A DNA stretch of 64,000 nucleotides from positions 1 to 64,000 of the forward strand of contig CANRGC010000007.1 of NCBI GenBank assembly GCA_947630045.1, read 5' to 3'. The notes below the pieces were generated by a model. That model did no database searches. It was not told the DNA's origin and saw nothing but the letters and a program-made list of their open reading frames with translations. Position 1 is the stretch's first letter. The number at the start of each line of letters is the position of its first letter. Shown here one piece after another: positions 1-64,000 of this stretch. A program made the translations under genes and the position numbers. This DNA is from Candidatus Gastranaerophilales bacterium (GTDB lineage Bacteria; Cyanobacteriota; Vampirovibrionia; Gastranaerophilales; Gastranaerophilaceae).

Positions 1-102
1 GAAACCGATTAGGTTTCAATTGAGCGAAGTCCAAAAAAGTGAGCCGCTAGGAATTTCCAAGAAGAATGCGAAGCCAGTGCATAAGGGGCTTGCGATGAGC
101 AC

Positions 103-124
103 GTAGGGTGGACTTTAGTCCACC
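103..124 (+). repeat. REP-like palindrome, copy a
   Basis: A GTAG tetranucleotide (103-106) is followed by a perfect 8-bp stem GGTGGACT / AGTCCACC around a 2-base centre (107-124). A GTAG or GGAG 5' tag plus a stem-loop is the defining form of REP sequences mobilised by RAYT (TnpA-REP) transposases. Copies b and d are the same element on the opposite strand, with stem changes that keep pairing. No RAYT gene lies in the window. Confidence 0.6.
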
Positions 125-197
125 AATTATTGTTTAAACTACTATAAAAACTTCTCTTTCGTGCACTTAATGAAATGTTATTGAATAGAAAGCAATC

Positions 198-219
198 GGT
201 AGGCTAAAGCCTACCCTAC
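198..219 (-). repeat. REP-like palindrome, copy b (inverted)
   Basis: Stem GGTAGGCT / AGCCTACC (198-215) followed by CTAC, so GTAG plus hairpin on the minus strand. With copy a it forms a convergent pair about 75 bases apart, as in a REPIN doublet. The flank at 191-224 is repeated exactly at 486-519. Confidence 0.6.
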
Positions 220-240
220 AAGCTACAAGCTACTATATCT

Positions 241-330
241 CGTGCACTTAATGAAATGTTATTGCGAAGGACTGTTTGAGTGGCAAAGCCACGAGTTGTC
301 CGAAGCAATGATATTGAATTTAGTGCACGT
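241..330. repeat. Nested imperfect inverted repeat
   Basis: The ends CGTGCACT... (241) and ...AGTGCACG (330) are inverted copies, continued inward by imperfectly matching ATTG/CAAT and GGAC/GTCC segments. The centre is a small hairpin, GTGGC-AAA-GCCAC. The outer 24 bases also occur directly at 160-183. This is the shape of a small non-autonomous (MITE-like) element or a long RNA hairpin. Its mobility is inferred only. Confidence 0.4.
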
Positions 331-457
331 TTTTAAACTTCCCCGCAACGGTTCAAGCCCTCTTTCTTTTCTTTACCTTCGCTTTCTTTTCTTTGATGGG
401 CGCTTGAACAAAGAAAAGAAAGCGAAATAAATAAAAGCGGAAATAAAAACGGAGCAC

Positions 458-470
458 GTAGGGTGGACTT
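458..470 (+). repeat. REP-like palindrome, copy c (half)
   Basis: GTAG followed by the left arm of the copy a hairpin, then the match stops. The preceding bases GAGCAC are also shared with copy a (97-115 equals 452-470), so this is a truncated duplicate. Confidence 0.5.
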
Positions 471-492
471 CAATGCGAAGAATGTAGCAATC

Positions 493-514
493 GGTAGGCT
501 AAAGCCTACCCTAC
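493..514 (-). repeat. REP-like palindrome, copy d (inverted)
   Basis: Identical hairpin to copy b, followed by CTAC. It lies inside a 34-base exact repeat (191-224 and 486-519). Paired with half-copy c it forms a second convergent doublet. Confidence 0.6.
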
Positions 515-609
515 AAGCTTGCACCGATAAGACCCTGATACAATCATTCTTTATTTATATACTATTATGGATTATTTTTATACTGCGAATAATCTGACAT
601 AAATTTATT

Positions 610-825
610 ATGCAAAAGTAAGAAATTTTACAAACAGTTGCTGATAATATCAGAATTGAAAGACTTAAAAAGAAAATTTCTCAGGAAAAACTTGCTGAAA
701 TGGCAGGAATTACACAAAAATACCTGAATTTAATTTAAAACGCAAAAGCAAATTTAAGTATTGTGATTGTAATATCTGTTTGTATGGCGCTAAAAACAGA
801 TTTAAATTCAATTTATAAAATTTAA
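610..825 (+). pseudogene. Decayed XRE-type helix-turn-helix regulator
   Basis: One frame from ATG 610 to TAA 825 reads as a complete short Cro/CI-type helix-turn-helix protein of about 70 residues (RLKKKISQEKLAEMAGIT, then ...DLNSIYKI). It is interrupted by in-frame TAA codons at 619-621 and 736-738. The second sits where family members have a Glu codon (LIENGKA-like), consistent with a single GAA-to-TAA change. It therefore looks like a recently inactivated regulator. With the neighbouring repeats it suggests a remnant of an accessory element. No toxin or partner is seen. Confidence 0.65.
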
Positions 826-881
826 CAGAACGCAGGCAGAGCAAAACCCACATTGACTCTTAAGTTTCAGGCACAAAATTT

Positions 882-1775
882 TTATAAAATTTGAGTAAAT
901 TCTTTAATTGCGTTTGGAATAAAATTGACCAAATCGGAAGCAAGAACTGAATATTCGCTTAATTTGTAAGAGGCAATTTCGCCCGCTTTTCCATGCAAAT
1001 AACAAGCTAAAACACAGGCGTCTTCGAGTTTCATTCCTTGTGCGGCAAAGCCTGCAATCATCCCTGTTAAAACATCTCCGCTGCCCCCTTTTGAAAGCGC
1101 CGTGTTTCCTGTTGAATTAACAAAAGTATTTCCGTTCGGGGTTGAAATTACGGTGTTTTTGCCTTTTAAAACGACAATACAGTCAAACTGTCCGCTTGCT
1201 TTTTTTGCAAATTTAATTCGGTTATTTTCAATCTCGTCCGCATCAACCTTTAAAAGTCTTGATAATTCTAAAGGGTGGGGCGTTATTACGGAATTTAGCG
1301 GAACGGGTTTTTTGTTTTCACAAGCCAAAATATTTATTGCATCAGCGTCAATAACTATCGGAGTGTCTGAATTTAAATGACTTTCAAGGAATTTAAGAAC
1401 AAATTCTTTTGCGGGCGGAAAGGTTGTAAGCCCGCAGCCTATTGATATTGCATTCGGGCGTTTTAAATTTTTTATATATTTAAGCGAATCTTTTGAAAGC
1501 GTTCCATATTCATTTTCACCGAGATTAATAAACGTTATATCGGGTGATAAGACTGAAATTCTTGAAATGACTTCATTTTCGCTTGCCAGCCTTACAAGCC
1601 CACAGCCAACTTTCAGGGCTGCAATGCTGCTTAAATATGCGGCGCCTGAATAATAAATTGAGCCGGCAAAATTTAAAACAGTGCCAAAAGTGCCTTTATT
1701 TCCGTTTTTTGGTCTTGGCGGCAATAGATTTTTGATATAGTTTCTGTCCGTTCTTATAAAATTTTCGTCCGTCAA
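882..1775 (-). CDS. nnrD: ADP-dependent NAD(P)H-hydrate dehydratase
   Basis: Repairs the damaged cofactor NAD(P)HX back to NAD(P)H in the cytoplasm, using ADP. The 297-residue protein is the C-terminal (YjeF/carbohydrate-kinase-like) domain only. It shows an N-terminal GSIYYSGAA segment, the VITPHPLELSRLL motif near the middle, and the nucleotide-binding GGSGDVLTGM loop near residues 230-239. The NnrE epimerase half found in bifunctional bacterial proteins is absent. The start is TTG at 1775, with AAGGAG 7 bases upstream. It is the last gene of the minus-strand operon, 12 bases after trmL. Confidence 0.9.
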   Translation of the reverse strand: MTDENFIRTDRNYIKNLLPPRPKNGNKGTFGTVLNFAGSIYYSGAAYLSSIAALKVGCGLVRLASENEVISRISVLSPDITFINLGENEYGTLSKDSLKYIKNLKRPNAISIGCGLTTFPPAKEFVLKFLESHLNSDTPIVIDADAINILACENKKPVPLNSVITPHPLELSRLLKVDADEIENNRIKFAKKASGQFDCIVVLKGKNTVISTPNGNTFVNSTGNTALSKGGSGDVLTGMIAGFAAQGMKLEDACVLACYLHGKAGEIASYKLSEYSVLASDLVNFIPNAIKEFTQIL

Positions 1776-1787
1776 GATAAGCTCCTT

Positions 1788-2261
1788 TTAATAAATTCCG
1801 CCCAGCTGTCTTACCGCTTCATAAGCGCCGATTGCAACGCTGTTCGATAAGTTCAGGCTTCTTAAACTTTCCCTCATTGGAATTGTAACACAATTTTCTT
1901 TATATTTCTCTCTTATAAAATTGGGTAAACCTCTTGTTTCAGGGCCGTAAATTAAAAATGAGCCCATTGGATATTCAACTTCCGTATATTTTTTTGTTGA
2001 TTTTGTCGTGAACAAAAAGTAGGGGTTGGTTGAAAAAGGAAAATTTTTTTCAAATTCTTCAAAATCAATAACTTTTTCAATTTCAACTTTATCCCAATAA
2101 TCAAGCCCTGAGCGCTTTAGATGTTTATCCGTTATATTAAATCCGAGCCTTCCGACCAAAAAAAGTTTTGCGTTTAAACAGGCACAAAGCCTCGCTATAT
2201 TACCGGTATTTTGCGGAATTTCAGGCTCAAATAAAACTATGTTTAAATATTTTTTATCCAT
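1788..2261 (-). CDS. trmL: tRNA (cytidine(34)-2'-O)-methyltransferase
   Basis: SPOUT-class enzyme that methylates the ribose of the wobble base in tRNA-Leu isoacceptors. At 157 residues it is the usual length for TrmL (YibK). Visible signatures are the N-terminal PEIPQNTGNIARLCA motif, the YGPETRGLP loop and the C-terminal SLRSLNLSNSVAIGAYEAVRQ-type knot, which binds AdoMet. Its ATG overlaps the stop of the upstream phosphatidyltransferase by one base (TAATG), which suggests translational coupling. Confidence 0.93.
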   Translation of the reverse strand: MDKKYLNIVLFEPEIPQNTGNIARLCACLNAKLFLVGRLGFNITDKHLKRSGLDYWDKVEIEKVIDFEEFEKNFPFSTNPYFLFTTKSTKKYTEVEYPMGSFLIYGPETRGLPNFIREKYKENCVTIPMRESLRSLNLSNSVAIGAYEAVRQLGGIY

Positions 2262-2839
2262 TATTTTAAAAATCTTTTGCTTTCAAAAACTACCGGCAAA
2301 CCCCTTAAAACACAGAAAATAACGGAAATAACGGCACATATAACCCCGATTTCCAAAATTGTGTTTTTGTGAGGAATATCATAATTAACATGACCTAAAA
2401 TAAGGAAGAAAAAGGCAATTGCCTTGCAGACGGCATATGAAAATCTTGAAAAGTTTGAAGCAACAATAAATTTTGCAACTTTTCCCTGCATCATTGTTTT
2501 TTCGCCAAAGGCGGTATATCCCTGAGCGAGCGCAAGGCTTCTTAAGCTGTCCGTTATAATTCCTCTTGAAACTACAACTAACGGAATTATGACATTTATC
2601 CACCCGAGCGCACAAAACGTTATCCAGTATATGTTTTCAACAATTCTGTCGCCCATAATATCTAAAACGGCGCCGAGTTTTGAACTTTCGTTGAATTTTC
2701 TTGCAACATATCCGTCAAGCCCGTCGAACCACATTACAAAAACGGTTAAAATTACGGAAATATGAGCATATCCCCCAAAAAGAAGCCCCATTGCAAGAAA
2801 TGCAAGAAAAATTCTTGATAAAGTAATAATATTAGCCAT
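2261..2839 (-). CDS. CDP-alcohol phosphatidyltransferase (PgsA-like)
   Basis: Integral membrane enzyme of 192 residues that transfers a phosphatidyl group from CDP-diacylglycerol to an alcohol, most likely glycerol-3-phosphate. The catalytic signature D-x2-D-G-x2-A-R-x8-G-x3-D-x3-D is intact near residues 39-64 (DGLDGYVAR ... GAVLDIMGD). Several hydrophobic segments follow. The substrate cannot be settled from sequence, so PgsA is the default guess. Its start lies inside the 3' end of lpxB (8-base overlap) and its stop overlaps the trmL start. Confidence 0.8.
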   Translation of the reverse strand: MANIITLSRIFLAFLAMGLLFGGYAHISVILTVFVMWFDGLDGYVARKFNESSKLGAVLDIMGDRIVENIYWITFCALGWINVIIPLVVVSRGIITDSLRSLALAQGYTAFGEKTMMQGKVAKFIVASNFSRFSYAVCKAIAFFFLILGHVNYDIPHKNTILEIGVICAVISVIFCVLRGLPVVFESKRFLK

Positions 2840-3956
2840 TTTCTAACTCCTCTATAATATTTTTTGCGACAACTTCAACACAGTGAGAATTTCCGAGCTT
2901 TTCAATAACTTCATCAAAACCTTGAAGCTGTCTGTTTCTTTCTTTTTCGTCCGTCAAAATTTGAATAATTTTGTCCGAAATTTTTTCACATGTTGCATTA
3001 TACATTAAAAATTCCGGCACAATGTCCTTTTTGGTAATTATATTAACAAGACAAGCCTTATCTATTGTTCTTACAAGCAAATATATGAAATAGAAAAACA
3101 AAGGTCCCCTGTATGCTATAATCATGGGAGTTTTATAGAGTGCAGCTTCAAGAGCGACCGTGCCCGATGCTAAAATTAAGGCGTCTGAAGCCGATAAAAG
3201 CGCATAATTTTCGCCCTTTAAGGTTTTATATTCCGTTTTGAAAACATTATCCGGAAGATTTTCGGAATGCGAAAAGACAAATTGAACGTCTTTGAGTTTT
3301 TTCTCAATTAATTTAGCCGCCCCTTCAAAAATTTTAAATAAAAATTTAATTTCAAAAATTCTTGACCCCGGAAACACCCCGATTAATTTTTTGTTTTTAT
3401 TAAGATTGTGTTTTTCAAAAAATTCATCTCTGTTGACAGGACATGGAAGTTCTTTTACAAGCGGGTGTCCGACAAAAACGGAATTTATTCCTTCTTTTTC
3501 GTAAAAATCTTTTTCAAAGGGAAAAATGGTAAAAACTCTGTCAACATTTTTCTTAATTGTTTTAAGGCGCCATTTTCTGGAAGCCCAAATCTGGGGCGGG
3601 ATGAAATAAAAAGTTTTTATTCCGGCTTTTTTTAAGTGTTTTGAAATTTGAAGATTAAACGCACCATAATCAATCAAAAGAACCAAATCGGGCTTAAATT
3701 CGTTTTTTAAATAGTTTATTATTTTTTTGCCCATTAAAACATGGTTAAAGACAGATTTTGGGGTTAACCCCATTGTGTTCATTTTATCCTGATTGAATAA
3801 AAGTTTTATTCCCGTTTTTTCAAGATTAATTCCCCCAACCCCTTCAACTGTAATGTCAGGAGCGGTTTTAATAAGCTCTTTTACAACGTTTGAGCCGTGT
3901 TTATCGCCCGAATAATCTCCGGTAATTATAAAAATTTTCTTTCGGGAATTTTCCAT
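2832..3956 (-). CDS. lpxB: Lipid-A-disaccharide synthase
   Basis: GT19 glycosyltransferase that joins UDP-2,3-diacylglucosamine and lipid X to form the lipid A disaccharide at the inner membrane. The 374-residue length is normal. The N-terminal GDYSGDKHGSNVV segment (usually SGDxxGA in the family), the VEGVGG and NTMGL segments, and the C-terminal ASGTVALEAALYKTPMI motif are all recognisable. It follows lpxI by 9 bases and so lies directly after the preceding pathway step. Confidence 0.95.
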   Translation of the reverse strand: MENSRKKIFIITGDYSGDKHGSNVVKELIKTAPDITVEGVGGINLEKTGIKLLFNQDKMNTMGLTPKSVFNHVLMGKKIINYLKNEFKPDLVLLIDYGAFNLQISKHLKKAGIKTFYFIPPQIWASRKWRLKTIKKNVDRVFTIFPFEKDFYEKEGINSVFVGHPLVKELPCPVNRDEFFEKHNLNKNKKLIGVFPGSRIFEIKFLFKIFEGAAKLIEKKLKDVQFVFSHSENLPDNVFKTEYKTLKGENYALLSASDALILASGTVALEAALYKTPMIIAYRGPLFFYFIYLLVRTIDKACLVNIITKKDIVPEFLMYNATCEKISDKIIQILTDEKERNRQLQGFDEVIEKLGNSHCVEVVAKNIIEELENG

Positions 3957-3965
3957 AAATTACCC

Positions 3966-4784
3966 TTAAAACGCCATTATAACTATTTTATGCTTGTTTG
4001 CGTAATCAATCATTTTGTTTGCCTCAACCATGATTGTTTCGCCCGATTCAAGCGCAAGAACATTTGCTCCGTATTTTTTCATTGTTCTTAAAGTTCTAAG
4101 CCCAACCGCAGGAATATCAAACCTTTTGTCCTGTTTTGGTTTTGCAACTTTAACAACAACGGCTCCTTTTTTTCTTGCAAGCTTTCCGCCCCTTTTTATG
4201 CATTTATCTGTCCCTTCAATGGCTTCAACCGCAAGAATCATCTTGTCTTTCATAATGACAGACTGTCCGATATCTAATTGCCCCATTTGTTTTGCGGTTT
4301 TATATCCGTATTCAATATCGATAAGCTGTTCATCAGTCGGCTTTAACTTTGTCATAACGCCCTTTTGAACCATTAAACTTTTAATAAAAATTGTTTGATC
4401 CAAAATGGTAATGCCGATTGATTCCATTTCTTGAATAATTTTCAGCATAATGGCGTCATCGTTTAATTTTGGGGTTTCTCTCAAAAGTTCAATTGCTCTG
4501 GGTTCTAATTTCGGGCGTTTCAGAAGCATTGTTTTTGAAACTTTGCCCAAAAATGTAAGCTGTTTTATTTTTTCGTCAATCAAAGTTTTTTTAATTGAAT
4601 TAACTTGACCGGGGCTGTATGAATAAACTTTTGAGCAATATTTTTGAAGCTCTTTATGATTATCTGAGGATAAAGAAATTGCAACAACCTCAAACCCGTT
4701 TTCTTTTGCCGTTTGTGCCATTTTAACGGGAAGATATCCGTCCCCCGCCACAAGACACTGTTTATGTTCCATTGTAATATCCAT
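3966..4784 (-). CDS. lpxI: UDP-2,3-diacylglucosamine diphosphatase LpxI
   Basis: Hydrolyses UDP-2,3-diacylglucosamine to lipid X, the step that LpxH performs in enterobacteria. The 272-residue protein has the LpxI N-terminal domain (VAGDGYLPVKMAQTAKENG) and the C-terminal DUF1009 catalytic region with IEYGYKTAKQMGQLDIGQS and EAIEGTD. An ATG at 4784 overlaps the stop of the upstream OstA gene by one base. Order lpxI-lpxB matches the pathway order. Confidence 0.93.
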   Translation of the reverse strand: MDITMEHKQCLVAGDGYLPVKMAQTAKENGFEVVAISLSSDNHKELQKYCSKVYSYSPGQVNSIKKTLIDEKIKQLTFLGKVSKTMLLKRPKLEPRAIELLRETPKLNDDAIMLKIIQEMESIGITILDQTIFIKSLMVQKGVMTKLKPTDEQLIDIEYGYKTAKQMGQLDIGQSVIMKDKMILAVEAIEGTDKCIKRGGKLARKKGAVVVKVAKPKQDKRFDIPAVGLRTLRTMKKYGANVLALESGETIMVEANKMIDYANKHKIVIMAF

Positions 4785-5752
4785 TATGGCATCATCTCCA
4801 TTGAATTGTCATCGCTTCCTTGCAGACTTGTTTTAACGTTTCCGTCAGCAAAAAACTCTTTTGGCTCCATTGTCATTTTTATTCTGTCAGCTTCAACCGT
4901 GTTGCCGTTTTGAGTGATTTTAGAGCGCCCCGTAAAAATTACCTGTTTTGGTTTTTGGGTTTTCGGGTCAACAAACATTTGAGCTTTCGGACCTTGTGCA
5001 AAATAGTCTTTGAAATTTACTCTGACATTGCCGCCTGCTATTATATTGTTTGAAAGCTTATTATACTGTTGATAGGTTGATTTAACCAAAAGTTTTGTGC
5101 CGTCTTCAAACGTAAGATCGGAAACCGCATTTCCCGTTAAACGATATTCGTCCCTGCCGGAAATATATTCAAACTGATTTCCTTTTAAAATGTTGGTTCC
5201 TTCTTTTATAACAACGTTATTTTGAAGTTTAAGATTTTTTACCGTTCCTTCTTTTTCCAAAACCGCACTTGCATATTCCGAAAAGGTTTCAACATCATTA
5301 TAATGAACAATTACAGACCCTTTTGCCTTCATTAATTTTGTTTCGGTGTCATACTGTTGAACATCGGCATTAATTGTGATGACAGGCTGTCTGTCCTGCA
5401 TAATAATTGATTGGGTATTTCCTTCCGCAAGCACACTTTTTTTAATCAGGGAAACCTTCATGATTTTAGCTTTAATTTCGTGTTTTTTATTGTCTTTGTT
5501 TTGAAAAGCGTAAGGATTGTCATAAAAAACCGCAAGGGAAGGTTTTTTGGTTTTAGGGTCAAGGTCAAGCTCAGCTCTCGGGCTTTGAACGGTTATATCT
5601 CCAACCGTAACTTTAACATCCCCGTCAAAATATCCTTTATTTTTATCCAATTGAATTTGTTGTTTTTTTGCTTCAATAACCACATTATTTGCTGCATATG
5701 CCGCAGTGTGCAAAAGTAAACAAATTAAAACGAAATAAACTATCTTTTTCAT
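4784..5752 (-). CDS. LptA/OstA-type periplasmic LPS transport protein
   Basis: Exported protein of 322 residues with an N-terminal signal peptide (hydrophobic stretch, cleavage near AYAA) followed by repeated OstA beta-strand motifs (GYFDGDVKVTVGDITVQSPRAELD; AKGSVIVHYND; GNAVSDLTFEDG; GGNVRVNFKDYFAQG). LptA forms the periplasmic bridge that carries LPS to the outer membrane. At 322 residues this protein is much longer than typical LptA (about 185), so it may hold two OstA units or resemble an LptD N-terminus without the barrel. It lies 10 bases after lptC. Confidence 0.82.
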   Translation of the reverse strand: MKKIVYFVLICLLLHTAAYAANNVVIEAKKQQIQLDKNKGYFDGDVKVTVGDITVQSPRAELDLDPKTKKPSLAVFYDNPYAFQNKDNKKHEIKAKIMKVSLIKKSVLAEGNTQSIIMQDRQPVITINADVQQYDTETKLMKAKGSVIVHYNDVETFSEYASAVLEKEGTVKNLKLQNNVVIKEGTNILKGNQFEYISGRDEYRLTGNAVSDLTFEDGTKLLVKSTYQQYNKLSNNIIAGGNVRVNFKDYFAQGPKAQMFVDPKTQKPKQVIFTGRSKITQNGNTVEADRIKMTMEPKEFFADGNVKTSLQGSDDNSMEMMP

Positions 5753-5762
5753 CCGGTTCCTC

Positions 5763-6356
5763 TTATTTTATAAGTTTTTGTACTTTCGAGTTATCTTTTG
5801 TATAGACATTTGTTTCGGTTTTGCCCGAGATTTCAAAAAAGGTAAGGCTTGTGTTAAATCTTGCCTTTTGCGAATGAGTAATAAAATCATCATTCCTGTT
5901 AATGATTACATTTCCCTCAGCTAAAATATCCTCATCTTTTCCCTTAAAGGTTAATTTGTCCGCTCTGATTGATGAGCCGTCATAAGCCACAACGAGAGCG
6001 TTTCCGCCAATTGAAATTTCTTTTGTTTCTTCGGAATACGTTCCGTTGTCAGATCTGAAGCTTATTACAACTTTATCATCGGGGTTGTAGAAATTTCCGA
6101 GAACATTTGTCAACAATACTCCGCCTTTGTCAGAATCATAACTTCCTTTTTCTGCATATAGCTCCCAGTAAACTTTTCCGTCTTTTGTTTCGGTTACAAC
6201 AATGTTTTTAACTGTTGCCACCTGACTTATTCCGCCCTTTTTACCGTCAGGATTTCTTAAATCTCTCGTTACGATAAGCGACCAGATGAAACCTGCCAAA
6301 ATCAAAAAGGCAACGGTAGAAAAAAGGATAATATATAATTTTTTCTTACTAGGCAT
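5763..6356 (-). CDS. lptC: LPS export protein LptC family
   Basis: Bitopic inner-membrane protein that hands LPS from the LptBFG transporter to LptA. Residues 8-26 form the single membrane anchor, followed by an OstA/LptC beta domain (KDGKVYWELYAEKG; NGTYSEETKEISIGGNA; GNVIINRNDDFITHS). The ATG at 6356 (MPSKKK) is preferred. The upstream extension to 6389 would need a TTG start and would run through the likely -10 box. It is the first gene of the seven-gene envelope operon. Confidence 0.82.
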   Translation of the reverse strand: MPSKKKLYIILFSTVAFLILAGFIWSLIVTRDLRNPDGKKGGISQVATVKNIVVTETKDGKVYWELYAEKGSYDSDKGGVLLTNVLGNFYNPDDKVVISFRSDNGTYSEETKEISIGGNALVVAYDGSSIRADKLTFKGKDEDILAEGNVIINRNDDFITHSQKARFNTSLTFFEISGKTETNVYTKDNSKVQKLIK

Positions 6357-6365
6357 AACAAGCAA

Positions 6366-6388
6366 ATTGTACCATGAAAGAAAAAACA
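6366..6388 (-). promoter_or_regulatory. Candidate promoter of lptC operon
   Basis: Reading the minus strand, a TTACTT-type -35 precedes TACAAT (6371-6366) by 17 bases. TACAAT is only 9 bases before the lptC ATG, and no Shine-Dalgarno sequence intervenes, so the mRNA would be leaderless or nearly so. Confidence 0.45.
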
Positions 6389-6410
6389 AAGTAAGTTTTT
6401 TAACTTTAAA

Positions 6411-6441
6411 ACAAAAAATCGGGCTTTAATTTTGCCCGATT
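6411..6441 (-). terminator. Intrinsic terminator of the 53-codon gene
   Basis: Stem AATCGGGC / GCCCGATT (6417-6424 with 6434-6441), loop of 9 bases, followed on the minus strand by TTTTTTGTTTT. It separates the small gene upstream from the lptC promoter. Confidence 0.8.
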
Positions 6442-6469
6442 AATTTTTGATAGTCTAAAAAAGCTAATC

Positions 6470-6631
6470 TTAAGCAAGCCCAAGAACTTTTTTGTACCAA
6501 CTGAATGTTTCAAGCTCAACGCCGTTAAACGTTGTTTTCAAACATTGCTGTTTCAAATAGGTTTGGAACTCATCGTTGAATTTTGATTTGACGGGCGATT
6601 TAACCTTTAGCTTTTCTGCCAATGCTACCAT
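6470..6631 (-). CDS. Small conserved-looking protein, 53 residues
   Basis: Not recognised. The frame runs from ATG (6631-6629) to TAA (6472-6470). It is preceded by a strong purine-rich ribosome site (AAGGAAGGGGG about 5 bases before the ATG) and followed 29 bases later by an intrinsic terminator, so it looks like a monocistronic gene. The protein is basic at its N-terminus (MVALAEKLKVKSPVKSKF), then mixed, ending FSWYKKVLGLA. It has no signal peptide or membrane segment. The combination of ribosome site and dedicated terminator is the main support. Confidence 0.7.
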   Translation of the reverse strand: MVALAEKLKVKSPVKSKFNDEFQTYLKQQCLKTTFNGVELETFSWYKKVLGLA

Positions 6632-6839
6632 TGATGCCCCCTTCCTTTACAACGGTATTTAAACAACACACCCTAAAAGTATAGCATGATTTTCTTAATA
6701 TTTAAATAGTCTGAACAAAATTTTTTGCTCTTTTCTTTTGAAATCTGGCAAAAAAATTGTAAATTTTTGTAAACTCCTTGAAGTTACTGGCTAAAACACC
6801 TTTTTTGATTGTATAATTAATCATAAAAAAAGGTAAAAA

Positions 6840-7382
6840 ATGATTTTATTTGAAACGAAGTTTTTAACGCTAAAATCAGCACAGAGAGAGGGTTTGGGCG
6901 ATTGGGTATATGTCACCCGTCCGAATGCAAAAAATGTTGTCGGAATTTTGCCCGTTATAAAAAAAGAGCATGAGGATGAAATATTGTTTCTGATTACAAA
7001 AAGACCCCCTTTATTTTCGGAAAACGTTGCAAAATTTTGTGTTGAAATTCCCGCAGGACTTGTCGGGGATGAAGATGAAAACGAAACCGTAATTGAGGCA
7101 TGCAAAAAAGAGCTTCTTGAAGAAACAGGGCTTTCGGCTTCAAAAATAAGGCTTTGCGCACAAAAGGTTTCAACATCGGGCGGGTTAACGAGTGAATGTG
7201 CAACAATTTTTGCAGCAGAAATTATTGATGATACAATAGTAAAAAAACCTGTTGATGACGGCGGAGTTATTATCGAGAGAGTTCGTGTCAAAAGGCGGGA
7301 TATTAAAAAATTTCTTAAAGAAAAAGAAGACGAAGGCTATGCAATAAGTGCTCTTGCGCTTGCAGCATTGTTTTATTTATAA
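6840..7382 (+). CDS. Nudix hydrolase, ADP-ribose pyrophosphatase-like
   Basis: Cytoplasmic hydrolase of 180 residues that cleaves a nucleoside diphosphate linked to another group, probably ADP-ribose or a sugar nucleotide. The Nudix box G-x5-E-x7-REUXEEXGU is present near residues 78-100, with the first Arg replaced by Lys (KELLEETGL). The upstream EIPAGLV segment is typical of the ADP-ribose group. A TATAAT at about 6812 and an AAAGG ribosome site precede the ATG. It is followed by the MsbA-like gene after 11 bases. Confidence 0.85.
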   Translation: MILFETKFLTLKSAQREGLGDWVYVTRPNAKNVVGILPVIKKEHEDEILFLITKRPPLFSENVAKFCVEIPAGLVGDEDENETVIEACKKELLEETGLSASKIRLCAQKVSTSGGLTSECATIFAAEIIDDTIVKKPVDDGGVIIERVRVKRRDIKKFLKEKEDEGYAISALALAALFYL

Positions 7383-7393
7383 GGAAAAAAAGA

Positions 7394-9208
7394 ATGAAGC
7401 TTGCTTTATCGAATGCAAATACGGCATTTAATTACAAATATCTTTTATCAAGGCTGTTTCCGTATATCAAACCTTATTTATTCAGAATATTTATAGCTTT
7501 TGCGGTTGCAATTCCTCTGGGGCTTTTGGACGGTGCAACGGCGTTTGCGCTAAAACCTTACATTGACGTTGTCGTTAACGGTAATCCGATGATTGTAAAG
7601 GGTTTTGAATTAACAAGAGATTTGCTTGCGGCGCTCATACCGTTTCTTATTGTTCTTTTTGCAGGCGCTCAGGGTGTTTTAAGATATTTAAACGCATATC
7701 TTTCAGATTGGATAAGCAATAAAATTTCAAATTCGGTTAAAATTGACCTTTTTAAAAAATTAATAAGAATGGACTCGAAGTTTTTTGACGAAAATTCTTC
7801 AGGGCTTATTTTAACAAGATTTTTGTCAGACCCCGATTTGGCTTCAAGAACAATCGTCGAATCTATTAAACAGCTTGTAACATGCGCAACAGAGGCAATT
7901 GGCTTGATTGCGGTTTTATTGTGGACATCTTGGAAGCTGGCACTTGTCGGAGTTATTGTTTTAGCAATTGCATTTATGCCTTTAGCTCTTTTAAGAAAGG
8001 TTATTAAAAGGGTTTCCAACGAATCTGCGGTTTTGGGCGGCGGCATTGCAACCAATTTCAACGAAACTTATCACGGAAATAAAATAATGACGGGTTATTG
8101 TTTGCAAGATAAGCTCTTTTCAAAGTTTCAGGCGCAAATTAAAAAGTCTTTCGATTTAACAATTTCTCTGACTAAAAGAGCGGGCTGGATGAGCCCTATT
8201 ATGTATATTATTGCAAGCATTGGAATTGCCTTTGTTTTGCACTTCGGCAACGGGCTCATTATCAACGGTGAGCTTACAACGGGAAGTTTCGCAAGCTTTA
8301 TCACCTCTCTTTTGCTTTTGTATAAACCCGTGAAATCTTTGGGAACAACTTTAACGGGGCTTCAAGGGGTTTTTGTTGCGGCTTCAAGGGTGTTTGAACT
8401 TTTTGACCTTATGCCTGAAATTTCAACACACGAAGGGAATAACACCTTAAGCGAAGTCAAAGACAAAATTCAATTTAGAGATGTTTGTTTTGAATATGTA
8501 GAAGGCGAACCTGTTTTAAAACATGTAAACTTTGAAGTTAAAAAGTTTGAAACGGTTGCTCTTGTCGGAAATTCAGGCGGCGGAAAATCAACCATAGTAA
8601 ATCTTTTGCCTCGTTTTTATGATATAAATTCGGGCGAAATTTTAATTGACGGCGTTAATATTAAAGATTTTACCCTTGATTCTTTAAGAAGGGGCATATC
8701 GGAAGTTTTTCAGGATAATTTCCTGTTTTCCGGCACAATTAAAGATAACATTCTTATGGGAAATTTTAATGCAACGGAAGAACAGCTTCAAAATGCAGTA
8801 AGATTGGCACATTTGGATGATTTTGTTTCAACGCTTGAACATGGGCTTGATACTGAAATAGGCGAAAGAGGAACAAGCTTATCCGGCGGGCAAAGACAAA
8901 GGGTTGCAATTGCAAGAGCAATTTTAAAAGACGCCCCCATTGTTATTTTGGATGAAGCAACATCCGCCCTTGATAATAAGTCTGAGGCGGTTGTTCAGGC
9001 GGCTTTGGAAAATCTGATGCAAAACAAAACCGTTTTTGTGATTGCCCACAGGCTTTCAACAATTAAAAACGCTGACAGAATAATGGTTATAAACGACGGT
9101 TCCGTTGTTGAAGAAGGTCGTCATGAAGACCTTATGCAGATTGAAAACGGTCAGTATAAAACTCTTTATGAAATGCAGTTTCGAGATAAAAACCTTATTG
9201 AAGCATAA
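7394..9208 (+). CDS. MsbA-like lipid flippase, ABC exporter
   Basis: Half-size ABC exporter of 604 residues. The N-terminal half (about 1-335) has six predicted membrane segments. The C-terminal ATPase (about 350-590) has Walker A GNSGGGKST, Q-loop FQDNFLF, signature LSGGQRQR, Walker B IVILDEATSALD and the H-loop IAHRLST. Homodimers of this family flip lipid A-core across the inner membrane (MsbA) or export other lipids or drugs. MsbA is favoured by the nearby lpx/lpt operon, but substrate is an inference. Ribosome site AAGGAAAAAAAGA precedes the ATG. Confidence 0.8.
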   Translation: MKLALSNANTAFNYKYLLSRLFPYIKPYLFRIFIAFAVAIPLGLLDGATAFALKPYIDVVVNGNPMIVKGFELTRDLLAALIPFLIVLFAGAQGVLRYLNAYLSDWISNKISNSVKIDLFKKLIRMDSKFFDENSSGLILTRFLSDPDLASRTIVESIKQLVTCATEAIGLIAVLLWTSWKLALVGVIVLAIAFMPLALLRKVIKRVSNESAVLGGGIATNFNETYHGNKIMTGYCLQDKLFSKFQAQIKKSFDLTISLTKRAGWMSPIMYIIASIGIAFVLHFGNGLIINGELTTGSFASFITSLLLLYKPVKSLGTTLTGLQGVFVAASRVFELFDLMPEISTHEGNNTLSEVKDKIQFRDVCFEYVEGEPVLKHVNFEVKKFETVALVGNSGGGKSTIVNLLPRFYDINSGEILIDGVNIKDFTLDSLRRGISEVFQDNFLFSGTIKDNILMGNFNATEEQLQNAVRLAHLDDFVSTLEHGLDTEIGERGTSLSGGQRQRVAIARAILKDAPIVILDEATSALDNKSEAVVQAALENLMQNKTVFVIAHRLSTIKNADRIMVINDGSVVEEGRHEDLMQIENGQYKTLYEMQFRDKNLIEA

Positions 9209-9211
9209 TTT

Positions 9212-10765
9212 TTAATTATGAATTCCGGTTATATCTTCATAAACTTTTCTGTATTCTTTTGCGCTGTTATCCCAAGTGAACTTTGAATTTAGAGCGTTTT
9301 TAATCAAAAGTTTAAAGTCGTCTTTTCTGTCGTAATAAGTCCAAATTGCGTTTTTAATTTCATCCACCATTGATTTTGCGTCATATGTTAAAAATTTAAA
9401 GCCGTTTGCTTTTTCGTTAGGATAAGAAATTACGGTATCATCCAGCCCGCCTGTTGCCCTTACAATCGGAATTGTGCCGTTTTTCATTGCAATCATTTGC
9501 GATATTCCGCACGGTTCAAATAAAGAAGGCATTAAAAATAAATCAGCACCTTTATAAATATCATCCGAAAGGTCAGCTTTAAAATCAATCCAAGCCCTAA
9601 TGTTGGAAGAATTGTTTGAAGCCCAGATTAACATGTTTTGATATCCGCCTTCGCCTGTTCCCAAGAATACAAAATCGCAAGGCAAATTCATAAGGTCAAA
9701 TTTCGCAAAGTCAATTAAATCAAGACCCTTTTGATATGTCAGTCTTGAAACCATTGCAACAAGCGGTCTGTTCGGGTTTTCCTGAAGCCCGAAAAGTTTT
9801 TGAATTTGTTTTTTATATTTTGGTTTTTCGTCTAAATTAAACTTTTTATCGTAATAAGTTCCGTTCAAAATTCCTCTGATTTTGTGTGTTTGACCACGAA
9901 GGGTGTAATCCATTCCTTCGCCCATTTCTCCGCCCAAAATTTCATTTGCATATCTCGGAGAAACCGTCGTAATCATATCGGCACAATAAATTGCTCCCTT
10001 TACCCAGTTAACTCTGCCGTAGTGTTCAAGACAGTTGTCATACCATACGTTATCCCAGCGCATATTTGCAAAATCAATTACAGATTTATCGCAAGAGCCT
10101 TGATATGCAAGGTTATGAATAGTGAATACAGATTTTGTATTTTTATAAAATTCATCATATTTATAATTTGTTTTAAGGTAAACAGGCAGCATTGCAGTGT
10201 GCCAGTCGTTTGCATGAACTACATCGGCTTTGAAATTCAAGAGTTTTGCATATTCCAAAACGGCAAGCGAAAAAGAAACATACCTTTGTTGTTCATACAT
10301 TTCATCCACCCACATCGGGTATACAACATCAAAACATGAAAAATATTTCGGGTTGTCCACAAAGAAAATGTTAATTTTATCAGATTTTGGGTGTTTGCAC
10401 ATTTTTAATTTAAAAACATGTTCGGTGTGTCCCATGGAAATTTTTAATTCGGAGTTTGGAAGCTCTTTTATTCCCCATTTTTCCTGATTAACGGAACCGT
10501 AAAGCGGAGTAAAAACGGCAACTTCGCAATTTTCTTTTTCTAAAAACGGGGGAAGTTCACCCGCAACATCCGCAAGACCCCCAACTTTTGAAAAAGGAGC
10601 AACTTCCGAAGAAGCTATTAAAACTTTGATTTTCTTAGTTTTATTTTTCAAGGTTACCTTTTTTGTTTTCGGGGTTGAATTATTTGTTTTCGGGGTTTTA
10701 ACTTCTTTTTTTGTTTTTGTTGTTTCTTTTGATTTTGAAGATGTTTTTTTGGAAATTGCAGCCAT
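9212..10765 (-). CDS. glgA: Glycogen synthase (ADP-glucose dependent)
   Basis: GT5 enzyme that extends alpha-1,4-glucan from ADP-glucose. The 517-residue protein has about 47 Lys/Thr-rich residues before the catalytic core, which begins KVLIASSEVAPFSKVGGLADV with the ADP-glucose-binding KxGGL motif. Further signatures are HANDWHTAMLPV, VSRLTYQKGLDL and the C-terminal FEPCGISQMIAM segment holding the catalytic Glu. The basic leader is unusual for GlgA. It is convergent with the MsbA-like gene (3 bases apart) and lies 9 bases after ruvA, so may be cotranscribed with it. Confidence 0.93.
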   Translation of the reverse strand: MAAISKKTSSKSKETTKTKKEVKTPKTNNSTPKTKKVTLKNKTKKIKVLIASSEVAPFSKVGGLADVAGELPPFLEKENCEVAVFTPLYGSVNQEKWGIKELPNSELKISMGHTEHVFKLKMCKHPKSDKINIFFVDNPKYFSCFDVVYPMWVDEMYEQQRYVSFSLAVLEYAKLLNFKADVVHANDWHTAMLPVYLKTNYKYDEFYKNTKSVFTIHNLAYQGSCDKSVIDFANMRWDNVWYDNCLEHYGRVNWVKGAIYCADMITTVSPRYANEILGGEMGEGMDYTLRGQTHKIRGILNGTYYDKKFNLDEKPKYKKQIQKLFGLQENPNRPLVAMVSRLTYQKGLDLIDFAKFDLMNLPCDFVFLGTGEGGYQNMLIWASNNSSNIRAWIDFKADLSDDIYKGADLFLMPSLFEPCGISQMIAMKNGTIPIVRATGGLDDTVISYPNEKANGFKFLTYDAKSMVDEIKNAIWTYYDRKDDFKLLIKNALNSKFTWDNSAKEYRKVYEDITGIHN

Positions 10766-10774
10766 TTTTTCTCC

Positions 10775-11386
10775 TTAAACGTTTGATAACATAGATAGTG
10801 CTTCTTTTAAAATTTCTTCGCTTGTTTTTACATTCGCTTTTTTAACCGCAAATTCAATTGCTTTTGTATATTCGTCATGGTTATAGCCCAAAGATTGCAA
10901 AATTGTTTGAACTTCAATCAACTCGTCATGGTTAACATCCAAGTTTTCAATTTTGCCGTGGATGATTTCCGCCGTTGTTTTCTTTGCGCTTAATTTGCCT
11001 TTAAGTTCAATTATAATTTTTTGTGCAAGCTTTAAACCAACCCCTTTTGCCCTTGAAATTGATTTAAAATCTTCGTTAATGACATAATCAATAAGCTCAC
11101 AGCCCGAAAATTCGTCTAACAAAATAAGAGCAACTTTTGTTCCTATTCCTGAAACGGAAGTCAGTATATCAAAAATAACCCTGTCTTCTTTTTGTTTAAA
11201 GCCTACAAGTGTCATTATATCTTCTTTGTGGACAAGTTTTGTATAAACTTTAATTTCAGAGCCCAAATTCGGGAAAAGCGAAATAGTTCTTGAGTTTGCA
11301 AGAATTGAATAGCCGATTCCGTTGTTTTCAACAACGATTGAATCTTCTCCTTTATAAACCAATTCTCCTTTTATGTAATCAAACAT
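10775..11386 (-). CDS. ruvA: Holliday junction DNA helicase subunit RuvA
   Basis: Binds the four-way junction and loads RuvB during branch migration. The 203-residue protein has the N-terminal OB domain (MFDYIKGELVYKGEDSIVVENNG), the helix-hairpin-helix centre (ILTSVSGIGTKVALILL; SRAKGVGLKLAQKIIIELK) and the C-terminal RuvB-binding domain (LQSLGYNHDEYTKAI). Its ATG lies exactly 6 bases after a perfect TATAAT on the minus strand and has no ribosome site, so the message is probably leaderless. glgA follows at 9 bases. Confidence 0.95.
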   Translation of the reverse strand: MFDYIKGELVYKGEDSIVVENNGIGYSILANSRTISLFPNLGSEIKVYTKLVHKEDIMTLVGFKQKEDRVIFDILTSVSGIGTKVALILLDEFSGCELIDYVINEDFKSISRAKGVGLKLAQKIIIELKGKLSAKKTTAEIIHGKIENLDVNHDELIEVQTILQSLGYNHDEYTKAIEFAVKKANVKTSEEILKEALSMLSNV

Positions 11387-11392
11387 ATGACT

Positions 11393-11398
11393 ATTATA
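11393..11398 (-). promoter_or_regulatory. -10 box for leaderless ruvA
   Basis: TATAAT on the minus strand, followed by 6 bases and then the ruvA ATG. With standard spacing the transcription start falls on the A of ATG. No clear -35 is visible. Confidence 0.6.
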
Positions 11399-11408
11399 TA
11401 GAAAAAAA

Positions 11409-11996
11409 TTATTTTACGAAAGTCGAGTTATAAAAATCTATAACTTTTTTTGCACTTTTTTCTTTATTTAACTTTTTATTTGCATAAGCAAGGTTATAAT
11501 AAAAATTTTTCTCATCGTTTTTAAGATAAATTGCTTTTATAAAGTTTTTTTTGGCTTTGGAATATTCGCCCGTGCAAAGTTCCGCCACTCCGAGATTATA
11601 TAAAACGTACGGGTTTTCTTTATTTAATTTTGCGGCTTTTTCAAAATTTTCAATGGCAAGAGGGTAGATTTTCTTTTTCATAAAAATGCACCCCAAATTG
11701 TAATAAGCCTTGTAAAATTCGGGGTTTTTTACTATTGCCCTATTCAAGTTGGTAATTGCAGAGTCAATTTGGTTATTATCTTCTTCAATGTTTGCTAAAA
11801 TCAGATAAACTTCCTCATCCTTTTTAAAATCGTCAATTTCTTTCAACATTTTATAAGCTTCATTTGCATGATTTGTGTTATAAAGAGCAAAAGCGTTTTG
11901 TTTAATATCGAAAATGACGTCAGGGTCTTGTTCTTCGGCAAAACAAGGAGAGATAAAACCTAACAATAAAACTAATATGGAAATTATTTTTTTCAT
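11409..11996 (-). CDS. Exported TPR-repeat protein
   Basis: Protein of 195 residues with a signal peptide (MKKIISILVLLLGFISPCFAEE) and about four tetratricopeptide repeats, the clearest being YYNLGCIFMKKKIYPLAIENFEKAAKL and YNLGVAELCTGEYSKAKKNF. It probably scaffolds an envelope complex, but the partner is unknown. The ATG at 11996 is preferred over a TTG at 12047 because it starts the signal peptide directly and sits 6 bases after TACGAT. It is divergent from the LCP gene. Confidence 0.78.
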   Translation of the reverse strand: MKKIISILVLLLGFISPCFAEEQDPDVIFDIKQNAFALYNTNHANEAYKMLKEIDDFKKDEEVYLILANIEEDNNQIDSAITNLNRAIVKNPEFYKAYYNLGCIFMKKKIYPLAIENFEKAAKLNKENPYVLYNLGVAELCTGEYSKAKKNFIKAIYLKNDEKNFYYNLAYANKKLNKEKSAKKVIDFYNSTFVK

Positions 11997-12002
11997 AATA
12001 AA

Positions 12003-12008
12003 ATCGTA
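12003..12008 (-). promoter_or_regulatory. -10 box for leaderless TPR gene
   Basis: TACGAT on the minus strand followed by TTTATT and the ATG at 11996. A TTGCAA 18 bases upstream can serve as -35. No ribosome site is present. Confidence 0.55.
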
Positions 12009-12082
12009 CCATTTATTGATTGTTTTTTGCAAGAAAATATTTTTCAATTAAAATAATATAGGCATAGAGTTTCGAGGCAAAA

Positions 12083-13366
12083 ATGAACACATTGGATGAT
12101 AATAAAACCGTTGAAATGGATGTAACGCCTGCGGCAAACGGCAGAAGGCGTGTAAAAAGGGTTCAAAATAACTTTTTGGGGCAGCTTTTAGTTTGTCTTT
12201 GTTGTTTTATTATTCTTGTTCTTGTGTTTCATGCAAAAGATATCAAAAACTTTTTATATGACGCTTTTCATCCGCAGTCTTCTTCCGTTTCAACGGGCGG
12301 CTTTCATTTCGGCGCAAGAAGACAAAATATTTTATTATTGGGCGTTGATGTTTCGGATAACCCCGACAAGCCTTTTGAAAACACAAGGTCAGATTCCATT
12401 TATCTTATAAGTATAGCCCCGCATGCTAAAAACATTAATGTAATTTCTATCCCGAGAGATTCAAAAGTTTATATTCATTCAAGAGCGCTTCCCGATAAAA
12501 TAAACCATGCCTTTTTCTACGGCGGAATTGATACTTCGGTTAAAACAATCGAACAAACGCTCGGTGTGAAGATAGACCATTATATTGTTGTTTCAAACCA
12601 AGCTTTAATTGAGTTTATAGACAAAATCGGCGGGGTGGATGTCTATGTCGAAAAAAATATGCACTATAACGATTCTACGGCAAATTTACACATTAATTTG
12701 CAAAAAGGGGTTCGACACCTTGACGGAAAACAGTCTGAAGGTTATTTGAGATACAGAAAAGACGCTCTTGGTGATATAGGGCGTATTCGCCGTCAACAAT
12801 GGTTTTTAAATGCGCTTGCCGCAAAGTTAAAAGACCCTTCCGTTATTATTAAAGTGCCCGAGGCGCTTAAATCTTCAATGAAATTTATTAAAACGGATTT
12901 TTCTTTCTATGAATTGGCACAGTATGCCGCACTTGCAAAATCAACAGACCCGAGTCAGATTAAAGTGGCAACCCTTCCGGGAGAGCCTTCTCAAAGAGGA
13001 GTAGTTTCTTATTGGATATTAGACCCTCAAAAAACTCAAGATTTGGTTGACTCTTTCATATATGGCAAAAAACCCGAAAAAATGGAAAGACCGCTTGAAA
13101 TCGGAATATTATATTCAGACTCGAACTATGACAAAGCGCTTGAATATCAAAAAAAACTTGAAGAACTCGGGTATGAAGTTAACTTAAGACAGGCGCAAAG
13201 TTTAAATCATGACCACATTTCAATTCACAGTTTTGAAATTCCAAACGGCGCAATTTCAGAATTAAAGTCTGAAATTCCCGATCTTAAAAATAAACAGACG
13301 GTATACGACACAATCGGAATAAATAAAGCTGCAAAAGACATAACCATTGTTCTTGCGGGCTCATAA
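12083..13366 (+). CDS. LytR-CpsA-Psr (LCP) family protein
   Basis: Membrane-anchored phosphotransferase-type protein of 427 residues. LCP enzymes attach polyprenyl-linked glycans to the cell wall. A cytoplasmic N-terminus is followed by a membrane segment (about 29-47) and the LCP domain (about 75-260) with the pyrophosphate-binding residues in NTRSDSIYL, IPRDSKVYI, KINHAF and YLRYRKDALGDIGRIRRQQ. A LytR_C domain occupies about 335-427. GAGG sits 7 bases before the ATG. In this Gram-negative context it may link a capsule or similar glycan, which is inferred. Confidence 0.88.
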   Translation: MNTLDDNKTVEMDVTPAANGRRRVKRVQNNFLGQLLVCLCCFIILVLVFHAKDIKNFLYDAFHPQSSSVSTGGFHFGARRQNILLLGVDVSDNPDKPFENTRSDSIYLISIAPHAKNINVISIPRDSKVYIHSRALPDKINHAFFYGGIDTSVKTIEQTLGVKIDHYIVVSNQALIEFIDKIGGVDVYVEKNMHYNDSTANLHINLQKGVRHLDGKQSEGYLRYRKDALGDIGRIRRQQWFLNALAAKLKDPSVIIKVPEALKSSMKFIKTDFSFYELAQYAALAKSTDPSQIKVATLPGEPSQRGVVSYWILDPQKTQDLVDSFIYGKKPEKMERPLEIGILYSDSNYDKALEYQKKLEELGYEVNLRQAQSLNHDHISIHSFEIPNGAISELKSEIPDLKNKQTVYDTIGINKAAKDITIVLAGS

Positions 13367-13435
13367 AAAAACACTTTCTTTTTACTCTTTTGTTGTATAA
13401 TTATTTTGTAGACAGGAGTAAGGGTAAAATAAAAA

Positions 13436-14077
13436 GTGTTTGATTTTAATTCTGATATGGCACAGGAATTTGGAGTTTATAAAAACGAAGAAGCCTATGA
13501 GATTGCCAAATTTATGAGTTCCGTCAATATTTCGGCGGGTTTTCATGCGGGAGATGCAATAGCAATTAAAAACGCTTTGAATTTTGTTAAAGAAAACAAT
13601 TTAGCAATCGGTGCGCATATTGGTTATCAAGACATTTCAGGTTTCGGAAGAAGAACCATGGAATTAAATGAGGAAGAAATTGAAGCGACGGTTATTTATC
13701 AAGTCGGCGCAATATCTTCTTTTGCAAAAACCATGGGGCTTGAAATTGAACATGTCAGATGTCATGGAGCAATGAACGATAAACTTGCCAATGACAGAGA
13801 TTTTGCGCTTTCCGTTGCCCGTGCGGTCAAAAAAATTAACCCGTGGCTTAATTTATACGTTAAAAACCCCGAAATGAAGAATTTTTTGGAAGAAGAAGTT
13901 AAGATAAATTGCCCGTATGAGGTTACATTTAACGAGAATATGTCAATCAGACAAATAAGAGAAATGGCGGTTGTTCCCGAAACCATTCATTTTACCACTT
14001 TAGAGGATGCAAAAAGAGCGTATGACGTTATAAAGCCATCCCCTGTCAATTATAACAGAGTTAGCGGACAAATATAG
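13436..14077 (+). CDS. LamB/YcsF (PxpA-like) family protein
   Basis: Related to subunit A of the ATP-dependent 5-oxoprolinase (PxpA). The family motifs are recognisable but altered: FNSDMAQEFG in place of N-D-GES, and FHAGD, GAHIGYQD, GFGRR and HVRCHGAMND retained. At 213 residues it is shorter than typical PxpA (about 250), and neither PxpB nor PxpC is nearby, so 5-oxoprolinase activity is uncertain. The GTG start at 13436 has GGAGTAAGGG upstream. yvcK follows after two bases. Confidence 0.7.
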   Translation: MFDFNSDMAQEFGVYKNEEAYEIAKFMSSVNISAGFHAGDAIAIKNALNFVKENNLAIGAHIGYQDISGFGRRTMELNEEEIEATVIYQVGAISSFAKTMGLEIEHVRCHGAMNDKLANDRDFALSVARAVKKINPWLNLYVKNPEMKNFLEEEVKINCPYEVTFNENMSIRQIREMAVVPETIHFTTLEDAKRAYDVIKPSPVNYNRVSGQI

Positions 14078-14079
14078 GT

Positions 14080-15408
14080 ATGAAAATATTTAAAACAAGG
14101 GTTAAGATGCCAAAAGGCACATTATGGCTGGTTCCCGGACTGAAATTAAAACGCTGGTTTGCTTTAATTATTTTAGGTTCTGTCTTAGCGGCAGTAGGCG
14201 TAACCATTTTATTTAAACTTGAGCCGATTTATTTTCTTATTAAATATGCAAAAAAATTGTTTCATACCGTGCAACCCGAAATAGCGGGAATTATTCTTAT
14301 AGTTTCAGGTGCGGTTATTTTTCTTAAAGCTTGGCAAGAAACCAACTTTTCTTTTATGGACATCAAAGGTCAAAGAAACAGAAAAGCTATGGGAGAAGCT
14401 TTATACAGAAGAATGAAGTTAAACCATGGTCCAAAGATTGTTGCAATTGGCGGCGGAACGGGGCTTTCAACCTTATTAAAAGGAATAAAAAGACTTACAA
14501 ACAATATTACCGCAATTGTTACCGTCGGTGATGACGGCGGTTCTTCAGGAAGACTTCGTGAAGAAATGGGAATTTTGCCCCCCGGTGACATCAGAAACTG
14601 TATTGCAGCTCTTGCGGACGATGATGATATTGTAACAAAGCTCTTTCAATATCGTTTTAAAACGGGTGAAGGAATTAAAGGGCACAGTTTCGGCAACCTT
14701 TTTATCACTGCGATGAGTGCAATTTGCGGTGATATGGAAAGCGCAATTAAAGAATCTTCAAAAGTTCTTCTCATAAGAGGAAGGGTTTTGCCCGCAACGG
14801 TTGATGATATGCGCCTTATTGCAAAAATGGAAGACGGTTCCGTTGTAAAAGGGGAAAGCAATATTCCCGAAGCCGGCAAAAGAATTGTGGATTTGTCATG
14901 CGAACCTTTAACTTGCAACCCGACAAAAGAGGTTATTGACGCCATTTACGGAGCCGATTTAATTATTTTAGGTCCGGGAAGTCTTTATACTTCAATAATT
15001 CCTAACCTTTTAGTCAAAGGAATTGCAGAGGCTGTTTCCAATTCGCATGCTGCAAAGATTTATGTTTGCAACGTTATGACGCAGCCGGGGGAAACCGATA
15101 ATTATTCCGTTTCAGACCATATAAGGGCGTTATTCCGCCACGCCGTTAAATCGGGAGCAAACAAAAAACTCTTTGACGCCGTGCTTGTAAACGATTTTCT
15201 TCCTTCCAACCTTACAAAAAAATATGAAGAAAAAGACTCTTTGCCCGTTGAAGAAGATACGGGCGCAGTTAAAGAAATGGGAGTTGAGCTTGTGAGGGCT
15301 AAACTCATTGAAGATAATAAAGACGGGCTTGTCAGACATGACCCGAAAAGAGTGGCAAAGGCAATTTACGTTTGGTACAGAAAAAGGGGCTCTAAGAAAC
15401 AATGTTGA
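14080..15408 (+). CDS. yvcK: YvcK/CofD-like gluconeogenesis factor
   Basis: UDP-sugar-binding regulatory protein of the CofD-like family, required in other bacteria for growth on gluconeogenic carbon and for envelope homeostasis. The 442-residue protein has about 110 extra N-terminal residues with two membrane segments (about 24-45 and 65-83), as in cyanobacterial homologues. The Rossmann core follows with AIGGGTGLSTLLKGIK, VGDDGGSSGRLRE, PPGDIRNC and LGPGSLYTSIIPN. Its last bases overlap panB by 7, so it heads a run into pantothenate synthesis. Confidence 0.9.
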   Translation: MKIFKTRVKMPKGTLWLVPGLKLKRWFALIILGSVLAAVGVTILFKLEPIYFLIKYAKKLFHTVQPEIAGIILIVSGAVIFLKAWQETNFSFMDIKGQRNRKAMGEALYRRMKLNHGPKIVAIGGGTGLSTLLKGIKRLTNNITAIVTVGDDGGSSGRLREEMGILPPGDIRNCIAALADDDDIVTKLFQYRFKTGEGIKGHSFGNLFITAMSAICGDMESAIKESSKVLLIRGRVLPATVDDMRLIAKMEDGSVVKGESNIPEAGKRIVDLSCEPLTCNPTKEVIDAIYGADLIILGPGSLYTSIIPNLLVKGIAEAVSNSHAAKIYVCNVMTQPGETDNYSVSDHIRALFRHAVKSGANKKLFDAVLVNDFLPSNLTKKYEEKDSLPVEEDTGAVKEMGVELVRAKLIEDNKDGLVRHDPKRVAKAIYVWYRKRGSKKQC

Positions 15409-16244
15409 GTTTGAAAAAAATTCAAAAAATGAAGTCGGAAGGGGAAAAAATCACCGCCATTACTTCATATGATTGCACAAGCGCCAAATATGCCGATGAA
15501 GAAGGAATTGACATTATTCTTGTCGGAGATTCTTTAGGACAGGTTGTTCTAGGCTATGACTCCACTTCAAAGGTTACTCTTGACGATATGAAAGTTTTTA
15601 CCCGTGCGGTTTTAAACGGGGCAAAAAACCCTCTTGTTGTTGTTGATATGCCTTTTTTGTCTTATCAGACGGGAGTTTTTAATGCGGTTCAAAATGCGGG
15701 CGAACTCATTCAAATGGGCGCAGGCGCAGTCAAAATTGAGGGGGCAAACGATTATATAATTGAAGTTGTTTCTCACCTTGTAAATTCGGGAATTCCCGTT
15801 ATGGGTCATCTTGGCTTTACCCCTCAATATATAAACACAATCGGGGGAAATTATGTTCAAGGGAAAAGTCTTGAGAACACTTTAAAAATTTTACAAGACG
15901 CCAAAAAGCTTCAAGAGGCGGGCGCTTTTGCAATTGTTTTAGAAATGGTGCCCGATATTTGCGCAAAATATATAACAGAAAACCTTCAAATTCCGACAAT
16001 AGGAATTGGTGCCGGCAAATATACTGACGGGCAAATTATCGTAATTGATGATATTATCGGAAAATTTGACGATTTTACCCCGAAATTTGTAAGAAAATAC
16101 GGCGATGTTAAACAGGTTATAAAAAATTCGGTTAAAAACTATATACAAGACGTTAAAAGCGGTGATTTTCCGAACATTAACGAAAGTTTCAGGTTAAAAG
16201 AAGATGAATATGAAAAATTTGAAGCTTATACAAAACAAAGCTGA
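15402..16244 (+). CDS. panB: 3-methyl-2-oxobutanoate hydroxymethyltransferase
   Basis: First committed step of pantothenate synthesis: transfers a hydroxymethyl group from 5,10-methylene-THF to ketoisovalerate. The 280-residue protein shows TSYDCTSAKYADE, the metal-binding GDSLGQVVLGYDST, AVKIEGA and GIGAGKYTDGQ. The methylene-THF dependence ties it to the glycine-cleavage and folD genes later in the window. It overlaps yvcK by 7 bases and panC by about 35-41 bases. Confidence 0.96.
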   Translation: MLSLKKIQKMKSEGEKITAITSYDCTSAKYADEEGIDIILVGDSLGQVVLGYDSTSKVTLDDMKVFTRAVLNGAKNPLVVVDMPFLSYQTGVFNAVQNAGELIQMGAGAVKIEGANDYIIEVVSHLVNSGIPVMGHLGFTPQYINTIGGNYVQGKSLENTLKILQDAKKLQEAGAFAIVLEMVPDICAKYITENLQIPTIGIGAGKYTDGQIIVIDDIIGKFDDFTPKFVRKYGDVKQVIKNSVKNYIQDVKSGDFPNINESFRLKEDEYEKFEAYTKQS

Positions 16245-17064
16245 ACTGAGAGCTTTATTAAAAGAAATTAAAGGGGATGTCGGTCTTGTTCCTACCATGG
16301 GCGCTTTGCACAGAGGACATCAAAGCCTTATTGAAAGGGCAAATTCAGAAAATGACTTTGTGGTTGTTTCCGTTTTTGTTAACCCGACTCAATTCGGACC
16401 CAATGAAGATTATGACAAATATCCGAGAACTCTTGAAAGTGACCTTAAACTTGCCGAAAGTGCAGGTGCAGATGTTGTTTTTGCCCCAAGTCCAAAAGAA
16501 ATGTATACAGACATTTATTTTGAAGAAAAAGAAACAACACTTGTTTGTCCGCCGTATAAATATGTAAACAGACTTTGCGGAAAGACCAGAGCCGGTCATT
16601 TTGACGGTGTTTGCACCGTTGTATCAAAACTTTTTAATCTTACAAACCCGAAAAGAGCATATTTCGGACAAAAAGACGCACAGCAGCTTTTTATAATCAA
16701 AAAAATGGTCCAAGAGCTTGATTTTGATATTGAAATTGTCAAATGCCCCATCGTAAGAGAAACTGACGGACTTGCAATTTCAAGCAGAAACACCTATTTG
16801 AGCGAAAATGACAGAAAAAGTGCCGTTAACATTTCAAAAGCTCTTTTCAAGGTAAAAGAGTTGAAAGACAAGGGAATTGTGGAATCATCAACCCTGATTG
16901 ATACAGCTATAGCCTATTTAAAAGATTTTGAAGTTGATTATGTAGAGATTGTTTCAAAAAATGACTTTTGTTCTGTTGCAACTGTTAAAAATGGTGATAT
17001 AATACTGATTGCAGCAAAAACTCCGGAATGTAAAGTAAGGCTGATAGATAATTTGGAATTATGA
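16204..17064 (+). CDS. panC: Pantothenate synthetase
   Basis: Condenses pantoate and beta-alanine with ATP hydrolysis to AMP. The 286-residue protein has VPTMGALHRGHQSLI with the HxGH nucleotidyltransferase motif, VFVNPTQFGPNEDYDKYPR, the KLFNLTNPKRAYFGQKDAQQ region and ISSRNTYLS. Two in-frame ATGs (16204 and 16210) precede the conserved region. Both lie inside the end of panB, after AAAAGAAG. The 35-41 base overlap is longer than the usual 4-8 bases but the alignment of motifs supports it. Confidence 0.95.
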   Translation: MNMKNLKLIQNKAELRALLKEIKGDVGLVPTMGALHRGHQSLIERANSENDFVVVSVFVNPTQFGPNEDYDKYPRTLESDLKLAESAGADVVFAPSPKEMYTDIYFEEKETTLVCPPYKYVNRLCGKTRAGHFDGVCTVVSKLFNLTNPKRAYFGQKDAQQLFIIKKMVQELDFDIEIVKCPIVRETDGLAISSRNTYLSENDRKSAVNISKALFKVKELKDKGIVESSTLIDTAIAYLKDFEVDYVEIVSKNDFCSVATVKNGDIILIAAKTPECKVRLIDNLEL

Positions 17065-17981
17065 GAAACTTTTTAGAAAAAACATATACTTTTTTTGTTT
17101 TTATGAAAGTCGGAGTTTTGTGTCTTGGCGCACTCTTTCTTTTGTTTTGGTTTTACAGATTTTTCAATCTTCCCTTTACCCAAACGCTTGTGCCAATTTT
17201 TGATTTACCGACAAAACTTTTTCCTTTGCCTCTTGAAACATTTGAAATTTATGAAAACCACGAAGTCCAAAATGCATATTTTGTTGACGGAATTGCTTGC
17301 GCAATAATTGCTTTTATTTTTTGGATTTTAGAAAAAATCAGTCTTGAACTTCAAAGAAGATATGAAATTTTTGATGTCAGAAGAAAAAGCAAGCTTGAAA
17401 AAATGGTTAATGAAGAATTAAAACAAGAGTATGAAAAAGACGTTTTTGAATATAACCATTATTCAATTTTTATTTCATTCAAAACATCTTATGTAAGCGA
17501 AGTTTTGGGGCAAGGCAGCAAAGTTACGCCAGATAGCGCCCTTGAACTTGCATACACTCTTACCGTGCGCCATTTAAAAAAAGTAATGCCTTCTTTAATT
17601 GTAAAAACGGGCAAGAATACTATTTTTGTTTTAGGAAAGGGCTTTGAAGAATTTGAAAAAGTCTTAACTCAAATTTTAAATGTTATTGTTGCCATAAAAA
17701 ATGAAAATAAAAAAAGCTTTATAAACACTGATTTTATTATTGTTTGCGATTCTCAGAAAACTCAGGATGCTTCGTTTGCTTCATTCGGCACATTAAGCAA
17801 AATTGCAAATTCCGATTATTACAATAAAGCAATCGTTACCTTGCCCTTTAAAATCAGATTTGAATTTTTAAAGTCCGAAAAGTTTAGAATTGATATTTTG
17901 GGAACTTCTGCAACAGATAAGCCGGGCGAAGACGAGGCTTCAGACATTTATGTTTTAAAAAGCATACAAGAAAAAGAATAA
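17061..17981 (+). CDS. Two-pass membrane protein with cyclase-like C-terminus
   Basis: Not recognised as a named family. The 306-residue protein has membrane segments at about 12-34 and 74-92, a charged linker (95-130) and a soluble domain of about 160 residues. The soluble part (YSIFISFKTSY ..., NTIFVLGKGFEEFEKVLTQIL, ..., DASFASFGTLSKIANSDY) faintly recalls the fold pattern of class III nucleotide cyclases, but the catalytic Asp and Arg residues are not evident. Its ATG overlaps the panC stop (ATGA), so it is translated from the same message. Confidence 0.6.
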   Translation: MRNFLEKTYTFFVFMKVGVLCLGALFLLFWFYRFFNLPFTQTLVPIFDLPTKLFPLPLETFEIYENHEVQNAYFVDGIACAIIAFIFWILEKISLELQRRYEIFDVRRKSKLEKMVNEELKQEYEKDVFEYNHYSIFISFKTSYVSEVLGQGSKVTPDSALELAYTLTVRHLKKVMPSLIVKTGKNTIFVLGKGFEEFEKVLTQILNVIVAIKNENKKSFINTDFIIVCDSQKTQDASFASFGTLSKIANSDYYNKAIVTLPFKIRFEFLKSEKFRIDILGTSATDKPGEDEASDIYVLKSIQEKE

Positions 17982-17994
17982 CTTATGAAAAAGG

Positions 17995-18951
17995 CTAAAA
18001 CGCCGGCGTGACGTCATTAAAAATCATTTTTTCATATTCAAACCCTTGTTTTTCCTGAATATAAAAGTCTTTTACAAGAATTTCGTTTTCTTGAACAGAT
18101 TTATATTCAATATCAAAAATCTGTAAAAGCTCGGTATAGTTTGAATGATAGCTTTTTATTTTGAAATAAAGCGCTTTAAATTTAGGCTTTTTAATCAATT
18201 TTGCCCGGCAATATTTTATGATATCCTCTGCGTATCCTTCAAAACCCATTTTTATAACAAATTCAAGAAGATATTCAAAGGGGTTAAGTCTTATAATTGT
18301 GAAATATCCTATTATATTGTTGTTTCCCGCCGAAATAACATATTTTTCTTTATTTTGTAGTATAGTTTTTTTAAGCTCTGATTTGCTTTTTGCAAAAAAC
18401 GGACGTTTATAAGGGCTGATGAGTTCGTCGGTCAAATTTTTAACATCATCCACATCATTTTTTTCCATTTTTCTTATATGGTTAAAGTTTATTTCTTCAA
18501 GCATTACGGGCTTATTGTTTTCATCCAGTTTATAAAGCGTTTCTTTTGCGTACTCTTTAAAACTCAAACCTTCTTTAAACATTGTAATTAAGGGTAAATC
18601 TCTTTTATCAACAAGCGCATAGAAAGAGTCTGCGCCTTTTCCAAGATAAATCGGAACAATGCAATTTACGAGAAGTTTACCTATTTCATAAGAGTTTTCA
18701 TCCAACAAAAGACGTTTTATTTTAACTCTCCTGTCCCCAGCTTTATTAACCGTTATAAGACCTTTTATTTGTTTATTTTCAAGCGCAACAAAAGATTCAT
18801 CCATAAACTTAAATCTAAACGGCAACATGTTGTTCAAAAAATCAATCGGAAAGCTTTGAAAAACCGAAAGTTCAAGTTCAGATTCAACAAAAGATTTCAG
18901 ACTTTTTAACTTTTTTTTATCAATGTAAACAAGGTTTTTTACAGTGGTCAT
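17995..18951 (-). CDS. Tandem GNAT-like protein
   Basis: Protein of 318 residues that appears to hold two acetyltransferase-like halves. The first (about 45-145) has ESFVALENKQIKGLITV and later LITMFKEGLSFKEYA. The second (about 155-300) has IRKMEKNDVDDVKNLT, KYVISAGNNNIIGYFTIIRL and LQIFDIEYKSV. Both follow the GNAT order of strand, turn and helix, but the acetyl-CoA pyrophosphate loop is poorly conserved, so enzymatic activity is doubtful. It is convergent with 17981 and its ATG has a -10 box 6 bases upstream. Confidence 0.5.
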   Translation of the reverse strand: MTTVKNLVYIDKKKLKSLKSFVESELELSVFQSFPIDFLNNMLPFRFKFMDESFVALENKQIKGLITVNKAGDRRVKIKRLLLDENSYEIGKLLVNCIVPIYLGKGADSFYALVDKRDLPLITMFKEGLSFKEYAKETLYKLDENNKPVMLEEINFNHIRKMEKNDVDDVKNLTDELISPYKRPFFAKSKSELKKTILQNKEKYVISAGNNNIIGYFTIIRLNPFEYLLEFVIKMGFEGYAEDIIKYCRAKLIKKPKFKALYFKIKSYHSNYTELLQIFDIEYKSVQENEILVKDFYIQEKQGFEYEKMIFNDVTPAF

Positions 18952-18957
18952 ATCTGA

Positions 18958-18963
18958 ATATTA
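18958..18963 (-). promoter_or_regulatory. -10 box for leaderless GNAT-like gene
   Basis: TAATAT on the minus strand, then TCAGAT and the ATG at 18951. A GATAAT two bases further upstream is an alternative. No ribosome site is present. Confidence 0.5.
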
Positions 18964-18972
18964 TCATATATT

Positions 18973-19434
18973 TCAGTAATTATAAAAGTTGTTTTTAAAA
19001 AACTTTGAAATTTTAACTAAAACATTGTGTGTTTTTCCGACAAAATTATTTGAATATTTAATATATTTTTCTCTCAAGTTTATTAACTCATCTTGAGTCT
19101 CTTTTTTATAGAGGGTTTCTTTAATATGTTTGCTGAATTTTTCATCATTCAAAGATAAAACGGGGTTTGTTTTTCCAAGTTTAATATATTTCATTCCCCT
19201 TTTGTAATAAACAAATGCGCCCAAAGCGCCTATAAGCCCGCCTAATAACAAAAAATCTTTAACCCTTTTAAATTTTTTATCTTTTTTGTCTTGAATATCG
19301 CTATTTTTGTTTTGTGTTTCAATTTTTGGCGCAGGGTTTGATACAACAGGCATTTTTAAAGGGGTTGAACAGCCTGGAGTTTGTTTTAAAAACGGTGCAA
19401 ACGTTTTTTGAGTTTCTATCGGAATAGGATACAT
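18973..19434 (-). CDS. Single-pass membrane protein, unknown
   Basis: Not recognised. The 153-residue protein starts with a Pro/Thr-rich segment (MYPIPIETQKTFAPFL), then a Lys/Asp-rich linker (45-58), one membrane helix (about 61-78, LLLGGLIGALGAFVYY), and a basic C-terminus of amphipathic character. There is no signal peptide. AAAGG lies 8 bases before the ATG. It probably belongs to the set of small lineage-restricted proteins seen throughout the window. Confidence 0.6.
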   Translation of the reverse strand: MYPIPIETQKTFAPFLKQTPGCSTPLKMPVVSNPAPKIETQNKNSDIQDKKDKKFKRVKDFLLLGGLIGALGAFVYYKRGMKYIKLGKTNPVLSLNDEKFSKHIKETLYKKETQDELINLREKYIKYSNNFVGKTHNVLVKISKFFKNNFYNY

Positions 19435-19515
19435 AAAGGCGCCTTTAATTACACACTTTTTAAAAACATATCAATTAGAAATTTTGAGCCAAAACTCCCC
19501 TTTGATTTACAAAAG

Positions 19516-20322
19516 TTAACCATTTATATAAAAGTCTTTAACTTTGTTTTTAAGAGCTTTATCCGTTATTTCCAAAATTGTTGCCGTATCTTTTTGGCAA
19601 AAGCCTTTTTCTTTTAATTTTAAAGTTTTTTCTCTGATAATTTCATCATCATCAATTTTATTTTTATGAACAAGACAAACAATCTCGCCCTTTAAAACAT
19701 TTTTTTCAAAATAAGCGCTAATATCTTTAATGTTTCCGGTTTTTATTTCTTCAAATTTTTTGGTTAATTCCCGCCCGATTGAAATTTCGGTTTCGGGGTC
19801 AAATTCCTTAATTATATCAAGCGTTTCTTTAATTCTGTTCGGGCTTTCATAAAAAACAAGGTTTTCATTTTTATTTTCTTTTAAAACGTCTTTAATTCTG
19901 TTTTTAATTTTCGGAAGAAAACCTATAAATTTAAAATCTTCATCTTTCCTCGAAACTGAAGATAAAAATGTTGTAACAGCTGAAATTCCACCTATCGGAA
20001 CGATTTTTATATTGTTTTTTGTTGCCAAATCGACAATAATATTTCCGGGGTCTGAAATTAAGGGCGTTCCTGCATCTGAAACAAGCGCTATATTTTGCCC
20101 CGACAAAATTTTTTCAATTATGAAATTTGATTTTTCTTTTTCGTTAAATTTATGATAGCTTGTAAGTTTGGTGTCAATATTATGTTTATTTAAGAGAATT
20201 TGTGTTGTTCTTGTGTCTTCAGCACAAATAATATCAACATTTTTGAGCGTTTCAATCGCCCTTAGCGTGATATCGTTAAGGTTTCCAATCGGTGTTGCAA
20301 CAATATATAAAATGCCCGCCAT
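19516..20322 (-). CDS. rsmI: 16S rRNA (cytidine(1402)-2'-O)-methyltransferase
   Basis: AdoMet-dependent methyltransferase of the tetrapyrrole methylase fold that modifies the decoding-centre residue C1402 of 16S rRNA. The 268-residue length is normal. Signatures are YIVATPIGNLNDITLRA, CAEDTRTTQILLNKH, ALVSDAGTPLISDPG and FYESPNRIKETL. It starts immediately after the cysS stop (20322/20323), so the two genes form an operon. Confidence 0.95.
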   Translation of the reverse strand: MAGILYIVATPIGNLNDITLRAIETLKNVDIICAEDTRTTQILLNKHNIDTKLTSYHKFNEKEKSNFIIEKILSGQNIALVSDAGTPLISDPGNIIVDLATKNNIKIVPIGGISAVTTFLSSVSRKDEDFKFIGFLPKIKNRIKDVLKENKNENLVFYESPNRIKETLDIIKEFDPETEISIGRELTKKFEEIKTGNIKDISAYFEKNVLKGEIVCLVHKNKIDDDEIIREKTLKLKEKGFCQKDTATILEITDKALKNKVKDFYING

Positions 20323-21711
20323 TTAAGCCAATTCCCAGCTTGAGCCTTCTTTTGAATCTTTTATGATAATTCCCGATTTTATAAGCTCATCTCTTATCAA
20401 ATCAGATTGTTTAAAATCTTTGTCTAATCTTGCTTTTTGTCTTTTAATCAAAATTTCGTTAATTGCATCTTTCGGGTTTAAACTTTTATCAATTTGAAAC
20501 TTTTCGTAAAGTCCGGAAATTTTTTCTGAAAGTTCGTCGTCCGTGAGTTCCTTTTTGCTGAAATCAAAGCCGAGGGTTTCGCCCAAAAGTTTAATTGTGT
20601 TTGCATATTTAATTTCTTTTGTTTTTTTGAATTTATCAACAAGCGAAAATAAAACGCTTAAAGCCTTTGCCGTGTTCAAGTCATCGTTCATTGAAAGCTT
20701 AAATTCTTCAACCGAAGGCTCATCCAATTCATCCGTAAAACAAGCTTTTGAGATTGAATTTACAAGTCTTGAAGCGCCGGCTTTTGCGGAAGAGAGCGCC
20801 TCGTCATTAAATTCAACGGGCATTCTGTAATGGTTTGTCAAAATAAAAAATCTTATAGTGTTTGAATTGTGGGTTTTTAATAAGTCATCAACAGTTAAGA
20901 AATTATTTAAAGATTTTGACATTTTTTCTTTGTTAATTGTGACAAACCCGTTATGAAGCCAATAGTTAACAAATTTTACCCCGTTTGCACATTCCGATTG
21001 GGCAATTTCATTTTCATGGTGCGGAAATTGAAGGTCAGCTCCGCCGGCGTGGATATCTATTGTTTTTCCGAGATGTTTTCTAATCATCGCAGAACACTCT
21101 ATATGCCAACCGGGGCGTCCTTTTTTCCAAGGGCAATTATACCCGTGTGCTTCGTCTTTTTTCCAAAGCGCAAAATCCAGAGGAGAACGTTTTTTGTCGC
21201 CCATCTCAACTCTTGCGCCCGCCATTAAATCGTCTATGGGCTGTTTTGAGAGTTTGCCGTAGTTTTTAAATTTTGAAACTTCAAAATAAACATCATCATC
21301 AACCTCGTATGCAAAGCCTTTTGAAATTAATTCTTTTGTCATTGCAATCATCTCAGAGATTGTCTTAGTTGCAAAAGGCTCAATATCAGGTCTTAAAACA
21401 TTTAATTCATTCATGGAATTTATGTAAGAATTATAAAATTCTTTTGCGATTTCATCGGGCAAAACCCCTTTATTATCAGCTTTTTTTAAGATTTTATCAT
21501 CAACATCGGTTACATTTCTTGCATAGGTAACATCGTAACCCAGAAATTTCAAATATCTGTATAAAACATCCCAAGTGATATAACATCTGGCATGTCCCAA
21601 GTGTGCCTTATCATAAACGGTTGGACCGCAAACATACATTTTGACTTTGTTTTCTTCAATCGGCTTAAATTCTTCCAGTGAATTTGTATATGTATTAAAA
21701 AGTTTTAGCAT
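20323..21711 (-). CDS. cysS: Cysteinyl-tRNA synthetase
   Basis: Class I aminoacyl-tRNA synthetase charging tRNA-Cys. The 462-residue protein has the zinc ligands starting at CGPTVYD, the HIGH motif as HLGHARCY, GWHIECSAM, the HHENEIAQSECA segment and KMSKSLNN. The C-terminal anticodon domain is present. Its ATG is 6 bases after TAAAAT with no ribosome site, indicating a leaderless message. purA is divergent from the same 69-base region. Confidence 0.97.
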   Translation of the reverse strand: MLKLFNTYTNSLEEFKPIEENKVKMYVCGPTVYDKAHLGHARCYITWDVLYRYLKFLGYDVTYARNVTDVDDKILKKADNKGVLPDEIAKEFYNSYINSMNELNVLRPDIEPFATKTISEMIAMTKELISKGFAYEVDDDVYFEVSKFKNYGKLSKQPIDDLMAGARVEMGDKKRSPLDFALWKKDEAHGYNCPWKKGRPGWHIECSAMIRKHLGKTIDIHAGGADLQFPHHENEIAQSECANGVKFVNYWLHNGFVTINKEKMSKSLNNFLTVDDLLKTHNSNTIRFFILTNHYRMPVEFNDEALSSAKAGASRLVNSISKACFTDELDEPSVEEFKLSMNDDLNTAKALSVLFSLVDKFKKTKEIKYANTIKLLGETLGFDFSKKELTDDELSEKISGLYEKFQIDKSLNPKDAINEILIKRQKARLDKDFKQSDLIRDELIKSGIIIKDSKEGSSWELA

Positions 21712-21717
21712 AGAATT

Positions 21718-21723
21718 ATTTTA
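21718..21723 (-). promoter_or_regulatory. -10 box for leaderless cysS
   Basis: TAAAAT on the minus strand, then AATTCT and the cysS ATG (6-base spacing). Confidence 0.55.
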
Positions 21724-21780
21724 ATATAAAATTTTTCATAGTAAAATAGTTTTGTCTTAACTTATAAGGATAGTTTTATT

Positions 21781-23070
21781 ATGAAAAATACGGTTGTTGT
21801 CGGCGCACAGTTTGGTGATGAAGGAAAGGCAAAAATTACGGACCTTTTGGCTTGCAATGCAGATTTTATTATAAGATATCAGGGCGGTTGTAACGCAGGA
21901 CACACCGTAGTTGCAGACAACAAAAAGTATAAATTTCATCTTGTTCCGTCAGGAATTTTATATGAAAACAAAACCTGTTTTATTGGCGCTGGGGTTGTTA
22001 TTTATCCCGAAAGTTTTAAATCGGAAATTGATGAGCTTATAAAAACGGGGCTTACAAAAGAACGTTTTGAAAAAAGCCTTAAAATTAGCCCGCTTGCAAA
22101 TATAACCATGCCGTATCACATTGATTTAGACGGCGCAGGCGAAGACAACCTCGGGAAAAATAAGATAGGGACAACAAAAAAAGGAATAGGTCCTACATAT
22201 ACGGACAAATATGCAAGAGTAGGGCTTAGAGTTGAGGACTTGTTTAACGAAGAAGCCCTGTTATCAAAACTTGATGTCATTTTGCCTTTGAAAAATAAAA
22301 CTCTTGAAAAGGTTTACGGCTTAAAGCCTTATCCAAAAGAAGAAATTTTGACCAAATTGAAAGAATATAAGGAACTTTTTGCTCCGTACGTTTGTTTTGA
22401 TTGGCAAGATATTTTAAGAGAAGCCAAAAAAAATAAAACAATTCTTTTTGAAGGCGCACAGGGAGTTTTGCTTGATATAGATTACGGCACATATCCGTAT
22501 GTTACAAGCTCTAATCCGATAGCAGGCGGCGCAGGTGTCGGTGCGGGGGTTGGACCTCTTGCAATTCAAGAGGCAATCGGCGTTTTTAAAGCTTATATAA
22601 CCCGTGTGGGCGAAGGACCTTTTATAACCGAGCTTACAGACGATATAGGAGATAAAATTCAAACAATCGGCGCCGAATTTGGTGTTACAACCGGAAGAAA
22701 AAGAAGATGCGGCTGGTTTGACGGTGTTATTGCAAAATACAGCTGTCTTGTCGGGGGAATTTCTTCCGTTGCGCTTACAAAACTTGACGTTTTTGACACC
22801 TTTGAAGAAATTAAACTTTGCACAGCTTACAAAAACAAAAAAACAGGCGAAATAACCGAGTTATATCCGACAAACGTTTTTGAACATTACGACTATGAAC
22901 CGGTTTATAAAACCTTTAAAGGCTGGAAGACAGACATTTCAAAAATTAAAAAATATGAAGATTTGCCTGAAAATGCTAAAGTTTATCTTAAATTTTTAGA
23001 AGAATATCTGGAAACTAAAATTTCAATTATTTCCGTCGGACCTGACAGAGAACAGACAATTTTTGTATAG
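21781..23070 (+). CDS. purA: Adenylosuccinate synthetase
   Basis: Uses GTP to join IMP and aspartate in AMP synthesis. At 429 residues the protein is full length. Visible motifs are RYQGGCNAGHTV, TTKKGIGPTYTDKYAR, FEGAQGVLLDIDYGTYPYVTSSNP and GVTTGRKRRCGWFD. The N-terminal catalytic loop reads GAQFGDEGKAKI, where most homologues have GxQWGDEGKGK. Asp and His needed for catalysis are kept. AAGGA lies 10 bases before the ATG. It converges on a YqaA-like gene with no spacer. Confidence 0.95.
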   Translation: MKNTVVVGAQFGDEGKAKITDLLACNADFIIRYQGGCNAGHTVVADNKKYKFHLVPSGILYENKTCFIGAGVVIYPESFKSEIDELIKTGLTKERFEKSLKISPLANITMPYHIDLDGAGEDNLGKNKIGTTKKGIGPTYTDKYARVGLRVEDLFNEEALLSKLDVILPLKNKTLEKVYGLKPYPKEEILTKLKEYKELFAPYVCFDWQDILREAKKNKTILFEGAQGVLLDIDYGTYPYVTSSNPIAGGAGVGAGVGPLAIQEAIGVFKAYITRVGEGPFITELTDDIGDKIQTIGAEFGVTTGRKRRCGWFDGVIAKYSCLVGGISSVALTKLDVFDTFEEIKLCTAYKNKKTGEITELYPTNVFEHYDYEPVYKTFKGWKTDISKIKKYEDLPENAKVYLKFLEEYLETKISIISVGPDREQTIFV

Positions 23071-23664
23071 CTATTTAATTATTGACTTTCTTTTCTTATA
23101 TAAAATAATGAAAAATATGACAATAACTAAAGAAGTTATTCCGCAAACAAGACCCAGATGAGCTTTTATATGTTCGCCAAAAATCATAAGAACAATGCTT
23201 ACTATAAAAAATCTCATTCCCCGTCCGACAAATGAAGCTATAATGAAGGGCAAAAATTCCATTTTTAAAATTCCCGAAGCTATTGTAAAAACTTTATAGG
23301 GAAGCGGAGTGAAACCCGCAAAAAACACTGCCCATGCGCCATATTCGGTATAAAGCTTTTCGACTTTGTCAAAATATTCTTTTGCTTTATTATTTCCCCT
23401 TTTTTGAAGCCCCGAAAATATCCAGTCAAAGGCGGGTCTTCCGAACCATTTACCTATTCCGTAACCTACAGCCCCGCCAAAAGCGGATGATATAGTGCAA
23501 AGAAGGGCATAATAAAGCGCAAGTTCCCTTTTGTTCAAATCCATTGCAATAAGCAAAAAATCAGGCGGCGGGACAAGGAAAAAGCTTTCTATGAAAGAGT
23601 TAAGGCAAAGCCCGATGTCTCCGAGCCTTTCAAAATATGTACTTAGCGAATTTAAAAATTCCAT
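23071..23664 (-). CDS. YqaA-like DedA/VTT membrane protein
   Basis: Multi-pass inner-membrane protein of 197 residues in the DedA/VTT superfamily, members of which act in lipid trafficking and membrane homeostasis. The diagnostic re-entrant region reads FFAGFTPLPYKVFTIASGILKM. The N-terminal LVPPPDFLL and a glycine-rich GGAVGYGIGKWFG segment also match. It is the last gene of the lptB-led minus-strand cluster, one base after the thioesterase, so a lipid-related role is plausible. Confidence 0.8.
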   Translation of the reverse strand: MEFLNSLSTYFERLGDIGLCLNSFIESFFLVPPPDFLLIAMDLNKRELALYYALLCTISSAFGGAVGYGIGKWFGRPAFDWIFSGLQKRGNNKAKEYFDKVEKLYTEYGAWAVFFAGFTPLPYKVFTIASGILKMEFLPFIIASFVGRGMRFFIVSIVLMIFGEHIKAHLGLVCGITSLVIVIFFIILYKKRKSIIK

Positions 23665-23665
23665 T

Positions 23666-24052
23666 TTAACCTTTAAAAATTTCTTCCAAGCTTCTTAAAA
23701 TTTTTCCGTTTTTAACGCAAACCCCTTTTACTGTTCCTTCGATAAAAGTTTCCCCCCCGACACTTTGAACAATTTGTTCAAAAACAACATAAAAAGAGGT
23801 TTTTTCAAGAACTTTTGTTTTCACGACAACATCATCCATAAGTTTTGCCGATTTTTTATATTTAACGTTTAACTCAATAACGGGCATTTTAATTCCGTTT
23901 TCTTCGTCAAGTTTTTTTATATCAATATTGTTTTTATATAAAACATCAATTCTGCCCGCTTCCATCCAGCGAAGGTAGCTTCCGTGCCATGCCACTCCGT
24001 AAGCGTCAGTGTCTGCATATTGAACTTTAAAATTAAGGGTGCTATCTTTCAT
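23666..24052 (-). CDS. Acyl-CoA thioesterase, YbgC/4HBT family
   Basis: Hot-dog fold hydrolase of 128 residues that releases CoA from acyl-CoA esters. The active-site region DTDAYGVAWHGSYLRWMEAGR near residues 14-34 carries the catalytic Asp and the conserved His. VIELNVKYKKSAKLMDDVVVKT continues the fold. The start overlaps the end of the pilin-like gene by 11 bases. The YbgC group often accompanies envelope or lipid genes. The substrate is unknown. Confidence 0.85.
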   Translation of the reverse strand: MKDSTLNFKVQYADTDAYGVAWHGSYLRWMEAGRIDVLYKNNIDIKKLDEENGIKMPVIELNVKYKKSAKLMDDVVVKTKVLEKTSFYVVFEQIVQSVGGETFIEGTVKGVCVKNGKILRSLEEIFKG

Positions 24053-24473
24053 TTTTTATATCCTTATTAAACGTAACAAATGAAGGCGGCTGAATAACCG
24101 TTCTTACGATAAGTTGGTTGTTTTTGTCTTTTGCCGTTAAAATAATTGATTTAACTTTGTCATCCGCAGTTAAAACAACACAGCCCAAACATTCATTATT
24201 AACCGAATATGCGGGATTTTTCTTTTCAATCGGGTTTTTAACAAGCTTGTTTAATTCTTCCGTTAAAGATTTTGCAATTTCACTCGGGACATGTTTTTTT
24301 GTGTTGTCTGAAAATTCCGCCAAAACTTTTGACGTCATCATTGCGGCGTTGGTCTGAATTCTGCCGTATTCTTTTTGTTCCTTGAGCAAAGTTACTTTAG
24401 GGTACAAGTATATGGTTAAAAAAATCAGTACGATTGCTATAACAAAAATTTCAATGAATGTAATTTTTTTCAT
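24042..24473 (-). CDS. Pilin-like single-pass protein
   Basis: The 143-residue protein begins MKK, then ITFIEIFVIAIVLIFLTIYLYP, a hydrophobic helix placed and shaped like a type IV pilin N-terminus with Glu at the fifth mature position. The residue before the putative cleavage site is Lys rather than Gly or Ala, so processing by prepilin peptidase is doubtful. The rest is soluble with a CLGC pair at about residues 95-98. AGGAG precedes the ATG. Its place between LPS-transport genes is unexpected. Confidence 0.55.
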   Translation of the reverse strand: MKKITFIEIFVIAIVLIFLTIYLYPKVTLLKEQKEYGRIQTNAAMMTSKVLAEFSDNTKKHVPSEIAKSLTEELNKLVKNPIEKKNPAYSVNNECLGCVVLTADDKVKSIILTAKDKNNQLIVRTVIQPPSFVTFNKDIKNER

Positions 24474-24482
24474 ATTACTCCT

Positions 24483-25304
24483 TTAGTTTTCTATCACAAT
24501 AAACGATTTCACCCGTCTCGAGTTATCTTTTGCGGAAATTATTTCAATTGTGTCATAGTTAATTGATGTTGAAGCTCCGCCATCCATGGCAAGCGCCTTT
24601 GAAAGCCCCAAGTTCTTACAATATTCATACGCTTCCACAAGGCTCACCCTGTTTCTCGATGAAAAAATTATAATATAAAAGTAATCTTGAAGCATTTCTT
24701 TTTTAAGCCCGATAATCGTTCTTTCACGCCTTTTTGAGGCGTTTACCGCCAAATCGGTTATTTTATTATTGTCATATTTTACAAAACTTTCCTTTTCAAG
24801 CCTTAATTCCGGAAGAATCATAGGACCCGCCTGAATTGAATGGATAAGAGTTGCATCCTCATCAATATCTGCAAAATGTTCTTTTATATCAAAAACGGTT
24901 TCTTTTCTGAGCCCCTTGTTAAAAATTCTAAGCTCACTTCGATTTAAGACTTGTTCTATTCTGTTTTGTTCGTTTAGGCTTTCAATCATAGATAAATTTG
25001 AATATGGCGAATCGGCAACTTTTCCGTCAATTATAACCTCTGAAACACCGGCGCCGTTAACGGGGTCAAAAAAACCGCCGTTTACAACAAGCTTAAAGCC
25101 CAAGTCTTTGTTATGAAAAACCTCGGATGTTGTTGTTAATTCGGGCGCTACGTAAGGTTTAATTTTGTTTGCATATTTTTTAAGGGGAATTTTAAAAATA
25201 TAAACACCGTTGTCTTTAATAACCTCTATCTCATCAGTGTTTGCAAAAGCGGGGGATATAAAAGGAATAATCAGTGCAAAGAGTATAAATATTTTTTTAA
25301 ACAT
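24483..25304 (-). CDS. Exported phosphodiester glycosidase (NAGPA domain)
   Basis: Protein of 273 residues with a signal peptide (FKKIFILFALIIPFISPAFA) and a NAGPA/DUF2233 domain. Motifs are VVNGGFFDP near residue 73, an RRERTIIGL segment and the C-terminal AMDGGASTSINY. Members remove alpha-GlcNAc-type caps from phosphodiesters or act on envelope polymers. It lies 3 bases after the LptF/G permease and shares its message, so it may act on an envelope glycan. Ribosome site AAGGA precedes the ATG. Confidence 0.82.
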   Translation of the reverse strand: MFKKIFILFALIIPFISPAFANTDEIEVIKDNGVYIFKIPLKKYANKIKPYVAPELTTTSEVFHNKDLGFKLVVNGGFFDPVNGAGVSEVIIDGKVADSPYSNLSMIESLNEQNRIEQVLNRSELRIFNKGLRKETVFDIKEHFADIDEDATLIHSIQAGPMILPELRLEKESFVKYDNNKITDLAVNASKRRERTIIGLKKEMLQDYFYIIIFSSRNRVSLVEAYEYCKNLGLSKALAMDGGASTSINYDTIEIISAKDNSRRVKSFIVIEN

Positions 25305-25307
25305 TGT

Positions 25308-26408
25308 TTACAGATCCTTATATTTTTTGATTATTATAATTGAGGCAATGAATGCCGCTATCGGGGCAAAAGCCGAAACAAAAGCCGGTAACACACCCTT
25401 TTGCGCCAGAAGGTCAAAGAAAGGAAGGGTGATATAATATGCAAAAACAATGCCGACTGCAATTGTAAACCCGACAAGCCTTTGTGACCTTGGGGGCGAA
25501 AAACCGAGCATACAACCCAAAATTGCAAATAAAATGCAGGTTAGAGGGTGTAAAAACCTTTGATAATATTTGCAGAGCATAAATTGATATTCATCGGTGT
25601 GTTCTTGCGCTTTTAAAAGGTTCATATAATTTTTTAATTCGGAATTTGTAAACACTCTGTCTTTTTTTACGGAATTTTTCATCATTGTGTAGACATTTTT
25701 AGCGCTTTCACCTTTTAGAATTTCAACATTGCCAATCTTTTTGCTTTTTTCAAAAATTCCGTTGGTGTCAATTTTACATTTTAATACATCTTGCAAAACC
25801 CATTTGTCGTCATATACCATTGCCCATGGGGCATATGTTATGGAATCAAAAGTGGCGGCATCGTCATATTTTTTCTTTGAAAAATCAACAACATAAACCC
25901 CCCTTACCTGATTGGGTGTGAAGCTTGTCACAATGACGCTTTGGGTTAAATCTCCGTTTTTATCTTTTTCGATGTAGACAAAGTGTGTGAAAAAGTCTTT
26001 TTTTGCCTGATCAATTTTTTCGGCAGCCGGAATGAGGCTGCTTCCGACATTGAAACAAAGTCCGGTAAAAACAATTCCCAAAAGAATAACAGGCGCCATA
26101 ATTCTGTTAAAAGAAAGCCCTATTCCACGAAATATACTCAACTCGGAATCTTTTGAGAGTTTATCGAAAGTAAAGATTGAACCCAAAAGAATTCCCACGG
26201 GTAAAGCCTTTCCCAAAACTTGAGGAATTTCCAAAAGAAGAAGCTTCATTGCCTGAACAAAAGGAACATGATGAATAAAGATTTTTCTTATAATTTTGAC
26301 AAGAATTTCAGGAGCTATCCAAACGATAATGAACAACAAAAGACACACCAGTGTTGCCAAAAAGACCTGTTTGAAAATATATTTGTCAAAAATTGTTATT
26401 TTAAACAT
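25308..26408 (-). CDS. LptF/LptG family LPS transport permease
   Basis: Inner-membrane permease of 366 residues (YjgP/YjgQ family) that extracts LPS from the membrane with LptB. Three N-terminal membrane segments, including KALPVGILLGSIFTFDKLSKDSEL (a typical conserved patch), are followed by a periplasmic jellyroll domain (about 130-265) and three C-terminal segments. Only one LptF/G gene is visible, as in other bacteria with a single permease gene or with the second elsewhere. It follows lptB by 9 bases. Confidence 0.9.
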   Translation of the reverse strand: MFKITIFDKYIFKQVFLATLVCLLLFIIVWIAPEILVKIIRKIFIHHVPFVQAMKLLLLEIPQVLGKALPVGILLGSIFTFDKLSKDSELSIFRGIGLSFNRIMAPVILLGIVFTGLCFNVGSSLIPAAEKIDQAKKDFFTHFVYIEKDKNGDLTQSVIVTSFTPNQVRGVYVVDFSKKKYDDAATFDSITYAPWAMVYDDKWVLQDVLKCKIDTNGIFEKSKKIGNVEILKGESAKNVYTMMKNSVKKDRVFTNSELKNYMNLLKAQEHTDEYQFMLCKYYQRFLHPLTCILFAILGCMLGFSPPRSQRLVGFTIAVGIVFAYYITLPFFDLLAQKGVLPAFVSAFAPIAAFIASIIIIKKYKDL

Positions 26409-26417
26409 TTTGCCGCC

Positions 26418-27161
26418 TTAAAGGGTGAAATCTTTACCCAGATAAAATTCTTTTGCAACAGGGTCAACGGCAACATCTTCGCTTTTGCCGGAAATCTTTA
26501 TTTTTCCGTCGAAGATAACGTAGGCTCTGTCTGTAATTGAAAGAGTTGCTTTCGGGTTGTGGTCCGTGATTAAAACGCCGATACCCTTTTCTTTTGCAAG
26601 TTTAAAGATATTTTCTTTAATTTCGCCGATTGCAATCGGGTCAATTCCCGTAAAGGGTTCGTCAAGAAGGATAAAGTGCGGAGTAGCGGCAAGAGCACGG
26701 GCAATTTCAACACGTCTTCTTTCTCCGCCCGAAAGTGAAACCGCTCCATATTCCCTCAGCTTTTTAATTCCGAATTCATCAAGCAAAGTTTCAAGCATTT
26801 CTTTCTTTTCTTGCTTGTTTAACTTTTCATTCATTTCTAAAACGAGTTTAATATTGTCTTCAACCGTTAATTTTCTAAAAATTGAAGCTTCCTGCGGAAG
26901 ATAGCCAATTCCGAGCTTTGCCCTTTCGTTCATTGGCTTGTTTGTTATATTAACGGTTTCTTTTGTTGATTTATTTTCAAGAAAAACTTCCCCCTGATCC
27001 GCCTTAACAAGACCGACAATCATATAAAATGTTGTGGTTTTTCCGGCGCCGTTCGGACCCAAAAGCCCGACAACTTCACCCTTGTTAACCTCAAAAGAAA
27101 CATCGTTTACAACAGAACGATATCCGTAAATTTTAACTAAGTTATTTGCAATAATCCTCAT
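26418..27161 (-). CDS. lptB: LPS export ABC transporter ATPase LptB
   Basis: Cytoplasmic ATPase of 247 residues that powers the LptBFG extractor. Walker [17 protein letters not shown], the LptB-type [15 protein letters not shown]-loop, signature [17 protein letters not shown], Walker [14 protein letters not shown] and the switch His in [11 protein letters not shown] are all present. The gene opens the minus-strand cluster lptB-lptFG-NAGPA-pilin-like-thioesterase-yqaA. A TATAAT about 27 bases upstream of the ATG is the likely -10. Confidence 0.95.
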
Positions 27162-27204
27162 AAAACACTCACATCAAGTCAAGTATTCCATAATTATATT
27201 ACAA

Positions 27205-27238
27205 AAATAAAAAACCGCATTTTAGAAAGTGCGGTTTT
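27205..27238 (-). terminator. Intrinsic terminator after 27261 gene
   Basis: Stem AAAACCGCA / TGCGGTTTT (27211-27219 with 27230-27238), followed on the minus strand by an A/T tail of TTTT and TATTTTTG type. It ends the two-gene unit 28084-27261 before the lptB promoter. Confidence 0.8.
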
Positions 27239-27260
27239 TTAAATATTTATTAACTTTTTA

Positions 27261-27623
27261 TTATATGCTGAATGTCATTAATGCTTTAACCGAGCGAGCC
27301 GTGTCTATTATTTCTTTTTCACATTCGGAATTAATTGTTTCATCTAAAACCGTATTGGCACAGTTTTTATCTTTGAGCGCCAAAAGTTCGTTTATAGCCG
27401 TCATGGCAACGCTTGCGGAAAGGTCATTTATCCCTTTACCTTTGTTTTTAATTACAATTTCAAGAGATTCTTTAACGTTTTTTCTGATTAACGCTTTTGC
27501 GGCAAGTTCTCTTACTTCGTCAATGGGACAGTTAGTGCCGACTTCGTTTAAAACACGAACAGAGTCGGAATCTGTATGTTTTCCCAAAGCCTCAATAATG
27601 TTGTTTAATTTTCTTGAAACCAT
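27261..27623 (-). CDS. HEAT-like helical repeat protein, unknown
   Basis: Not recognised by name. The 120-residue protein is predicted all-helical, with repeated units such as DEVRELAAKALIRKNVKESLEIVI and AVAMTAINELLAL-like helices that resemble HEAT repeats (a role in protein binding is inferred). There is no signal or membrane segment. Its ATG overlaps the stop of the upstream gene by one base (TAATG), so the two are translationally coupled. Confidence 0.65.
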   Translation of the reverse strand: MVSRKLNNIIEALGKHTDSDSVRVLNEVGTNCPIDEVRELAAKALIRKNVKESLEIVIKNKGKGINDLSASVAMTAINELLALKDKNCANTVLDETINSECEKEIIDTARSVKALMTFSI

Positions 27624-28084
27624 TATTTACCCTCCAATTTTGCAATTTCACTTTTGAACATATCTTCAAGTTCGCCAACCGGTTTCTTTTGAAGGCTTGA
27701 TGAAGTATTTTTCAAAAAGTCAAAGTTAACTTCTGTTGTGGCAAGTTTATTATAAGTGTTTGAAATGTTTTCTTTTATTTTGCGACCGAAAGAAACGGCA
27801 TTTTCTTTAATTGCATTAATTTTGTTCATTGCTGCCATTCTTGCGCTTGCGGTAAATTTATTAACTTTTTCCAACCCCGCCTTTATCGGGTTTGAAACTT
27901 CATTGTTTTTTGTTGATGATTCAAAAACATCCATTTGAATCATTGTGCCTTTAAATGAAATTCCGAAAGGATTGGTGGAATTTGAATTTACATCGTTCAT
28001 TTTGTTTGTTTTGGCTTGAAGTCTTGCGGTTTTAAACCTGTTAAAAGCGTCAAGACCCGCTCTCAGGGGAGAAATTTTTTGCAT
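27623..28084 (-). CDS. Small basic protein with SFKG motif
   Basis: Not recognised. ATG 28084 (MQKISPL) is preferred over an upstream start because AAGGAA lies 7 bases before it. The 153-residue protein is rich in Lys, Asn and Ala. It contains NPFGISFKGT at residues 38-47 and repeated helical stretches (RAGLDAFNRFKTARLQAK; KAGLEKVNKFTASARMAAMNK) that look like an internal duplication. The SFKG motif recurs in two other small genes in this window. It is coupled to the HEAT-like gene. Confidence 0.6.
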   Translation of the reverse strand: MQKISPLRAGLDAFNRFKTARLQAKTNKMNDVNSNSTNPFGISFKGTMIQMDVFESSTKNNEVSNPIKAGLEKVNKFTASARMAAMNKINAIKENAVSFGRKIKENISNTYNKLATTEVNFDFLKNTSSSLQKKPVGELEDMFKSEIAKLEGK

Positions 28085-28162
28085 AATATATTCCTTATAC
28101 TCTAAATATGTATACACTAAGGTAACATAACGTTTAACGTAAAAAATCATTCCGATAGATGA

Positions 28163-29440
28163 TTATAAGTTAAATTTTGCAAAAATAACGTCAATATTTT
28201 TCAGATAATTATTGTAATTGAAGCATTCTTCAATATCTTTTTCGCTTAAATGCTTCTTCATGCCCTCTTTAAAATTTCCGTTGTTGTTGAATGCCAAAAG
28301 AGCTTCTTTTTGAACGATTTCATACGCCTGTTCTCTTGTCATTCCAAGCTCTGTCAGCCTTAAAAGGCAGCTTTGAGAAAACATTATTTCACCGTATTTT
28401 TCAAGATTTTTTCTCATTGAATTTTCTTTAATAACAAGGTTATCAATAATGTTTTTAAGCCTTGCAAGCATAAAATCAATTAAAATGGTGCTGTCGGGGA
28501 AGATTACCCTTTCAGCCGAGGAATGAGAAATATCCCTTTCATGCCACAAAACAATATTTTCCATTGCAATGGTAAGATTTCCCCTTAAAACTCTTGCAAG
28601 ACCGGTTAAATTTTCCGATTTTACGGGGTTTTTCTTGTGAGGCATGGCGGATGAACCCTTTTGCCCTTTTGAAAAGCCTTCTTCAACTTCCGCCACTTCC
28701 CACCTTTGTAAGTGACGAATTTCAACCGCAAAGTTTTCAATCGCACAAGCCATAATTGCAAGTGATGAAATATAGTTTGCATGGATATCTCTGGCGATTA
28801 TTTGTGTAGAAATTTTGGCGGGTTTTAACCCTAAAATTTCAAGAGCCGTTTTTTCAATTTCAGGGTCAATATTTGAATATGTCCCGACAGGACCTGAAAT
28901 TTGTCCCGTTGAAATTTCTTCAAGCGCAAGTTCAAACCTTTTTTTGGCACGGTTAAACATTTCAAGGTGATTTAAAATTTTAAACCCGAAAGTTTCAACT
29001 TCAGCTCCGATTCCGTGGCTTCTTCCCGCACATAAAACATGTTTGGTTTTTTTTGCAAGTTCATAAAGAGAAGAAATAACTTCATCCAAATCTTTTAAAA
29101 TTATTTCGGAAGCCGCCTTTATTTGAAGCGCAAAGGCAGTGTCTATAACATCAGAGCTTGTTAAGCCTTTATGGATAAGCCCTGAATATTTTTCGCCGAC
29201 ATTTTCGTTAACCGAGGTCAAAAACGCAATTACATCGTGTTGAACAACCCGTTCAATTTCATCAATTCTTTTTAAATCAAACTTTGCGGTGTTTTTGATA
29301 TGTAAAAGCGCCTCATCGGAAACAAGGTTAAGTTTGTTATATGCTTCAACGACAGCAAGCTCAACTTTGAGATAATATGAAAACTTGGACTGAAGGCTCC
29401 AAATCTTTGAAATTTCTTCTCTTGAATATCTTTCAATCAT
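28163..29440 (-). CDS. purB: Adenylosuccinate lyase
   Basis: Fumarase-superfamily enzyme acting twice in purine synthesis (SAICAR cleavage and adenylosuccinate cleavage). The 425-residue protein shows KVELAVVEAYNKL, HDVIAFL, TSSDVIDTAFALQ, the acid/base His region CAGRSHGIGAE and the signature SSAMPHKKNP. Its ATG is exactly 6 bases after a perfect TATAAT, with only T residues between and no ribosome site, so the message is probably leaderless. Confidence 0.97.
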   Translation of the reverse strand: MIERYSREEISKIWSLQSKFSYYLKVELAVVEAYNKLNLVSDEALLHIKNTAKFDLKRIDEIERVVQHDVIAFLTSVNENVGEKYSGLIHKGLTSSDVIDTAFALQIKAASEIILKDLDEVISSLYELAKKTKHVLCAGRSHGIGAEVETFGFKILNHLEMFNRAKKRFELALEEISTGQISGPVGTYSNIDPEIEKTALEILGLKPAKISTQIIARDIHANYISSLAIMACAIENFAVEIRHLQRWEVAEVEEGFSKGQKGSSAMPHKKNPVKSENLTGLARVLRGNLTIAMENIVLWHERDISHSSAERVIFPDSTILIDFMLARLKNIIDNLVIKENSMRKNLEKYGEIMFSQSCLLRLTELGMTREQAYEIVQKEALLAFNNNGNFKEGMKKHLSEKDIEECFNYNNYLKNIDVIFAKFNL

Positions 29441-29446
29441 AAAAAA

Positions 29447-29452
29447 ATTATA
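29447..29452 (-). promoter_or_regulatory. -10 box for leaderless purB
   Basis: TATAAT on the minus strand, six T residues, then the purB ATG. The transcript start is predicted on the A of ATG. Confidence 0.6.
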
Positions 29453-29548
29453 CTATAAAAAATTGATTTTTGTATTCAAAAGAGTTATAATTATTGATAC
29501 AAAGAGAGTGCGTCTTAAATTTTCGAAGTTAGGTAAGAAGGCTATAAT

Positions 29549-30250
29549 ATGAGAGTTGGTTCAATTTGCAGTACAAGTTCGTTTGGCGCAAGAGAAGCAC
29601 TTAAGGGTGTTATCTATACAAAACCTCTTAAAAACGGCGCCACACAAGAAGGAATTATAAGCGAAGCTTTGTCGGAACTTGAAAGTGTTGAGTTTGACAA
29701 AAATGACATCGCCTATATGAACGCTATGGGCATAAATCCGCCTTTTAAAAACGGAAAAGAAGCTGTTGATTGCCTTAAAGCAAACAACATTCCCATTCAA
29801 TACGGAAAGTTTTCCGATAAAAATGTTCATGCCTGCCTTGCTAAAGGGGATAAGGGCAAAACCACGGTATTAATCAATCACAGATATAAAAATTCAACAG
29901 GGAAACCCGAAATTTTGGCAACGGCTGAAGCCATTATCCATGAAAGCGGGCATGCGAAAGATAATGACACGCAAAATTCAATTCAAGAGGAATTAGACAA
30001 CCTTTCTTTAAATGTTTTAACCCACAGAGCCTTTGAAAAAAAATATCCGCACGTTTTTGACAAATCAAACTCCTTCTTTTTCAGAGAAGGTGTAAAACTT
30101 TATCCCAAGCTGTTTTATCAGTTTGGTGCGGGCAAAACCGCTTTAAAGGAGAGAGTTGCGGATAAATACGGTCATATGCAAGCCGGTGACGAAAGACACC
30201 CCTCGTCAAAACTTGCATGCGACATTAAAGCTCTTGATATTTTATCTTAA
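29549..30250 (+). CDS. HExxH-motif protein, putative metallopeptidase
   Basis: Not assigned to a named family. The 233-residue protein carries HESGH at residues 131-135 (IIHESGHAKDND), the zincin signature, with Glu147 or Glu148 a possible third ligand. The N-terminus has SSFGAREALKG, similar to the SFKG motif of other small proteins here. No signal peptide or membrane segment is present. AGAAGG lies about 8 bases before the ATG. It is divergent from purB and convergent with the next gene, leaving one base between them. Confidence 0.6.
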   Translation: MRVGSICSTSSFGAREALKGVIYTKPLKNGATQEGIISEALSELESVEFDKNDIAYMNAMGINPPFKNGKEAVDCLKANNIPIQYGKFSDKNVHACLAKGDKGKTTVLINHRYKNSTGKPEILATAEAIIHESGHAKDNDTQNSIQEELDNLSLNVLTHRAFEKKYPHVFDKSNSFFFREGVKLYPKLFYQFGAGKTALKERVADKYGHMQAGDERHPSSKLACDIKALDILS

Positions 30251-30251
30251 A

Positions 30252-31355
30252 TTAATCGTATGAAGGCAAAAATCTGTAGCCCATTTGCTGTAAAAGCTCC
30301 CATTTTATTGCCTGTTTTTTGGTTAACATAGAATTAAATTTATCAAGAGATTTGTTATAAAAATCATCTCTTTCCCTTAAAAGGTAATCATAAGTTTTGT
30401 CGAGCTTCTTTAATTTGTCATATCTTGTTTTATTGCCGAGATTTTGCTCTTTAACCTTTTTGATTTCAGCCTCAACGAGATTAATTTGTTTTGTATAGGC
30501 GTTTAATTTAGAGGTTGTTTTATAGTAAAAAATGCTGAATTTTTCGTTTTGTTTGTCGGTAAATCCTAAAAATTCGTTTATGCTTACGGCATTTTTGTCA
30601 ATGTCTGCAAAAGTTAAGTTTTTTCTGTATAATGCAGGGTCATCTGCGGGCTGATTTTCTTCCTTATTTTCTTCCGCTTCCGCCTTTGCTTCCGCTTCTT
30701 CTTTTTTTTCTGTTGTTTTCTCTTTAGGTTCGTTATCTGAAACTTCTTTTATATTGTCCTCTTTTTCTTCTTTTGCTTTGGGTTCGTTATCGTTTTTTGC
30801 GGCTTTTGAACTTTCTTCTTCGCCCTCTGAGGTTTTTTCAGCTTTTTTATCCGAAGCCTCAGCACTTGTTTCCTCTTTATTTTCTTCCTTTGAAGCTTCT
30901 TTTGTTTCCTCTTTGTTTTCTTCTTTTATTTCATCGTTTTTTCCCTGTTTGGCTTCTTCCTTCGCCTGTTTTTCGGCTTGTTTAGCTTCTTCTTTTGCCT
31001 GTTTAGCATCTTCTTTTGCCTGTTTTTCGGCTTGTTTCATTTGTTCTTTTTGGTTTTCTTCATCTTCTTTTGCTTTAATTTTAGCCTCTTTTTGTGCTTC
31101 TTTTTCCGCCTTTTTATTTTCTTTTTCGGCTTTTTTTATGTTTTCTTTTTCAAGTTTTGCCTTTTCTTTTTCAAGTTCTTCCTTATATTTTTCATTAAGT
31201 TTTTCAATTTTTTTATTCGTGTGTTCTTTGATTTCCAAAGGCTTTTGCATTTTTGTTTCATCAATCATAACGGCATTATCCGCACAAAAACCTTTTGCAT
31301 TTATACCCATCAACAAAATTGAAACAGCAATTGTTCTAAATAAAATTTTTTTCAT
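30252..31355 (-). CDS. Exported Lys/Glu-rich coiled-coil protein
   Basis: Protein of 367 residues with a signal peptide (MKKILFRTIAVSILLMGINAKGFCA), then about 190 residues of Lys/Glu/Ala-rich repeats (KQAKEEAKQAEKQAK type) predicted as a long charged helix and disordered linker. The C-terminal domain of about 120 residues (FADIDKNAVSINEFLGFTDKQ ... KKQAIKWELLQQMGYRFL) resembles a small helical periplasmic module. Function is unknown. The ATG at 31355 is preferred over a TTG at 31364 because it begins the signal peptide and has AAGG upstream. Confidence 0.7.
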   Translation of the reverse strand: MKKILFRTIAVSILLMGINAKGFCADNAVMIDETKMQKPLEIKEHTNKKIEKLNEKYKEELEKEKAKLEKENIKKAEKENKKAEKEAQKEAKIKAKEDEENQKEQMKQAEKQAKEDAKQAKEEAKQAEKQAKEEAKQGKNDEIKEENKEETKEASKEENKEETSAEASDKKAEKTSEGEEESSKAAKNDNEPKAKEEKEDNIKEVSDNEPKEKTTEKKEEAEAKAEAEENKEENQPADDPALYRKNLTFADIDKNAVSINEFLGFTDKQNEKFSIFYYKTTSKLNAYTKQINLVEAEIKKVKEQNLGNKTRYDKLKKLDKTYDYLLRERDDFYNKSLDKFNSMLTKKQAIKWELLQQMGYRFLPSYD

Positions 31356-31399
31356 AAAATCCAACCTTTATTAATTTCCACGTAGAAATATAATAACAT

Positions 31400-31421
31400 A
31401 AAAAAAACTCCCAAACGGGAG
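31400..31421 (-). terminator. Terminator-like hairpin in minus-strand leader
   Basis: On the minus strand GCTCCC-GTTT-GGGAG (31421-31408) is followed by seven or more T residues. It lies 45 bases before the ATG of the Lys/Glu-rich gene, so it is either an attenuator in that leader or the end of a separate small RNA. Confidence 0.6.
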
Positions 31422-31540
31422 CAATTCTTTAAATAGGAAGGGAAGGTTAGGAAGTTAAGTGTATTAGTGTGTTTGTCAGTTTTTCTTAATATCTTTGTGT
31501 TAATTTGAATTATTTATCTCTTACACTTATATAAAAACAA
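31422..31540 (-). ncRNA. Candidate small RNA with anti-Shine-Dalgarno tract
   Basis: On the minus strand a C/U-rich tract (31456-31435: CTTCC, CCTTCC and CTTCC units) lies just before the terminator-like hairpin. Such tracts are complementary to AGGAAGG-type ribosome sites and occur in small regulatory RNAs. The 5' end is not defined. An AT-rich promoter around 31540-31560 is only suggestive. It could also be a 5' leader. Confidence 0.25.
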
Positions 31541-31718
31541 AATAGTATATAAAATTTCAATATCAAATATATATTGTAACATTTCTTAATATGCCAAATG
31601 AAAATCTGTCAGCAAATAATCAAATTCATAGTTTGGACGATTTTTTTATTTTGACTTTACATAAAGTGAATTATGTGCGAAAATTTGTTATCGTAATACT
31701 TAGTAAGGTAACAACAGA

Positions 31719-32807
31719 ATGATAATAGAGGATATTTTAGAATTAACGGTTCAAAAGAAAGCATCCGATTTACATATAAGTGCAAACCTTCCCCCCGTCT
31801 TAAGAATAGACGGAGAACTCATAAGGACAAATCTTCCTGTTTTGTCCCCTGATGATATTGAAGCGCTTCTTTTCCCGATTTTGACAAATGAACAGAGAAG
31901 AACCCTTGAACAAACCTGGGAACTTGACTTTGGTTACGGACTTCACGGAATCGGGCGTTTCAGGGTTAACATTTATCGTGATAAAGGAAACTATGCTGCC
32001 GCATTCAGAACGGTTAATTCAAATCCGCCGACTTTCGAGAGCCTCGGGCTTCCCGAAATTGTAAGAACGGTTTCAAACCGCCCCAGAGGTTTAATTTTGG
32101 TTACAGGCCCTACAGGTTCAGGTAAATCAACAACTCTGGCCGCAATGGTTGACCATATTAATTCAACAAGAACGGAACATATTCTTACAATTGAAGACCC
32201 TATAGAATTTGTGCACACTTCCAAAAAAAGCGTTGTTCACCAGAGGGAACTCGGGCAAGACACAAGAAGCATGTCAAACGCTTTAAGGTCTGCCTTGCGT
32301 GAAGACCCTGACGTTATTCTGGTCGGCGAAATGAGAGACTTGGAAACAATAGCCCTTGCGCTTACTGCCGCAGAAACAGGACACCTTGTTATGGGAACTT
32401 TGCACACCTCATCCGCAGCGCAAACGATTGACCGTGTAATCGACGTATTTCCGGAAGGTCAGCAACAACAAATTCGTATGCAGCTTTCAAACTCGCTTAT
32501 TGCGGTATTCTCACAAACTTTAATGCAAAAGCTTTCCGATGACGGAGTTACCAAAAAAGGGCGTATAATGGCGCAAGAAATAATGCTTGTTACGGGCGCT
32601 ATTGCAAACTTAATTCGTGAACAAAAAACGGCGCAAATATATTCTGCCCTTCAGACGGGAACGGCGCTTGGAATGCAGACTTTAGACATGGCGCTCAGAG
32701 ATTTGGTACTTGCAAGAAAAATTGACCCGAATGACGCTATTGCAAAATCTTATCACCCTGAAGAATTAAAAAGAATGATTGGAATGGCAGAATCAAGATT
32801 TGTATAA
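31719..32807 (+). CDS. pilT: Type IV pilus retraction ATPase PilT
   Basis: Hexameric secretion-type ATPase that depolymerises pilin and powers twitching motility or DNA uptake. The 362-residue protein has LTVQKKASDLHISANLPP, the Walker A GPTGSGKSTT, the Asp box and Walker B region (LREDPDVILVGEMRDLETI), the His box and the PilT-specific C-terminal region (AIANLIREQKTAQIYSALQ). No other pilus machinery gene adjoins it. It pairs functionally with the pilin-like genes at 53500-55184. Confidence 0.95.
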   Translation: MIIEDILELTVQKKASDLHISANLPPVLRIDGELIRTNLPVLSPDDIEALLFPILTNEQRRTLEQTWELDFGYGLHGIGRFRVNIYRDKGNYAAAFRTVNSNPPTFESLGLPEIVRTVSNRPRGLILVTGPTGSGKSTTLAAMVDHINSTRTEHILTIEDPIEFVHTSKKSVVHQRELGQDTRSMSNALRSALREDPDVILVGEMRDLETIALALTAAETGHLVMGTLHTSSAAQTIDRVIDVFPEGQQQQIRMQLSNSLIAVFSQTLMQKLSDDGVTKKGRIMAQEIMLVTGAIANLIREQKTAQIYSALQTGTALGMQTLDMALRDLVLARKIDPNDAIAKSYHPEELKRMIGMAESRFV

Positions 32808-32809
32808 GC

Positions 32810-32983
32810 TTATTTAATGTTTATTCCCGATACGCTTATCGTTATTTTGTTTTTGTCAATTTCAACTATGGCATATCTTACCGGTTCAATTCCCTGTGAG
32901 AAAATAAAGCGCTCAATTTCGTCTGGAGTGACGGTCTTGTTTTCAATTTTTCGTTCATATATAAGCGTTTTTTCGGTTATCAT
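32810..32983 (-). CDS. Small protein, 57 residues
   Basis: Not recognised. The frame runs from ATG (32983) to TAA (32810). GTAAGG lies 8 bases before the ATG, and the gene starts 10 bases after the nupC-type stop, so it looks like the second gene of that transcript. The protein is charged and soluble (MITEKTLIYERKIENKTVTP ... RYAIVEIDKNKITISV), ending in an alternating-strand pattern. The opposite-strand frame over the same bases is hydrophobic and has no ribosome site, so the minus-strand reading is favoured. Confidence 0.65.
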   Translation of the reverse strand: MITEKTLIYERKIENKTVTPDEIERFIFSQGIEPVRYAIVEIDKNKITISVSGINIK

Positions 32984-32993
32984 AAAATTTGCC

Positions 32994-34268
32994 TTACATT
33001 AAAATTCCTGCCATGCAAGCCGATATGTATGAAGCAAAAGTGCCCGCAATTAAGGCTTTCATTCCAAGAGAAGCGATATCTTTTTTTCTTGTCGGCGCAA
33101 GTTCGCCAATGCCCCCTATTTGAATTGCGATAGAGCCAAAGTTTGCAAAACCGCACAAGGCTATGCTTGCAATGGTTATAGCCTTCGGAGAAAGCATATC
33201 TTTTATGTTTATTAAATCTGTATAGGCTATAAATTCATTTAAAACAAGCTTTTCACCCATTAAAGCCCCGACTTGAGTAATATTATCAAGCGGAACACCC
33301 ATTATAAGCGCAAAAAACGAGAAAACACACCCCAAAACAGACTTTAAGCTTAAATGAGCAAGGTCAATAAAAGAAAGGTGAAGGTGGCAAAAATCGTAAA
33401 GAAAAAGACCGAATTTGCCCAAAACCCAATCAGCCATTGCAATTAAAGACAAAAGGGCAATTAACATTGCAATAACATTAAGGGCAACTTTCATTCCGTC
33501 GCTTGCGGCAGAGGCAATTGCCTCAATGAGGTTTACATGGTTTCTTTCAACCTGAACTTTAACTTCATTTTTAGTTTGACTTGTTTCAACTTCAGGGTAA
33601 ATTATTTTTGAAACGGCAAGTGCACCGGGGGCAGCCATTATTGAAGCGGCAAGCAAAAACTTTGCCGGAACACCCATTGCTATGTAAATTGCCATAACCC
33701 CGCCCGCTATACAAGCCATAGAACCTGTCATTGAAGCCAGAATTTCAGATTTTGTCGCCGTTTTTAAGTAGGGTCTTATCATTATTTGTGCCTCAACTTG
33801 CCCTACAAAAGCGCTTGCGATGTTAGAGAGCGCCTCTGCGCCCGAAACATCCATAATTTTATACATTATTTTTGCAAAAAATGCCACGATTTTTTGCATA
33901 ATGCCGAAATAGTAAAGAATGTTTACTATTGCAAGAATAAAAATTAAAGTTGCAATTAATTTGATTGAAAAAACAAACGACGCCCCCGTATAGAACATAG
34001 CGTCAATTTTTTCGGGTGAATCGTTTAAAAAGCCGAAAACAAAGTCTGCGCCGGCATTAGAAAAGTGTAATACTTTTTCAATTCCTTTTGAGATTATATT
34101 TATAATGTCTTGTCCGAATTTTATTTTAAGAACAAAAACGGCAAGCCCGAATTGCAATAAAAAACCCGTTATAACGGTCTTTAAGTTAATTTTCTTTTTA
34201 TTATTCGACATTAAATAGCAAATAAAAATTATGAAAGCTATTCCGATTAATCCTGTAAATCTTTCCAA
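32994..34268 (-). CDS. Concentrative nucleoside transporter, NupC family
   Basis: Inner-membrane symporter of 424 residues with about nine to ten hydrophobic segments. It probably imports nucleosides with H+ or Na+. The CNT motifs are present: FVGQVEAQIMIRPYL, GSMACIAGGVMAIYIAMG and the C-terminal GFANFGSIAIQIGGIGELAP. The start is TTG at 34268, with AAGGAAGAAGA placed correctly. A 57-codon gene follows on the same message. The gene fits purine salvage alongside purA and purB in the window. Confidence 0.9.
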   Translation of the reverse strand: MERFTGLIGIAFIIFICYLMSNNKKKINLKTVITGFLLQFGLAVFVLKIKFGQDIINIISKGIEKVLHFSNAGADFVFGFLNDSPEKIDAMFYTGASFVFSIKLIATLIFILAIVNILYYFGIMQKIVAFFAKIMYKIMDVSGAEALSNIASAFVGQVEAQIMIRPYLKTATKSEILASMTGSMACIAGGVMAIYIAMGVPAKFLLAASIMAAPGALAVSKIIYPEVETSQTKNEVKVQVERNHVNLIEAIASAASDGMKVALNVIAMLIALLSLIAMADWVLGKFGLFLYDFCHLHLSFIDLAHLSLKSVLGCVFSFFALIMGVPLDNITQVGALMGEKLVLNEFIAYTDLINIKDMLSPKAITIASIALCGFANFGSIAIQIGGIGELAPTRKKDIASLGMKALIAGTFASYISACMAGILM

Positions 34269-34312
34269 AATCTTCTTCCTTTTTTTAAATTATAAAACAA
34301 AATATTATCAAT

Positions 34313-35566
34313 TTATTTAAAATTTTCAACAAGATAATTTTCAAGCCCTTTAATTATGTAATCGCAAAAATCTTTTTGAAAGCCGTCGTCTGAAAGCTTT
34401 TTTGCTTCTTCATCGTGAACAATATAACCACACTCAATTAAAATACAAATCGGGTTTGCAGACCTTGTGAGCGCAAGCGAAGAAAAATTTACCCCGTCAT
34501 CTTTAAATTTTGTTCCTTCCACAAGGGCGTTTTGAACCGCTTTTGCAAGGTCATAGGCTTCTTTGTTGTAATAATAAACCCCGACTCCGTGTTTTTCATT
34601 TATTCTGTTTTTATCGCCAATCGAATTTTGGTGAATACTGATTAAAAAATCAGCCTGATGTTCTTTTGCAATGTCTATTCTGTCGTATAAATCAATGTTT
34701 TTGTCTTCCTGTCTGGTAAGAAAAACTCTTGCGCCTTCTTTTTTCAGTTTGGTGTATAAATTTTTAGAAATTTGAAAGTTCAAATCTTTTTCCTTAAGCC
34801 CGTTTGCGCAAGCTCCGGGGTCATATCCGCCATGACCGGGGTCAATTACTATGGTAAGATTATAAATCGGTTTTTTAGTGTCAATTTTAAAGGGTTTTTT
34901 GACTTTTAAAATAAGCCCGTCCTCACAGGTTTCAACCTCATGTCCCGTGAGGGGATATTTTGAAAAATATGAAATTTTTAAATTTCCGAATTTGTCTGTT
35001 GAAATTTTAAAATCGCCGCTTGTTTTTCCTTTGGTTTCGGTTTTTTCTTTATCAATAACAACGTCATATAAGATAAAATCAAGGCTGTTTTTAGTGGTTT
35101 CAATTTCGTTATATGCGGTTAAAACAGGCGTTTTAATCTTAATTCTATACATATCGGGTGTTTCCAAAAAACTGATTTTTTCAATTTTTTGAAGTTCTTT
35201 TTTATTTGCGGTTGAATCAACGTCTACATATTTTTTTTCTATCCAGTAATATTTATCAAGCCCCAAATCTATCCTGTAGAAATTATTTTTATCTTCATCG
35301 GCAAAGATTTTTGCCCCCTTTTTAACATGAGAAAATCTTTTGGCGTTAGTGCTTGCGCCCTCTCTTATAGGGGTATAATTGCTTTTTGTTTTAATTATTG
35401 TGTATTTGTCTTTGACATTATTTATATCAATAATGTTTGTATCTTGATTAGTAACGTTAATAGGGCCTTTCAGACCGATATCTTTGTTTTGCAATTTAAT
35501 TTCTTCGCAAAAAGCCGATGTTTGAATAAAAATAAACCCCAAAATAAACAAAAGTATTTTTTTCAT
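34313..35566 (-). CDS. N-acetylmuramoyl-L-alanine amidase (Amidase_3)
   Basis: Periplasmic zinc amidase that cleaves peptide stems from peptidoglycan during cell division. The 417-residue protein has a signal peptide (cleavage near AFCEE), an SH3b-like domain (about 55-118), an AMIN-like beta domain (about 130-230) and the amidase domain (about 232-415). The zinc and catalytic residues lie in DPGHGG, EKDLNFQ, SIHQNS and ILIECGY. Its ATG follows TAAAAT by 7 bases without a ribosome site. Confidence 0.93.
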   Translation of the reverse strand: MKKILLFILGFIFIQTSAFCEEIKLQNKDIGLKGPINVTNQDTNIIDINNVKDKYTIIKTKSNYTPIREGASTNAKRFSHVKKGAKIFADEDKNNFYRIDLGLDKYYWIEKKYVDVDSTANKKELQKIEKISFLETPDMYRIKIKTPVLTAYNEIETTKNSLDFILYDVVIDKEKTETKGKTSGDFKISTDKFGNLKISYFSKYPLTGHEVETCEDGLILKVKKPFKIDTKKPIYNLTIVIDPGHGGYDPGACANGLKEKDLNFQISKNLYTKLKKEGARVFLTRQEDKNIDLYDRIDIAKEHQADFLISIHQNSIGDKNRINEKHGVGVYYYNKEAYDLAKAVQNALVEGTKFKDDGVNFSSLALTRSANPICILIECGYIVHDEEAKKLSDDGFQKDFCDYIIKGLENYLVENFK

Positions 35567-35573
35567 AGTTAAA

Positions 35574-35579
35574 ATTTTA
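35574..35579 (-). promoter_or_regulatory. -10 box for leaderless amidase gene
   Basis: TAAAAT on the minus strand, 7 bases before the amidase ATG. A second TATAAT further upstream (about 35604) could give a leadered transcript. Confidence 0.45.
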
Positions 35580-35759
35580 TCATAACTTTTCTTTTAGGGC
35601 TTATATTATACAAAAACTAATAACCTTCCCTAGGAAAAAAGGCGGGCTTGATATTAATAAAAAACGGTTCTTAAAAAAGTTATTGACCTTTTTTAGTGGG
35701 AAAACGGATAAAAAAGCAAAAAAATTTTAGTCTTTAAAATATAAAGAAATAAGAAATAT

Positions 35760-36572
35760 TTAAATATTTTGCGATTTTGGTTCACAAGCCTCGGCACTTC
35801 CTGATTCATAGCCTATTTTTGTATAAATCAGAGGAAGAATTTTATCTGCCTGTAAAAACTTTGCAAGAGGAAATTTTGCAATTACCAAAAGACCCAAGAT
35901 GTCGTCTATATGAACAAAACAGTCGCTTATTTTAAAGTTTCTTTTCTCTTGTTTTTCTCCGTCTTTTGCATAAAGCTTTTCGTTAATTTTGTTTGAAGCC
36001 TTGTTTGCAATGAACATTCCGCCGCCAACCGAGCCTGCAACCATTAATGCCTTTGAAATACGGGAGTTGAGCACTCCTTTTTTCTCGGAAATTTTTTCTG
36101 CACCCGCAAGAATTGCAGTCGGGATAGCAAAGTTTAAAAATTCAAAAGTTCCTTCTTTTTTCTTTTCAATTCTGTTTTTCGGGTTTTTATCGGTTAATAT
36201 TCCGCTGAAAACGCCCGCCCCGATTGCCCCCGTGGCGGAAGCAAAAAGGTCTGAAAAATTGTTCATTTCAAACATATTAAACAAAGATTTAAACTTATCT
36301 TTCTTTGTTGAAGCTTTGTTTTTAAAAGTTTCAATAAGCGCCCCGCCTTTGCCTTTTGCAACATTTATTGCAATTATCGGAAGTGTTGCCCCCAAAAAGC
36401 CGCAAAGCGCAATTAAGGGTTTATTTTTCTTTGATTTTTCCTCATGCGAAAAAACGTCAGGCTGCGCATTTAAATCTTTCCGTAAAATCTGAGAAGAACT
36501 TTTTATTTTACAGTCTGATATTTCTTTATAAAAACTTTGGAACGGACTGTTTGTCCGAATTTGCGCTTGCAT
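35760..36572 (-). CDS. Membrane protein of unknown family
   Basis: Not recognised. The 270-residue protein has a polar N-terminus (about 50 residues, Ser/Lys/Asp-rich), then several moderately hydrophobic glycine/alanine-rich stretches (LIALCGFLGATLPIIAINV at about 52-70; ATGAIGAGVFSGIL; FAIPTAILAGA; LMVAGSVGGGMFIANKA). A short C-terminal soluble part follows. The pattern recalls membrane-associated or surface proteins of the lineage. No clear ribosome site precedes the ATG at 36572. Confidence 0.55.
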   Translation of the reverse strand: MQAQIRTNSPFQSFYKEISDCKIKSSSQILRKDLNAQPDVFSHEEKSKKNKPLIALCGFLGATLPIIAINVAKGKGGALIETFKNKASTKKDKFKSLFNMFEMNNFSDLFASATGAIGAGVFSGILTDKNPKNRIEKKKEGTFEFLNFAIPTAILAGAEKISEKKGVLNSRISKALMVAGSVGGGMFIANKASNKINEKLYAKDGEKQEKRNFKISDCFVHIDDILGLLVIAKFPLAKFLQADKILPLIYTKIGYESGSAEACEPKSQNI

Positions 36573-36789
36573 ATTTTTTTAAATCTGTTTGTTGTTGTTA
36601 ATAATTTTTTATTCTATCATGAATAAATTTGTTTAAAATTTTTATATAAAAAATCTTCTTTACTTCTGTTTTAAAAACCCTGACAAGAAAAAGTTGTCAC
36701 TTGTTTACAAAGGTAAACCTTCTTTACAAATAATTGTTTTTGAAAAAAGTTTATGTCATGTTTTTTTATTATAACTTGGGAAGTTTTTT

Positions 36790-37788
36790 ATGCAGAATTT
36801 AGTAGAGAATTATGAAATTGATTTATCTTCTTGCACAGATTCGGAAAATCTTGCAAACAGCGTAGTTTCGGCACTTGAGATGACTGAAATTAAGAATGCT
36901 TATATAAAATTAAAACTCGGTGACATTTCCATTAATCAGGCACAAATGGTTTCAATAAAATCTTTAATTGAAAGCTGGGGGCACATTTTGGCTTATGTCG
37001 ACACAAATTCCGAGGCTACACGAGAGGTTTGTGTTGAAGCGGGAATAAGCACTCAAGGGCATGAAGGCTATGCGGCAATGAACGCATACGAAGTCCAAAA
37101 CTCAACTCTTGACGATTTGAGAGAAGAATTTAAAATCGGGTTTAACTCTGATTGGCACGAGGAAAACTCTGAAGGCGCTTTTGATAATTATGAAAACAAT
37201 CAAGAAGAAATTAAAGAAACAATTGAGCCCGATGAAAACACTTCTAAGGACGCTCAAGGCGAAGTAAACAAAGTGGTTGAAGTTATAAAAGATGAAGGCG
37301 GGGAAGAACCCGAAATTCAAAAACAGGTTATAGGTGTTTACAGAAAGGCGGATGAAAAAGAAAATCAATCCGAATTTCAAGACGAAGATGTTGATTTTTA
37401 TGCAACTCCGACTGATGAAGACATTGTTATTGACACCAAAAAAACCATTTATGTTAACCAGACTTTAAGAAACGGACAAATTTTAGATTATGACGGGAAT
37501 GTTGTCATAATCGGTGATTGTCACCCCGGTTCCGAAATTAAAGCAACGGGAGATATTACGGTTTGGGGCGTTTTAGGCTCTATAGCCCATGCCGGAATAA
37601 AAGGAAACACCGAAGCAAGAATAAGAGCGCTAAAGATGAATGCGGTGCAATTAAGAATTGCAAACTGTTATTCAAGGCGCCCTGACGGCGGAAACATTCC
37701 GTATATTGTTAAATCTTCGACATTTACGCCTGAAGAAGCAAGAATAGTTGACGATAACATAGTTCTTTTTAAAATAGCACAAGACTAA
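36790..37788 (+). CDS. minC: Septum-site inhibitor MinC
   Basis: Inhibits FtsZ assembly away from midcell, recruited by MinD. The 332-residue protein has an N-terminal MinC_N-like domain (about 1-110), a long acidic linker (about 115-205) and the C-terminal beta-helix domain (about 215-320) with GQILDYDGNVVIIGDCHPGSEI and WGVLGSIAHAGIKGN. The linker is unusually long, since MinC is normally about 230 residues. GGGAAG precedes the ATG. minD follows 11 bases later. Confidence 0.93.
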   Translation: MQNLVENYEIDLSSCTDSENLANSVVSALEMTEIKNAYIKLKLGDISINQAQMVSIKSLIESWGHILAYVDTNSEATREVCVEAGISTQGHEGYAAMNAYEVQNSTLDDLREEFKIGFNSDWHEENSEGAFDNYENNQEEIKETIEPDENTSKDAQGEVNKVVEVIKDEGGEEPEIQKQVIGVYRKADEKENQSEFQDEDVDFYATPTDEDIVIDTKKTIYVNQTLRNGQILDYDGNVVIIGDCHPGSEIKATGDITVWGVLGSIAHAGIKGNTEARIRALKMNAVQLRIANCYSRRPDGGNIPYIVKSSTFTPEEARIVDDNIVLFKIAQD

Positions 37789-37799
37789 AGGAGAATATA

Positions 37800-38609
37800 A
37801 TGACAGGTTCTGTAATAGTTATAACATCTGGAAAGGGCGGCGTAGGAAAGACCACTACCTCTGCAAACATTGGTACTGCCCTTGCAAAAGAAGGAAACAA
37901 GGTTGTTTTAATAGATACCGACATAGGTCTCAGAAATCTTGATTTGCTTCTTGGCTTAGAAAACCGCATAGTTTACACAATTGTTGACGTGGTTGAAGAA
38001 AGATGTAAATTAAAACAGGCACTTGTCAAAGATAAAAAGAACCCTAATTTATGCCTTCTCGCAGCGGCTCAAACAAGAGATAAGTCTGCCGTAACGGAAG
38101 AACAGCTCAAAGATATTTGTGAACAGTTAAAAGAAGATTTTGACTATATTCTTGTTGATTGCCCCGCAGGCATTGAACAAGGGTTTCAAAATGCTGTTGC
38201 GGGCGCTAATGAAGCAATTGTTGTTACAACTCCCGAAATGTCTGCCGTGCGTGACGCTGACAGAATAATCGGGCTTTTAGAAGCAAAAGAAGGGGTTGAA
38301 AAATACAGACTTCTTGTTAACAGGGTCAGACCTAATTTGATAAAAACAAACGATATGATGAGTGTGGATGATGTTGTGGAAATATTATCCGCAGAGCTTA
38401 TCGGAGTTATTCCCGAAGATACGGGAATTATAACCTCTACAAACAGGGGCGAACCCATTGTAAATGATGAAAAATCTCTTGCCGGAAAAGCATATTTAAA
38501 TGTCGCAAGAAGAATTAAAGGGGAAGATGTTCCGTTTTTAAATCTTGATGAGCCGACAACTTTCTTTGGCAAAATAAAGAAATTCTTCTCAAAGAAAGCG
38601 AAGGTGTAA
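37800..38609 (+). CDS. minD: Septum-site ATPase MinD
   Basis: ParA/MinD-family membrane ATPase that oscillates or gradients MinC. The 269-residue protein has the deviant Walker A GKGGVGKTTT, IDTDIGLRNLDLLLGLENR, Walker B YILVDCPAGIEQG, and a C-terminal amphipathic helix (GKIKKFFSKKAKV) that targets the membrane. AAGGAGAATATA precedes the ATG. minE starts immediately after its stop. Confidence 0.97.
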   Translation: MTGSVIVITSGKGGVGKTTTSANIGTALAKEGNKVVLIDTDIGLRNLDLLLGLENRIVYTIVDVVEERCKLKQALVKDKKNPNLCLLAAAQTRDKSAVTEEQLKDICEQLKEDFDYILVDCPAGIEQGFQNAVAGANEAIVVTTPEMSAVRDADRIIGLLEAKEGVEKYRLLVNRVRPNLIKTNDMMSVDDVVEILSAELIGVIPEDTGIITSTNRGEPIVNDEKSLAGKAYLNVARRIKGEDVPFLNLDEPTTFFGKIKKFFSKKAKV

Positions 38610-38610
38610 G

Positions 38611-39294
38611 ATGAGAGATTTATTTCAGGAACTTTATAACAAGGTTTTAAGCCTTTTTAATTCTTCAAAAGAAGAAATTGACCCAACTAAAAACATTGCG
38701 GTAAACAGGTTAAAGACTGTCTTAATGCAAGACAGAGCCGGTTTTTCCGAGCGAGCTATTCAAATGTTAAAAGAAGAATTGATTTCCACCGTTCAAAAAT
38801 ATATGGAAATTGATTCTGAAAATTTTGATTTGCAAATTGATGCGCTTGAAAACGGCGGAACTGTTTTGAACCTTTCAATTCCTGTCAGCCGTCCCAAAAC
38901 GGATGAAGAAATTGATTTCAATTTAAAAGAACAAGAATTAAAAACCCAAAGAAAGGCGCAAGAAATTGTCAAAGAGCTTGAAAATCTTATTAAAGAAAGA
39001 ACTCAGGCGCTGATTGACGGCAAGATTGACCCTTCTTTGATTGAAGAAGCGACCAAAAAGGTAAAAGACGAAGAAGAAAAACCCGAAAACAAAAAAGAAA
39101 AAGAAGAACAAAAAGAACAGGAAGAAAAAACTTCAAAGCCTGAAACTGAGGAAAATCCTTCAGTTGAACACGAAAAAGAAGAAAGTTCTTCAATTGAGCC
39201 TGAAACTGAGGAAAATCCTTTAGTTGAACCTGAAAAAGAAGATGAAAAACCCGAAGAAAAAACACCCGAAAAAGCGGATAAGGCTTCAAAATAA
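38611..39294 (+). CDS. minE: MinE with long acidic C-terminal extension
   Basis: Topological specificity factor that stimulates MinD ATPase. The MinE core is at residues 1-95: an amphipathic N-terminus (MRDLFQELYNKVLSLF), the anti-MinCD helix (IAVNRLKTVLMQDRAGFSERAIQ) and the dimer strand segment (TVLNLSIPV). A helical segment follows (about 100-150), then about 75 residues of Glu/Lys/Pro-rich repeats containing PETEENP and EEKEQ-type units. Typical MinE is about 88 residues, so the tail of about 130 is exceptional. The gene lies one base after minD. Confidence 0.88.
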   Translation: MRDLFQELYNKVLSLFNSSKEEIDPTKNIAVNRLKTVLMQDRAGFSERAIQMLKEELISTVQKYMEIDSENFDLQIDALENGGTVLNLSIPVSRPKTDEEIDFNLKEQELKTQRKAQEIVKELENLIKERTQALIDGKIDPSLIEEATKKVKDEEEKPENKKEKEEQKEQEEKTSKPETEENPSVEHEKEESSSIEPETEENPLVEPEKEDEKPEEKTPEKADKASK

Positions 39295-39368
39295 CTAAAA
39301 ACTTGAAATTAAACCATGTTTTATTTAACATTGAAATCAAGTGAAAACATTAATAAGGAGAAAATATA

Positions 39369-39869
39369 ATGCAGCTTATATTGAAAAAAGATGTACAAAA
39401 TGTTGGCGAAGCCGGCGATTTAATCAACGTTAAAGACGGTTTTGCAAGAAATTATCTCATTCCGAACAACTTGGCTGAATTGGCAACAAAAGGCGCTCTT
39501 GAAGCAAGAGAAAGAAACATTCAAAGAATTAAAGTAAAATCTGAAAAACTTCATAAAGAAGCTCTTGAAAAAGCTGAAAAAATTGAAGCTGCTCAAGTTA
39601 TTGAATTAAGCGCTAAAGCCGGTGAATCAGGAAAATTATTCGGCACAATCACAACTAAAAAACTTGCTGAAGAACTCTTTAACAAGACAGGTCTTGAAAT
39701 TGATAAAAAGACAATCGTTTTGGATAACCCGATTAACAAAATCGGCGAATTTTTAATGACGGTTAAATTGTCTTCAAAAGTAAAAGCTCAAATTAAAGTT
39801 GTTGTTTCAGCTTCAGAAACAATTAAAGAAGCAATTGTTGAAGAAACCGAAGAAAAAGAAGCTGAATAA
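39369..39869 (+). CDS. rplI: 50S ribosomal protein bL9
   Basis: Large-subunit protein with an N-terminal rRNA-binding domain, a long connecting helix and a C-terminal domain. The 166-residue protein starts MQLILKKDVQNVGEAGDLINVKDGFARNYLIPN, the family signature. Its usual length is about 150. AAGGAGAAAATATA precedes the ATG and a strong terminator follows. It sits after minE, probably as part of the same message or with its own promoter. Confidence 0.97.
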   Translation: MQLILKKDVQNVGEAGDLINVKDGFARNYLIPNNLAELATKGALEARERNIQRIKVKSEKLHKEALEKAEKIEAAQVIELSAKAGESGKLFGTITTKKLAEELFNKTGLEIDKKTIVLDNPINKIGEFLMTVKLSSKVKAQIKVVVSASETIKEAIVEETEEKEAE

Positions 39870-39889
39870 GTTTCAAAGTTTAAAAATAA

Positions 39890-39916
39890 AACGGGTGATA
39901 TCACCCGTTTTTTTGT
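39890..39916 (+). terminator. Intrinsic terminator of rplI
   Basis: Stem AACGGGTG / CACCCGTT (39890-39897 with 39902-39909), loop ATAT, then a run of T residues. Confidence 0.9.
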
Positions 39917-39952
39917 TTTTAAAAAAGCGGGTGCAAACTTTTGTCTTTTGTT

Positions 39953-40363
39953 TTAAATCGTTCCCAAATATTTCATCTGTCCGATTAAGGGAATATTGTT
40001 TGATTTTTCTTGTTTTTGGTTTTTAATATCTTCGTCAACCCAAATTTCAAGCCTGTTTATTGCTCCTTCATTTTCAATAACTTCTTTAACTTCAATGGCA
40101 TAATTTATGTCAACAAAGTTTAATTTTTCATATTTTTCTATAATAAAATCTTGGCTTCCGCAGCTTGTGCAAAACTTTTCAGCCGGCATAATTTCATTAA
40201 ATTTTTTCTTTGCAACTCTTTTAATGTCACAATGCGCACATCTTACAACGTAATAATTTTTTTTAAGATATTTGCCGCAATCGGGGCAATATCCTTCGTT
40301 TGCGTTTAAAAGCGCATTTTTATGTTTGCATGAAAAAATATTTTTAATAAACATTTTCACCAT
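39953..40363 (-). CDS. Zinc-ribbon protein, unknown
   Basis: Not recognised by name. The 136-residue protein has three CxxC pairs: CPDC near residue 27, CAHC near 43 and CTSC near 67, plus CKH near the N-terminus. This is the layout of one or two zinc ribbons. A soluble acidic C-terminus follows (about 75-136). Zinc-ribbon proteins of this size often bind nucleic acid or a polymerase, but nothing here fixes the partner. Two in-frame ATGs (40363 and 40354) are possible starts. Confidence 0.6.
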   Translation of the reverse strand: MVKMFIKNIFSCKHKNALLNANEGYCPDCGKYLKKNYYVVRCAHCDIKRVAKKKFNEIMPAEKFCTSCGSQDFIIEKYEKLNFVDINYAIEVKEVIENEGAINRLEIWVDEDIKNQKQEKSNNIPLIGQMKYLGTI

Positions 40364-40399
40364 GGCTTTTTTTTAATATTTTTAGATAAAAAGTCAAAA

Positions 40400-40810
40400 T
40401 TAGATGTCTACATCATCGTAATAATTTTCAAAAACAGGCTTATTAAATATTTCGGGGGTTTCTTCACTAAAATTCGTTGTGTCCTCTTCGGGCTTGTTTT
40501 CCTGTTTTTCTTCTTTTGAACTTTTAACAAAAGTGTCTTTATCGGTGTCTTTATTTTTATCTTTTATAAATTTTGAAATAGCACCCAAAATTTTATTTTC
40601 TTTTTTATTTTCTTTTTCTTCTTTTGTAAAGGTATCAACTTCTTCTTCAAGAATAACGGACTCATCTTCATTTTCTTTTTTGCGCTCATCTTTTTTCTTG
40701 TTGCGCATGTTCATATAGCCGGTGTTTCCGCCACCGCCGCCATCTTTTCCCAGATTTTGCGAAGCCTGAATTATAGGTTGGTTTGAAGGTCCGTTAATGT
40801 TAAAGCCCAT
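40400..40810 (-). CDS. Disordered acidic protein, unknown
   Basis: Not recognised. The 136-residue protein starts MGFNINGPSNQPIIQ, has a GGGGG hinge, then alternating Lys/Glu/Asp-rich sequence typical of an intrinsically disordered protein, ending NYYDDVDI. No signal peptide or membrane segment is present. AGGAAAAG lies 4 bases before the ATG, which supports translation. Its role is unknown. Confidence 0.55.
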   Translation of the reverse strand: MGFNINGPSNQPIIQASQNLGKDGGGGGNTGYMNMRNKKKDERKKENEDESVILEEEVDTFTKEEKENKKENKILGAISKFIKDKNKDTDKDTFVKSSKEEKQENKPEEDTTNFSEETPEIFNKPVFENYYDDVDI

Positions 40811-40903
40811 AAATCTTTTCCTGTTTTTTTCAAGCCAATTATATTTATTTATATATAAAAAAATAAGAACAAAGAAAAAATTTACTTCAAATGAAGGATA
40901 AAA

Positions 40904-41788
40904 TTAAAAACTTTTATGCAGCTTTATTGCCTCAATCATTCCACTCGGGTCAGCAATATTTTTTCCTTTAATGTCATATGCCGTTCCTGTCGGCGGGGAT
41001 GTTCTTATAACTTTAAGCCCGATTGTCGTATTCACGCATTTATCAAAACAAAGCGCCTTAATCGGGCACAGCCCCTGATCATGATACATTGTAATTACTG
41101 CGTCATACTCCTGTTTATTACCTTTAAGGTAATTTTTGCCGATTTTTCCAAAAAGACCGTCTGCGCTGTAAGGACCGTATGTCAAAATTCCGATTTCGTT
41201 TAATTTTTTAACTGCGGGAATTATTGTTGTAATTTCTTCATTTCCCAAAATGCCGTTTTCTCCGCAATGGGGGTTAAGCCCCGTGATTGCAATTTTCGGG
41301 TTTTTTATTTTGCATTTTTCAATTAAAAAATCGTTAAGCCTTTTTGTTTTTTCAATAATTAAATTTTCCGTAATTTTAATTTCCGCTAAAGGGCAGTGCC
41401 TTGTTAAAAGCATAACCCTTAAATCACCCGCAATAAAAAGCATTTCCGCTTTTTCGTCTTTTTTGGTTGACAGAAGTTTTTCTAAAATTTCTGTTTGCCC
41501 GCTGAAAAAATATCCCGATTTGTGGAGCGCCTCTTTTGAAACGGGAGCGGTTACAATTCCTTTAATTTTTCCTTCAAGCGCAAGTCTGCAAGCCGCTTCA
41601 AGGCTTTCATAACAAAACTTGCCGTTGTCTTTATCGTCAATTTCTATTGTGTCATAATTAAGACCTATATTTTTTCCGATAAGAATAACTTCATTTTTGT
41701 CCAAATTCAGCGCCTTTAGCGCCTTATAAGTTATTTCTTCTCCAACCCCCAAAAGGTCGCCCGTTGTTATTGCAATTTTATTTTTCAT
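40904..41788 (-). CDS. PdxA-like dehydrogenase (PdxA2 type likely)
   Basis: Metal- and NAD-dependent dehydrogenase/decarboxylase of the PdxA family. It has TTGDLLGVGEEI, GIVTAPVSKEALHKSG, and the three metal-binding His segments TRHCPLAEI, GLNPHCGENG and MYHDQGLCPIKAL. At 294 residues it is shorter than biosynthetic PdxA (about 330). It starts inside the end of a DUF1537 kinase gene (11-base overlap), the context of PdxA2, which oxidises 4-phospho-D-threonate or erythronate to a dihydroxyacetone-phosphate-level product. A biosynthetic role in vitamin B6 remains possible. Confidence 0.78.
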   Translation of the reverse strand: MKNKIAITTGDLLGVGEEITYKALKALNLDKNEVILIGKNIGLNYDTIEIDDKDNGKFCYESLEAACRLALEGKIKGIVTAPVSKEALHKSGYFFSGQTEILEKLLSTKKDEKAEMLFIAGDLRVMLLTRHCPLAEIKITENLIIEKTKRLNDFLIEKCKIKNPKIAITGLNPHCGENGILGNEEITTIIPAVKKLNEIGILTYGPYSADGLFGKIGKNYLKGNKQEYDAVITMYHDQGLCPIKALCFDKCVNTTIGLKVIRTSPPTGTAYDIKGKNIADPSGMIEAIKLHKSF

Positions 41789-43091
41789 GGTGTTTAAAAT
41801 AATTTATTATATCCGAAAGAGCGTTTGTTGAGCCCATATTGCCCGATTTTGTGACTATAAACTTTCCGTTTGAATCTACACATAAAGAAATTGCCGGCAA
41901 AATTCCGTCTATAACTTTTAAAAACCTGCAATCTATTGCCTTTGTACACTTATAAGAAGTTTCGCCGCCAAGTGTTATCATGACAAATTTTGCAGATTTG
42001 TTTAATTCATAGGCTATTTCAGACAAGAAATCGGTAATTTTAACTGCAAGAAGCTCTTTTGAAACCCCTTCGTCTATAAGCAATTCTTTTCCATGTTCAG
42101 AGTTTGCTTCCTCATCCAAATTACTTGCATGAATTACAACGACATTATCTTTGCCCAAATTTTGAACAATTCTGTTTGTCATGCCCTCTAAATCAGGTTT
42201 TAAAACGTCTGATAATTTTAAATCTATGAAATAACAATTTTCTATGTCATCATCAAGCGAAAGACGTTTAATTTGGGAATATGTAATTGAAGTTTTTGAG
42301 CCGGAGAGAATAACCTTGGGCAAAATCGGAATTTCTTTTTCAGCTTCGATTTCTTCTTTTCTGTCGAACCAAATTTGTGCAAATGCGTTGGCAAGACCCG
42401 CCGAACCTACGGGCAAAATTTTATACTGGCTTTTTTCAACAGCCAAAACTATTTGTTCCAAATCTACAAGAGAAACGGCGTCCACAACAATTAGCTTTTT
42501 GCCTTTTTCAATTAATTCATTTAACCTTGTTGTTATTTTAAGCGCCCCTTTTACAACCTCGTTAAATTTAATTGTGTCAATCGAATTATAAAGATTTTCG
42601 TTAACTTCCTTTTTCAAAATATTAGGAATATAAGAATCATAAATCGGGGCGTATGTATCTCTTGCAGCGTCTGTTCTCTCAATGGGCGTTCCTTTTAAAA
42701 GCTGATATCCGCCTATTGTAATTCTTCCTTCCTGAATAAAGGCGGGCGCAATAACGGCGGCATCAAAATCAATAGCGTCAAGCATTGCTAACACTTCCAC
42801 CGCAACATTTCCCCTTAATGTTGAATCAATTTTTTTGTAAAATTTTTCTATATGAAAATTTTCTTTTAAACGTTTTGAAGTTTCCCAAACTTTTTTAGCG
42901 GCAAACTTTGCGTCTTGATTTCTTGTTTCCGACGATAACGCAATAACTTCAACATCCGAATTAGCGCCAATAAAGTTATCGGGTTCAAATATAATTTCGG
43001 TGTTTGCACCCTTCATAAAAAATTGGAGCGCAGTATCGTTTGCCCCCGTAAGGTCATCTGCAACTACACCGACGGAACTTGTTATAGTCAT
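41778..43091 (-). CDS. DUF1537 four-carbon acid sugar kinase
   Basis: ATP-dependent kinase of 437 residues. The N-terminal substrate domain carries VGVVADDLTGANDTA and FYKKIDSTLRGNVAVE, and the C-terminal nucleotide domain carries VIHASNLDEE and LGGETSYKCT. Family members phosphorylate D-threonate, D-erythronate or related acids (DtnK, OtnK). The overlapping PdxA-like gene supports the threonate/erythronate route. The specific substrate cannot be told from sequence. It starts one base after ssb, with GAAGAGAA before the ATG. Confidence 0.85.
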   Translation of the reverse strand: MTITSSVGVVADDLTGANDTALQFFMKGANTEIIFEPDNFIGANSDVEVIALSSETRNQDAKFAAKKVWETSKRLKENFHIEKFYKKIDSTLRGNVAVEVLAMLDAIDFDAAVIAPAFIQEGRITIGGYQLLKGTPIERTDAARDTYAPIYDSYIPNILKKEVNENLYNSIDTIKFNEVVKGALKITTRLNELIEKGKKLIVVDAVSLVDLEQIVLAVEKSQYKILPVGSAGLANAFAQIWFDRKEEIEAEKEIPILPKVILSGSKTSITYSQIKRLSLDDDIENCYFIDLKLSDVLKPDLEGMTNRIVQNLGKDNVVVIHASNLDEEANSEHGKELLIDEGVSKELLAVKITDFLSEIAYELNKSAKFVMITLGGETSYKCTKAIDCRFLKVIDGILPAISLCVDSNGKFIVTKSGNMGSTNALSDIINYFKHHEK

Positions 43092-43092
43092 A

Positions 43093-43422
43093 TTAATTCT
43101 CTTCTTTTTTGGAACCTATTAATCTGATGTTGGAGCTTCTTATAAAATATCGTTCCAAATTTTCTCCGTCAGGGCTTGTCCATTTGCTTGAAGCAAGTCT
43201 TCCTTCAATTCCGACAAGAGCGCCTTTTTTAACCCATTCTCCGACAAATTCGGCTTGTTTATCCCAAGTTTCAATATTAAACCAGTCTGCGATTTCTTCT
43301 TTGGTTCTTGAATCCCACCTGTTTACGGCAACCGAAAAAGTTGTTTTAACTTTGCCTGAATCATAATATTTCATCTCGGGCGCTTGTCCCACACGTCCTA
43401 CAATTACAACCGAATTAACCAT
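43093..43422 (-). CDS. ssb: Single-stranded DNA-binding protein, tail-less
   Basis: OB-fold protein that coats single-stranded DNA. The start at 43422 (MVNSVVIVGRVG) is chosen because AGG inside an upstream ATGAGG gives a ribosome site 8 bases before it. This yields 109 residues: SVVIVGRVGQAPEMKYYDSG, FSVAVNRWDSR, DWFNIETWDKQAEF and GALVGIEGRLASSKW. The C-terminus ends SKKEEN, without the flexible linker and acidic DDIPF-type tip that recruits partners in most bacterial SSBs. It may be one of two SSB paralogues. Confidence 0.9.
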   Translation of the reverse strand: MVNSVVIVGRVGQAPEMKYYDSGKVKTTFSVAVNRWDSRTKEEIADWFNIETWDKQAEFVGEWVKKGALVGIEGRLASSKWTSPDGENLERYFIRSSNIRLIGSKKEEN

Positions 43423-43617
43423 AATTAGCCTCATTAAATTAGTTTTAAATTGATTATATAATTAACAAAAATCATGCGCAATCTTTTGTATAAAAGGAAA
43501 ACCGTTTTTTGTGTAGTTTTATTACAAAAATAAAAAAATATTTTAAAGTTTTTTTTAAAAATGCCGATTTGTTTTTTTGTAAGGGAAGACAATGTTTATT
43601 TAGAAAGCGAGGCTTCA

Positions 43618-43752
43618 ATGTCTGAGGCGTTAAGTTTAGTTATTTTTGCAGCAGTTATGTATTTCTGTCTTGTTGTAGCGCCTACAATTATGGAATATTT
43701 CAAATCTGAAGATTATAAAAAAGTTATGATTGAACAAACTTCATTAAAATAG
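43618..43752 (+). CDS. Small single-pass membrane protein, 44 residues
   Basis: Not recognised. The ATG at 43618 is chosen because GAGG lies 5 bases before it. The protein has one membrane helix near the N-terminus (LSLVIFAAVMYFCLVVAPTI) and a short charged C-terminus (YFKSEDYKKVMIEQTSLK). A GNRA-loop terminator follows within 50 bases, so this is a monocistronic transcript. A longer frame to 43561 is open but has no ribosome site. Confidence 0.65.
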   Translation: MSEALSLVIFAAVMYFCLVVAPTIMEYFKSEDYKKVMIEQTSLK

Positions 43753-43792
43753 TTTATTTACAACTTCTTTTCTTTTATATACACACCAATAG

Positions 43793-43815
43793 CCGAAGGA
43801 AACTTCGGTTTTTTA
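43793..43815 (+). terminator. Intrinsic terminator with GAAA loop
   Basis: Stem CCGAAG / CTTCGG (43793-43798 with 43803-43808), GAAA tetraloop, then TTTTTTATTTATTTTTT. It ends the 44-codon gene. Confidence 0.88.
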
Positions 43816-43816
43816 T

Positions 43817-44590
43817 TTATTTTTTCTTATATTCTTCAGGGGCGTCTTCTCTGTCCTGATTCCACCTGTCAAGCCCCATTTGCTTTCTTACAAGCCCAAT
43901 TCCGACATGCACTCTCCACTCGTCCATTTTTAATTGAGCCGCCAAAATTTTGTGACATCCAATCGGCGGAAGCGGAAGCAATGGTTCATATAAATTTTTA
44001 ATTGCCATAAGCTGATCAGGCGTTAAGGCAAGCTTTCTTTTCGGCATTTGAATTTTTGGAAGCATTAATTTTTGTCTGATTAGGTTAATTCCGAAGAACA
44101 CTTTCTTTGCTTCTAACCCGATAGCTTGTGCAATAACTTCATGAGCGTCAGGGTTTGGAAGCGGAAGCATTTTTTTGTATAATTCTTCAATCTGCATTAA
44201 CTGTTCTTTGTTAACAAGAAGCGCTTTTGGCTTTTGGGGCTGGCGTTTTTTGTTGAAATTGCCTCTTTGTTTATTAAAGCCGCCTTTATTTTGTCCGAAA
44301 TTTCTTCTTTGCCCGTTATCTTGTCTTTGATAACCTCCGCCGTTATTATACGGGCGCCTGTTATCTCTGTTGTTATATTGCATGCGCCTGTTGTTGTTAT
44401 ATCTTTGTTGAGGCGGGTTGTCGTTTCCAAAACTATAGCTTCGTTGATATTCAATTCCCGTCTGTTCGGGATTTGTCTGCGAGGATGAACTTTGAGCTTT
44501 ATCAGGGTATAAACATTCGGGGCAAATTACCCTTTTGGGGTTTTTTGTTTCAAATTCCTTCCCGCATTTGATGCACTTATTGGTATACAT
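43817..44590 (-). CDS. Zn-ribbon, Arg/Asn/Gln-rich, duplicated-domain protein
   Basis: Not recognised by name. The 257-residue protein has an N-terminal zinc ribbon (Cys6, Cys9, Cys23, Cys26), a disordered region at about 30-125 rich in Arg, Asn, Gln and Gly (QQRYNNNRR, NNGGGYQRQ, NKQRGNFNKKRQ), and two copies of a helical domain at about 126-184 and 185-245. The copies align as LLVNKEQLMQIEELYKKMLPLP and LALTPDQLMAIKNLYEPLLPLP. The low-complexity stretch resembles RGG-type RNA-binding regions, so a nucleic-acid-binding role is likely but inferred. Confidence 0.65.
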   Translation of the reverse strand: MYTNKCIKCGKEFETKNPKRVICPECLYPDKAQSSSSQTNPEQTGIEYQRSYSFGNDNPPQQRYNNNRRMQYNNRDNRRPYNNGGGYQRQDNGQRRNFGQNKGGFNKQRGNFNKKRQPQKPKALLVNKEQLMQIEELYKKMLPLPNPDAHEVIAQAIGLEAKKVFFGINLIRQKLMLPKIQMPKRKLALTPDQLMAIKNLYEPLLPLPPIGCHKILAAQLKMDEWRVHVGIGLVRKQMGLDRWNQDREDAPEEYKKK

Positions 44591-44809
44591 AAATAAAAGT
44601 TTCCTTTTTTGGCTTCTTGCCTATATTCCATCGTATAAATAAAGCGGCAAATTTTAACTCATACCGGTAGAAAAAATAAAAAATTAAATCACCGATGCGC
44701 ATTCATACACCTATTTTATAATTAAATTTAAAATTATACAAGTGTTTTTGTTAAAAAATAGTACATTTGGTCTTGAAAATAAAAAATAAACCTTTTGCCG
44801 TTTTCATGT

Positions 44810-44815
44810 TAAACT
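44810..44815 (+). promoter_or_regulatory. -10 box for leaderless HgdB-like gene
   Basis: TAAACT, 7 bases before the ATG at 44823. No ribosome site is present. Confidence 0.45.
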
Positions 44816-44822
44816 GACTTTC

Positions 44823-45548
44823 ATGAAAGATACAATTGCTTTTTGGGGTTATCCGCACCCTGAATTAATCAAAAAAATAAAAGAAGAATATAAAAACGCA
44901 AAATGGCTTGATTTGGATATTGACTTCGGCGCAAAAAACTCCGGCATATTGCCCGAAAATTATTGTTCCGTTATGAAAAACATTTTTAATAATGCCATTT
45001 TGAACAAAGAAAAAATTATTAAAATTTTAGCGCCCGTGGGAAAAGATAAGTGCGATTGCGCCCTTTTTGCGGTTGAAATTTTAAAAGATTTGGGTTTTGA
45101 AATTGAAACCTCAGTTTTTGAAGAAAAAACTTATAAAAAGGAAAATTGCCCCATTTCAACAAGTTCGCTTCCTTTAAGGCAAAAAATCGAACTTATTACA
45201 AAAAACATAATAGAACAAAAAGACTATTCTCATCTTGAATATAAAGAGCCCACAGCCGCATTTTGGGGCGTTCCGCCAAACGACCTTTCAATTCTGGAAC
45301 TTTTTCCGAATACGACACATGTTCTCGGGTGGACAAGGTGTGTGGAAGCAATGGCGCCTTTTGATTTAGAGCTTGAGCAATATTGCATGGAAGGAATAAA
45401 AACAGTCTTTTTTGCTCAAACTTTTTGCGCCAAAAATGAGCTTGCAAAATATCTTGCAAATAAATATAACGGGCTTTATATTGATATGGACGGTTTTTCT
45501 TCAAATTCGACCAGAGCCAAAATTGAAGCTTTTTTGAGGTTAAGGTAA
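44823..45548 (+). CDS. Compact HgdB/HGD-D-like protein
   Basis: The 241-residue protein resembles the C-terminal half of the D-component of 2-hydroxyacyl-CoA dehydratases and related [Fe-S] proteins: TVFFAQTFCAKNELAKYL, then LYIDMDGFSSNSTRAKIEAFL, matching the pattern FC...D...gQ..TRIEAF. Seven Cys (48, 77, 79, 109, 173, 188, 202) could ligate a cluster. The AFWG motif occurs twice (about 6-9 and 146-149), suggesting two related halves. At 241 residues it is much smaller than canonical members (about 380-430). It overlaps the ASKHA ATPase by one base. Confidence 0.5.
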   Translation: MKDTIAFWGYPHPELIKKIKEEYKNAKWLDLDIDFGAKNSGILPENYCSVMKNIFNNAILNKEKIIKILAPVGKDKCDCALFAVEILKDLGFEIETSVFEEKTYKKENCPISTSSLPLRQKIELITKNIIEQKDYSHLEYKEPTAAFWGVPPNDLSILELFPNTTHVLGWTRCVEAMAPFDLELEQYCMEGIKTVFFAQTFCAKNELAKYLANKYNGLYIDMDGFSSNSTRAKIEAFLRLR

Positions 45549-46207
45549 TGACAAAATATTTTTTAGACGCAGGAACAACTTGGAGCAAAATTTTAAAAGT
45601 TGAAGAAAACGAAAAAGAATATTCCGTTATAAAAACACGTGACTTAAAAAATCTTAATATTGAGTTTGAAATTTCAACAGGTCACTCGGGCAAATTCGGA
45701 AAAAATTATGAAAATGAAGTTGTTGCGCTCTCATACGGCGCAAAAAGATATAATGACGGGGTTATTCTTGATTTAGGGTCAAGGGATGCAAAGTGGATAA
45801 AGTTTAATGACGGAAAATTTCAGGATATGGACTGGAACAATAACTGCGCAAGCGCAACGGGCGCAACGATAGAAATGCTTTTAAAATTTTATGATGTTGA
45901 AGTTGAAAAATTAATTCCGACAAAAGAAAAATATTCAGTGACCTGTGGAATATTCGGGCTTGAAAAAATTATGGATGATATTTCAAACGGGGTTTCGCCG
46001 AACCTTGCAATTTCAAAATTCATAACGGGAATTGCATATAACGCCTATAATTTCACGAAAAAACCCAATAAAATCTATTTATCAGGCGGCTTTTGCGAAA
46101 ATAAATGTTTTGTCGAGTCTTTAAAATTATTCACTGAAGTGGTTCTTTTGGGCAGATATATGCTTGTGGAAGGGCTTTATAATATTTATCTTTCCCAAAC
46201 AAAATAA
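45548..46207 (+). CDS. HgdC/BadF-type ATPase activator
   Basis: ASKHA-fold ATPase of 219 residues related to HgdC, which uses ATP to push an electron from its own [4Fe-4S] cluster into a dehydratase or reductase partner. Motifs are DAGTTWSKIL (phosphate 1), VILDLGSRDAKWI (connect), NNCASATGATIEML and IYLSGGFCENK (adenosine). Two family Cys, 100 and 133, are present where HgdC binds its cluster at the dimer interface. The gene is translationally coupled to the upstream HgdB-like gene (TAATG). The reaction is unknown. Confidence 0.72.
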   Translation: MTKYFLDAGTTWSKILKVEENEKEYSVIKTRDLKNLNIEFEISTGHSGKFGKNYENEVVALSYGAKRYNDGVILDLGSRDAKWIKFNDGKFQDMDWNNNCASATGATIEMLLKFYDVEVEKLIPTKEKYSVTCGIFGLEKIMDDISNGVSPNLAISKFITGIAYNAYNFTKKPNKIYLSGGFCENKCFVESLKLFTEVVLLGRYMLVEGLYNIYLSQTK

Positions 46208-46226
46208 AAGGCCCCAAAATGGAGCC
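46203..46226 (-). terminator. Intrinsic terminator of 46266 gene
   Basis: On the minus strand GGCTCCA / TGGGGCC (46226-46210) pairs over 7 bp, with one G-U wobble, and is followed by TTTTATTTTG. It ends the SFKA-motif gene. Confidence 0.7.
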
Positions 46227-46265
46227 AAATATATCTTTATGGAGTTGTTTTGTTGTTAATAGCTT

Positions 46266-46505
46266 TTATGCGATTGTGTCTAATTTTGTGTTTTGAAGGT
46301 TTTCTTCAATAGATTTTGCCCTTGATTCAACTTTTGTGAATAAAGGAGCAATTGTTCCTACAAAGCCTGTAAAAAGACCGCCTTCAACCATATTTTCTTT
46401 TGGGGAAGGAACTTGAAGCCCATAGTTGGTTTGAACGCCTGCCTTGAAACTTATATTTCTATTTAGTGTGTTATTTACATTTTTTATTGAATTTATTCTT
46501 AACAT
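46266..46505 (-). CDS. Small protein with SFKA motif
   Basis: Not recognised. The 79-residue protein begins MLRINSIKN and carries NISFKAGVQ at residues 17-25, matching the SFKG motif of the gene at 27623-28084. A moderately hydrophobic stretch (GGLFTGFVGTIAPLF) follows, then an acidic helical C-terminus. It has a good promoter on the minus strand and a dedicated terminator. The ribosome site (AAAGG) is 13 bases from the ATG, rather far. Confidence 0.6.
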   Translation of the reverse strand: MLRINSIKNVNNTLNRNISFKAGVQTNYGLQVPSPKENMVEGGLFTGFVGTIAPLFTKVESRAKSIEENLQNTKLDTIA

Positions 46506-46574
46506 TTTTTTGCTAAAGCCTTTATCTTTCTCTTTCTTTTTAGTGTATTTGAAACACTTCTTATCTATACTTGT

Positions 46575-46603
46575 ATTATTACCCTAAAATTTTCTTTTGT
46601 CAA
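46575..46603 (-). promoter_or_regulatory. Promoter of 46266 gene
   Basis: TTGACA (46603-46598) and AATAAT (46580-46575) are separated by 17 bases on the minus strand. The -35 is consensus. A plus-strand pair TTGACT (46639-46644)/TAAAAT (46661-46666) lies back to back and may serve 46785. Confidence 0.55.
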
Positions 46604-46771
46604 CCCCTTTTATAAAATTTTTAAAATCCTTTATTTTATTGACTTACAACCGAATAAAAATAAAATGAAAAAATGTAATATACAAAAAGTGTAAAAATAA
46701 CAATTAAAACTAGCCGAAGTGTTTAAAAAAAATAAGACGAATGGCTAATATCAAATTTTGAAAAAATAATA

Positions 46772-46777
46772 TAAAAT
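46772..46777 (+). promoter_or_regulatory. -10 box for leaderless 46785 gene
   Basis: TAAAAT, 7 bases before the ATG, with no ribosome site. Confidence 0.45.
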
Positions 46778-46784
46778 TAATTGA

Positions 46785-47156
46785 ATGTATAAATTTATTT
46801 TTTGTCTGTTAATTTTATTTTTAAATCAAAGCGCATATTGCGCCCACAGATATCCCGAAAGGGAATATCAGGAATATTGGTGTAACAAAGAGGGCGGCAT
46901 TGTTGAATTTAGAAATCAGGACGGCACAAGAGTCGACTGTCTTACGGAAAATTATGCCGTTGAATTTGATTTTGCGGAAAAATGGGCTGAAAGTATCGGA
47001 CAAGCCCTGTATTACGGTCTTACTACCGGAAAAAAATCAGGAGTAGTTCTTATTTCGGAAAATGGAGAAAAAGACCTTCCGCATATACAAAGAGCGCAAA
47101 TTCTCTCAAGAAAATATAAAATAACGCTTTGGATAATAAACAATTTTCAACTCTGA
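46785..47156 (+). CDS. Exported PD-(D/E)XK-like protein
   Basis: Protein of 123 residues with a signal peptide (MYKFIFCLLILFLNQSAYCA) and a compact domain: YPEREYQEYWCNKEGGIVEF, then RVDCLTENYAVEFDFAEKW and GQALYYGLTTGKKSGVVLI. The order Asp ... Glu-x-Asp/Glu-x-Lys with a following helix resembles PD-(D/E)XK nuclease folds, and proteins of this type occur in several bacterial phyla as hypotheticals. Nuclease activity is an inference and not proven for this group. Two Cys may form a disulfide. Confidence 0.55.
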   Translation: MYKFIFCLLILFLNQSAYCAHRYPEREYQEYWCNKEGGIVEFRNQDGTRVDCLTENYAVEFDFAEKWAESIGQALYYGLTTGKKSGVVLISENGEKDLPHIQRAQILSRKYKITLWIINNFQL

Positions 47157-47236
47157 TTTTCTAGCCCACACGGGTAATTTTTATTTTTGTTAAACAAATT
47201 ATTATTATTTTAAATAATAATTTAAAGGCAGCTGAA

Positions 47237-48571
47237 ATGAAGAAATTCCCCGTGCTTTTCGTGTTGATTTTTCTTGCCATGCCGGCTTTTTGTGCAAATG
47301 CGGAACAAAAAACAAATATGCTTTATGACATAAACATTAAGTGGTTTGAAAATTTCAACGATGAAATTTTAATGAAATATTTATATGAGGCACTGGAAAA
47401 CAATAAAGACGTTACAATTGCAAGAAAAAATATTCTAAAATACAGACAGGATAAGAATATCGAACTTTCAAAAGAGTTTCCATACATTGGGGTTGGGGCA
47501 AATTATCTGCTTTTAAAAGTCCCCCAGCTTGCGATACCTGATAATGACATTCAGACAAACAGCTTTGCTCTGCCGTTTTTGACCGTTTGGGAAATTGACT
47601 ATCTGGGCAAAAAGCACGACTCGGTTAAAAAAGCCCGTTTGGATATGGAAAATTCCCTTTTTGATTGGAAATCTTCAAGGCTGATTGTATCGGTAGATCT
47701 TGCAAGCGCTTATTTCAACGTTTCAAACTTAAATAAACAAATCTCGCTTCAACAAAAAATTTACAACCTTTCAGAGGAAATTTTTAAAAGAAAAAAGAAA
47801 ATGTTTGAGTTCGGAACAATTTCCACTTCAGAGCTGAATAATTCTTATGACCTTGTGTTGTCCGCAAAAAACGATTTAAACGTTCTTGAAAAACAAAAAG
47901 AGGCTTTTTTGACCCAAATTGCCTATTTAAGGGGAATAAGCCCGTATAATATTAATGACATTGATATATCCGAGTTTGACAAAATAAATTTTACGGGAAC
48001 TTACCCCGTTTCTTTTAAGGGGGATGTCATTTTAAACCGTCCCGACATTTTAAAGCTGGATTGTGAAATAAAAAAGGCAAAACTCGACATTACAATTGCA
48101 AAAAAAGACTTTCTGCCTTCGATTAACGTTTTTGGAATTTTGACTTTTTCAACCATTTTGCAAAGTTTTAATTGGAATACTGCCCTTGCGGCGCTTTCAG
48201 TCGGTGCAACACAGACAATTTTTGACGGCGGAAAGAAAATTTTTAATTTAAAAAAGCAAAAAATTAAATATGATATTGCGCTTGAAAACTATTTAAAAAC
48301 TGATATTTCAGCGCTGAAAGAAGTCAATGATACCCTATATTCATTGAAAAAAGATTTAGAAACTTACAAAAATAATAAAGAGCGCCTTGAAATAGCCCGT
48401 TCAAACTTCGTTAACGTCTTTAAATCTTATGACAAGGGGGTTAAAAGCTATGTTGATTATATGGCGGAAAATTCAAGCTATATAAGAAAAGAAAGCGAAC
48501 TTCAAAATTCAAAAAATCAAAATTTTATAAACCTGTTGAGCGTATATAAAGCGACAGGCGGGGCGTTATAG
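47237..48571 (+). CDS. TolC-type outer-membrane efflux protein
   Basis: Outer-membrane channel of 444 residues that connects to a periplasmic adaptor. A signal peptide (MKKFPVLFVLIFLAMPAFCA) is followed by two OEP repeats of long helices (about 30-230 and 235-440) with KARLDMENSLFDWKSSRLIVSVDLASAYF and LKEVNDTLYSLKKDLETYKNNKERLEIARSNF. There is no lipobox. AAAGG precedes the ATG. The adaptor gene follows at once, so the five genes to 53374 form one pump operon. Confidence 0.9.
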   Translation: MKKFPVLFVLIFLAMPAFCANAEQKTNMLYDINIKWFENFNDEILMKYLYEALENNKDVTIARKNILKYRQDKNIELSKEFPYIGVGANYLLLKVPQLAIPDNDIQTNSFALPFLTVWEIDYLGKKHDSVKKARLDMENSLFDWKSSRLIVSVDLASAYFNVSNLNKQISLQQKIYNLSEEIFKRKKKMFEFGTISTSELNNSYDLVLSAKNDLNVLEKQKEAFLTQIAYLRGISPYNINDIDISEFDKINFTGTYPVSFKGDVILNRPDILKLDCEIKKAKLDITIAKKDFLPSINVFGILTFSTILQSFNWNTALAALSVGATQTIFDGGKKIFNLKKQKIKYDIALENYLKTDISALKEVNDTLYSLKKDLETYKNNKERLEIARSNFVNVFKSYDKGVKSYVDYMAENSSYIRKESELQNSKNQNFINLLSVYKATGGAL

Positions 48572-49435
48572 ATGAAAAAGAAAATTTTAATTCTTTTAAT
48601 AATTCTTCTTGTTGCGTTTTTAATCTGGTTTTTCTTTTTCAAAAAGAAAAATGATTCGGACATAATTCTTTACGGAAATATCGAAATAAGGCAGTCAGAT
48701 TTGAGCTTCAGGGTTTCAGGAAGGCTTGTAAAGCTTTATGCCGAAGAAGGAGATGAAGTTGGTGAGGGCGATTTGCTTGCCGAGATTGAACCTGACACTT
48801 ATAAAACGGCTCTAAGCGAAGCTAAGGCAATTCTTCGGGAAAAAAGAGCAAATAAATATAAAAAAGAAGAAACCTACAGGCTGAATTACCCGCTTTGCGC
48901 CGATTTTACCATTTCAAAAGAGGAGTGTTTAAATTTAAAGAGAGATATGGAATTTGCTCAGGGGGAATATGACGAAGCTAAGTCAGTGCTTGAAAAATCG
49001 CTTATAAATTTGGACGACACTAAGCTATATGCGCCATACAGAGGAATTATTTTATCAAGAATTACGGAAAAAGGAACAATTCTTGACACAAAAACGCCGG
49101 TTTATTCAATTTCAATGATAGAGCCCGTTTGGGTGAGAGCTTTTATTGACGAGCCAAAGCTGGGGCGGGTAAAACTCGGACAGAAGGCTCTTGTTTATAC
49201 TGATTCAAGACCAAAAGACCCATACTTTGCCCATGTGGGTTTTGTTTCTCCCGTTGCGGAATTTACACCAAAAACCGTGGAAACAAACACGCTTCGGGCA
49301 GATTTGGTTTACAGATTGAGAATAATTATTGACAATCCCGATTATTATTTAAGACAGGGAATGCCAGTCACCATAAAGCTTTTGGAAGAAACCTCGGATA
49401 AAAATGCTTCTTATGAGGAGAAAATTCAACAATGA
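48572..49435 (+). CDS. HlyD-family membrane fusion protein (YbhG type)
   Basis: Periplasmic adaptor of 287 residues anchored by one N-terminal helix (LLIILLVAFLIWFFFF). The biotinyl-lipoyl-like domain is split by a helical hairpin: FRVSGRLVKLYAEEGDEVGEGDLLAEIEP and LYAPYRGIILSRITEKGTILD, then a beta-barrel domain. It bridges the ABC exporter and TolC. It starts directly after the TolC stop and overlaps the ATPase gene by 4 bases. Confidence 0.9.
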   Translation: MKKKILILLIILLVAFLIWFFFFKKKNDSDIILYGNIEIRQSDLSFRVSGRLVKLYAEEGDEVGEGDLLAEIEPDTYKTALSEAKAILREKRANKYKKEETYRLNYPLCADFTISKEECLNLKRDMEFAQGEYDEAKSVLEKSLINLDDTKLYAPYRGIILSRITEKGTILDTKTPVYSISMIEPVWVRAFIDEPKLGRVKLGQKALVYTDSRPKDPYFAHVGFVSPVAEFTPKTVETNTLRADLVYRLRIIIDNPDYYLRQGMPVTIKLLEETSDKNASYEEKIQQ

Positions 49436-51132
49436 ACGAACTTTTGGTTGTAAAAAACTTAAACAAGACTTTTGTCGGGGAAAAAAATTCTTCCATATCA
49501 AACATTTCTTTTAATTTAAAAGAAGGCGAGAAACTTTCTCTGATTGGTCCGGACGGGGCGGGAAAAACAACCCTGTTAAGGCTTTTATCAGGTTTGTTAT
49601 TGCCTGACGGAATTTGCGAAAACAAAGAAAATTCCCCCGTTTATATTTCGGGTTTTTCGCCATATTCAAACCTTAATGAGGTTAAAAAATTAATCGGTTA
49701 TATGCCTCAAAGGTTTGGTTTATATGAAGATTTAACAGTTATGGAAAATTTGGAACTTTATGCCGATTTAAAAAATATTGAAAAATCAAAAAGAGAGGAG
49801 CTTTTTGAAACCCTTTTAAAATTTTCGGGGCTTGCGGACTTTACAAAAAGAACCGCAGGAGCGCTTTCCGGAGGAATGAAACAAAAACTCGGGCTTTCTT
49901 GCACCCTTTTGTCACGCCCCAAAATTCTTTTTTTGGATGAACCTTCCGTCGGGGTTGACCCCGTTTCAAGACGAGATTTAATTGAAATAACGGAAAAATT
50001 AGCGCATGAAAATAAAATCGGGGTTATTTGGGCAACAAGCTATCTTGATGAGGCGAAATTTTTCAAAAACTACCTTTTGCTTGATGAGGGAAGGAAAATT
50101 TCTCAAGGGTGCGTTTCAGACACCGAAAAATCTATGAAAGGGCTGGTTTTTTATTCGGGGAATAAATCTGATAAAAAGAGAACTTTTTTAAATAAAATTT
50201 TAAAAGACGAATACGGCATAACAGACGCAACCATTGAAGGAGACAGAGTAAGAACCGTTTTTAAAGATTTAGTTTCGGCTCAAAATTTTCCTTTTGATAA
50301 AGAAGAAACCGAACCCGTTTTTGAAGATTTTATAATGTATACCTTTAAAGATAAAAAACACAAAATTGACGAAAGTGTTCGGAATATTGAAGTTTCTCCG
50401 CCGGATAATATCGCAATAGAGGCAATCGGGCTTACAAAAAGGTACGGAAATTTTATTGCGGCGAATAATATAAGTTTTAAAGTTAAAAAAGGGGAAATTT
50501 TCGGGCTTTTAGGTCCGAACGGAGCGGGGAAATCAACAACATTCAAGATGTTATGTTCTTTAATTAAGCCAACGGAAGGTAAATCAACGATTTTTGGTTT
50601 CGATATTCAAAAACAACCTCAGGAAGCCAAAAAAAATTTCGGGTATATGGCGCAAAAATTTTCGCTTTTCGGGAACTTAAGCGTAAGGCAAAACGTTGAA
50701 TTTTTTATGGGGGTGTATAACGTTAAACGGTCTGTACAAGAGGTTATAAAGGGCTATGACCTTGAAAAATATATAAATCGCAATGCTTCAAGCCTTCCTC
50801 TGGGTTATAAACAGCGGCTTGCCCTTTGTTGCGCCCTTGTGCATGATCCGCCCGTTTTGTTTTTGGATGAGCCCACATCAGGGGTTGACCCCGTTATAAG
50901 AAGGGAATTTTGGATGAGAATAAATAACCTTGTTAAACATAAAACGTCCGTGCTTGTAACAACACACTTTATGGATGAAGCACAGTTTTGTGACAAAATT
51001 GCTCTTTGTTATAAAGGAAAAATTCTTGTCACAGACACCCCTGACAACCTTAAAAACTCTGTCAAATCGGAAAAACTAAAACATCCTTCAATGGAAGACG
51101 CTTTCATTGAAATAATAAGGAGAGCTTCTTGA
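49432..51132 (+). CDS. Dual-domain ABC ATPase (YbhF type)
   Basis: Cytoplasmic ATPase of 566 residues with two fused nucleotide-binding domains. The first (about 1-225) has Walker A GPDGAGKTTLLRL, signature GALSGGMKQKLGL and Walker B ILFLDEPSVGVDP. The second (about 325-560) has GPNGAGKSTTFKM and VLFLDEPTSGVDP, with a degenerate signature (SLPLGYKQRLAL) in place of LSGGQ. It powers two ABC-2 permeases downstream. The pattern matches YbhF of the YbhFSR cationic-drug exporter, though the substrate here is unknown. Confidence 0.92.
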   Translation: MNELLVVKNLNKTFVGEKNSSISNISFNLKEGEKLSLIGPDGAGKTTLLRLLSGLLLPDGICENKENSPVYISGFSPYSNLNEVKKLIGYMPQRFGLYEDLTVMENLELYADLKNIEKSKREELFETLLKFSGLADFTKRTAGALSGGMKQKLGLSCTLLSRPKILFLDEPSVGVDPVSRRDLIEITEKLAHENKIGVIWATSYLDEAKFFKNYLLLDEGRKISQGCVSDTEKSMKGLVFYSGNKSDKKRTFLNKILKDEYGITDATIEGDRVRTVFKDLVSAQNFPFDKEETEPVFEDFIMYTFKDKKHKIDESVRNIEVSPPDNIAIEAIGLTKRYGNFIAANNISFKVKKGEIFGLLGPNGAGKSTTFKMLCSLIKPTEGKSTIFGFDIQKQPQEAKKNFGYMAQKFSLFGNLSVRQNVEFFMGVYNVKRSVQEVIKGYDLEKYINRNASSLPLGYKQRLALCCALVHDPPVLFLDEPTSGVDPVIRREFWMRINNLVKHKTSVLVTTHFMDEAQFCDKIALCYKGKILVTDTPDNLKNSVKSEKLKHPSMEDAFIEIIRRAS

Positions 51133-52271
51133 ATTTAAATATAATAAAAGCTTTGGTAAAAAAAGAGTTTAAACAAATTATAAGAGATAACTCAAGCATT
51201 TTAATCGCTTTTGTAATGCCCCTTGTTTTGTTGTTTTTATTCGGTTTTGGCATTAATTTTGATACAAATACGGTAAAAATCGGGATTGTGGATAACGATT
51301 GCACAACTTTTACCAAAGATATAATACAAAGCCTTAATGGCACAAAATATTTAGATTGCACCTTTTATAAAACCTCAAAACAGGCGGATAATGCCCTTTT
51401 AGACGGAAAAATAAGAGCTTACCTTACAATTCCCGTTAATTTTACAAGAGAATTTAAGAAAAAAATCAGCGGGAATTATGCAAAACCGAAAATTCAGATT
51501 GTAACTGACGGGGCTGAGCCAAACACGGCAAAATACGCCTCTTCATACATTCAAGGCGCAATTCTTTCATTTTTTGAATATAAAAATGCCGAAGGTTCAA
51601 TAAAAACGGGAAAAAATGGGGGAATAAAGACACAAATTCGCTCTTTTTACAACCCTTCTTTAAAAAGCACATATTTTATTCTTCCTTCGTCTTTATCAAT
51701 AATAATTACTCTCACAGGCACAATTTTAACGGCGCTTGTCGTTGCAAGAGAATGGGAAAGAGGCACAATGGAAGCGCTTTTAACCACAGAAATGTCAAAA
51801 GCTGATTTTGTTCTTTCAAAATATATCGCATATTTCATTTTGGGGTTTTTGTCGGTAATTTTTTGTTTATTCTTTATAATTTTTATTTTTAAAGTGCCTT
51901 TTTATGGCTCTTATATAGCGCTTTTCACTGTTTCTGCGTTTTTTCTTTTAACGGGAATAGGCGCAGGGCTTTTTATTTCAACCGTCTTAAAAGACCAGTT
52001 TACATCAAGCCAAATGGCGGGCACAATAGGCTTTATGCCCTCTATGATGTTATCGGGGCTTATTTATGAAATAGATTCAACCCCGATATTTATAAGATTT
52101 TTGTGTTTCTTTATTCCCGCAAGATATTATGTTTCTGCGGTTTCTTCTCTTTTTTTATCGGGAGTTATTTTAAAAACGGTAATTTCAACTTTAATTTTTA
52201 TGCTTATTTTTTCTTTTCTTACGGGCTTTTTAACCTTTAAAGCGACAAAAGAAAGGATAGAAGAATGTTGA
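51129..52271 (+). CDS. ABC-2 permease (YbhS type)
   Basis: Membrane permease of 380 residues with an N-terminal membrane segment, a periplasmic domain (about 45-165) and five C-terminal segments containing GTILTALVVAREWERGTMEALLTTEMSKADF, a typical ABC-2 coupling region. The start is TTG within TTGA at the ATPase stop, 6 bases after AAGGAGAG. It pairs with the next permease to form the transmembrane part of the pump. Confidence 0.88.
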   Translation: MNLNIIKALVKKEFKQIIRDNSSILIAFVMPLVLLFLFGFGINFDTNTVKIGIVDNDCTTFTKDIIQSLNGTKYLDCTFYKTSKQADNALLDGKIRAYLTIPVNFTREFKKKISGNYAKPKIQIVTDGAEPNTAKYASSYIQGAILSFFEYKNAEGSIKTGKNGGIKTQIRSFYNPSLKSTYFILPSSLSIIITLTGTILTALVVAREWERGTMEALLTTEMSKADFVLSKYIAYFILGFLSVIFCLFFIIFIFKVPFYGSYIALFTVSAFFLLTGIGAGLFISTVLKDQFTSSQMAGTIGFMPSMMLSGLIYEIDSTPIFIRFLCFFIPARYYVSAVSSLFLSGVILKTVISTLIFMLIFSFLTGFLTFKATKERIEEC

Positions 52272-53374
52272 AATCTCCCTTTTTTTCTCTTTTAAAAAAA
52301 GAGTTTTATTCGGTTTGGCGAGATAAAAAAAGCCGCTCAGTTCTTTTTTTGCCCCCGATTTTGCAGCTTTTTATATTTTCTCACGCCGCAACATTAGATA
52401 TAACAAATATTAAAATCGGAATTTTGGATAAAGATAACACCGAAGTTTCAAGAGAATTTCAAAGACAGATAAAATCTTCAAAATATTTCGGCAAAATATA
52501 TAATTTTGACAACAATAGAGAGCTTATAAACGCAATAGACGAAGAAAAAATCAGAGTGGGGGTTTATATAAATAACGATTTCACAAAAAAATATAAAGCT
52601 TCGCTTTCTCCCGAAATTCTTATTATCACGGACGGCAGACACACAAACGCAAGCCAGATTATTGCAAGCTATGTTAATGAAATTTCAACAAATTTTTCTT
52701 TAATTGCCAAAAGCGGGAAAAACGCTCCCAATGTCGAATTTGAGGTTCAAAACAGATATAATCCCAATCTTTCATATCATTTTTTTATTGTTGCCTGTCT
52801 TATGGGAATTTTACCAATGACGGTTGTGGTTTTGTTGTCGGCGCTTTCTCTTGCAAGAGAAAGGGAAAACGGAACTTTTGATGAACTTATGGTGGTGCCT
52901 CTTACAAACGATGAAATTGTTTGGGCAAAACTTCTCATTCCCGTTTTTTTCGGGTGTTTAAACGGGGTTATCATTCTTATTCTTGCAAAATTATTTTTTA
53001 ATCTTCCTTTTATGGGGTCATTTTTTCTTTATTTAATTTCACTCTTGCTTTTTTTGCTCTCTGTTGCGGGAATCGGGCTTTTTGTTTCGGCATGGTCAAA
53101 AACTCAACAACAGGCAATGCTTCTGACATTTTTCTTTATGTTTCCCTCAATTATGCTTTCAGGATATACAAGCCCGATTGAAAATATTACCCCGAAGTTT
53201 CTTCAATGGCTGACCTTTTTAAATCCGTTAAGATTTTTTCTTGTTATTTCAAAAGGCATAATCTTAAAAAACATAAATTATTATTACATTTTATTAAATT
53301 TTTTACCTTTAACGTTACTTTCAATATTTACAATCAAAGGTTCAAAAAAAGCATTTAAAAATAAACTCGAATGA
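52265..53374 (+). CDS. ABC-2 permease (YbhR type)
   Basis: Second permease, 369 residues, with the same architecture and a LSLARERENGTFDELMVVPLTNDEIVW coupling region. It overlaps the first permease by 7 bases. With the adaptor and TolC homologue the operon encodes a complete inner-to-outer membrane exporter. No regulator gene adjoins it. Confidence 0.88.
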   Translation: MLKSPFFSLLKKEFYSVWRDKKSRSVLFLPPILQLFIFSHAATLDITNIKIGILDKDNTEVSREFQRQIKSSKYFGKIYNFDNNRELINAIDEEKIRVGVYINNDFTKKYKASLSPEILIITDGRHTNASQIIASYVNEISTNFSLIAKSGKNAPNVEFEVQNRYNPNLSYHFFIVACLMGILPMTVVVLLSALSLARERENGTFDELMVVPLTNDEIVWAKLLIPVFFGCLNGVIILILAKLFFNLPFMGSFFLYLISLLLFLLSVAGIGLFVSAWSKTQQQAMLLTFFFMFPSIMLSGYTSPIENITPKFLQWLTFLNPLRFFLVISKGIILKNINYYYILLNFLPLTLLSIFTIKGSKKAFKNKLE

Positions 53375-53412
53375 TTTTTTCAGACAAAAAATGTATTTTA
53401 ATTAACTTGTTA

Positions 53413-53442
53413 TTGCGTTAAATTGTTGAAAAGTGGTATAAT
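53413..53442 (+). promoter_or_regulatory. Promoter of the pilin-like genes
   Basis: TTGCGT (53413-53418) and TATAAT (53437-53442) with an 18-base spacer, 58 bases before the first pilin ATG. The SLH-protein gene has a similar TTGCGT -35. Confidence 0.6.
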
Positions 53443-53480
53443 CGTCTATATAGGCAATCTGTAATTAATTTAATATTTTA

Positions 53481-54642
53481 ATTGAAAGGTTAGTATTTTA
53501 TGAAAAAGAGTTTAGCTTTTACATTAGCTGAAGTTTTAATCACTTTGGCAATTATCGGTGTAGTTGCTGCAATGGCTATTCCTTCAGTTATTGCAAACAC
53601 AAACCAATCTCAATTTAAAACAGGGCTTCAAAAAGCGGTTTCAGTTTTAAATTCGGCAATTAAAATGAATGAAGCACTTGAAGGTGAAACGCCTTATGAT
53701 AACGAAGATTTGTTTGAATATCTTCAACAACATATGAGCGTTATGGCTTCAACAACATCACTTTCTTGGAGTCCAAAATACAATAACGACGACTACTCAA
53801 ATAACAAAGCTTTCTACACAACAGACGGTATGCGTTTTGAAGTTCCGCAAAAAAAGATTTCAAAGAAAATCCACGAAAAAATTACCGTTGTTAACGGTGT
53901 AGACGTTGTTCAAACCGGTAAAGACGTTCAAGGTGATACGATTGATTTTAATAATATTGCAACTTCAAGCGGTGAAACTGCCTCAACAGGTCAAGTTACG
54001 GGTTATTGCGGTTCATTAGGTTTCAAACCGAACTCAGACACAACAAAAGCTCCTTGCTTAATTTTGGTTGACGTTAACGGTGATAAAAAACCGACACCTA
54101 AAAATTCTGCCGCAACCGCAACAAGCGCCGGTGAAGTATATGTTTATCCCGACACAAAAGACAGGCTCATAAGAGATATCTTCCCGATTATTATTACGGA
54201 TGATAAAGCCGTTCCTTACGGCGTTGTTGCTCAAAAAGCAATGTATCAGGCAAGCAAAAAAGGTCATGCTGATGCAAAAGCTGTTAGTAAAAATGAAGGT
54301 AGCAAATAATATAAATTTGCACACTAAATAAAGTTGATATCTATTAAATTCAATTGAAAGGTTAGTATTTTATGAAAAAGAGTTTAGCTTTTACATTAGC
54401 TGAAGTTTTAATCACTTTGGCAATTATCGGTGTAGTTGCTGCAATGGCTATTCCTTCAGTTATTGCAAACACAAACCAATCTCAATTTAAAACAGGGCTT
54501 CAAAAAGCGGTTTCAGTTTTAAATTCGGCAATTAAAATGAATGAAGCACTTGAAGGTGAAACCCCATATGATAACGAAGATTTGTTTGAATATCTTCAAC
54601 AACATATGAGCGTTATGGCTTCAACAACATCACTTTCTTGGA
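53481..54642 (+). repeat. Near-identical 5' repeats of the two pilin genes
   Basis: Bases 53481-53770 recur at 54353-54642, covering the ribosome site (GAAAGGTTAGTATTTT) and the first 90 codons. Only two silent differences are visible in that stretch (at codons 65-66). A second block near the 3' end (54006-54112 and 54881-54987) is also almost identical. The middle differs. This indicates a recent tandem duplication with possible gene conversion of the ends. Confidence 0.85.
53500..54309 (+). CDS. Type IV pilin-like protein, copy 1
   Basis: Prepilin-type protein of 269 residues. A short leader (MKKSLA) precedes FTLAEVLITLAIIGVVAAMAIP, with Glu at mature position 5 and Ala at -1. Such helices are cleaved and methylated by prepilin peptidase and pack in pilus or pseudopilus fibres. 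The globular part has CGSLGFKPNSDTTKAPCLILVDVNGD with two Cys likely in a disulfide. It differs from copy 2 mainly at residues 88-175 and near the C-terminus. A pilT gene elsewhere in the window fits retraction. Confidence 0.85.
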   Translation: MKKSLAFTLAEVLITLAIIGVVAAMAIPSVIANTNQSQFKTGLQKAVSVLNSAIKMNEALEGETPYDNEDLFEYLQQHMSVMASTTSLSWSPKYNNDDYSNNKAFYTTDGMRFEVPQKKISKKIHEKITVVNGVDVVQTGKDVQGDTIDFNNIATSSGETASTGQVTGYCGSLGFKPNSDTTKAPCLILVDVNGDKKPTPKNSAATATSAGEVYVYPDTKDRLIRDIFPIIITDDKAVPYGVVAQKAMYQASKKGHADAKAVSKNEGSK

Positions 54643-55184
54643 AGCCAAAATATAAAGAAGAAGACTTTTCCACAAACAAAGCCTTCTACACAACAGACGG
54701 TATGCGTTTTGAAGTTCCGCAACAGACAATTTCAAAGAAAATCCATGAAAAAATTGAAGTCGTAAATGGCGTAGACGTTGCAAAAACAGGAGATGGTGTT
54801 ACCGGTGATGAAATTAAATTTAATAATGCCGGAAGTGACGCAGGCACCGCTTCTGATGGTACGAAAACCCCGACGGGCTATTGCGGTTCATTAGGTTTCA
54901 AACCGAACTCAGACACAACAAAAGCTCCTTGCTTAATTTTGGTTGACGTTAACGGTGATAAAAAACCGACACCTAAAAATTCTGCCGCAATCGCTACCAA
55001 TGACGGTGAAAAATACGTTTACCCGAGTGTAAGTGACAGATTAATAAGAGATATCTTCCCGATTATTATCACGGATGATAAAGCTATTCCATACGGTGTT
55101 GTTGCTCAAAAAGCAATGTATCAGGCAAGCAAAAAAGGTCATGCTGATGCATCAGGCGTTAGCAAAAACGACCAGAAACGATAG
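54372..55184 (+). CDS. Type IV pilin-like protein, copy 2
   Basis: Paralogue of the upstream gene, 270 residues, with identical signal and helix. The central region differs (KPKYKEEDFSTNKAF; GDGVTGDEIKFNNAGSDAG), as does the C-terminus (DASGVSKNDQKR). The shared ends and variable middle suggest selection for surface variation or heteromeric fibres. It has its own ribosome site and is followed by an intrinsic terminator, so both genes probably share one message. Confidence 0.85.
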   Translation: MKKSLAFTLAEVLITLAIIGVVAAMAIPSVIANTNQSQFKTGLQKAVSVLNSAIKMNEALEGETPYDNEDLFEYLQQHMSVMASTTSLSWKPKYKEEDFSTNKAFYTTDGMRFEVPQQTISKKIHEKIEVVNGVDVAKTGDGVTGDEIKFNNAGSDAGTASDGTKTPTGYCGSLGFKPNSDTTKAPCLILVDVNGDKKPTPKNSAAIATNDGEKYVYPSVSDRLIRDIFPIIITDDKAIPYGVVAQKAMYQASKKGHADASGVSKNDQKR

Positions 55185-55208
55185 TTTTTTGGTATAACTT
55201 TTAAAAAA

Positions 55209-55238
55209 AGCCTCAAGATTAGTTTTGGGGCTTTTTTA
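55209..55238 (+). terminator. Intrinsic terminator of pilin genes
   Basis: Stem AGCCTCAA / TTGGGGCT (55209-55216 with 55225-55232), one G-U pair, followed by TTTTTT. Confidence 0.85.
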
Positions 55239-55247
55239 GTATTATAA

Positions 55248-55290
55248 AAAACATACAAATAGGCGTCCACAATAAAGATAGGACGCCTAT
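55248..55290 (-). terminator. Terminator of the RHH gene
   Basis: A perfect 10-bp stem ATAGGCGTCC / GGACGCCTAT (55259-55268 with 55281-55290). On the minus strand it is followed by TTTGTATGTTTTTT. It faces the pilin terminator. Confidence 0.75.
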
Positions 55291-55319
55291 GCAATTCTTT
55301 TATTCACTTTTTTTTGAGT

Positions 55320-55508
55320 CTAATCTAATAAAGCCTCTAAAATCGACGCATTTTTATTTGCAAGTGTGTTTTCTCTGATTTTAGATCTATGAATGTATGT
55401 TCTCAACGCTTCTCTAATCAATTCGGAACGTGAACGATTTTCAGTATCTGCGATTTGATCAATTTCGTCTAAAAATTTTTCGGGCATTGAAATTAGAACT
55501 CTAGCCAT
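55320..55508 (-). CDS. Ribbon-helix-helix (CopG-type) protein
   Basis: DNA-binding protein of 62 residues. The N-terminal strand (ARVLISMPEKFLDEID) and two helices (SRSELIREALRTYIH) match the CopG/Arc fold, which binds DNA as a dimer. Such proteins act as antitoxins or repressors. No toxin gene lies next to it. AAGGAG precedes the ATG. It could regulate the adjacent pilin genes, but that is inference. Confidence 0.8.
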   Translation of the reverse strand: MARVLISMPEKFLDEIDQIADTENRSRSELIREALRTYIHRSKIRENTLANKNASILEALLD

Positions 55509-55654
55509 TTTGTATCTCCTTTTAACTGTATATTATGTATTTTGTCCTCTCTACATATATATAAACACTATTTAAATAAAAAAATTGCTTTTTTTATATT
55601 GCCCATATATATGATTTGTAATAAAAATTAACAATTATTTTTAAAATCCCCTTA

Positions 55655-56899
55655 TTACAAGGCTTTTAGATATGCTACGATATCACTTTCTTCATTAAAT
55701 TCTGTTAAAGTTATTGTAACATTTTTTTCGTTTATTTTAACACCACCAAGAATATTTTTTTCTTTTAATCTGGCTAAAAACTCGTCAGCAGTGATATTTT
55801 CTTTCATTACAATTGTAAAGGTATTGAAAAAGTTTTTGTTAACGGTTTTGTATCCCTTCAAATTGAGTTCATAAGATAGTTTGCATGCCAAACTGTGCGC
55901 CAAATTACACATTTCAACAAGGGCACGGCTTCCCGTTAATGAAAGATATAATGTTGCGCAAAGTGCCGTAAGAGCTTGATTTGAGCAAATATTGCCCGTT
56001 GCCTTGCTTCTTCTTATATGTTGTTCACGGGCTTGAAGGGTTAAAACATATGCTGTTTTTCCGTCTTTATCAATGGTTTTGCCGACAATTCTTCCTGCAA
56101 GCTGTCTTTTATATTCATCTTTTGTCGAAATAAACCCGCCATAAGCCCCGCCAAAACTTAAAGGAAGCCCTAACGGCGCATAATCGCCCACGATAATATC
56201 AGCTTTTGGCGGCTCAAGACAAGGAAGGAGAGAAATATCGACACAGGCAATAATTAATTCGTTCCCTTTTTTTGAAGGAATATTTCTTAATTCGCCGTCA
56301 TATTCGGGGAAAGAATAGATTTTTGCGGCAAATTCTTCTTCCGGCGCTTCGTTTGCGATTGTAAATCTGATATCAGCCGCCCAAAGATAAGTTTTTATAA
56401 CTTCGATATAATTGGGGTTTAATTTTTCCGATATAAAAACATTTTTAATTTTGTTTATTCTGACCGCCATAAGGCATGCCTCTGCGCATGCCGTTCCGCC
56501 GTCATATACGGAAGCGTTTGAAACATCCATATTGCACAAATTACAAATCATTGATTGAAATTCGTACATAATCTGAAGCGTGCCTTGAGAAATTTCAGGT
56601 TGATACGGGGTATATGCAGATAAAAATTCAAAGCGTGAAGAAACATCTTTAATTGCAGACGGTATGAACTTTTTGACTGCACCGCCCCCCAAAAAAGAGA
56701 TATAGTCTGTTTTATTTAATTTTGACAGCCTGTAAAGCTCTTTTTGAGCAGACATTTCACTCAAAGGGTCAGAAAGCGCCAGACCCTCAATTCTGCATTT
56801 TTCAGGTATGCGGTCAAACAAGTCATCAATGGAATTTACACCGATTTCAGACATCATTTCTTTTCTGATTTCATCAGTGTGTGCTTCAAAATTTCTCAT
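55655..56899 (-). CDS. gcvPA: Glycine dehydrogenase subunit 1 (P-protein alpha)
   Basis: One half of the split glycine decarboxylase, which releases CO2 from glycine and passes aminomethyl to GcvH. The 414-residue protein shows LSEMSAQKELYRLSKLN, SAYTPYQPEISQGTLQIMYEFQS, YDGGTACAEA and GAYGGFISTKDEYKRQLAGRIVG. The partner subunit GcvPB, which carries the PLP-binding Lys, is not encoded in the window. It starts one base after gcvH and ends the operon. Confidence 0.93.
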   Translation of the reverse strand: MRNFEAHTDEIRKEMMSEIGVNSIDDLFDRIPEKCRIEGLALSDPLSEMSAQKELYRLSKLNKTDYISFLGGGAVKKFIPSAIKDVSSRFEFLSAYTPYQPEISQGTLQIMYEFQSMICNLCNMDVSNASVYDGGTACAEACLMAVRINKIKNVFISEKLNPNYIEVIKTYLWAADIRFTIANEAPEEEFAAKIYSFPEYDGELRNIPSKKGNELIIACVDISLLPCLEPPKADIIVGDYAPLGLPLSFGGAYGGFISTKDEYKRQLAGRIVGKTIDKDGKTAYVLTLQAREQHIRRSKATGNICSNQALTALCATLYLSLTGSRALVEMCNLAHSLACKLSYELNLKGYKTVNKNFFNTFTIVMKENITADEFLARLKEKNILGGVKINEKNVTITLTEFNEESDIVAYLKAL

Positions 56900-57292
56900 C
56901 TATGAAACTTCTTCTTTATAGTCTTCATATTCAAGAAGCCCGACTAAATCGTCTTGCAGATTTTCTGTTTCAATTTTAACAAGCCAGCCTTTTTCATACG
57001 GGTCTTCATTAATTATTTCAGGGGAATTGATTAATTCTTCGTTAACCTCAACAATTTTTCCGCCAACCGGCATGTAAATTTCAGAAGCAGCCTTAACGGA
57101 CTCAATTGTGGCAAAGACTTCATTTTTAACAAATTCAGAACCTATTTCGGGCAATTCGACAAAAACTATATCCCCCAACTGTTCAATGGCATAATCAGTA
57201 AGCCCGATTATACACTTATCGTTTTCTTCCATAACCCATTCGTGGGTGTTGGAACATAAAATACCTTCCGGAATTTTTATATCTTGTGCCAT
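56900..57292 (-). CDS. gcvH: Glycine cleavage system H protein
   Basis: Lipoyl carrier that shuttles the aminomethyl group between P, T and L proteins. The 130-residue protein has the lipoyl-Lys motif ESVKAASEIYMPVGG near residues 63-77, the GLTDYAIEQLGDIVFVELPEIG front, and the C-terminal LVKIE. It lies 3 bases after gcvT. Confidence 0.97.
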   Translation of the reverse strand: MAQDIKIPEGILCSNTHEWVMEENDKCIIGLTDYAIEQLGDIVFVELPEIGSEFVKNEVFATIESVKAASEIYMPVGGKIVEVNEELINSPEIINEDPYEKGWLVKIETENLQDDLVGLLEYEDYKEEVS

Positions 57293-57295
57293 AGT

Positions 57296-58435
57296 TTATC
57301 CTTTTTTTGTTTTTTTCTCTACAAACGGTTTTTTTACAATCACTGCATCATACAGTTTATTTCTTATCATGATTTGTATGTTTGTGCCAATAGTTTTTTC
57401 TAAAGTGTTAAGCGATGTTGCGTTTTTCATTTCAAGATAAGCAAGACCAATGTTCTTTTTCAGAACGGGTGAAGGTCCGCCAGAAGTGACAGTGCCTATT
57501 TTTTCGCCTTCAAAATAGACTTCATACCCATGCCTTGCGGGAATTTTATCTTTCATAACAAAGCCAACGAGTTTTTTCATTTTTGGAACGGTGCCGTTCA
57601 ATTGACCCATAATAACGCTTTTGCCGTTGTAATCTTCGGCTTTATCTTTTGCAACAGACCAAGCAAGACCGGCTTCAATCGGAGTAACGGTTTCGTCAAG
57701 ATCGTTACCCCAAAGGTGTAATGCGGCTTCCAGCCTTAAGGTATCCCTTGCGCCAAGCCCGATTGGCAAAATTCCAAATTCCTCTCCTTCTTCGAGAATT
57801 TTATCCCAAAGATAAGCTGAATAGTGGTTTTGAACCAAAATCTCAAAACCGTCTTCGCCCGTGTAACCCGTTCTTGCGGCAAGAATGTTAATTCCTTTAA
57901 TTTCGCCCCTTTTGATTGAAAAATAAGAAGGCTGATTTTCTTTTTTTAAGCCCAGTTTTTCAACCAAATCTGACGCTTTCGGACCTTGAATTGCAAGAAG
58001 GGAATAGTTATGAGAATCGTTAATGATTTTAACGTCAAACCCGAGAGAATTTCTTACCATCCAGTTTAAATCTTCGTCAATTCTTGAAGCGTTAACAATT
58101 AAAAGATATTCTTTTTTTGTTTCTTCAAGTTTATAAACAATCAAATCGTCTATTATTCCGCCATTTTCGTTTGTAAGCTGGCAATACATCGCTTTATTTT
58201 TTGTTAATTTTGAAATATCTTGCGGGAAAAGCTTTTGAAGAAAAGCGAGCGAATCATCGCCCCATATAAAAACTTCGCCCATATGCGAAACATCAAAAAG
58301 CCCGACGTTTTGTCTTACGGCGTTATGCTCTTCGATTATTCCTTTGTAAGAAACGGGCATGAGCCAGCCTGCAAAGGGGGTAAACTTCGGATGTAATTTT
58401 TGTTGTTCTTTGTATAAAAAAGTTTTTTTATCCAT
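57296..58435 (-). CDS. gcvT: Aminomethyltransferase (T protein)
   Basis: Transfers the one-carbon unit to tetrahydrofolate, forming methylene-THF and ammonia. The 379-residue protein has FTPFAGWLMPVSY, VGLFDVSHMGEV, GGIIDDLIVYKL, TGYTGEDGFEI and the C-terminal barrel segment IGTVTSGGPSPVLKKNIGLAYL. AGAAGG lies just before the ATG. alr precedes it by 9 bases, so alr and folD share this one-carbon operon. The product feeds folD and panB. Confidence 0.96.
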   Translation of the reverse strand: MDKKTFLYKEQQKLHPKFTPFAGWLMPVSYKGIIEEHNAVRQNVGLFDVSHMGEVFIWGDDSLAFLQKLFPQDISKLTKNKAMYCQLTNENGGIIDDLIVYKLEETKKEYLLIVNASRIDEDLNWMVRNSLGFDVKIINDSHNYSLLAIQGPKASDLVEKLGLKKENQPSYFSIKRGEIKGINILAARTGYTGEDGFEILVQNHYSAYLWDKILEEGEEFGILPIGLGARDTLRLEAALHLWGNDLDETVTPIEAGLAWSVAKDKAEDYNGKSVIMGQLNGTVPKMKKLVGFVMKDKIPARHGYEVYFEGEKIGTVTSGGPSPVLKKNIGLAYLEMKNATSLNTLEKTIGTNIQIMIRNKLYDAVIVKKPFVEKKTKKG

Positions 58436-58444
58436 ATTGCCTTC

Positions 58445-59590
58445 TTATCTGACATAAACTCTCGGCAGCCTGACTTTAAGGCGGCAAACAAGTTCATAAT
58501 TAATTGTTCCTATAATTTTAGCCCAATCGTCAACTTTGAGCAAATTATTTTTATCATATCCCAAAATTGTTATAATATCGCCGACGTTAGCTTCCACGCC
58601 CGTTATATCAAACATCATCTGATCCATTGTAATTCTTCCGATTTGATTGACAAGGGTTCCGTTAACGGAGCCTTTAATTTTTTCGGATAAATTCCTCGAA
58701 ACTCCGTCTGCATAACCAATCGGAACGGTTGCAACTTTTGTTTCTTTTGCTGCCTTAAAAATATGCCCGTAGCTGACTCCATCGCCTTTTTGAATAGTGT
58801 GAATGTTTGTAATTCTGCCTTTTACGCTCATAAGCTGATGAAGTTCCGGAAGCTCAACAACGGGTTTAATTCCTTCCGTGAGCGGGCTTAAGCCGTATAT
58901 AACAATTCCAAGCCTTATTGTATTATATCTGTCATCATCAATTAAAAAAGCGCCAACGCTGTTTTGACAGTGTATTTTCAGCCCTTTTGTGTCAACGTTA
59001 TCTAAAATATAATTAAATTTTTCAATCTGCGAATTTAAAACTTCTTCATTTTCGGCGTCTGCAAAGTGGGTAAAAATTCCCCTTAAATCAACACAATTAA
59101 GGCTTTTTAACTTGTTTATAAAATTCGGAGCTTCTTTGTAATTTATGCCTATTCTGTTCATGCCGGTATCGGCTTTAACTTGAACCTTAAGCTTTTTACC
59201 CGTTCTTTCATATAACATTTTTATTGCTTCTATATGTTCTTCATTAAAAATTGACACCTCAATATCATATTCAAGCGCCGTTTCAAACGCCCAAACGGGA
59301 ACCGCCCCCAAAACAAGGACGGGGCAATTTATTTTGTTTTCTCTGAGCTCAATTCCTTCATCAATAGAGGCAACGCCAAAACTGTTTATTCCGCATGCAA
59401 GAAGTGTGGGGGCGCACATAATGCTTCCATGCCCGTATCCGTCAGCTTTTATAACCGCAAGAAGCTCTTTTTTTTCAACGTTTTTAATTTTTTCTTTTAT
59501 ATTTATTATGTTTTCTTCCAAATGTCCAAGGTTAATTTCAACCCATGAATCTCTGTGTTTATTGGTAAAACTCGTTCTTACGTTTCTCAT
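58445..59590 (-). CDS. alr: Alanine racemase
   Basis: PLP enzyme interconverting L- and D-alanine for peptidoglycan. The 381-residue protein has the PLP Lys in LLAVIKADGYGHG, the catalytic Tyr in GVSYGHIF, and RLGIVIYGLSP. The length is usual. It overlaps folD by 4 bases and starts the run alr-gcvT-gcvH-gcvPA on the minus strand. Confidence 0.96.
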   Translation of the reverse strand: MRNVRTSFTNKHRDSWVEINLGHLEENIINIKEKIKNVEKKELLAVIKADGYGHGSIMCAPTLLACGINSFGVASIDEGIELRENKINCPVLVLGAVPVWAFETALEYDIEVSIFNEEHIEAIKMLYERTGKKLKVQVKADTGMNRIGINYKEAPNFINKLKSLNCVDLRGIFTHFADAENEEVLNSQIEKFNYILDNVDTKGLKIHCQNSVGAFLIDDDRYNTIRLGIVIYGLSPLTEGIKPVVELPELHQLMSVKGRITNIHTIQKGDGVSYGHIFKAAKETKVATVPIGYADGVSRNLSEKIKGSVNGTLVNQIGRITMDQMMFDITGVEANVGDIITILGYDKNNLLKVDDWAKIIGTINYELVCRLKVRLPRVYVR

Positions 59591-60438
59591 TCAAGCCCCT
59601 TTTGAATTTTATACAATTCATACGTATTTGAAATTAACATTGCAATTGTTAAAGGTCCAACCCCTTTGGGAACGGGAGTTATAAAAGAAGCTTTTTTTAC
59701 AATCGTGTCAAAATCAACATCACCCGTAATTTTTCCGTCATTATCTCTGTTTATGCCGACATCAATGACAATTGCGCCTTCTTTTATCATGTCTTCTTTC
59801 AAAAAGCCGCTTTTGCCTACTGCCGCAATTACAATATCTGATATTTTTGAAAGCTCTTTTAAATTTTTTGTTTTTGAATGGGCAAGAATGACGGTTGCGT
59901 TTTTCATTGTTAAAAGGGCAGATAATGGCTTGCCCACGATGTTTGAGCGCCCTATTACCGTTATTGTTTTGCCTTCAAGTTCGATTTTTTCTTCTTCAAA
60001 AATCTTCAAAATTCCCTTTGGAGTGCAAGGAATTGCATACGGGGTTTCTCCTTTAAAAAGTTTTCCCGCATTATAAGTGTTAAACCCGTCCACATCTTTA
60101 ATCGGGCTTATTTTATCGAGAAAGTCTTTCTCATTTAAGTGTTTCGGAAGGGGCAATTGAAGTAAAATTCCGTTTATGTCGGGGTTTTGGTTTAATTTTT
60201 CAATTGTGCTTAAAAGCTCATCTTTTGAGGTTTCTTCCGGTAATTTTTTCACAATAGAATTAAACCCGACCTCTTTTGCACGGTTTTCTTTATTTCTTAC
60301 GTAAATTTCGCTTGCCGAGTTGTTTCCGACCGAAATTACGGCTAAAGTCGGCTTGATATCAAGGTTTTCGACTTTTATTTTAATTTCGTTTAATATTTTT
60401 TCTGAAATTTCTTTTCCGTTTATGATTTTTGCCGTCAT
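59587..60438 (-). CDS. folD: Methylene-THF dehydrogenase/cyclohydrolase
   Basis: Bifunctional enzyme that oxidises methylene-THF to formyl-THF for purine and fMet-tRNA synthesis. The 283-residue protein has GNNSASEIYVRNKEN, GILLQLPLPKHLN, IGRSNIVGKPL, PVPKGVGPLT and the DVDGF folate segment. It follows the CooC-like gene with one base between stop and start. The product links glycine cleavage to purines (purA, purB elsewhere here). Confidence 0.97.
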   Translation of the reverse strand: MTAKIINGKEISEKILNEIKIKVENLDIKPTLAVISVGNNSASEIYVRNKENRAKEVGFNSIVKKLPEETSKDELLSTIEKLNQNPDINGILLQLPLPKHLNEKDFLDKISPIKDVDGFNTYNAGKLFKGETPYAIPCTPKGILKIFEEEKIELEGKTITVIGRSNIVGKPLSALLTMKNATVILAHSKTKNLKELSKISDIVIAAVGKSGFLKEDMIKEGAIVIDVGINRDNDGKITGDVDFDTIVKKASFITPVPKGVGPLTIAMLISNTYELYKIQKGLE

Positions 60439-60439
60439 T

Positions 60440-61168
60440 TTACCCCTGTGGCAGATTTAGCCTTGTGTATATATTTGAAAGTGCGCCTTCAAATTCATCC
60501 GAATTGATTTCTTCCCCAAAATCTTTTATATTGCCCAAAAATTTGAGCCCCAGAGAGTTTATCCCCTCAATTGCTTTTGTAATGTTTTCTTCTTTTGCCT
60601 TATTTAAAATAACCCCGAATTGTCCCAAGGCAGCATATTTTTTGGAGTTTTCAAAAATTCTGTTTGATTGTTCGGTTGAACCCTCATAATATGAAGTAAC
60701 CAAAATTGTTGTATCAATCGGATAATCAACAAGCTGGTGAAGGTAAGAAAGGTCATATTCGCAATCAAAAATAACAAAATCATACCTTTCGACAAGTTTA
60801 ACGAGTGCGTCATTCATTTGTTTTGTAATCGGACAACGGCAATCTTTTGAAGCAACAAGCCATGAAACGATAATGTCGATGTTTGTGTCTACTTCAACAA
60901 GAATATCTTCAAGCGCCCATTCAATATATTCCTGTTTTGTCATTTTGCTTGGAATGCCTGTATTATATTCGTGTTTGCCCGAGCGAATGCCATAAATCGT
61001 GTTATCAATTTTAAGCCCGAAAAAGCTTGACAGTTCTTGAGTAAGGTCATTATCGACAAGAAGAATGCTTTTGTCTTTAAACATGTTTTTAATAACTTTT
61101 GCGAGGTGATAAACGGTTGTCGTTTTTCCGCTTCCCGATTTTCCGACGACAGCAATTGCAGATGTCAT
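60440..61168 (-). CDS. CooC-like MinD-family ATPase
   Basis: P-loop ATPase of 242 residues in the SIMIBI/MinD class. The Walker A reads GKSGSGKTTT and keeps the signature Lys. The segment VSWLVASKDCRCPITKQMNDALVKLVERYDFVIFDCEYDLSYL resembles CooC, the ATPase that delivers nickel to carbon-monoxide dehydrogenase: it contains the CxC pair (Cys110, Cys112), used there to bind metal, and the following YDxVxxDxE block. No CODH gene is in the window. AAAGGAG lies 4-5 bases before the ATG. It heads the folate/glycine operon. Confidence 0.7.
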   Translation of the reverse strand: MTSAIAVVGKSGSGKTTTVYHLAKVIKNMFKDKSILLVDNDLTQELSSFFGLKIDNTIYGIRSGKHEYNTGIPSKMTKQEYIEWALEDILVEVDTNIDIIVSWLVASKDCRCPITKQMNDALVKLVERYDFVIFDCEYDLSYLHQLVDYPIDTTILVTSYYEGSTEQSNRIFENSKKYAALGQFGVILNKAKEENITKAIEGINSLGLKFLGNIKDFGEEINSDEFEGALSNIYTRLNLPQG

Positions 61169-61204
61169 AAAACTCCTTTTGTTTGATTATTACTTATTTT
61201 ATTA

Positions 61205-61210
61205 TAAAAT
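61205..61210 (+). promoter_or_regulatory. -10 box for leaderless GT9 gene
   Basis: TAAAAT, 7 bases before the ATG at 61218. TTGTTT upstream may be its -35. No ribosome site is present. Confidence 0.45.
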
Positions 61211-61217
61211 CGTAATT

Positions 61218-62219
61218 ATGAAAAATGTTTTATTTATAAACTATGGCGGAATTGGTGATGAGATATTGTTTCTTCCTTGTATTCAAGGTTTTAAGAAACT
61301 TTACCCCGATTCAAAAATAACTCTGTGTCTTGAAAAAAGAGCAAAAGGAATTAAAGACTTAACCCCCCTTATTGACGATATTATTACGGTTGACATTAAA
61401 GCCTGTGGGTTTAAGAAATATTTAAATATCTTAAAATTAATTTTTTCTCTTTGGTTTAAAAATTTTGATATCGTTATTTCAAGCGGAAAATCACCGTTTG
61501 TTGCAATAATTTTATTTTTATCGGGAATTAAAACAAAAATCGGCTACAAAACAAAAACCTCTTTTCTTCTTTCAAAAAGCGTAGAATTAAATGAAAATGT
61601 TTATGCGGGCAAGATGTATTTTGACCTTATAAAACCGCTGGGGAATGTTGAATTTGAACTTGTGCAAATTTTATATGACAAAAATTTTGAACTTCCGGAA
61701 AATTTCCGAGAAAAAGAATTTACCCTTATTCACCCCGGAGTTTCTTTAATGAGCGTCAAAAAAAATATTATAAAAGCGCCAAAGAGTGAATTTTGGATTG
61801 ATGTTATAAGCGGGCTTTTAGAAAAAGGCGAAAAAGTTATTTTAGCGGGCGGCCCCGACGATGAAGAAACCGTTAATAAAATTCTTCAAAATTCTTTTAT
61901 AAAAGAACATCAAAACTTTTATTCCGCCTATAAAAAAACAAAAAATTTATATGAAATGGCGGGGTTGATTAAAAAATCAAAAAGAATGATTTGTTGTGAC
62001 AGCGCACCTTTACACTTCGGGGTGAGCCTCGGAGTTGATATCATAGTTCTTTTCGGGCCTACAAACGAAAAAAAACTTGTTTTAGAAAAAGAAAATATAA
62101 AAGTTATTTCAAAAAATTTAAATTGCAGACCATGCCTCTGGCACAAAAGACAAGAAAACTGTTCAATGTCAGAGTGCGTAAACTTTGATTACAGAGAGGT
62201 TTTAGATTGTGTGAAGTAA
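61218..62219 (+). CDS. GT9 family glycosyltransferase (heptosyltransferase-like)
   Basis: LPS core-type transferase of 333 residues. The start at 61218 (MKNVLFINYGGIGDEILFL) is chosen because the conserved GT9 front begins here. Further motifs are FDIVISSGKSPF, ILAGGPDDEE, and CCDSAPLHFGVSLGVDIIVLFGPTN. Members add heptose or related sugars to lipid A-KDO. The C-terminus has NCRPCLWHKRQENCSMSEC, a Cys-rich patch common in the family. It fits with the lpx/lpt genes, but the sugar is unknown. Confidence 0.88.
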   Translation: MKNVLFINYGGIGDEILFLPCIQGFKKLYPDSKITLCLEKRAKGIKDLTPLIDDIITVDIKACGFKKYLNILKLIFSLWFKNFDIVISSGKSPFVAIILFLSGIKTKIGYKTKTSFLLSKSVELNENVYAGKMYFDLIKPLGNVEFELVQILYDKNFELPENFREKEFTLIHPGVSLMSVKKNIIKAPKSEFWIDVISGLLEKGEKVILAGGPDDEETVNKILQNSFIKEHQNFYSAYKKTKNLYEMAGLIKKSKRMICCDSAPLHFGVSLGVDIIVLFGPTNEKKLVLEKENIKVISKNLNCRPCLWHKRQENCSMSECVNFDYREVLDCVK

Positions 62220-62234
62220 TGTTACTTTATTTTG

Positions 62235-62263
62235 TTGCGTTTAAAGATTTGTTATTGTAAAAT
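62235..62263 (+). promoter_or_regulatory. Promoter of the SLH-protein gene
   Basis: TTGCGT (62235-62240) and TAAAAT (62258-62263) with a 17-base spacer, about 50 bases before the ATG. The -35 is shared with the pilin promoter. Confidence 0.55.
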
Positions 62264-62312
62264 TTTATTAATTGTCACCGGATTTATCAATTTATTATTA
62301 AAGTGAGGAAAT

Positions 62313-63566
62313 ATGAAATCTTTTCAAAAATTATTTGTTTCATGCCTGTTTTCGGCTGTTGCCATTCTCGGAATAAACGTTGCAAATGCGTTTAGTATTT
62401 CAGATGTTCCCGATAACTATTGGGCAGAAAATGAAATTGTTGACTCTGTTCAACACAACTATATTCTTTTAAAGAATAATAAATATTACCCTGACAGCCC
62501 AATTACAAGAGCTGAGTTTGCAAATGCGGTTTATAACGTTATTCAAAGGCTTCCGTTATCATACGGAGACGGCTTCAGCGATGTCAGCTATCAGAGCAAA
62601 TATGGAAAAAGCATTTTAAGTTTGCAACAGCTTCAGATTATTAGCGGATATCCCGCAGGAGATTTCAAACCTGAAACGTACTTAAAAAGAAGCGAAGCTT
62701 CAAGTGTAATTTCAAACGTAATCAGGAGCGATTTTTGGGATAAAACGGTTTTAAACCCGTTTAAAGATAAAGACGATGTTCCCGTTTGGGCAACCCCTTC
62801 ATATATAAATAACATCGTGAACGACATTTATGTAAACTATCCGAAACAGGATGTTTTGTTGCCCAACGAATATCTTACAAGGGCTGAAGCCGCTGTCTTA
62901 ATGGTTAAATTGAGAAATGCCATAGAATTATACAAAACATCCTTCCTTCCGGAAGATACCACATCTTACGAAGATGAAAATGAAGAAGAAGACAGATATG
63001 TTCCGGTTTTTGTCGGAACAAACACTCTTGGCGAATTTGAATATGCGTACGATAACAAAGTTAAAATTTACGATAACAAAAAAATCATTTTGGCAGGAAA
63101 TATAGTTCCTGTTAAAGCCGCTCAAAGAGTTGATTCCAAAAAGGTTTCCGAAGGTCAGGAACTCGTTTACGTTTCACCAAAAGACGTTTATTCTCTTGAA
63201 GGAACAAAACTTTACGGACAGGGAACCAAATTTATCGGTTATGTTGACAGAACTCAAAAATCATACTGGTTTAAAAGACAACACAAGTCTTACATTATTT
63301 TAAACAAAGCAATTCTGACAGACGGGGCTGAAATTCCCGTTGCAGGCGTTTTGTATTCAACATACAGAGGACATGTTGTTGAAGAAAAAGAGAAAAACTC
63401 TTTAAAAGTTCAGCGTGATTTCAACAAAAAATATTCAAAACGAAATGCCGCTTGGAAGTTTACAAACAAACTTGTTCCGGTTGTTAAATATACAGACGAC
63501 ACGAAAGACGGTTTGTTTATGCTCTTAACGGGCGATATGATTATTCCCGCAAGTTCGGAACTTTAA
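62313..63566 (+). CDS. SLH-domain envelope protein
   Basis: Exported protein of 417 residues. A signal peptide (cleavage near ANAF) precedes two to three S-layer homology domains: DVPDNYWAENEIVDSVQHNYIL, PDSPITRAEFANAVYNVIQ, GYPAGDFKPETYLKRSEASSVI and NEYLTRAEAAVLMVKL. SLH modules bind pyruvylated cell-wall glycan or peptidoglycan. The C-terminal half (about 225-417) is not the porin barrel seen in cyanobacterial SLH porins, so the protein may anchor a surface structure. GTGAGGAAAT precedes the ATG. Confidence 0.87.
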   Translation: MKSFQKLFVSCLFSAVAILGINVANAFSISDVPDNYWAENEIVDSVQHNYILLKNNKYYPDSPITRAEFANAVYNVIQRLPLSYGDGFSDVSYQSKYGKSILSLQQLQIISGYPAGDFKPETYLKRSEASSVISNVIRSDFWDKTVLNPFKDKDDVPVWATPSYINNIVNDIYVNYPKQDVLLPNEYLTRAEAAVLMVKLRNAIELYKTSFLPEDTTSYEDENEEEDRYVPVFVGTNTLGEFEYAYDNKVKIYDNKKIILAGNIVPVKAAQRVDSKKVSEGQELVYVSPKDVYSLEGTKLYGQGTKFIGYVDRTQKSYWFKRQHKSYIILNKAILTDGAEIPVAGVLYSTYRGHVVEEKEKNSLKVQRDFNKKYSKRNAAWKFTNKLVPVVKYTDDTKDGLFMLLTGDMIIPASSEL

Positions 63567-63578
63567 TAAAGTTTGAAA

Positions 63579-63605
63579 GCGCCCCGAATATTGGGGCGTT
63601 TTTTA
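63579..63605 (+). terminator. Intrinsic terminator of the SLH gene
   Basis: Stem CGCCCC / GGGGCG (63580-63585 with 63593-63598), followed by TTTTTTAAAG. Confidence 0.9.
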
Positions 63606-63617
63606 AAGTTTTTTTGG

Positions 63618-63623
63618 TATAAT
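63618..63623 (+). promoter_or_regulatory. -10 box for leaderless TPR gene
   Basis: TATAAT, six T residues, then the ATG at 63630. Confidence 0.55.
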
Positions 63624-63629
63624 TTTTTT

Positions 63630-64000
63630 ATGGAAATAAATGCGGAAAATAAGGATATTACAAAACTTTTAAACGACTCTTGCGATTTAATTGCAAAAGG
63701 CGATTTTGTTTCTGCGGAAAAATTGCTCTCAAAAGTTCTTATGCTTGATCCTTCCAATTTGGAAGCTCTTAAAACTATGGGTCTTGCGCTTGTTAATCTT
63801 GAAAAATATCAGGAAGCCGTAAATATTTTTGAAAAAGCTATAAAAATTGATAAAACAGACGCCAACTCGTGGTTTTATCTCGGGTGTTGTTATGAAAAAA
63901 ATGATGAGCTTCAAAAATCTGAAAAAGCCTATAAAAAGGTTATTTCATTAAGAGAAGAATATTATGAAGCCTATAAAAGCCTTGCGATTTTGTATCTTAA
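63630..64000 (+). CDS. TPR protein, partial (runs off the window)
   Basis: The reading frame from ATG 63630 continues past the window end, giving about 123 residues so far. It contains tetratricopeptide repeats (SAEKLLSKVLMLDPSNLEALKTMG; KYQEAVNIFEKAIKIDKTDANSW; KSEKAYKKVISLREEYYEAYKSL). No signal peptide is seen, so it is probably cytoplasmic. Its ATG is 6 bases after TATAAT with no ribosome site. Confidence 0.8.
   Translation, partial: MEINAENKDITKLLNDSCDLIAKGDFVSAEKLLSKVLMLDPSNLEALKTMGLALVNLEKYQEAVNIFEKAIKIDKTDANSWFYLGCCYEKNDELQKSEKAYKKVISLREEYYEAYKSLAILYL

Follow-up and report, generated by a model that had tools for sequence, protein, structure and literature searches.

An extended MinE in Candidatus Gastranaerophilales carries a conserved predicted helix and a variable acidic tail

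MinE, which helps to position the division site, is a standard in self-organization research and has mostly been studied in forms with about 90 residues. The window analyzed here, the whole stretch of 64,000 nt taken from a genome of Candidatus Gastranaerophilales (contig CANRGC010000007.1), gut bacteria that are relatives of the cyanobacteria, contains a minE gene whose product continues for 133 residues beyond the core domain (Table 1). The question that this locus raises is whether such an extension is a functional part of MinE or just a local expansion of repeats. Relatives are described below by family, f1 being the family of the window and f2 to f15 the other families.

Table 1. Features of the min locus and of the extended MinE (coordinates are those of the window).
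Feature	Coordinates	Strand	Basis and remarks
minC	36790..37788	+	332 aa; MinC_C at residues 222-319, PF03775 E 3.2e-24
Acidic MinC linker	37126..37434	+	About residues 113-215, bounds by eye; between N-terminal part and C-terminal domain
minD	37800..38609	+	269 aa; TIGR01968 412.2 bits, cut-off 212.9
minE with extended C-terminus	38611..39294	+	227-aa ORF; Pfam MinE and TIGR01215
N-terminal helix of MinE	38614..38661	+	Residues 2-17; AlphaFold; placed like the E. coli MinE membrane-targeting sequence
MinE core (MinD-contact and dimerization region)	38686..38886	+	Residues 26-92; Pfam, alignment with 3r9j_C
Cap R94-[A/P/T]-[K/R]-x-x-x-E100-[I/L]101	38890..38913	+	Directly past the core; conservation
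Conserved charged amphipathic helix	38902..39018	+	Residues 98-136; AlphaFold, dN/dS, hydrophobic moment
Second, weaker helix	39031..39066	+	Residues 141-152; pLDDT about 52-61; in the window's genus and L093 (duplicate L143)
Acidic low-complexity tail, predicted disordered	39067..39291	+	Residues 153-227; composition; pLDDT about 43-59
30-nt (10-aa) tandem repeat inside the tail	39139..39235	+	Private to the window MinE; 3.2 copies, 71% matches
rplI (ribosomal protein L9)	39369..39869	+	Directly 3' of minE; TIGR00158 131.4 bits
Terminator-like hairpin and T run	39888..39911	+	3' of rplI; consensus match only

The min locus and the MinE core

The genes are arranged in the order minC-minD-minE-rplI, with minC and minD directly upstream of minE; the order in E. 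coli is minC-minD-minE. Named relatives of the MinD protein come from metagenome genomes of Candidatus Gastranaerophilales and Candidatus Galligastranaerophilus, with identities up to 94%, and its C-terminus, TTFFGKIKKFFSKKAKV, was judged by position and look to be a membrane helix. The rplI gene is found directly 3' of minE in 11 of 68 and in 37 of 75 f1 loci (two overlapping f1 sets with sufficient downstream sequence), and in none of the 51 loci from other families.

The Pfam MinE profile (PF03776) matches residues 26-92 with an E value of 4.3e-17 (62.3 bits against a cut-off of 25, profile positions 1-67 of 68), and another 133 residues come after it; the MinE core with a long charged extension of the original prediction is confirmed. 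TIGR01215 spans residues 14-93 with 49.3 bits, exactly its cut-off, and the NCBIfam MinE models NF001422 and NF010595 score under theirs (37.8 of 58 and 24 of 108, respectively). The best match among solved structures is the MinE chain 3r9j_C (residues 26-97, E 0.0015), in which an arginine aligns with R33; we take R33 to correspond to R21 of E. coli MinE. R33 and L34 are invariant in an alignment of 60 sequences. The helix predicted at residues 2-17 is, by its position, a putative membrane-targeting element; in E. coli MinE, the sequence with this role occupies residues 2-12 (PMC6803595).

The core domain, the N-terminal helix, the R33/L34 pair in the MinD-contact segment and the gene order are thus all shared with the MinE proteins of E. 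coli and Neisseria. By these profile matches and its gene context, the ORF encodes a genuine MinE of a minCDE run. What sets it apart is the extension, whereas the unstructured end described for N. gonorrhoeae MinE comprises residues 84-89 only (PMC10031476).

Anatomy, distribution and selection of the extension

The last 75 residues of MinE consist to 91% of D, E, K, S, P, Q, N and T. This value is the highest among the C-termini of the 66 ORFs of the window (median 0.48, next 0.76) and also among those of 231 ORFs of at least 100 aa taken from 264 kb, i.e., the window plus ten 20-kb stretches, together about 16% of the genome, where the 230 others all stay under 0.80 (next 0.77). A general habit of the proteome to carry charged tails was therefore ruled out, MinE itself being the one ORF of 231 at 0.80 or above. 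A highly charged and polar stretch of 75 residues, with a value of 0.87, was observed inside the ORF at 30252-31364 on the minus strand; in the sample of 231 ORFs, only MinE ranks above it.

Between the core and this charged end there are two conserved elements. The first one is a short cap that adjoins the last strand of the core, whose residues R94, E100 and I101 do not vary across 60 f1 proteins (that of the window and 59 of 77 unique relatives). The pattern [APTV][KR]xxx[EQ][IL] is present in 151 of 151 f1 loci with tails of at least 8 residues, whereas in other families only 2 of 34 loci have it; some genomes are counted repeatedly among the 151, and the f1 sequences were already known when the pattern was defined. 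An invariant cap that continues the last strand is what might be found in an autoregulatory element, and the tail could then act on its own protein: the helix would fold onto the core, stabilizing a latent or an active conformation and so setting the switch, and the rest would be a solubility tail. We consider this reading very doubtful, since the AlphaFold model gives the contact segment as a helix (residues 25-42) and, with a pTM of only 0.37, offers no reliable placement of the tail helix on the core.

The second element is the helix of residues 98-136, for which the mean pLDDT per block is 86-88 as far as residue 130 and falls to 66 for residues 131-140. It is amphipathic, with a hydrophobic moment that was matched by 35 of 5000 shuffles and is strongest at 95-100 degrees, and a coiled-coil heptad check located a clear hydrophobic stripe only at residues 116-134. 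Across the wider clade to which the window belongs (33 unique sequences), D98, E100, I101, D102, K115, E118, I119, E122, K128 and L134 are invariant. An f1 protein from genera without the long conserved part has a predicted helix at residues 97-130, with a pLDDT of 84 up to residue 110 and then of 69 and 51. A search of structure sequences (E up to 1) found no solved relative of the tail past residue 109; its matches were two MinE chains and, weakly, the hypothetical protein 1ub9 (residues 57-109, E 0.048). A fold search with the MinE model returned nothing at E 0.001 or better.

The rates of substitution separate the helix from what follows it. The dN/dS values of core, helix and disordered part were 0.06, 0.05 and 0.72 in the window's genus (7 sequences, L001-L007), 0.05, 0.01 and 0.56 in a second group (13 sequences), and 0.08, 0.02 and 0.83 in a third one (8 sequences). 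They are pooled values from 28 sequences of the 33 in the alignment (L008, L083, L093, L096 and L164 were omitted, and L009, from the window's genus, was not caught by the pattern that selected the 33), the disordered part aligns poorly, and the synonymous differences of 0.48-0.65 are near saturation, so that contrasts among the regions are more dependable than the values themselves. By this comparison, the constraint on the helix in the window's clade equals or exceeds that on the MinE core, and this strong purifying selection favors a function for it. The long conserved helix is confined to one part of f1. In a quick MinD tree, drawn open, the sequences that carry it form one group of 21 rows with a support of 85, with two exceptions, L094, which a contig end truncates, and L165, whose helix is present and had been missed by the pattern. 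This grouping is compatible with a single origin of the long helix.

So strong a constraint suggests that the helix makes contacts. One alternative is that it docks one specific divisome or membrane protein, with the disordered stretch as a spacer, so that MinE would carry this partner or be held by it. The invariant charged residues D98, E100, D102, K115, E118, E122 and K128 of the 33 sequences resemble a specific interface, the constraint on the helix exceeds that on the core in two of the three groups, and conserved Cys motifs appear in the tails of some genera, once per genome and in MinE. However, no candidate partner emerged from the sequence and fold searches, the long helix is limited to part of the family, and an intramolecular or a MinE-MinE role would account for the same conservation. 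We regard this pure tether as an unlikely, if serious, alternative.

The Cys motifs mentioned above, like CGDCRECELSDDIECEKK or CAECNECEFSDDVECEIKKKK, lie close to the end of the MinE tail in nine loci (L080, L095, L166, L168, L180, L186, L187, L198 and L208), and the count of one per genome comes from the five matching genomes, of two genera, among six searched. From its sequence, the motif resembles a metal or redox site. Other Cys-rich tails, in L014-L017, L010-L012 and L085, include an ACDCGKCEKC-like tip (genus g35), Cys clusters (g17) and, in L085, 30 Cys in repeats. Of the complete f1 tails, counted once each, 18 of 136 contain at least three Cys.

The disordered part behaves differently from the helix. 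Its median identity within groups is 28-42%, and the 72 f1 tails have a D/E content of 0.42 on average (sd 0.10) and a K/R content of 0.11; judging by these alignments, it conserves composition and not sequence. The tip of the tail is enriched in lysine: the last 10 residues of the f1 tails contain 3.0 K/R versus 1.1 expected, a value reached by none of 2000 shuffles, and a weaker C-terminal K/R excess exists in other proteins (1.74 versus 1.44 in 65 ORFs of the window, and 2.08 versus 1.38 in 141 f1 neighbor ORFs). The original prediction had described a helix followed by about 75 residues of charged repeats: the helix and the charge are borne out, and the repeats turned out to be small. The PETEEN unit of the repeat is present in the window MinE and in none of the eight congeners, the tail of one of them being cut by a contig end.

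It had also been proposed to compare MinE lengths in related genomes, where absence of the tail would point to a local repeat expansion. The MinE profile is present in all nine genomes that make up the genus sample (the window's own genome counted), 139 of 146 of the family, 93 of 98 of an order sample, 130 of 146 of a class sample and 231 of 244 of a phylum sample (the samples overlap), and the open frames of the 139 family MinE have at least 139 aa save that of G073 (92 aa), which is cut by the contig end. The residues past the core were measured in 129 loci, 127 of them with complete frames. All eight congeners carry a tail, L008 among them cut by the contig end, and in f1 the tails have 44-177 residues in 72 of 72 complete frames, with a median of 92 (L008 and L094, which run off their contigs, are outside the 72).

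Among the nearest families, tails of 106-111 residues were found in f7 (three loci), 81 in f5 (one locus), 2-44 in f3 (seven loci, with L043 corrected), and 2-5 in f2 and f4 (four loci). Farther away, they have 2-6 residues in f8, f11 and f13 (six loci), 3-8 in f15 (three loci), 4-124 in f9 (eight loci), and 33-40 in f14 (three loci); the values of f10 (18 and 34, two loci) are unreliable, as are those of L043, L114 and L115, where the profile put the cores wrongly or partly (by its sequence, L043 has about 2 residues). In these samples, the tails are long throughout only in f1 and its neighbors f7 and f5, the last two represented by four loci.

A MinE of the same core family also occurs in the other classes of the phylum, which presumably consist for the most part of photosynthetic cyanobacteria. 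In 40 genomes hand-picked at intervals from the phylum listing, outside the class, the median tail is 14 residues (range 5-70) and three reach at least 44; in 18 further loci from other classes, eight of them chosen for their long frames, the tails have 6-174 residues. The tail there is usually short, some of the long ones are of a different sequence (L122, 174 aa, and L123, 159 aa, both chosen for long frames), and the cap pattern is absent from the 16 loci with tails of at least 8 aa. Long tails thus had more than one origin within the phylum.

The extension could also be functionless, a low-complexity growth tolerated at a free C-terminus. The disordered part, with its dN/dS of 0.56-0.83 and its low identity, would fit this explanation, and so would the fourfold variation in tail length and the private 30-nt repeat. 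Nevertheless, the purifying selection on the helix already disfavors drift for that element, not one of the 72 complete f1 frames has lost the tail, MinE alone among the 231 ORFs carries such a C-terminus, and the basic tip stands above the shuffles, though other C-termini show a weaker trend. We hold drift to be improbable for the extension as a whole. By the tail lengths and the dN/dS values, a local repeat expansion as the full explanation was ruled out for helix and tail; it was accepted for the 30-nt repeat. As far as these comparisons go, the tail is a lineage trait made of parts that differ in age, and the repeat is a private expansion.

The MinC linker and possible losses of Min proteins

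The long acidic linker of MinC that the original prediction had pointed out is indeed there, but it is weak evidence for a joint tuning with MinE. The linkers have 62-191 residues in 34 f1 loci (median 117) and 43-172 residues in seven loci of f8, f11, f13 and f15, all of them with short MinE tails; on the other side, f2, the nearest short-tailed family measured, has a shorter linker of 63 in two loci, and f5 has 26 in one locus. That linker and tail co-evolved as a pair does not follow from these data, the linker lengths overlapping those of short-tailed families. Because of this overlap and of the small sample, with only 10 loci from outside f1 and f7, a joint change of MinC and MinE is neither claimed nor ruled out. 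A conserved motif, ELE-x-ALDKIFG, was observed within the variable linker in many f1 genomes, namely in L078, L080 and L084, with related forms in L070, L073, L074, L077, L088 and L095; it was not found in the MinC of the window.

In some genomes, parts of the Min system were not found. The five sampled genomes of genus g19 (G026, G061, G087, G111 and G130, 81-92% complete) have no MinE and no MinD over the TIGR01968 cut-off, and their loci (L254-L256, L258 and L259) keep a long MinC, with an open frame of 439-478 aa, with no minD in the surrounding stretch. These five genomes show a MinC-only arrangement. Both MinE and the C-terminal domain of MinC are missing in four f6 genomes (G153, G158, G161 and G164, two of them only 87% and 66% complete) and in eight f12 genomes (G192, G197, G202, G207, G211, G216, G220 and G224). 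Judging from these gene contents, loss of the Min inhibitor may have taken place in f6 and f12, families from the same order and class.

Possible function of the extended MinE

Our preferred reading, to which we assign a probability of about 0.4, is that this MinE has gained a lineage-specific module, an interaction helix followed by a soluble acidic brush, that would tune the MinDE patterns. The helix would be a protein-protein interaction module, used for self-association of MinE dimers with each other or for docking of one partner. The disordered part would form the brush, holding MinE off the anionic lipid and slowing its cytosolic diffusion; by scaling laws, a stretch of 91 disordered residues has a radius of 29 Å versus 22 Å for the folded core dimer. 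Together, helix and brush would alter the recruitment of MinE and the length scale, so that MinDE patterns might become possible in short cells. If only length and charge count in the brush, its sequence details being irrelevant, its fast turnover would be explained. Points against this mechanism are the near-neutral evolution of the disordered part, the fourfold spread in its length and the low pTM of the MinE model, which leaves the helix without a reliable position on the core.

A one-dimensional MinDE model was used as a plausibility check, by linear stability with a single assumed parameter set. When MinE diffusion was lowered from 10 to 5 μm2/s, the shortest unstable wavelength shifted from 2.56 to 1.94 μm, the growth rate rose from 0.10 to 0.30 per s, and the fastest mode no longer oscillated; altered recruitment of MinE shifted the wavelength equally far. 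The model is compatible with a tuning for short cells and is no evidence that such tuning occurs. In line with the original prediction, the extension may adjust the Min system to a different cell geometry or tether it to a partner.

A dimerization domain on a minimal MinE peptide permits patterns, and a peptide with both dimerization and membrane targeting gives quasi-stationary ones (PMC6922632). These engineered leucine-zipper peptides likewise add a helix to a MinE activity module, if the natural helix self-associates, but they are made without most of the MinE core, unlike the window MinE (PMC6922632). The MinDE wavelength is reported to become shorter with crowding agents and with anionic lipids (PMC6803595). 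A C-terminal eYFP on E. coli MinE impairs membrane binding, MinC displacement and ATPase stimulation (PMC7276532), and therefore material at the C-terminus can affect function; by the same token, a large tail may be something that the protein needs to accommodate rather than an advantage. Among the literature matches listed, there was no title on the MinE tail in this lineage, nor any experiment on such a tail, and a term search of the text covered of the 2013 eLife and 2014 GBE genome papers found no mention of Min proteins.

A bolder version of the preferred reading is that the Gastranaerophilaceae added a third module to MinE: a selected helix that binds itself or a partner, followed by an acidic brush. 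This module would move MinDE away from long-wavelength oscillation and toward quasi-stationary or short-wavelength patterns that fit very short cells. In this full form we hold it to be rather unlikely; if true, nature would have arrived at something comparable to the modular MinE designs of the laboratory. From its conservation, the helix is kept by selection and so probably matters for the placement of the division site. The family offers a set of natural MinE variants, with a long or a short conserved helix, tails of 44-177 residues and Cys tips, from which to learn what sets the length scale of the division pattern.

Follow-up and report, generated by a model that had tools for sequence, protein, structure and literature searches.

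What reaction is carried out by a cysteine-rich protein of 241 residues, here called D, whose gene runs directly into that of a putative activase, A, of only 219? Archerase systems perform reductions that are among the most demanding in biology. To our knowledge few kinds have been characterised: the dehydratases, the benzoyl-CoA reductases, and the double-cubane-cluster protein DCCP. The pair lies in a 64,000-nucleotide window (the whole stretch of DNA analysed) from a member of the Gastranaerophilales, non-photosynthetic, gut-dwelling relatives of cyanobacteria; the genome comprises 1.70 Mb in 29 contigs. The original prediction, made from the letters of the window, saw in the pair a stripped-down, ATP-driven low-potential reductase with an HgdB-like and an HgdC-like component. 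The two genes are as follows.

Gene D: 44823 to 45548, plus strand; 241 amino acids; predicted minimal HGD-D-fold protein (open reading frame and AlphaFold2 model).
Gene A: 45548 to 46207, plus strand; 219 amino acids; predicted small HgdC-type ASKHA activase (open reading frame, TIGR00241, profile, and fold).

Both reading frames are present as first described, coupled through the stop/start sequence TAATG and overlapping by one base. Purifying selection acts on both (pN/pS 0.26-0.34 in comparison with congeners), and this excludes a decayed gene or a spurious reading frame; together with the recurrence of the pair in tens of genomes, this selection argues that the arrangement is not a product of chance. 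The observation itself is confirmed. No Rfam element was found near the two genes, and neither matched a defence family.

Sequence and structural model place A as an HgdC-type member of the wider activase family. It matches TIGR00241 (E 3.5e-15), with 56.2 bits against a cut-off of 125.4; its profile matches HgdC (1.4e-13), HadI, and DCCP-R; and its predicted structure (pLDDT 91.3) finds its best fold matches in HadI (Foldseek 4.3e-15), MbdQ, DCCP-R, and HgdC. One distant homologue passes Pfam PF01869, and weak matches extend to the methanogenesis marker 15 activase family. Four cysteines distinguish the sequence.

A Cys100: 45845 to 45847, plus strand; predicted ligand of a subunit-bridging [4Fe-4S] cluster; context NNNCASATG; invariant.
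A Cys133: 45944 to 45946, plus strand; predicted ligand of the subunit-bridging [4Fe-4S] cluster; context TCGIFGLEK; invariant.
A Cys183 and Cys187: 46094 to 46108, plus strand; SGGFCENKC in the adenosine-motif region; hallmark of the small activases in the alignment.

Cys100 and Cys133 share alignment columns with cysteines of all ten other activases examined, including the cluster ligands of HgdC and HadI, just as the original prediction supposed. The second pair is peculiar to the small activases: Cys183 is present in 49 of 49 and Cys187 in 46 of 49, and both are absent from the ten others. Likewise, GSRD replaces the phosphate motif GGQD in all 21 small activases aligned, and occurs in none of the ten (one of which departs from GGQD in a different way). 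These 21 sequences form one group on a long stem when set beside the ten. Hence A combines a modelled ASKHA fold and two cluster cysteines per subunit, both marks of an archerase, with a TIGR00241 score below the cut-off and no GGQD. Solved activases span 243-276 residues.

The case for D comes from structure. A model built from 41 orthologues (pLDDT 93.6, pTM 0.90) consists of two four-stranded α/β domains, the fold of the HGD-D superfamily; the helical intermediate domain is missing, and a single helix (118-131) connects the halves, where BzdNO has three. A Foldseek search of the PDB returned three matches below E 1e-3, all of them HGD-D proteins: HadC (3o3m_B, E 9.1e-7, TM 0.61 by query length) and MbdN (9g87_B and 9gai_B). 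The original prediction had staked itself beforehand on such a fold. It had also noted a C-terminal pattern like that of the dehydratase D-component, and this segment (FC...D...S..AKIEAF) indeed aligns with the HGD-D C-terminus. As foreseen too, both proteins are far smaller than characterised relatives; the HadC chain, for example, has about 385 residues.

Sequence comparison sees little of this relationship. Searches of Pfam, NCBIfam, and PDB sequences, with single sequences and with profiles, gave D only chance-level matches, among them PUB, shikimate kinase, FolC, and the like, which were discarded as relatives. The NCBIfam dehydratase models found no match. In the HMM comparison proposed at the outset, the HGD-D model PF06050 gave weak matches in 4 of 41 D members (best E 0.026, below the cut-off), whereas the double_cubane model NF040772 matches E. 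coli YjiM and not D. Profile-profile comparison of D with a 16-member HGD-D set, local and global, detected no homology, shuffled profiles scoring equally high. The proposed homology of D to HGD-D proteins rests on three things: the modelled fold; the register of its cysteines; and its partner.

D contains seven cysteines (48, 77, 79, 109, 173, 188, and 202), and the original prediction envisaged a cluster at all seven. Conservation across 56 D sequences narrows the candidates.

D Cys48: 44964 to 44966, plus strand; predicted cluster ligand, equivalent to BzdN Cys73; invariant (56 of 56); aligned also with cysteines masked as alanine.
D Cys77: 45051 to 45053, plus strand; predicted cluster ligand, equivalent to BzdN Cys100; invariant (56 of 56); aligned also with cysteines masked as alanine.
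D Cys202: 45426 to 45428, plus strand; predicted cluster ligand, equivalent to BzdN Cys327; invariant (56 of 56); aligned also with cysteines masked as alanine.
D Cys173: 45339 to 45341, plus strand; nearly invariant, with no essential role predicted; 46 of 56 sequences have Cys here, nine have Ala, and one has Gly.

The remaining three (Cys79, Cys109, and Cys188) vary, so a seven-cysteine site is not supported; the conservation of the key cysteines, named in advance as a second decisive check, holds. Cys48, Cys77, and Cys202 persist even in the distant relatives at loci L096 and L097. Under three MAFFT strategies they coincide with ligand columns in 15 of the 16 HGD-D proteins aligned, in register with the ligands of HadC, BzdN, and DCCP; the lone exception is a Fusobacterium subunit that itself lacks the cysteine. 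The register survives conversion of every cysteine to alanine (16, 15-16, and 16 of 16 with the three strategies); with conversion to X, it holds at two of the three positions in two strategies, and the third strategy largely loses it. Of 25 column shuffles, none brought all three D cysteines onto ligand columns. Each of the three, moreover, lies just ahead of a helix in the model (49-60, 78-89, and 205-214), as in BzdN. The BzdN double cubane is held by Cys73, Cys100, and Cys327 together with Cys36, Cys263, and Cys293, and the BzdO counterparts Cys95, Cys128, and Cys380 are the three ligands of a [4Fe-4S]-OH2 site (PMC11971306). D thus retains the three cluster-binding cysteines that HGD-D proteins hold at conserved positions, and on its model it is a member of this fold superfamily.

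Do D and A belong together? Of 146 genomes sampled across the family, 75 carry D, and these represent 28 of 41 genera. D was also found in three other families of the order, and a relative occurs in a lone genome from a different class of the phylum (locus L097). A pattern scan with one protein, covering 84,980 species and reaching close relatives only, returned 13 loci, 11 of them from Gastranaerophilales or Galligastranaerophilus; the D profile was run within the phylum and on viral contigs. No relatives appeared in those viral contigs, nor in plasmids searched with a single relative as query. Within the 146 genomes, a small-activase profile matches exactly the 75 that carry D; the remaining 71 give no match. 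As a rule D and A overlap or are separated by a few bases, with varying outer neighbours, but in ten of the 75 genomes, from four genera, they sit on different contigs with no partner adjoining; in two of these genera the carriers are unlinked and the non-carriers lack both genes. Such joint presence and joint absence, extending to unlinked lineages, indicates that D and A work together. Their distance matrices are correlated (Mantel r 0.72, reached by none of 2000 permutations), part of which reflects shared ancestry. The partnership is dedicated and probably obligate. In one genome a single D gene is accompanied by two small activase genes, which lie on separate contigs.

A second, longer activase is present in all 60 genomes tested, whether or not D is there; the small one was found in every one of the 30 genomes with D and in none of the 30 that lack it. 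The idea that the universal longer activase serves D was rejected on this ground. The longer protein (335 residues, above the TIGR00241 cut-off, with a rubrerythrin gene adjoining) falls outside the small clade. With two DUF2229 proteins of the window genome, which are full-size, match Pfam DUF2229, and have HGD-D-like C-termini, it makes up another, putative archerase-type system, apparently universal in the family (L103:454-1461, L103:7483-8526, and L104:5531-6685, on contigs C12 and C4). This set resembles the D-A pair in joining an activase to HGD-D-related proteins.

The surroundings of the pair say little about its substrate. A survey of D-A loci revealed no conserved functional partner, and where A no longer adjoins D the neighbours are unrelated. 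In about 15 loci, from about a dozen genera, a GltP-like symporter of the glutamate/aspartate type directly precedes D (one GltP/DctA-type example is at L044:1656-2984). Since 143 of 146 genomes have this symporter, with or without D, it is near-universal in the family and a weak lead to the substrate. An SNF2-helicase-like gene, a neighbour in six loci, is, like the symporter, a lineage-specific neighbour. In the window, judging from translations only, an apparent efflux operon lies downstream of the pair (47237-51132, with genes for an outer-membrane factor like TolC, an adaptor of the HlyD type, and a product carrying two ABC-ATPase domains), and a four-carbon acid sugar kinase-like gene of the DUF1537 type occupies 41778-43091 on the minus strand, with an ssb-like gene following at 43093-43434. 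No such pair was found described for Melainabacteria or Gastranaerophilales in the literature searched, many journals lying outside that search.

These findings suggest a model in which D and A are an autonomous archerase-reductase pair acting on a non-CoA substrate or a protein client; we consider this the probable explanation. A would be a homodimeric archerase, with one [4Fe-4S] cluster held between the subunits by Cys100 and Cys133 of each. It would take an electron from ferredoxin or flavodoxin and, driven by ATP, push it at very low potential into D. Archerases are described as homodimers in which an ATP-driven conformational change delivers a low-potential electron to the partner (PMC11574389); that A would do so for D is suggested by its family and by its perfect co-occurrence with D. 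D is probably a homodimer, as DCCP is. Each subunit would hold one [4Fe-4S] cluster in the cleft between the two α/β domains, bound by Cys48, Cys77, and Cys202, with one iron open and free for substrate, as in the catalytic HadB and BzdO subunits. The substrate is most likely not a CoA thioester, since D lacks the helical domain that contributes to the CoA channel and the two genes stand by themselves. Candidates are small polar metabolites and the cofactors or clusters of other proteins.

The nearest known systems leave room for a different reading, in which the D homodimer is a miniaturised 2-hydroxyacyl-CoA dehydratase or benzoyl-CoA-type reductase and acts on a small CoA thioester in fermentation. 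The dehydratases (HadBC with HadI; HgdAB with HgdC) share with the pair the HGD-D fold, the [4Fe-4S] site of three cysteines, and an HgdC-type activase with two cluster cysteines; the class I benzoyl-CoA reductases (BzdNO/PQ and MbdONPQ) share the fold, the proximal ligands, and an ASKHA activase. HadC is the best structural match to D, whose ligand set is that of the open site in HadB and BzdO, and the symporter found ahead of D in some loci counts in favour of this reading as well. Yet dehydratases have two different HGD-D subunits, a helical intermediate domain, and CoA-transferase genes, whereas D lacks that domain, is encoded by one subunit gene, and escapes the dehydratase family models; benzoyl-CoA reductases have two different catalytic subunits, the BzdN double cubane, and a CoA channel, none of which is found in D. 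The intermediate helical domain has a role in the CoA channel of BzdNO (PMC11971306). As first claimed, neither a CoA-transferase nor a second dehydratase subunit lies beside the pair. Neither D nor any other protein of the window genome exceeded the HGD-D cut-off, and the two DUF2229-type proteins lie elsewhere in that genome; CaiB/BaiF CoA-transferase was found in 0 of 60 genomes; and CoA_trans is absent from the window genome and shows no association with D elsewhere (15 of 30 D-positive and 9 of 30 D-negative genomes). The missing channel domain, the single subunit gene, and these CoA-transferase absences disfavour a classical dehydratase pathway, and the symporter is present regardless of D. 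We regard this reading as unlikely.

Somewhat more doubtful is the proposal that D and A form a maintenance or activation system, passing low-potential electrons to another enzyme whose gene lies elsewhere (a corrinoid protein, for instance, or some Fe-S enzyme). The portability of the pair and its lack of an operon partner suit a helper that works in trans, and methanogenesis marker 15 is among the activase families related, through weak matches, to A; no client was found, however, and a client would have to share the 75/71 distribution.

A double-cubane reductase like DCCP or YjiM, the comparison first ventured, is very improbable despite a similar two-gene organisation with its own activase and no adjoining CoA pathway genes (as in yjiM-yjiL), a probable homodimer, the relationship of A to DCCP-R, and the position of Cys173 near one distal ligand (by eye): of the six cysteines that bind the [8Fe-9S] cluster, D has the three proximal ones, but an invariant glycine (Gly9) occupies its first distal position, nothing corresponds to the third distal cysteine, 10 of the 56 sequences do without Cys173 and have Ala or Gly there, the double_cubane model passes D over, and D is about 140 residues shorter than YjiM (383 residues). 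Indeed, on the defining features tested, D is outside the named dehydratase, benzoyl-CoA reductase, and double-cubane families.

The autonomous pair with a non-CoA substrate or protein client has points against it as well: with GSRD where other activases have GGQD, the ATPase cycle of A is unproven; the role of the CoA-transferase could fall to a CoA ligase, or CoA could have a new mode of binding; profile-profile comparison is null for D; and the neighbourhood gives no clue to the substrate. Even so, the stripped-down ATP-driven low-potential reductase of the original prediction is still the best reading, and model and sequence together favour an HgdB-like/HgdC-like pair. An archerase with an HGD-D acceptor is a known kind of system, of which the D-A pair is most likely a new, minimal version; that its substrate is new is plausible. 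Taken in full, the proposal is a bolder one, and is offered tentatively, as a serious possibility: D-A may be the smallest archerase-driven reductase known. It would then represent a new branch of the HGD-D fold, one that has abandoned CoA-thioester chemistry and uses ATP to reduce, at low potential, a metabolite or protein cofactor in gut Gastranaerophilales.

If so, a two-gene version of 460 residues, free of CoA-channel and double-cubane parts, would define the minimal machine, and one easy to express and to mutate. The joint presence and joint loss of D and A, even where the genes are unlinked, makes their partnership directly testable. Such a machine would also give a biochemical function to a pair present in about half of the sampled genomes of the family.
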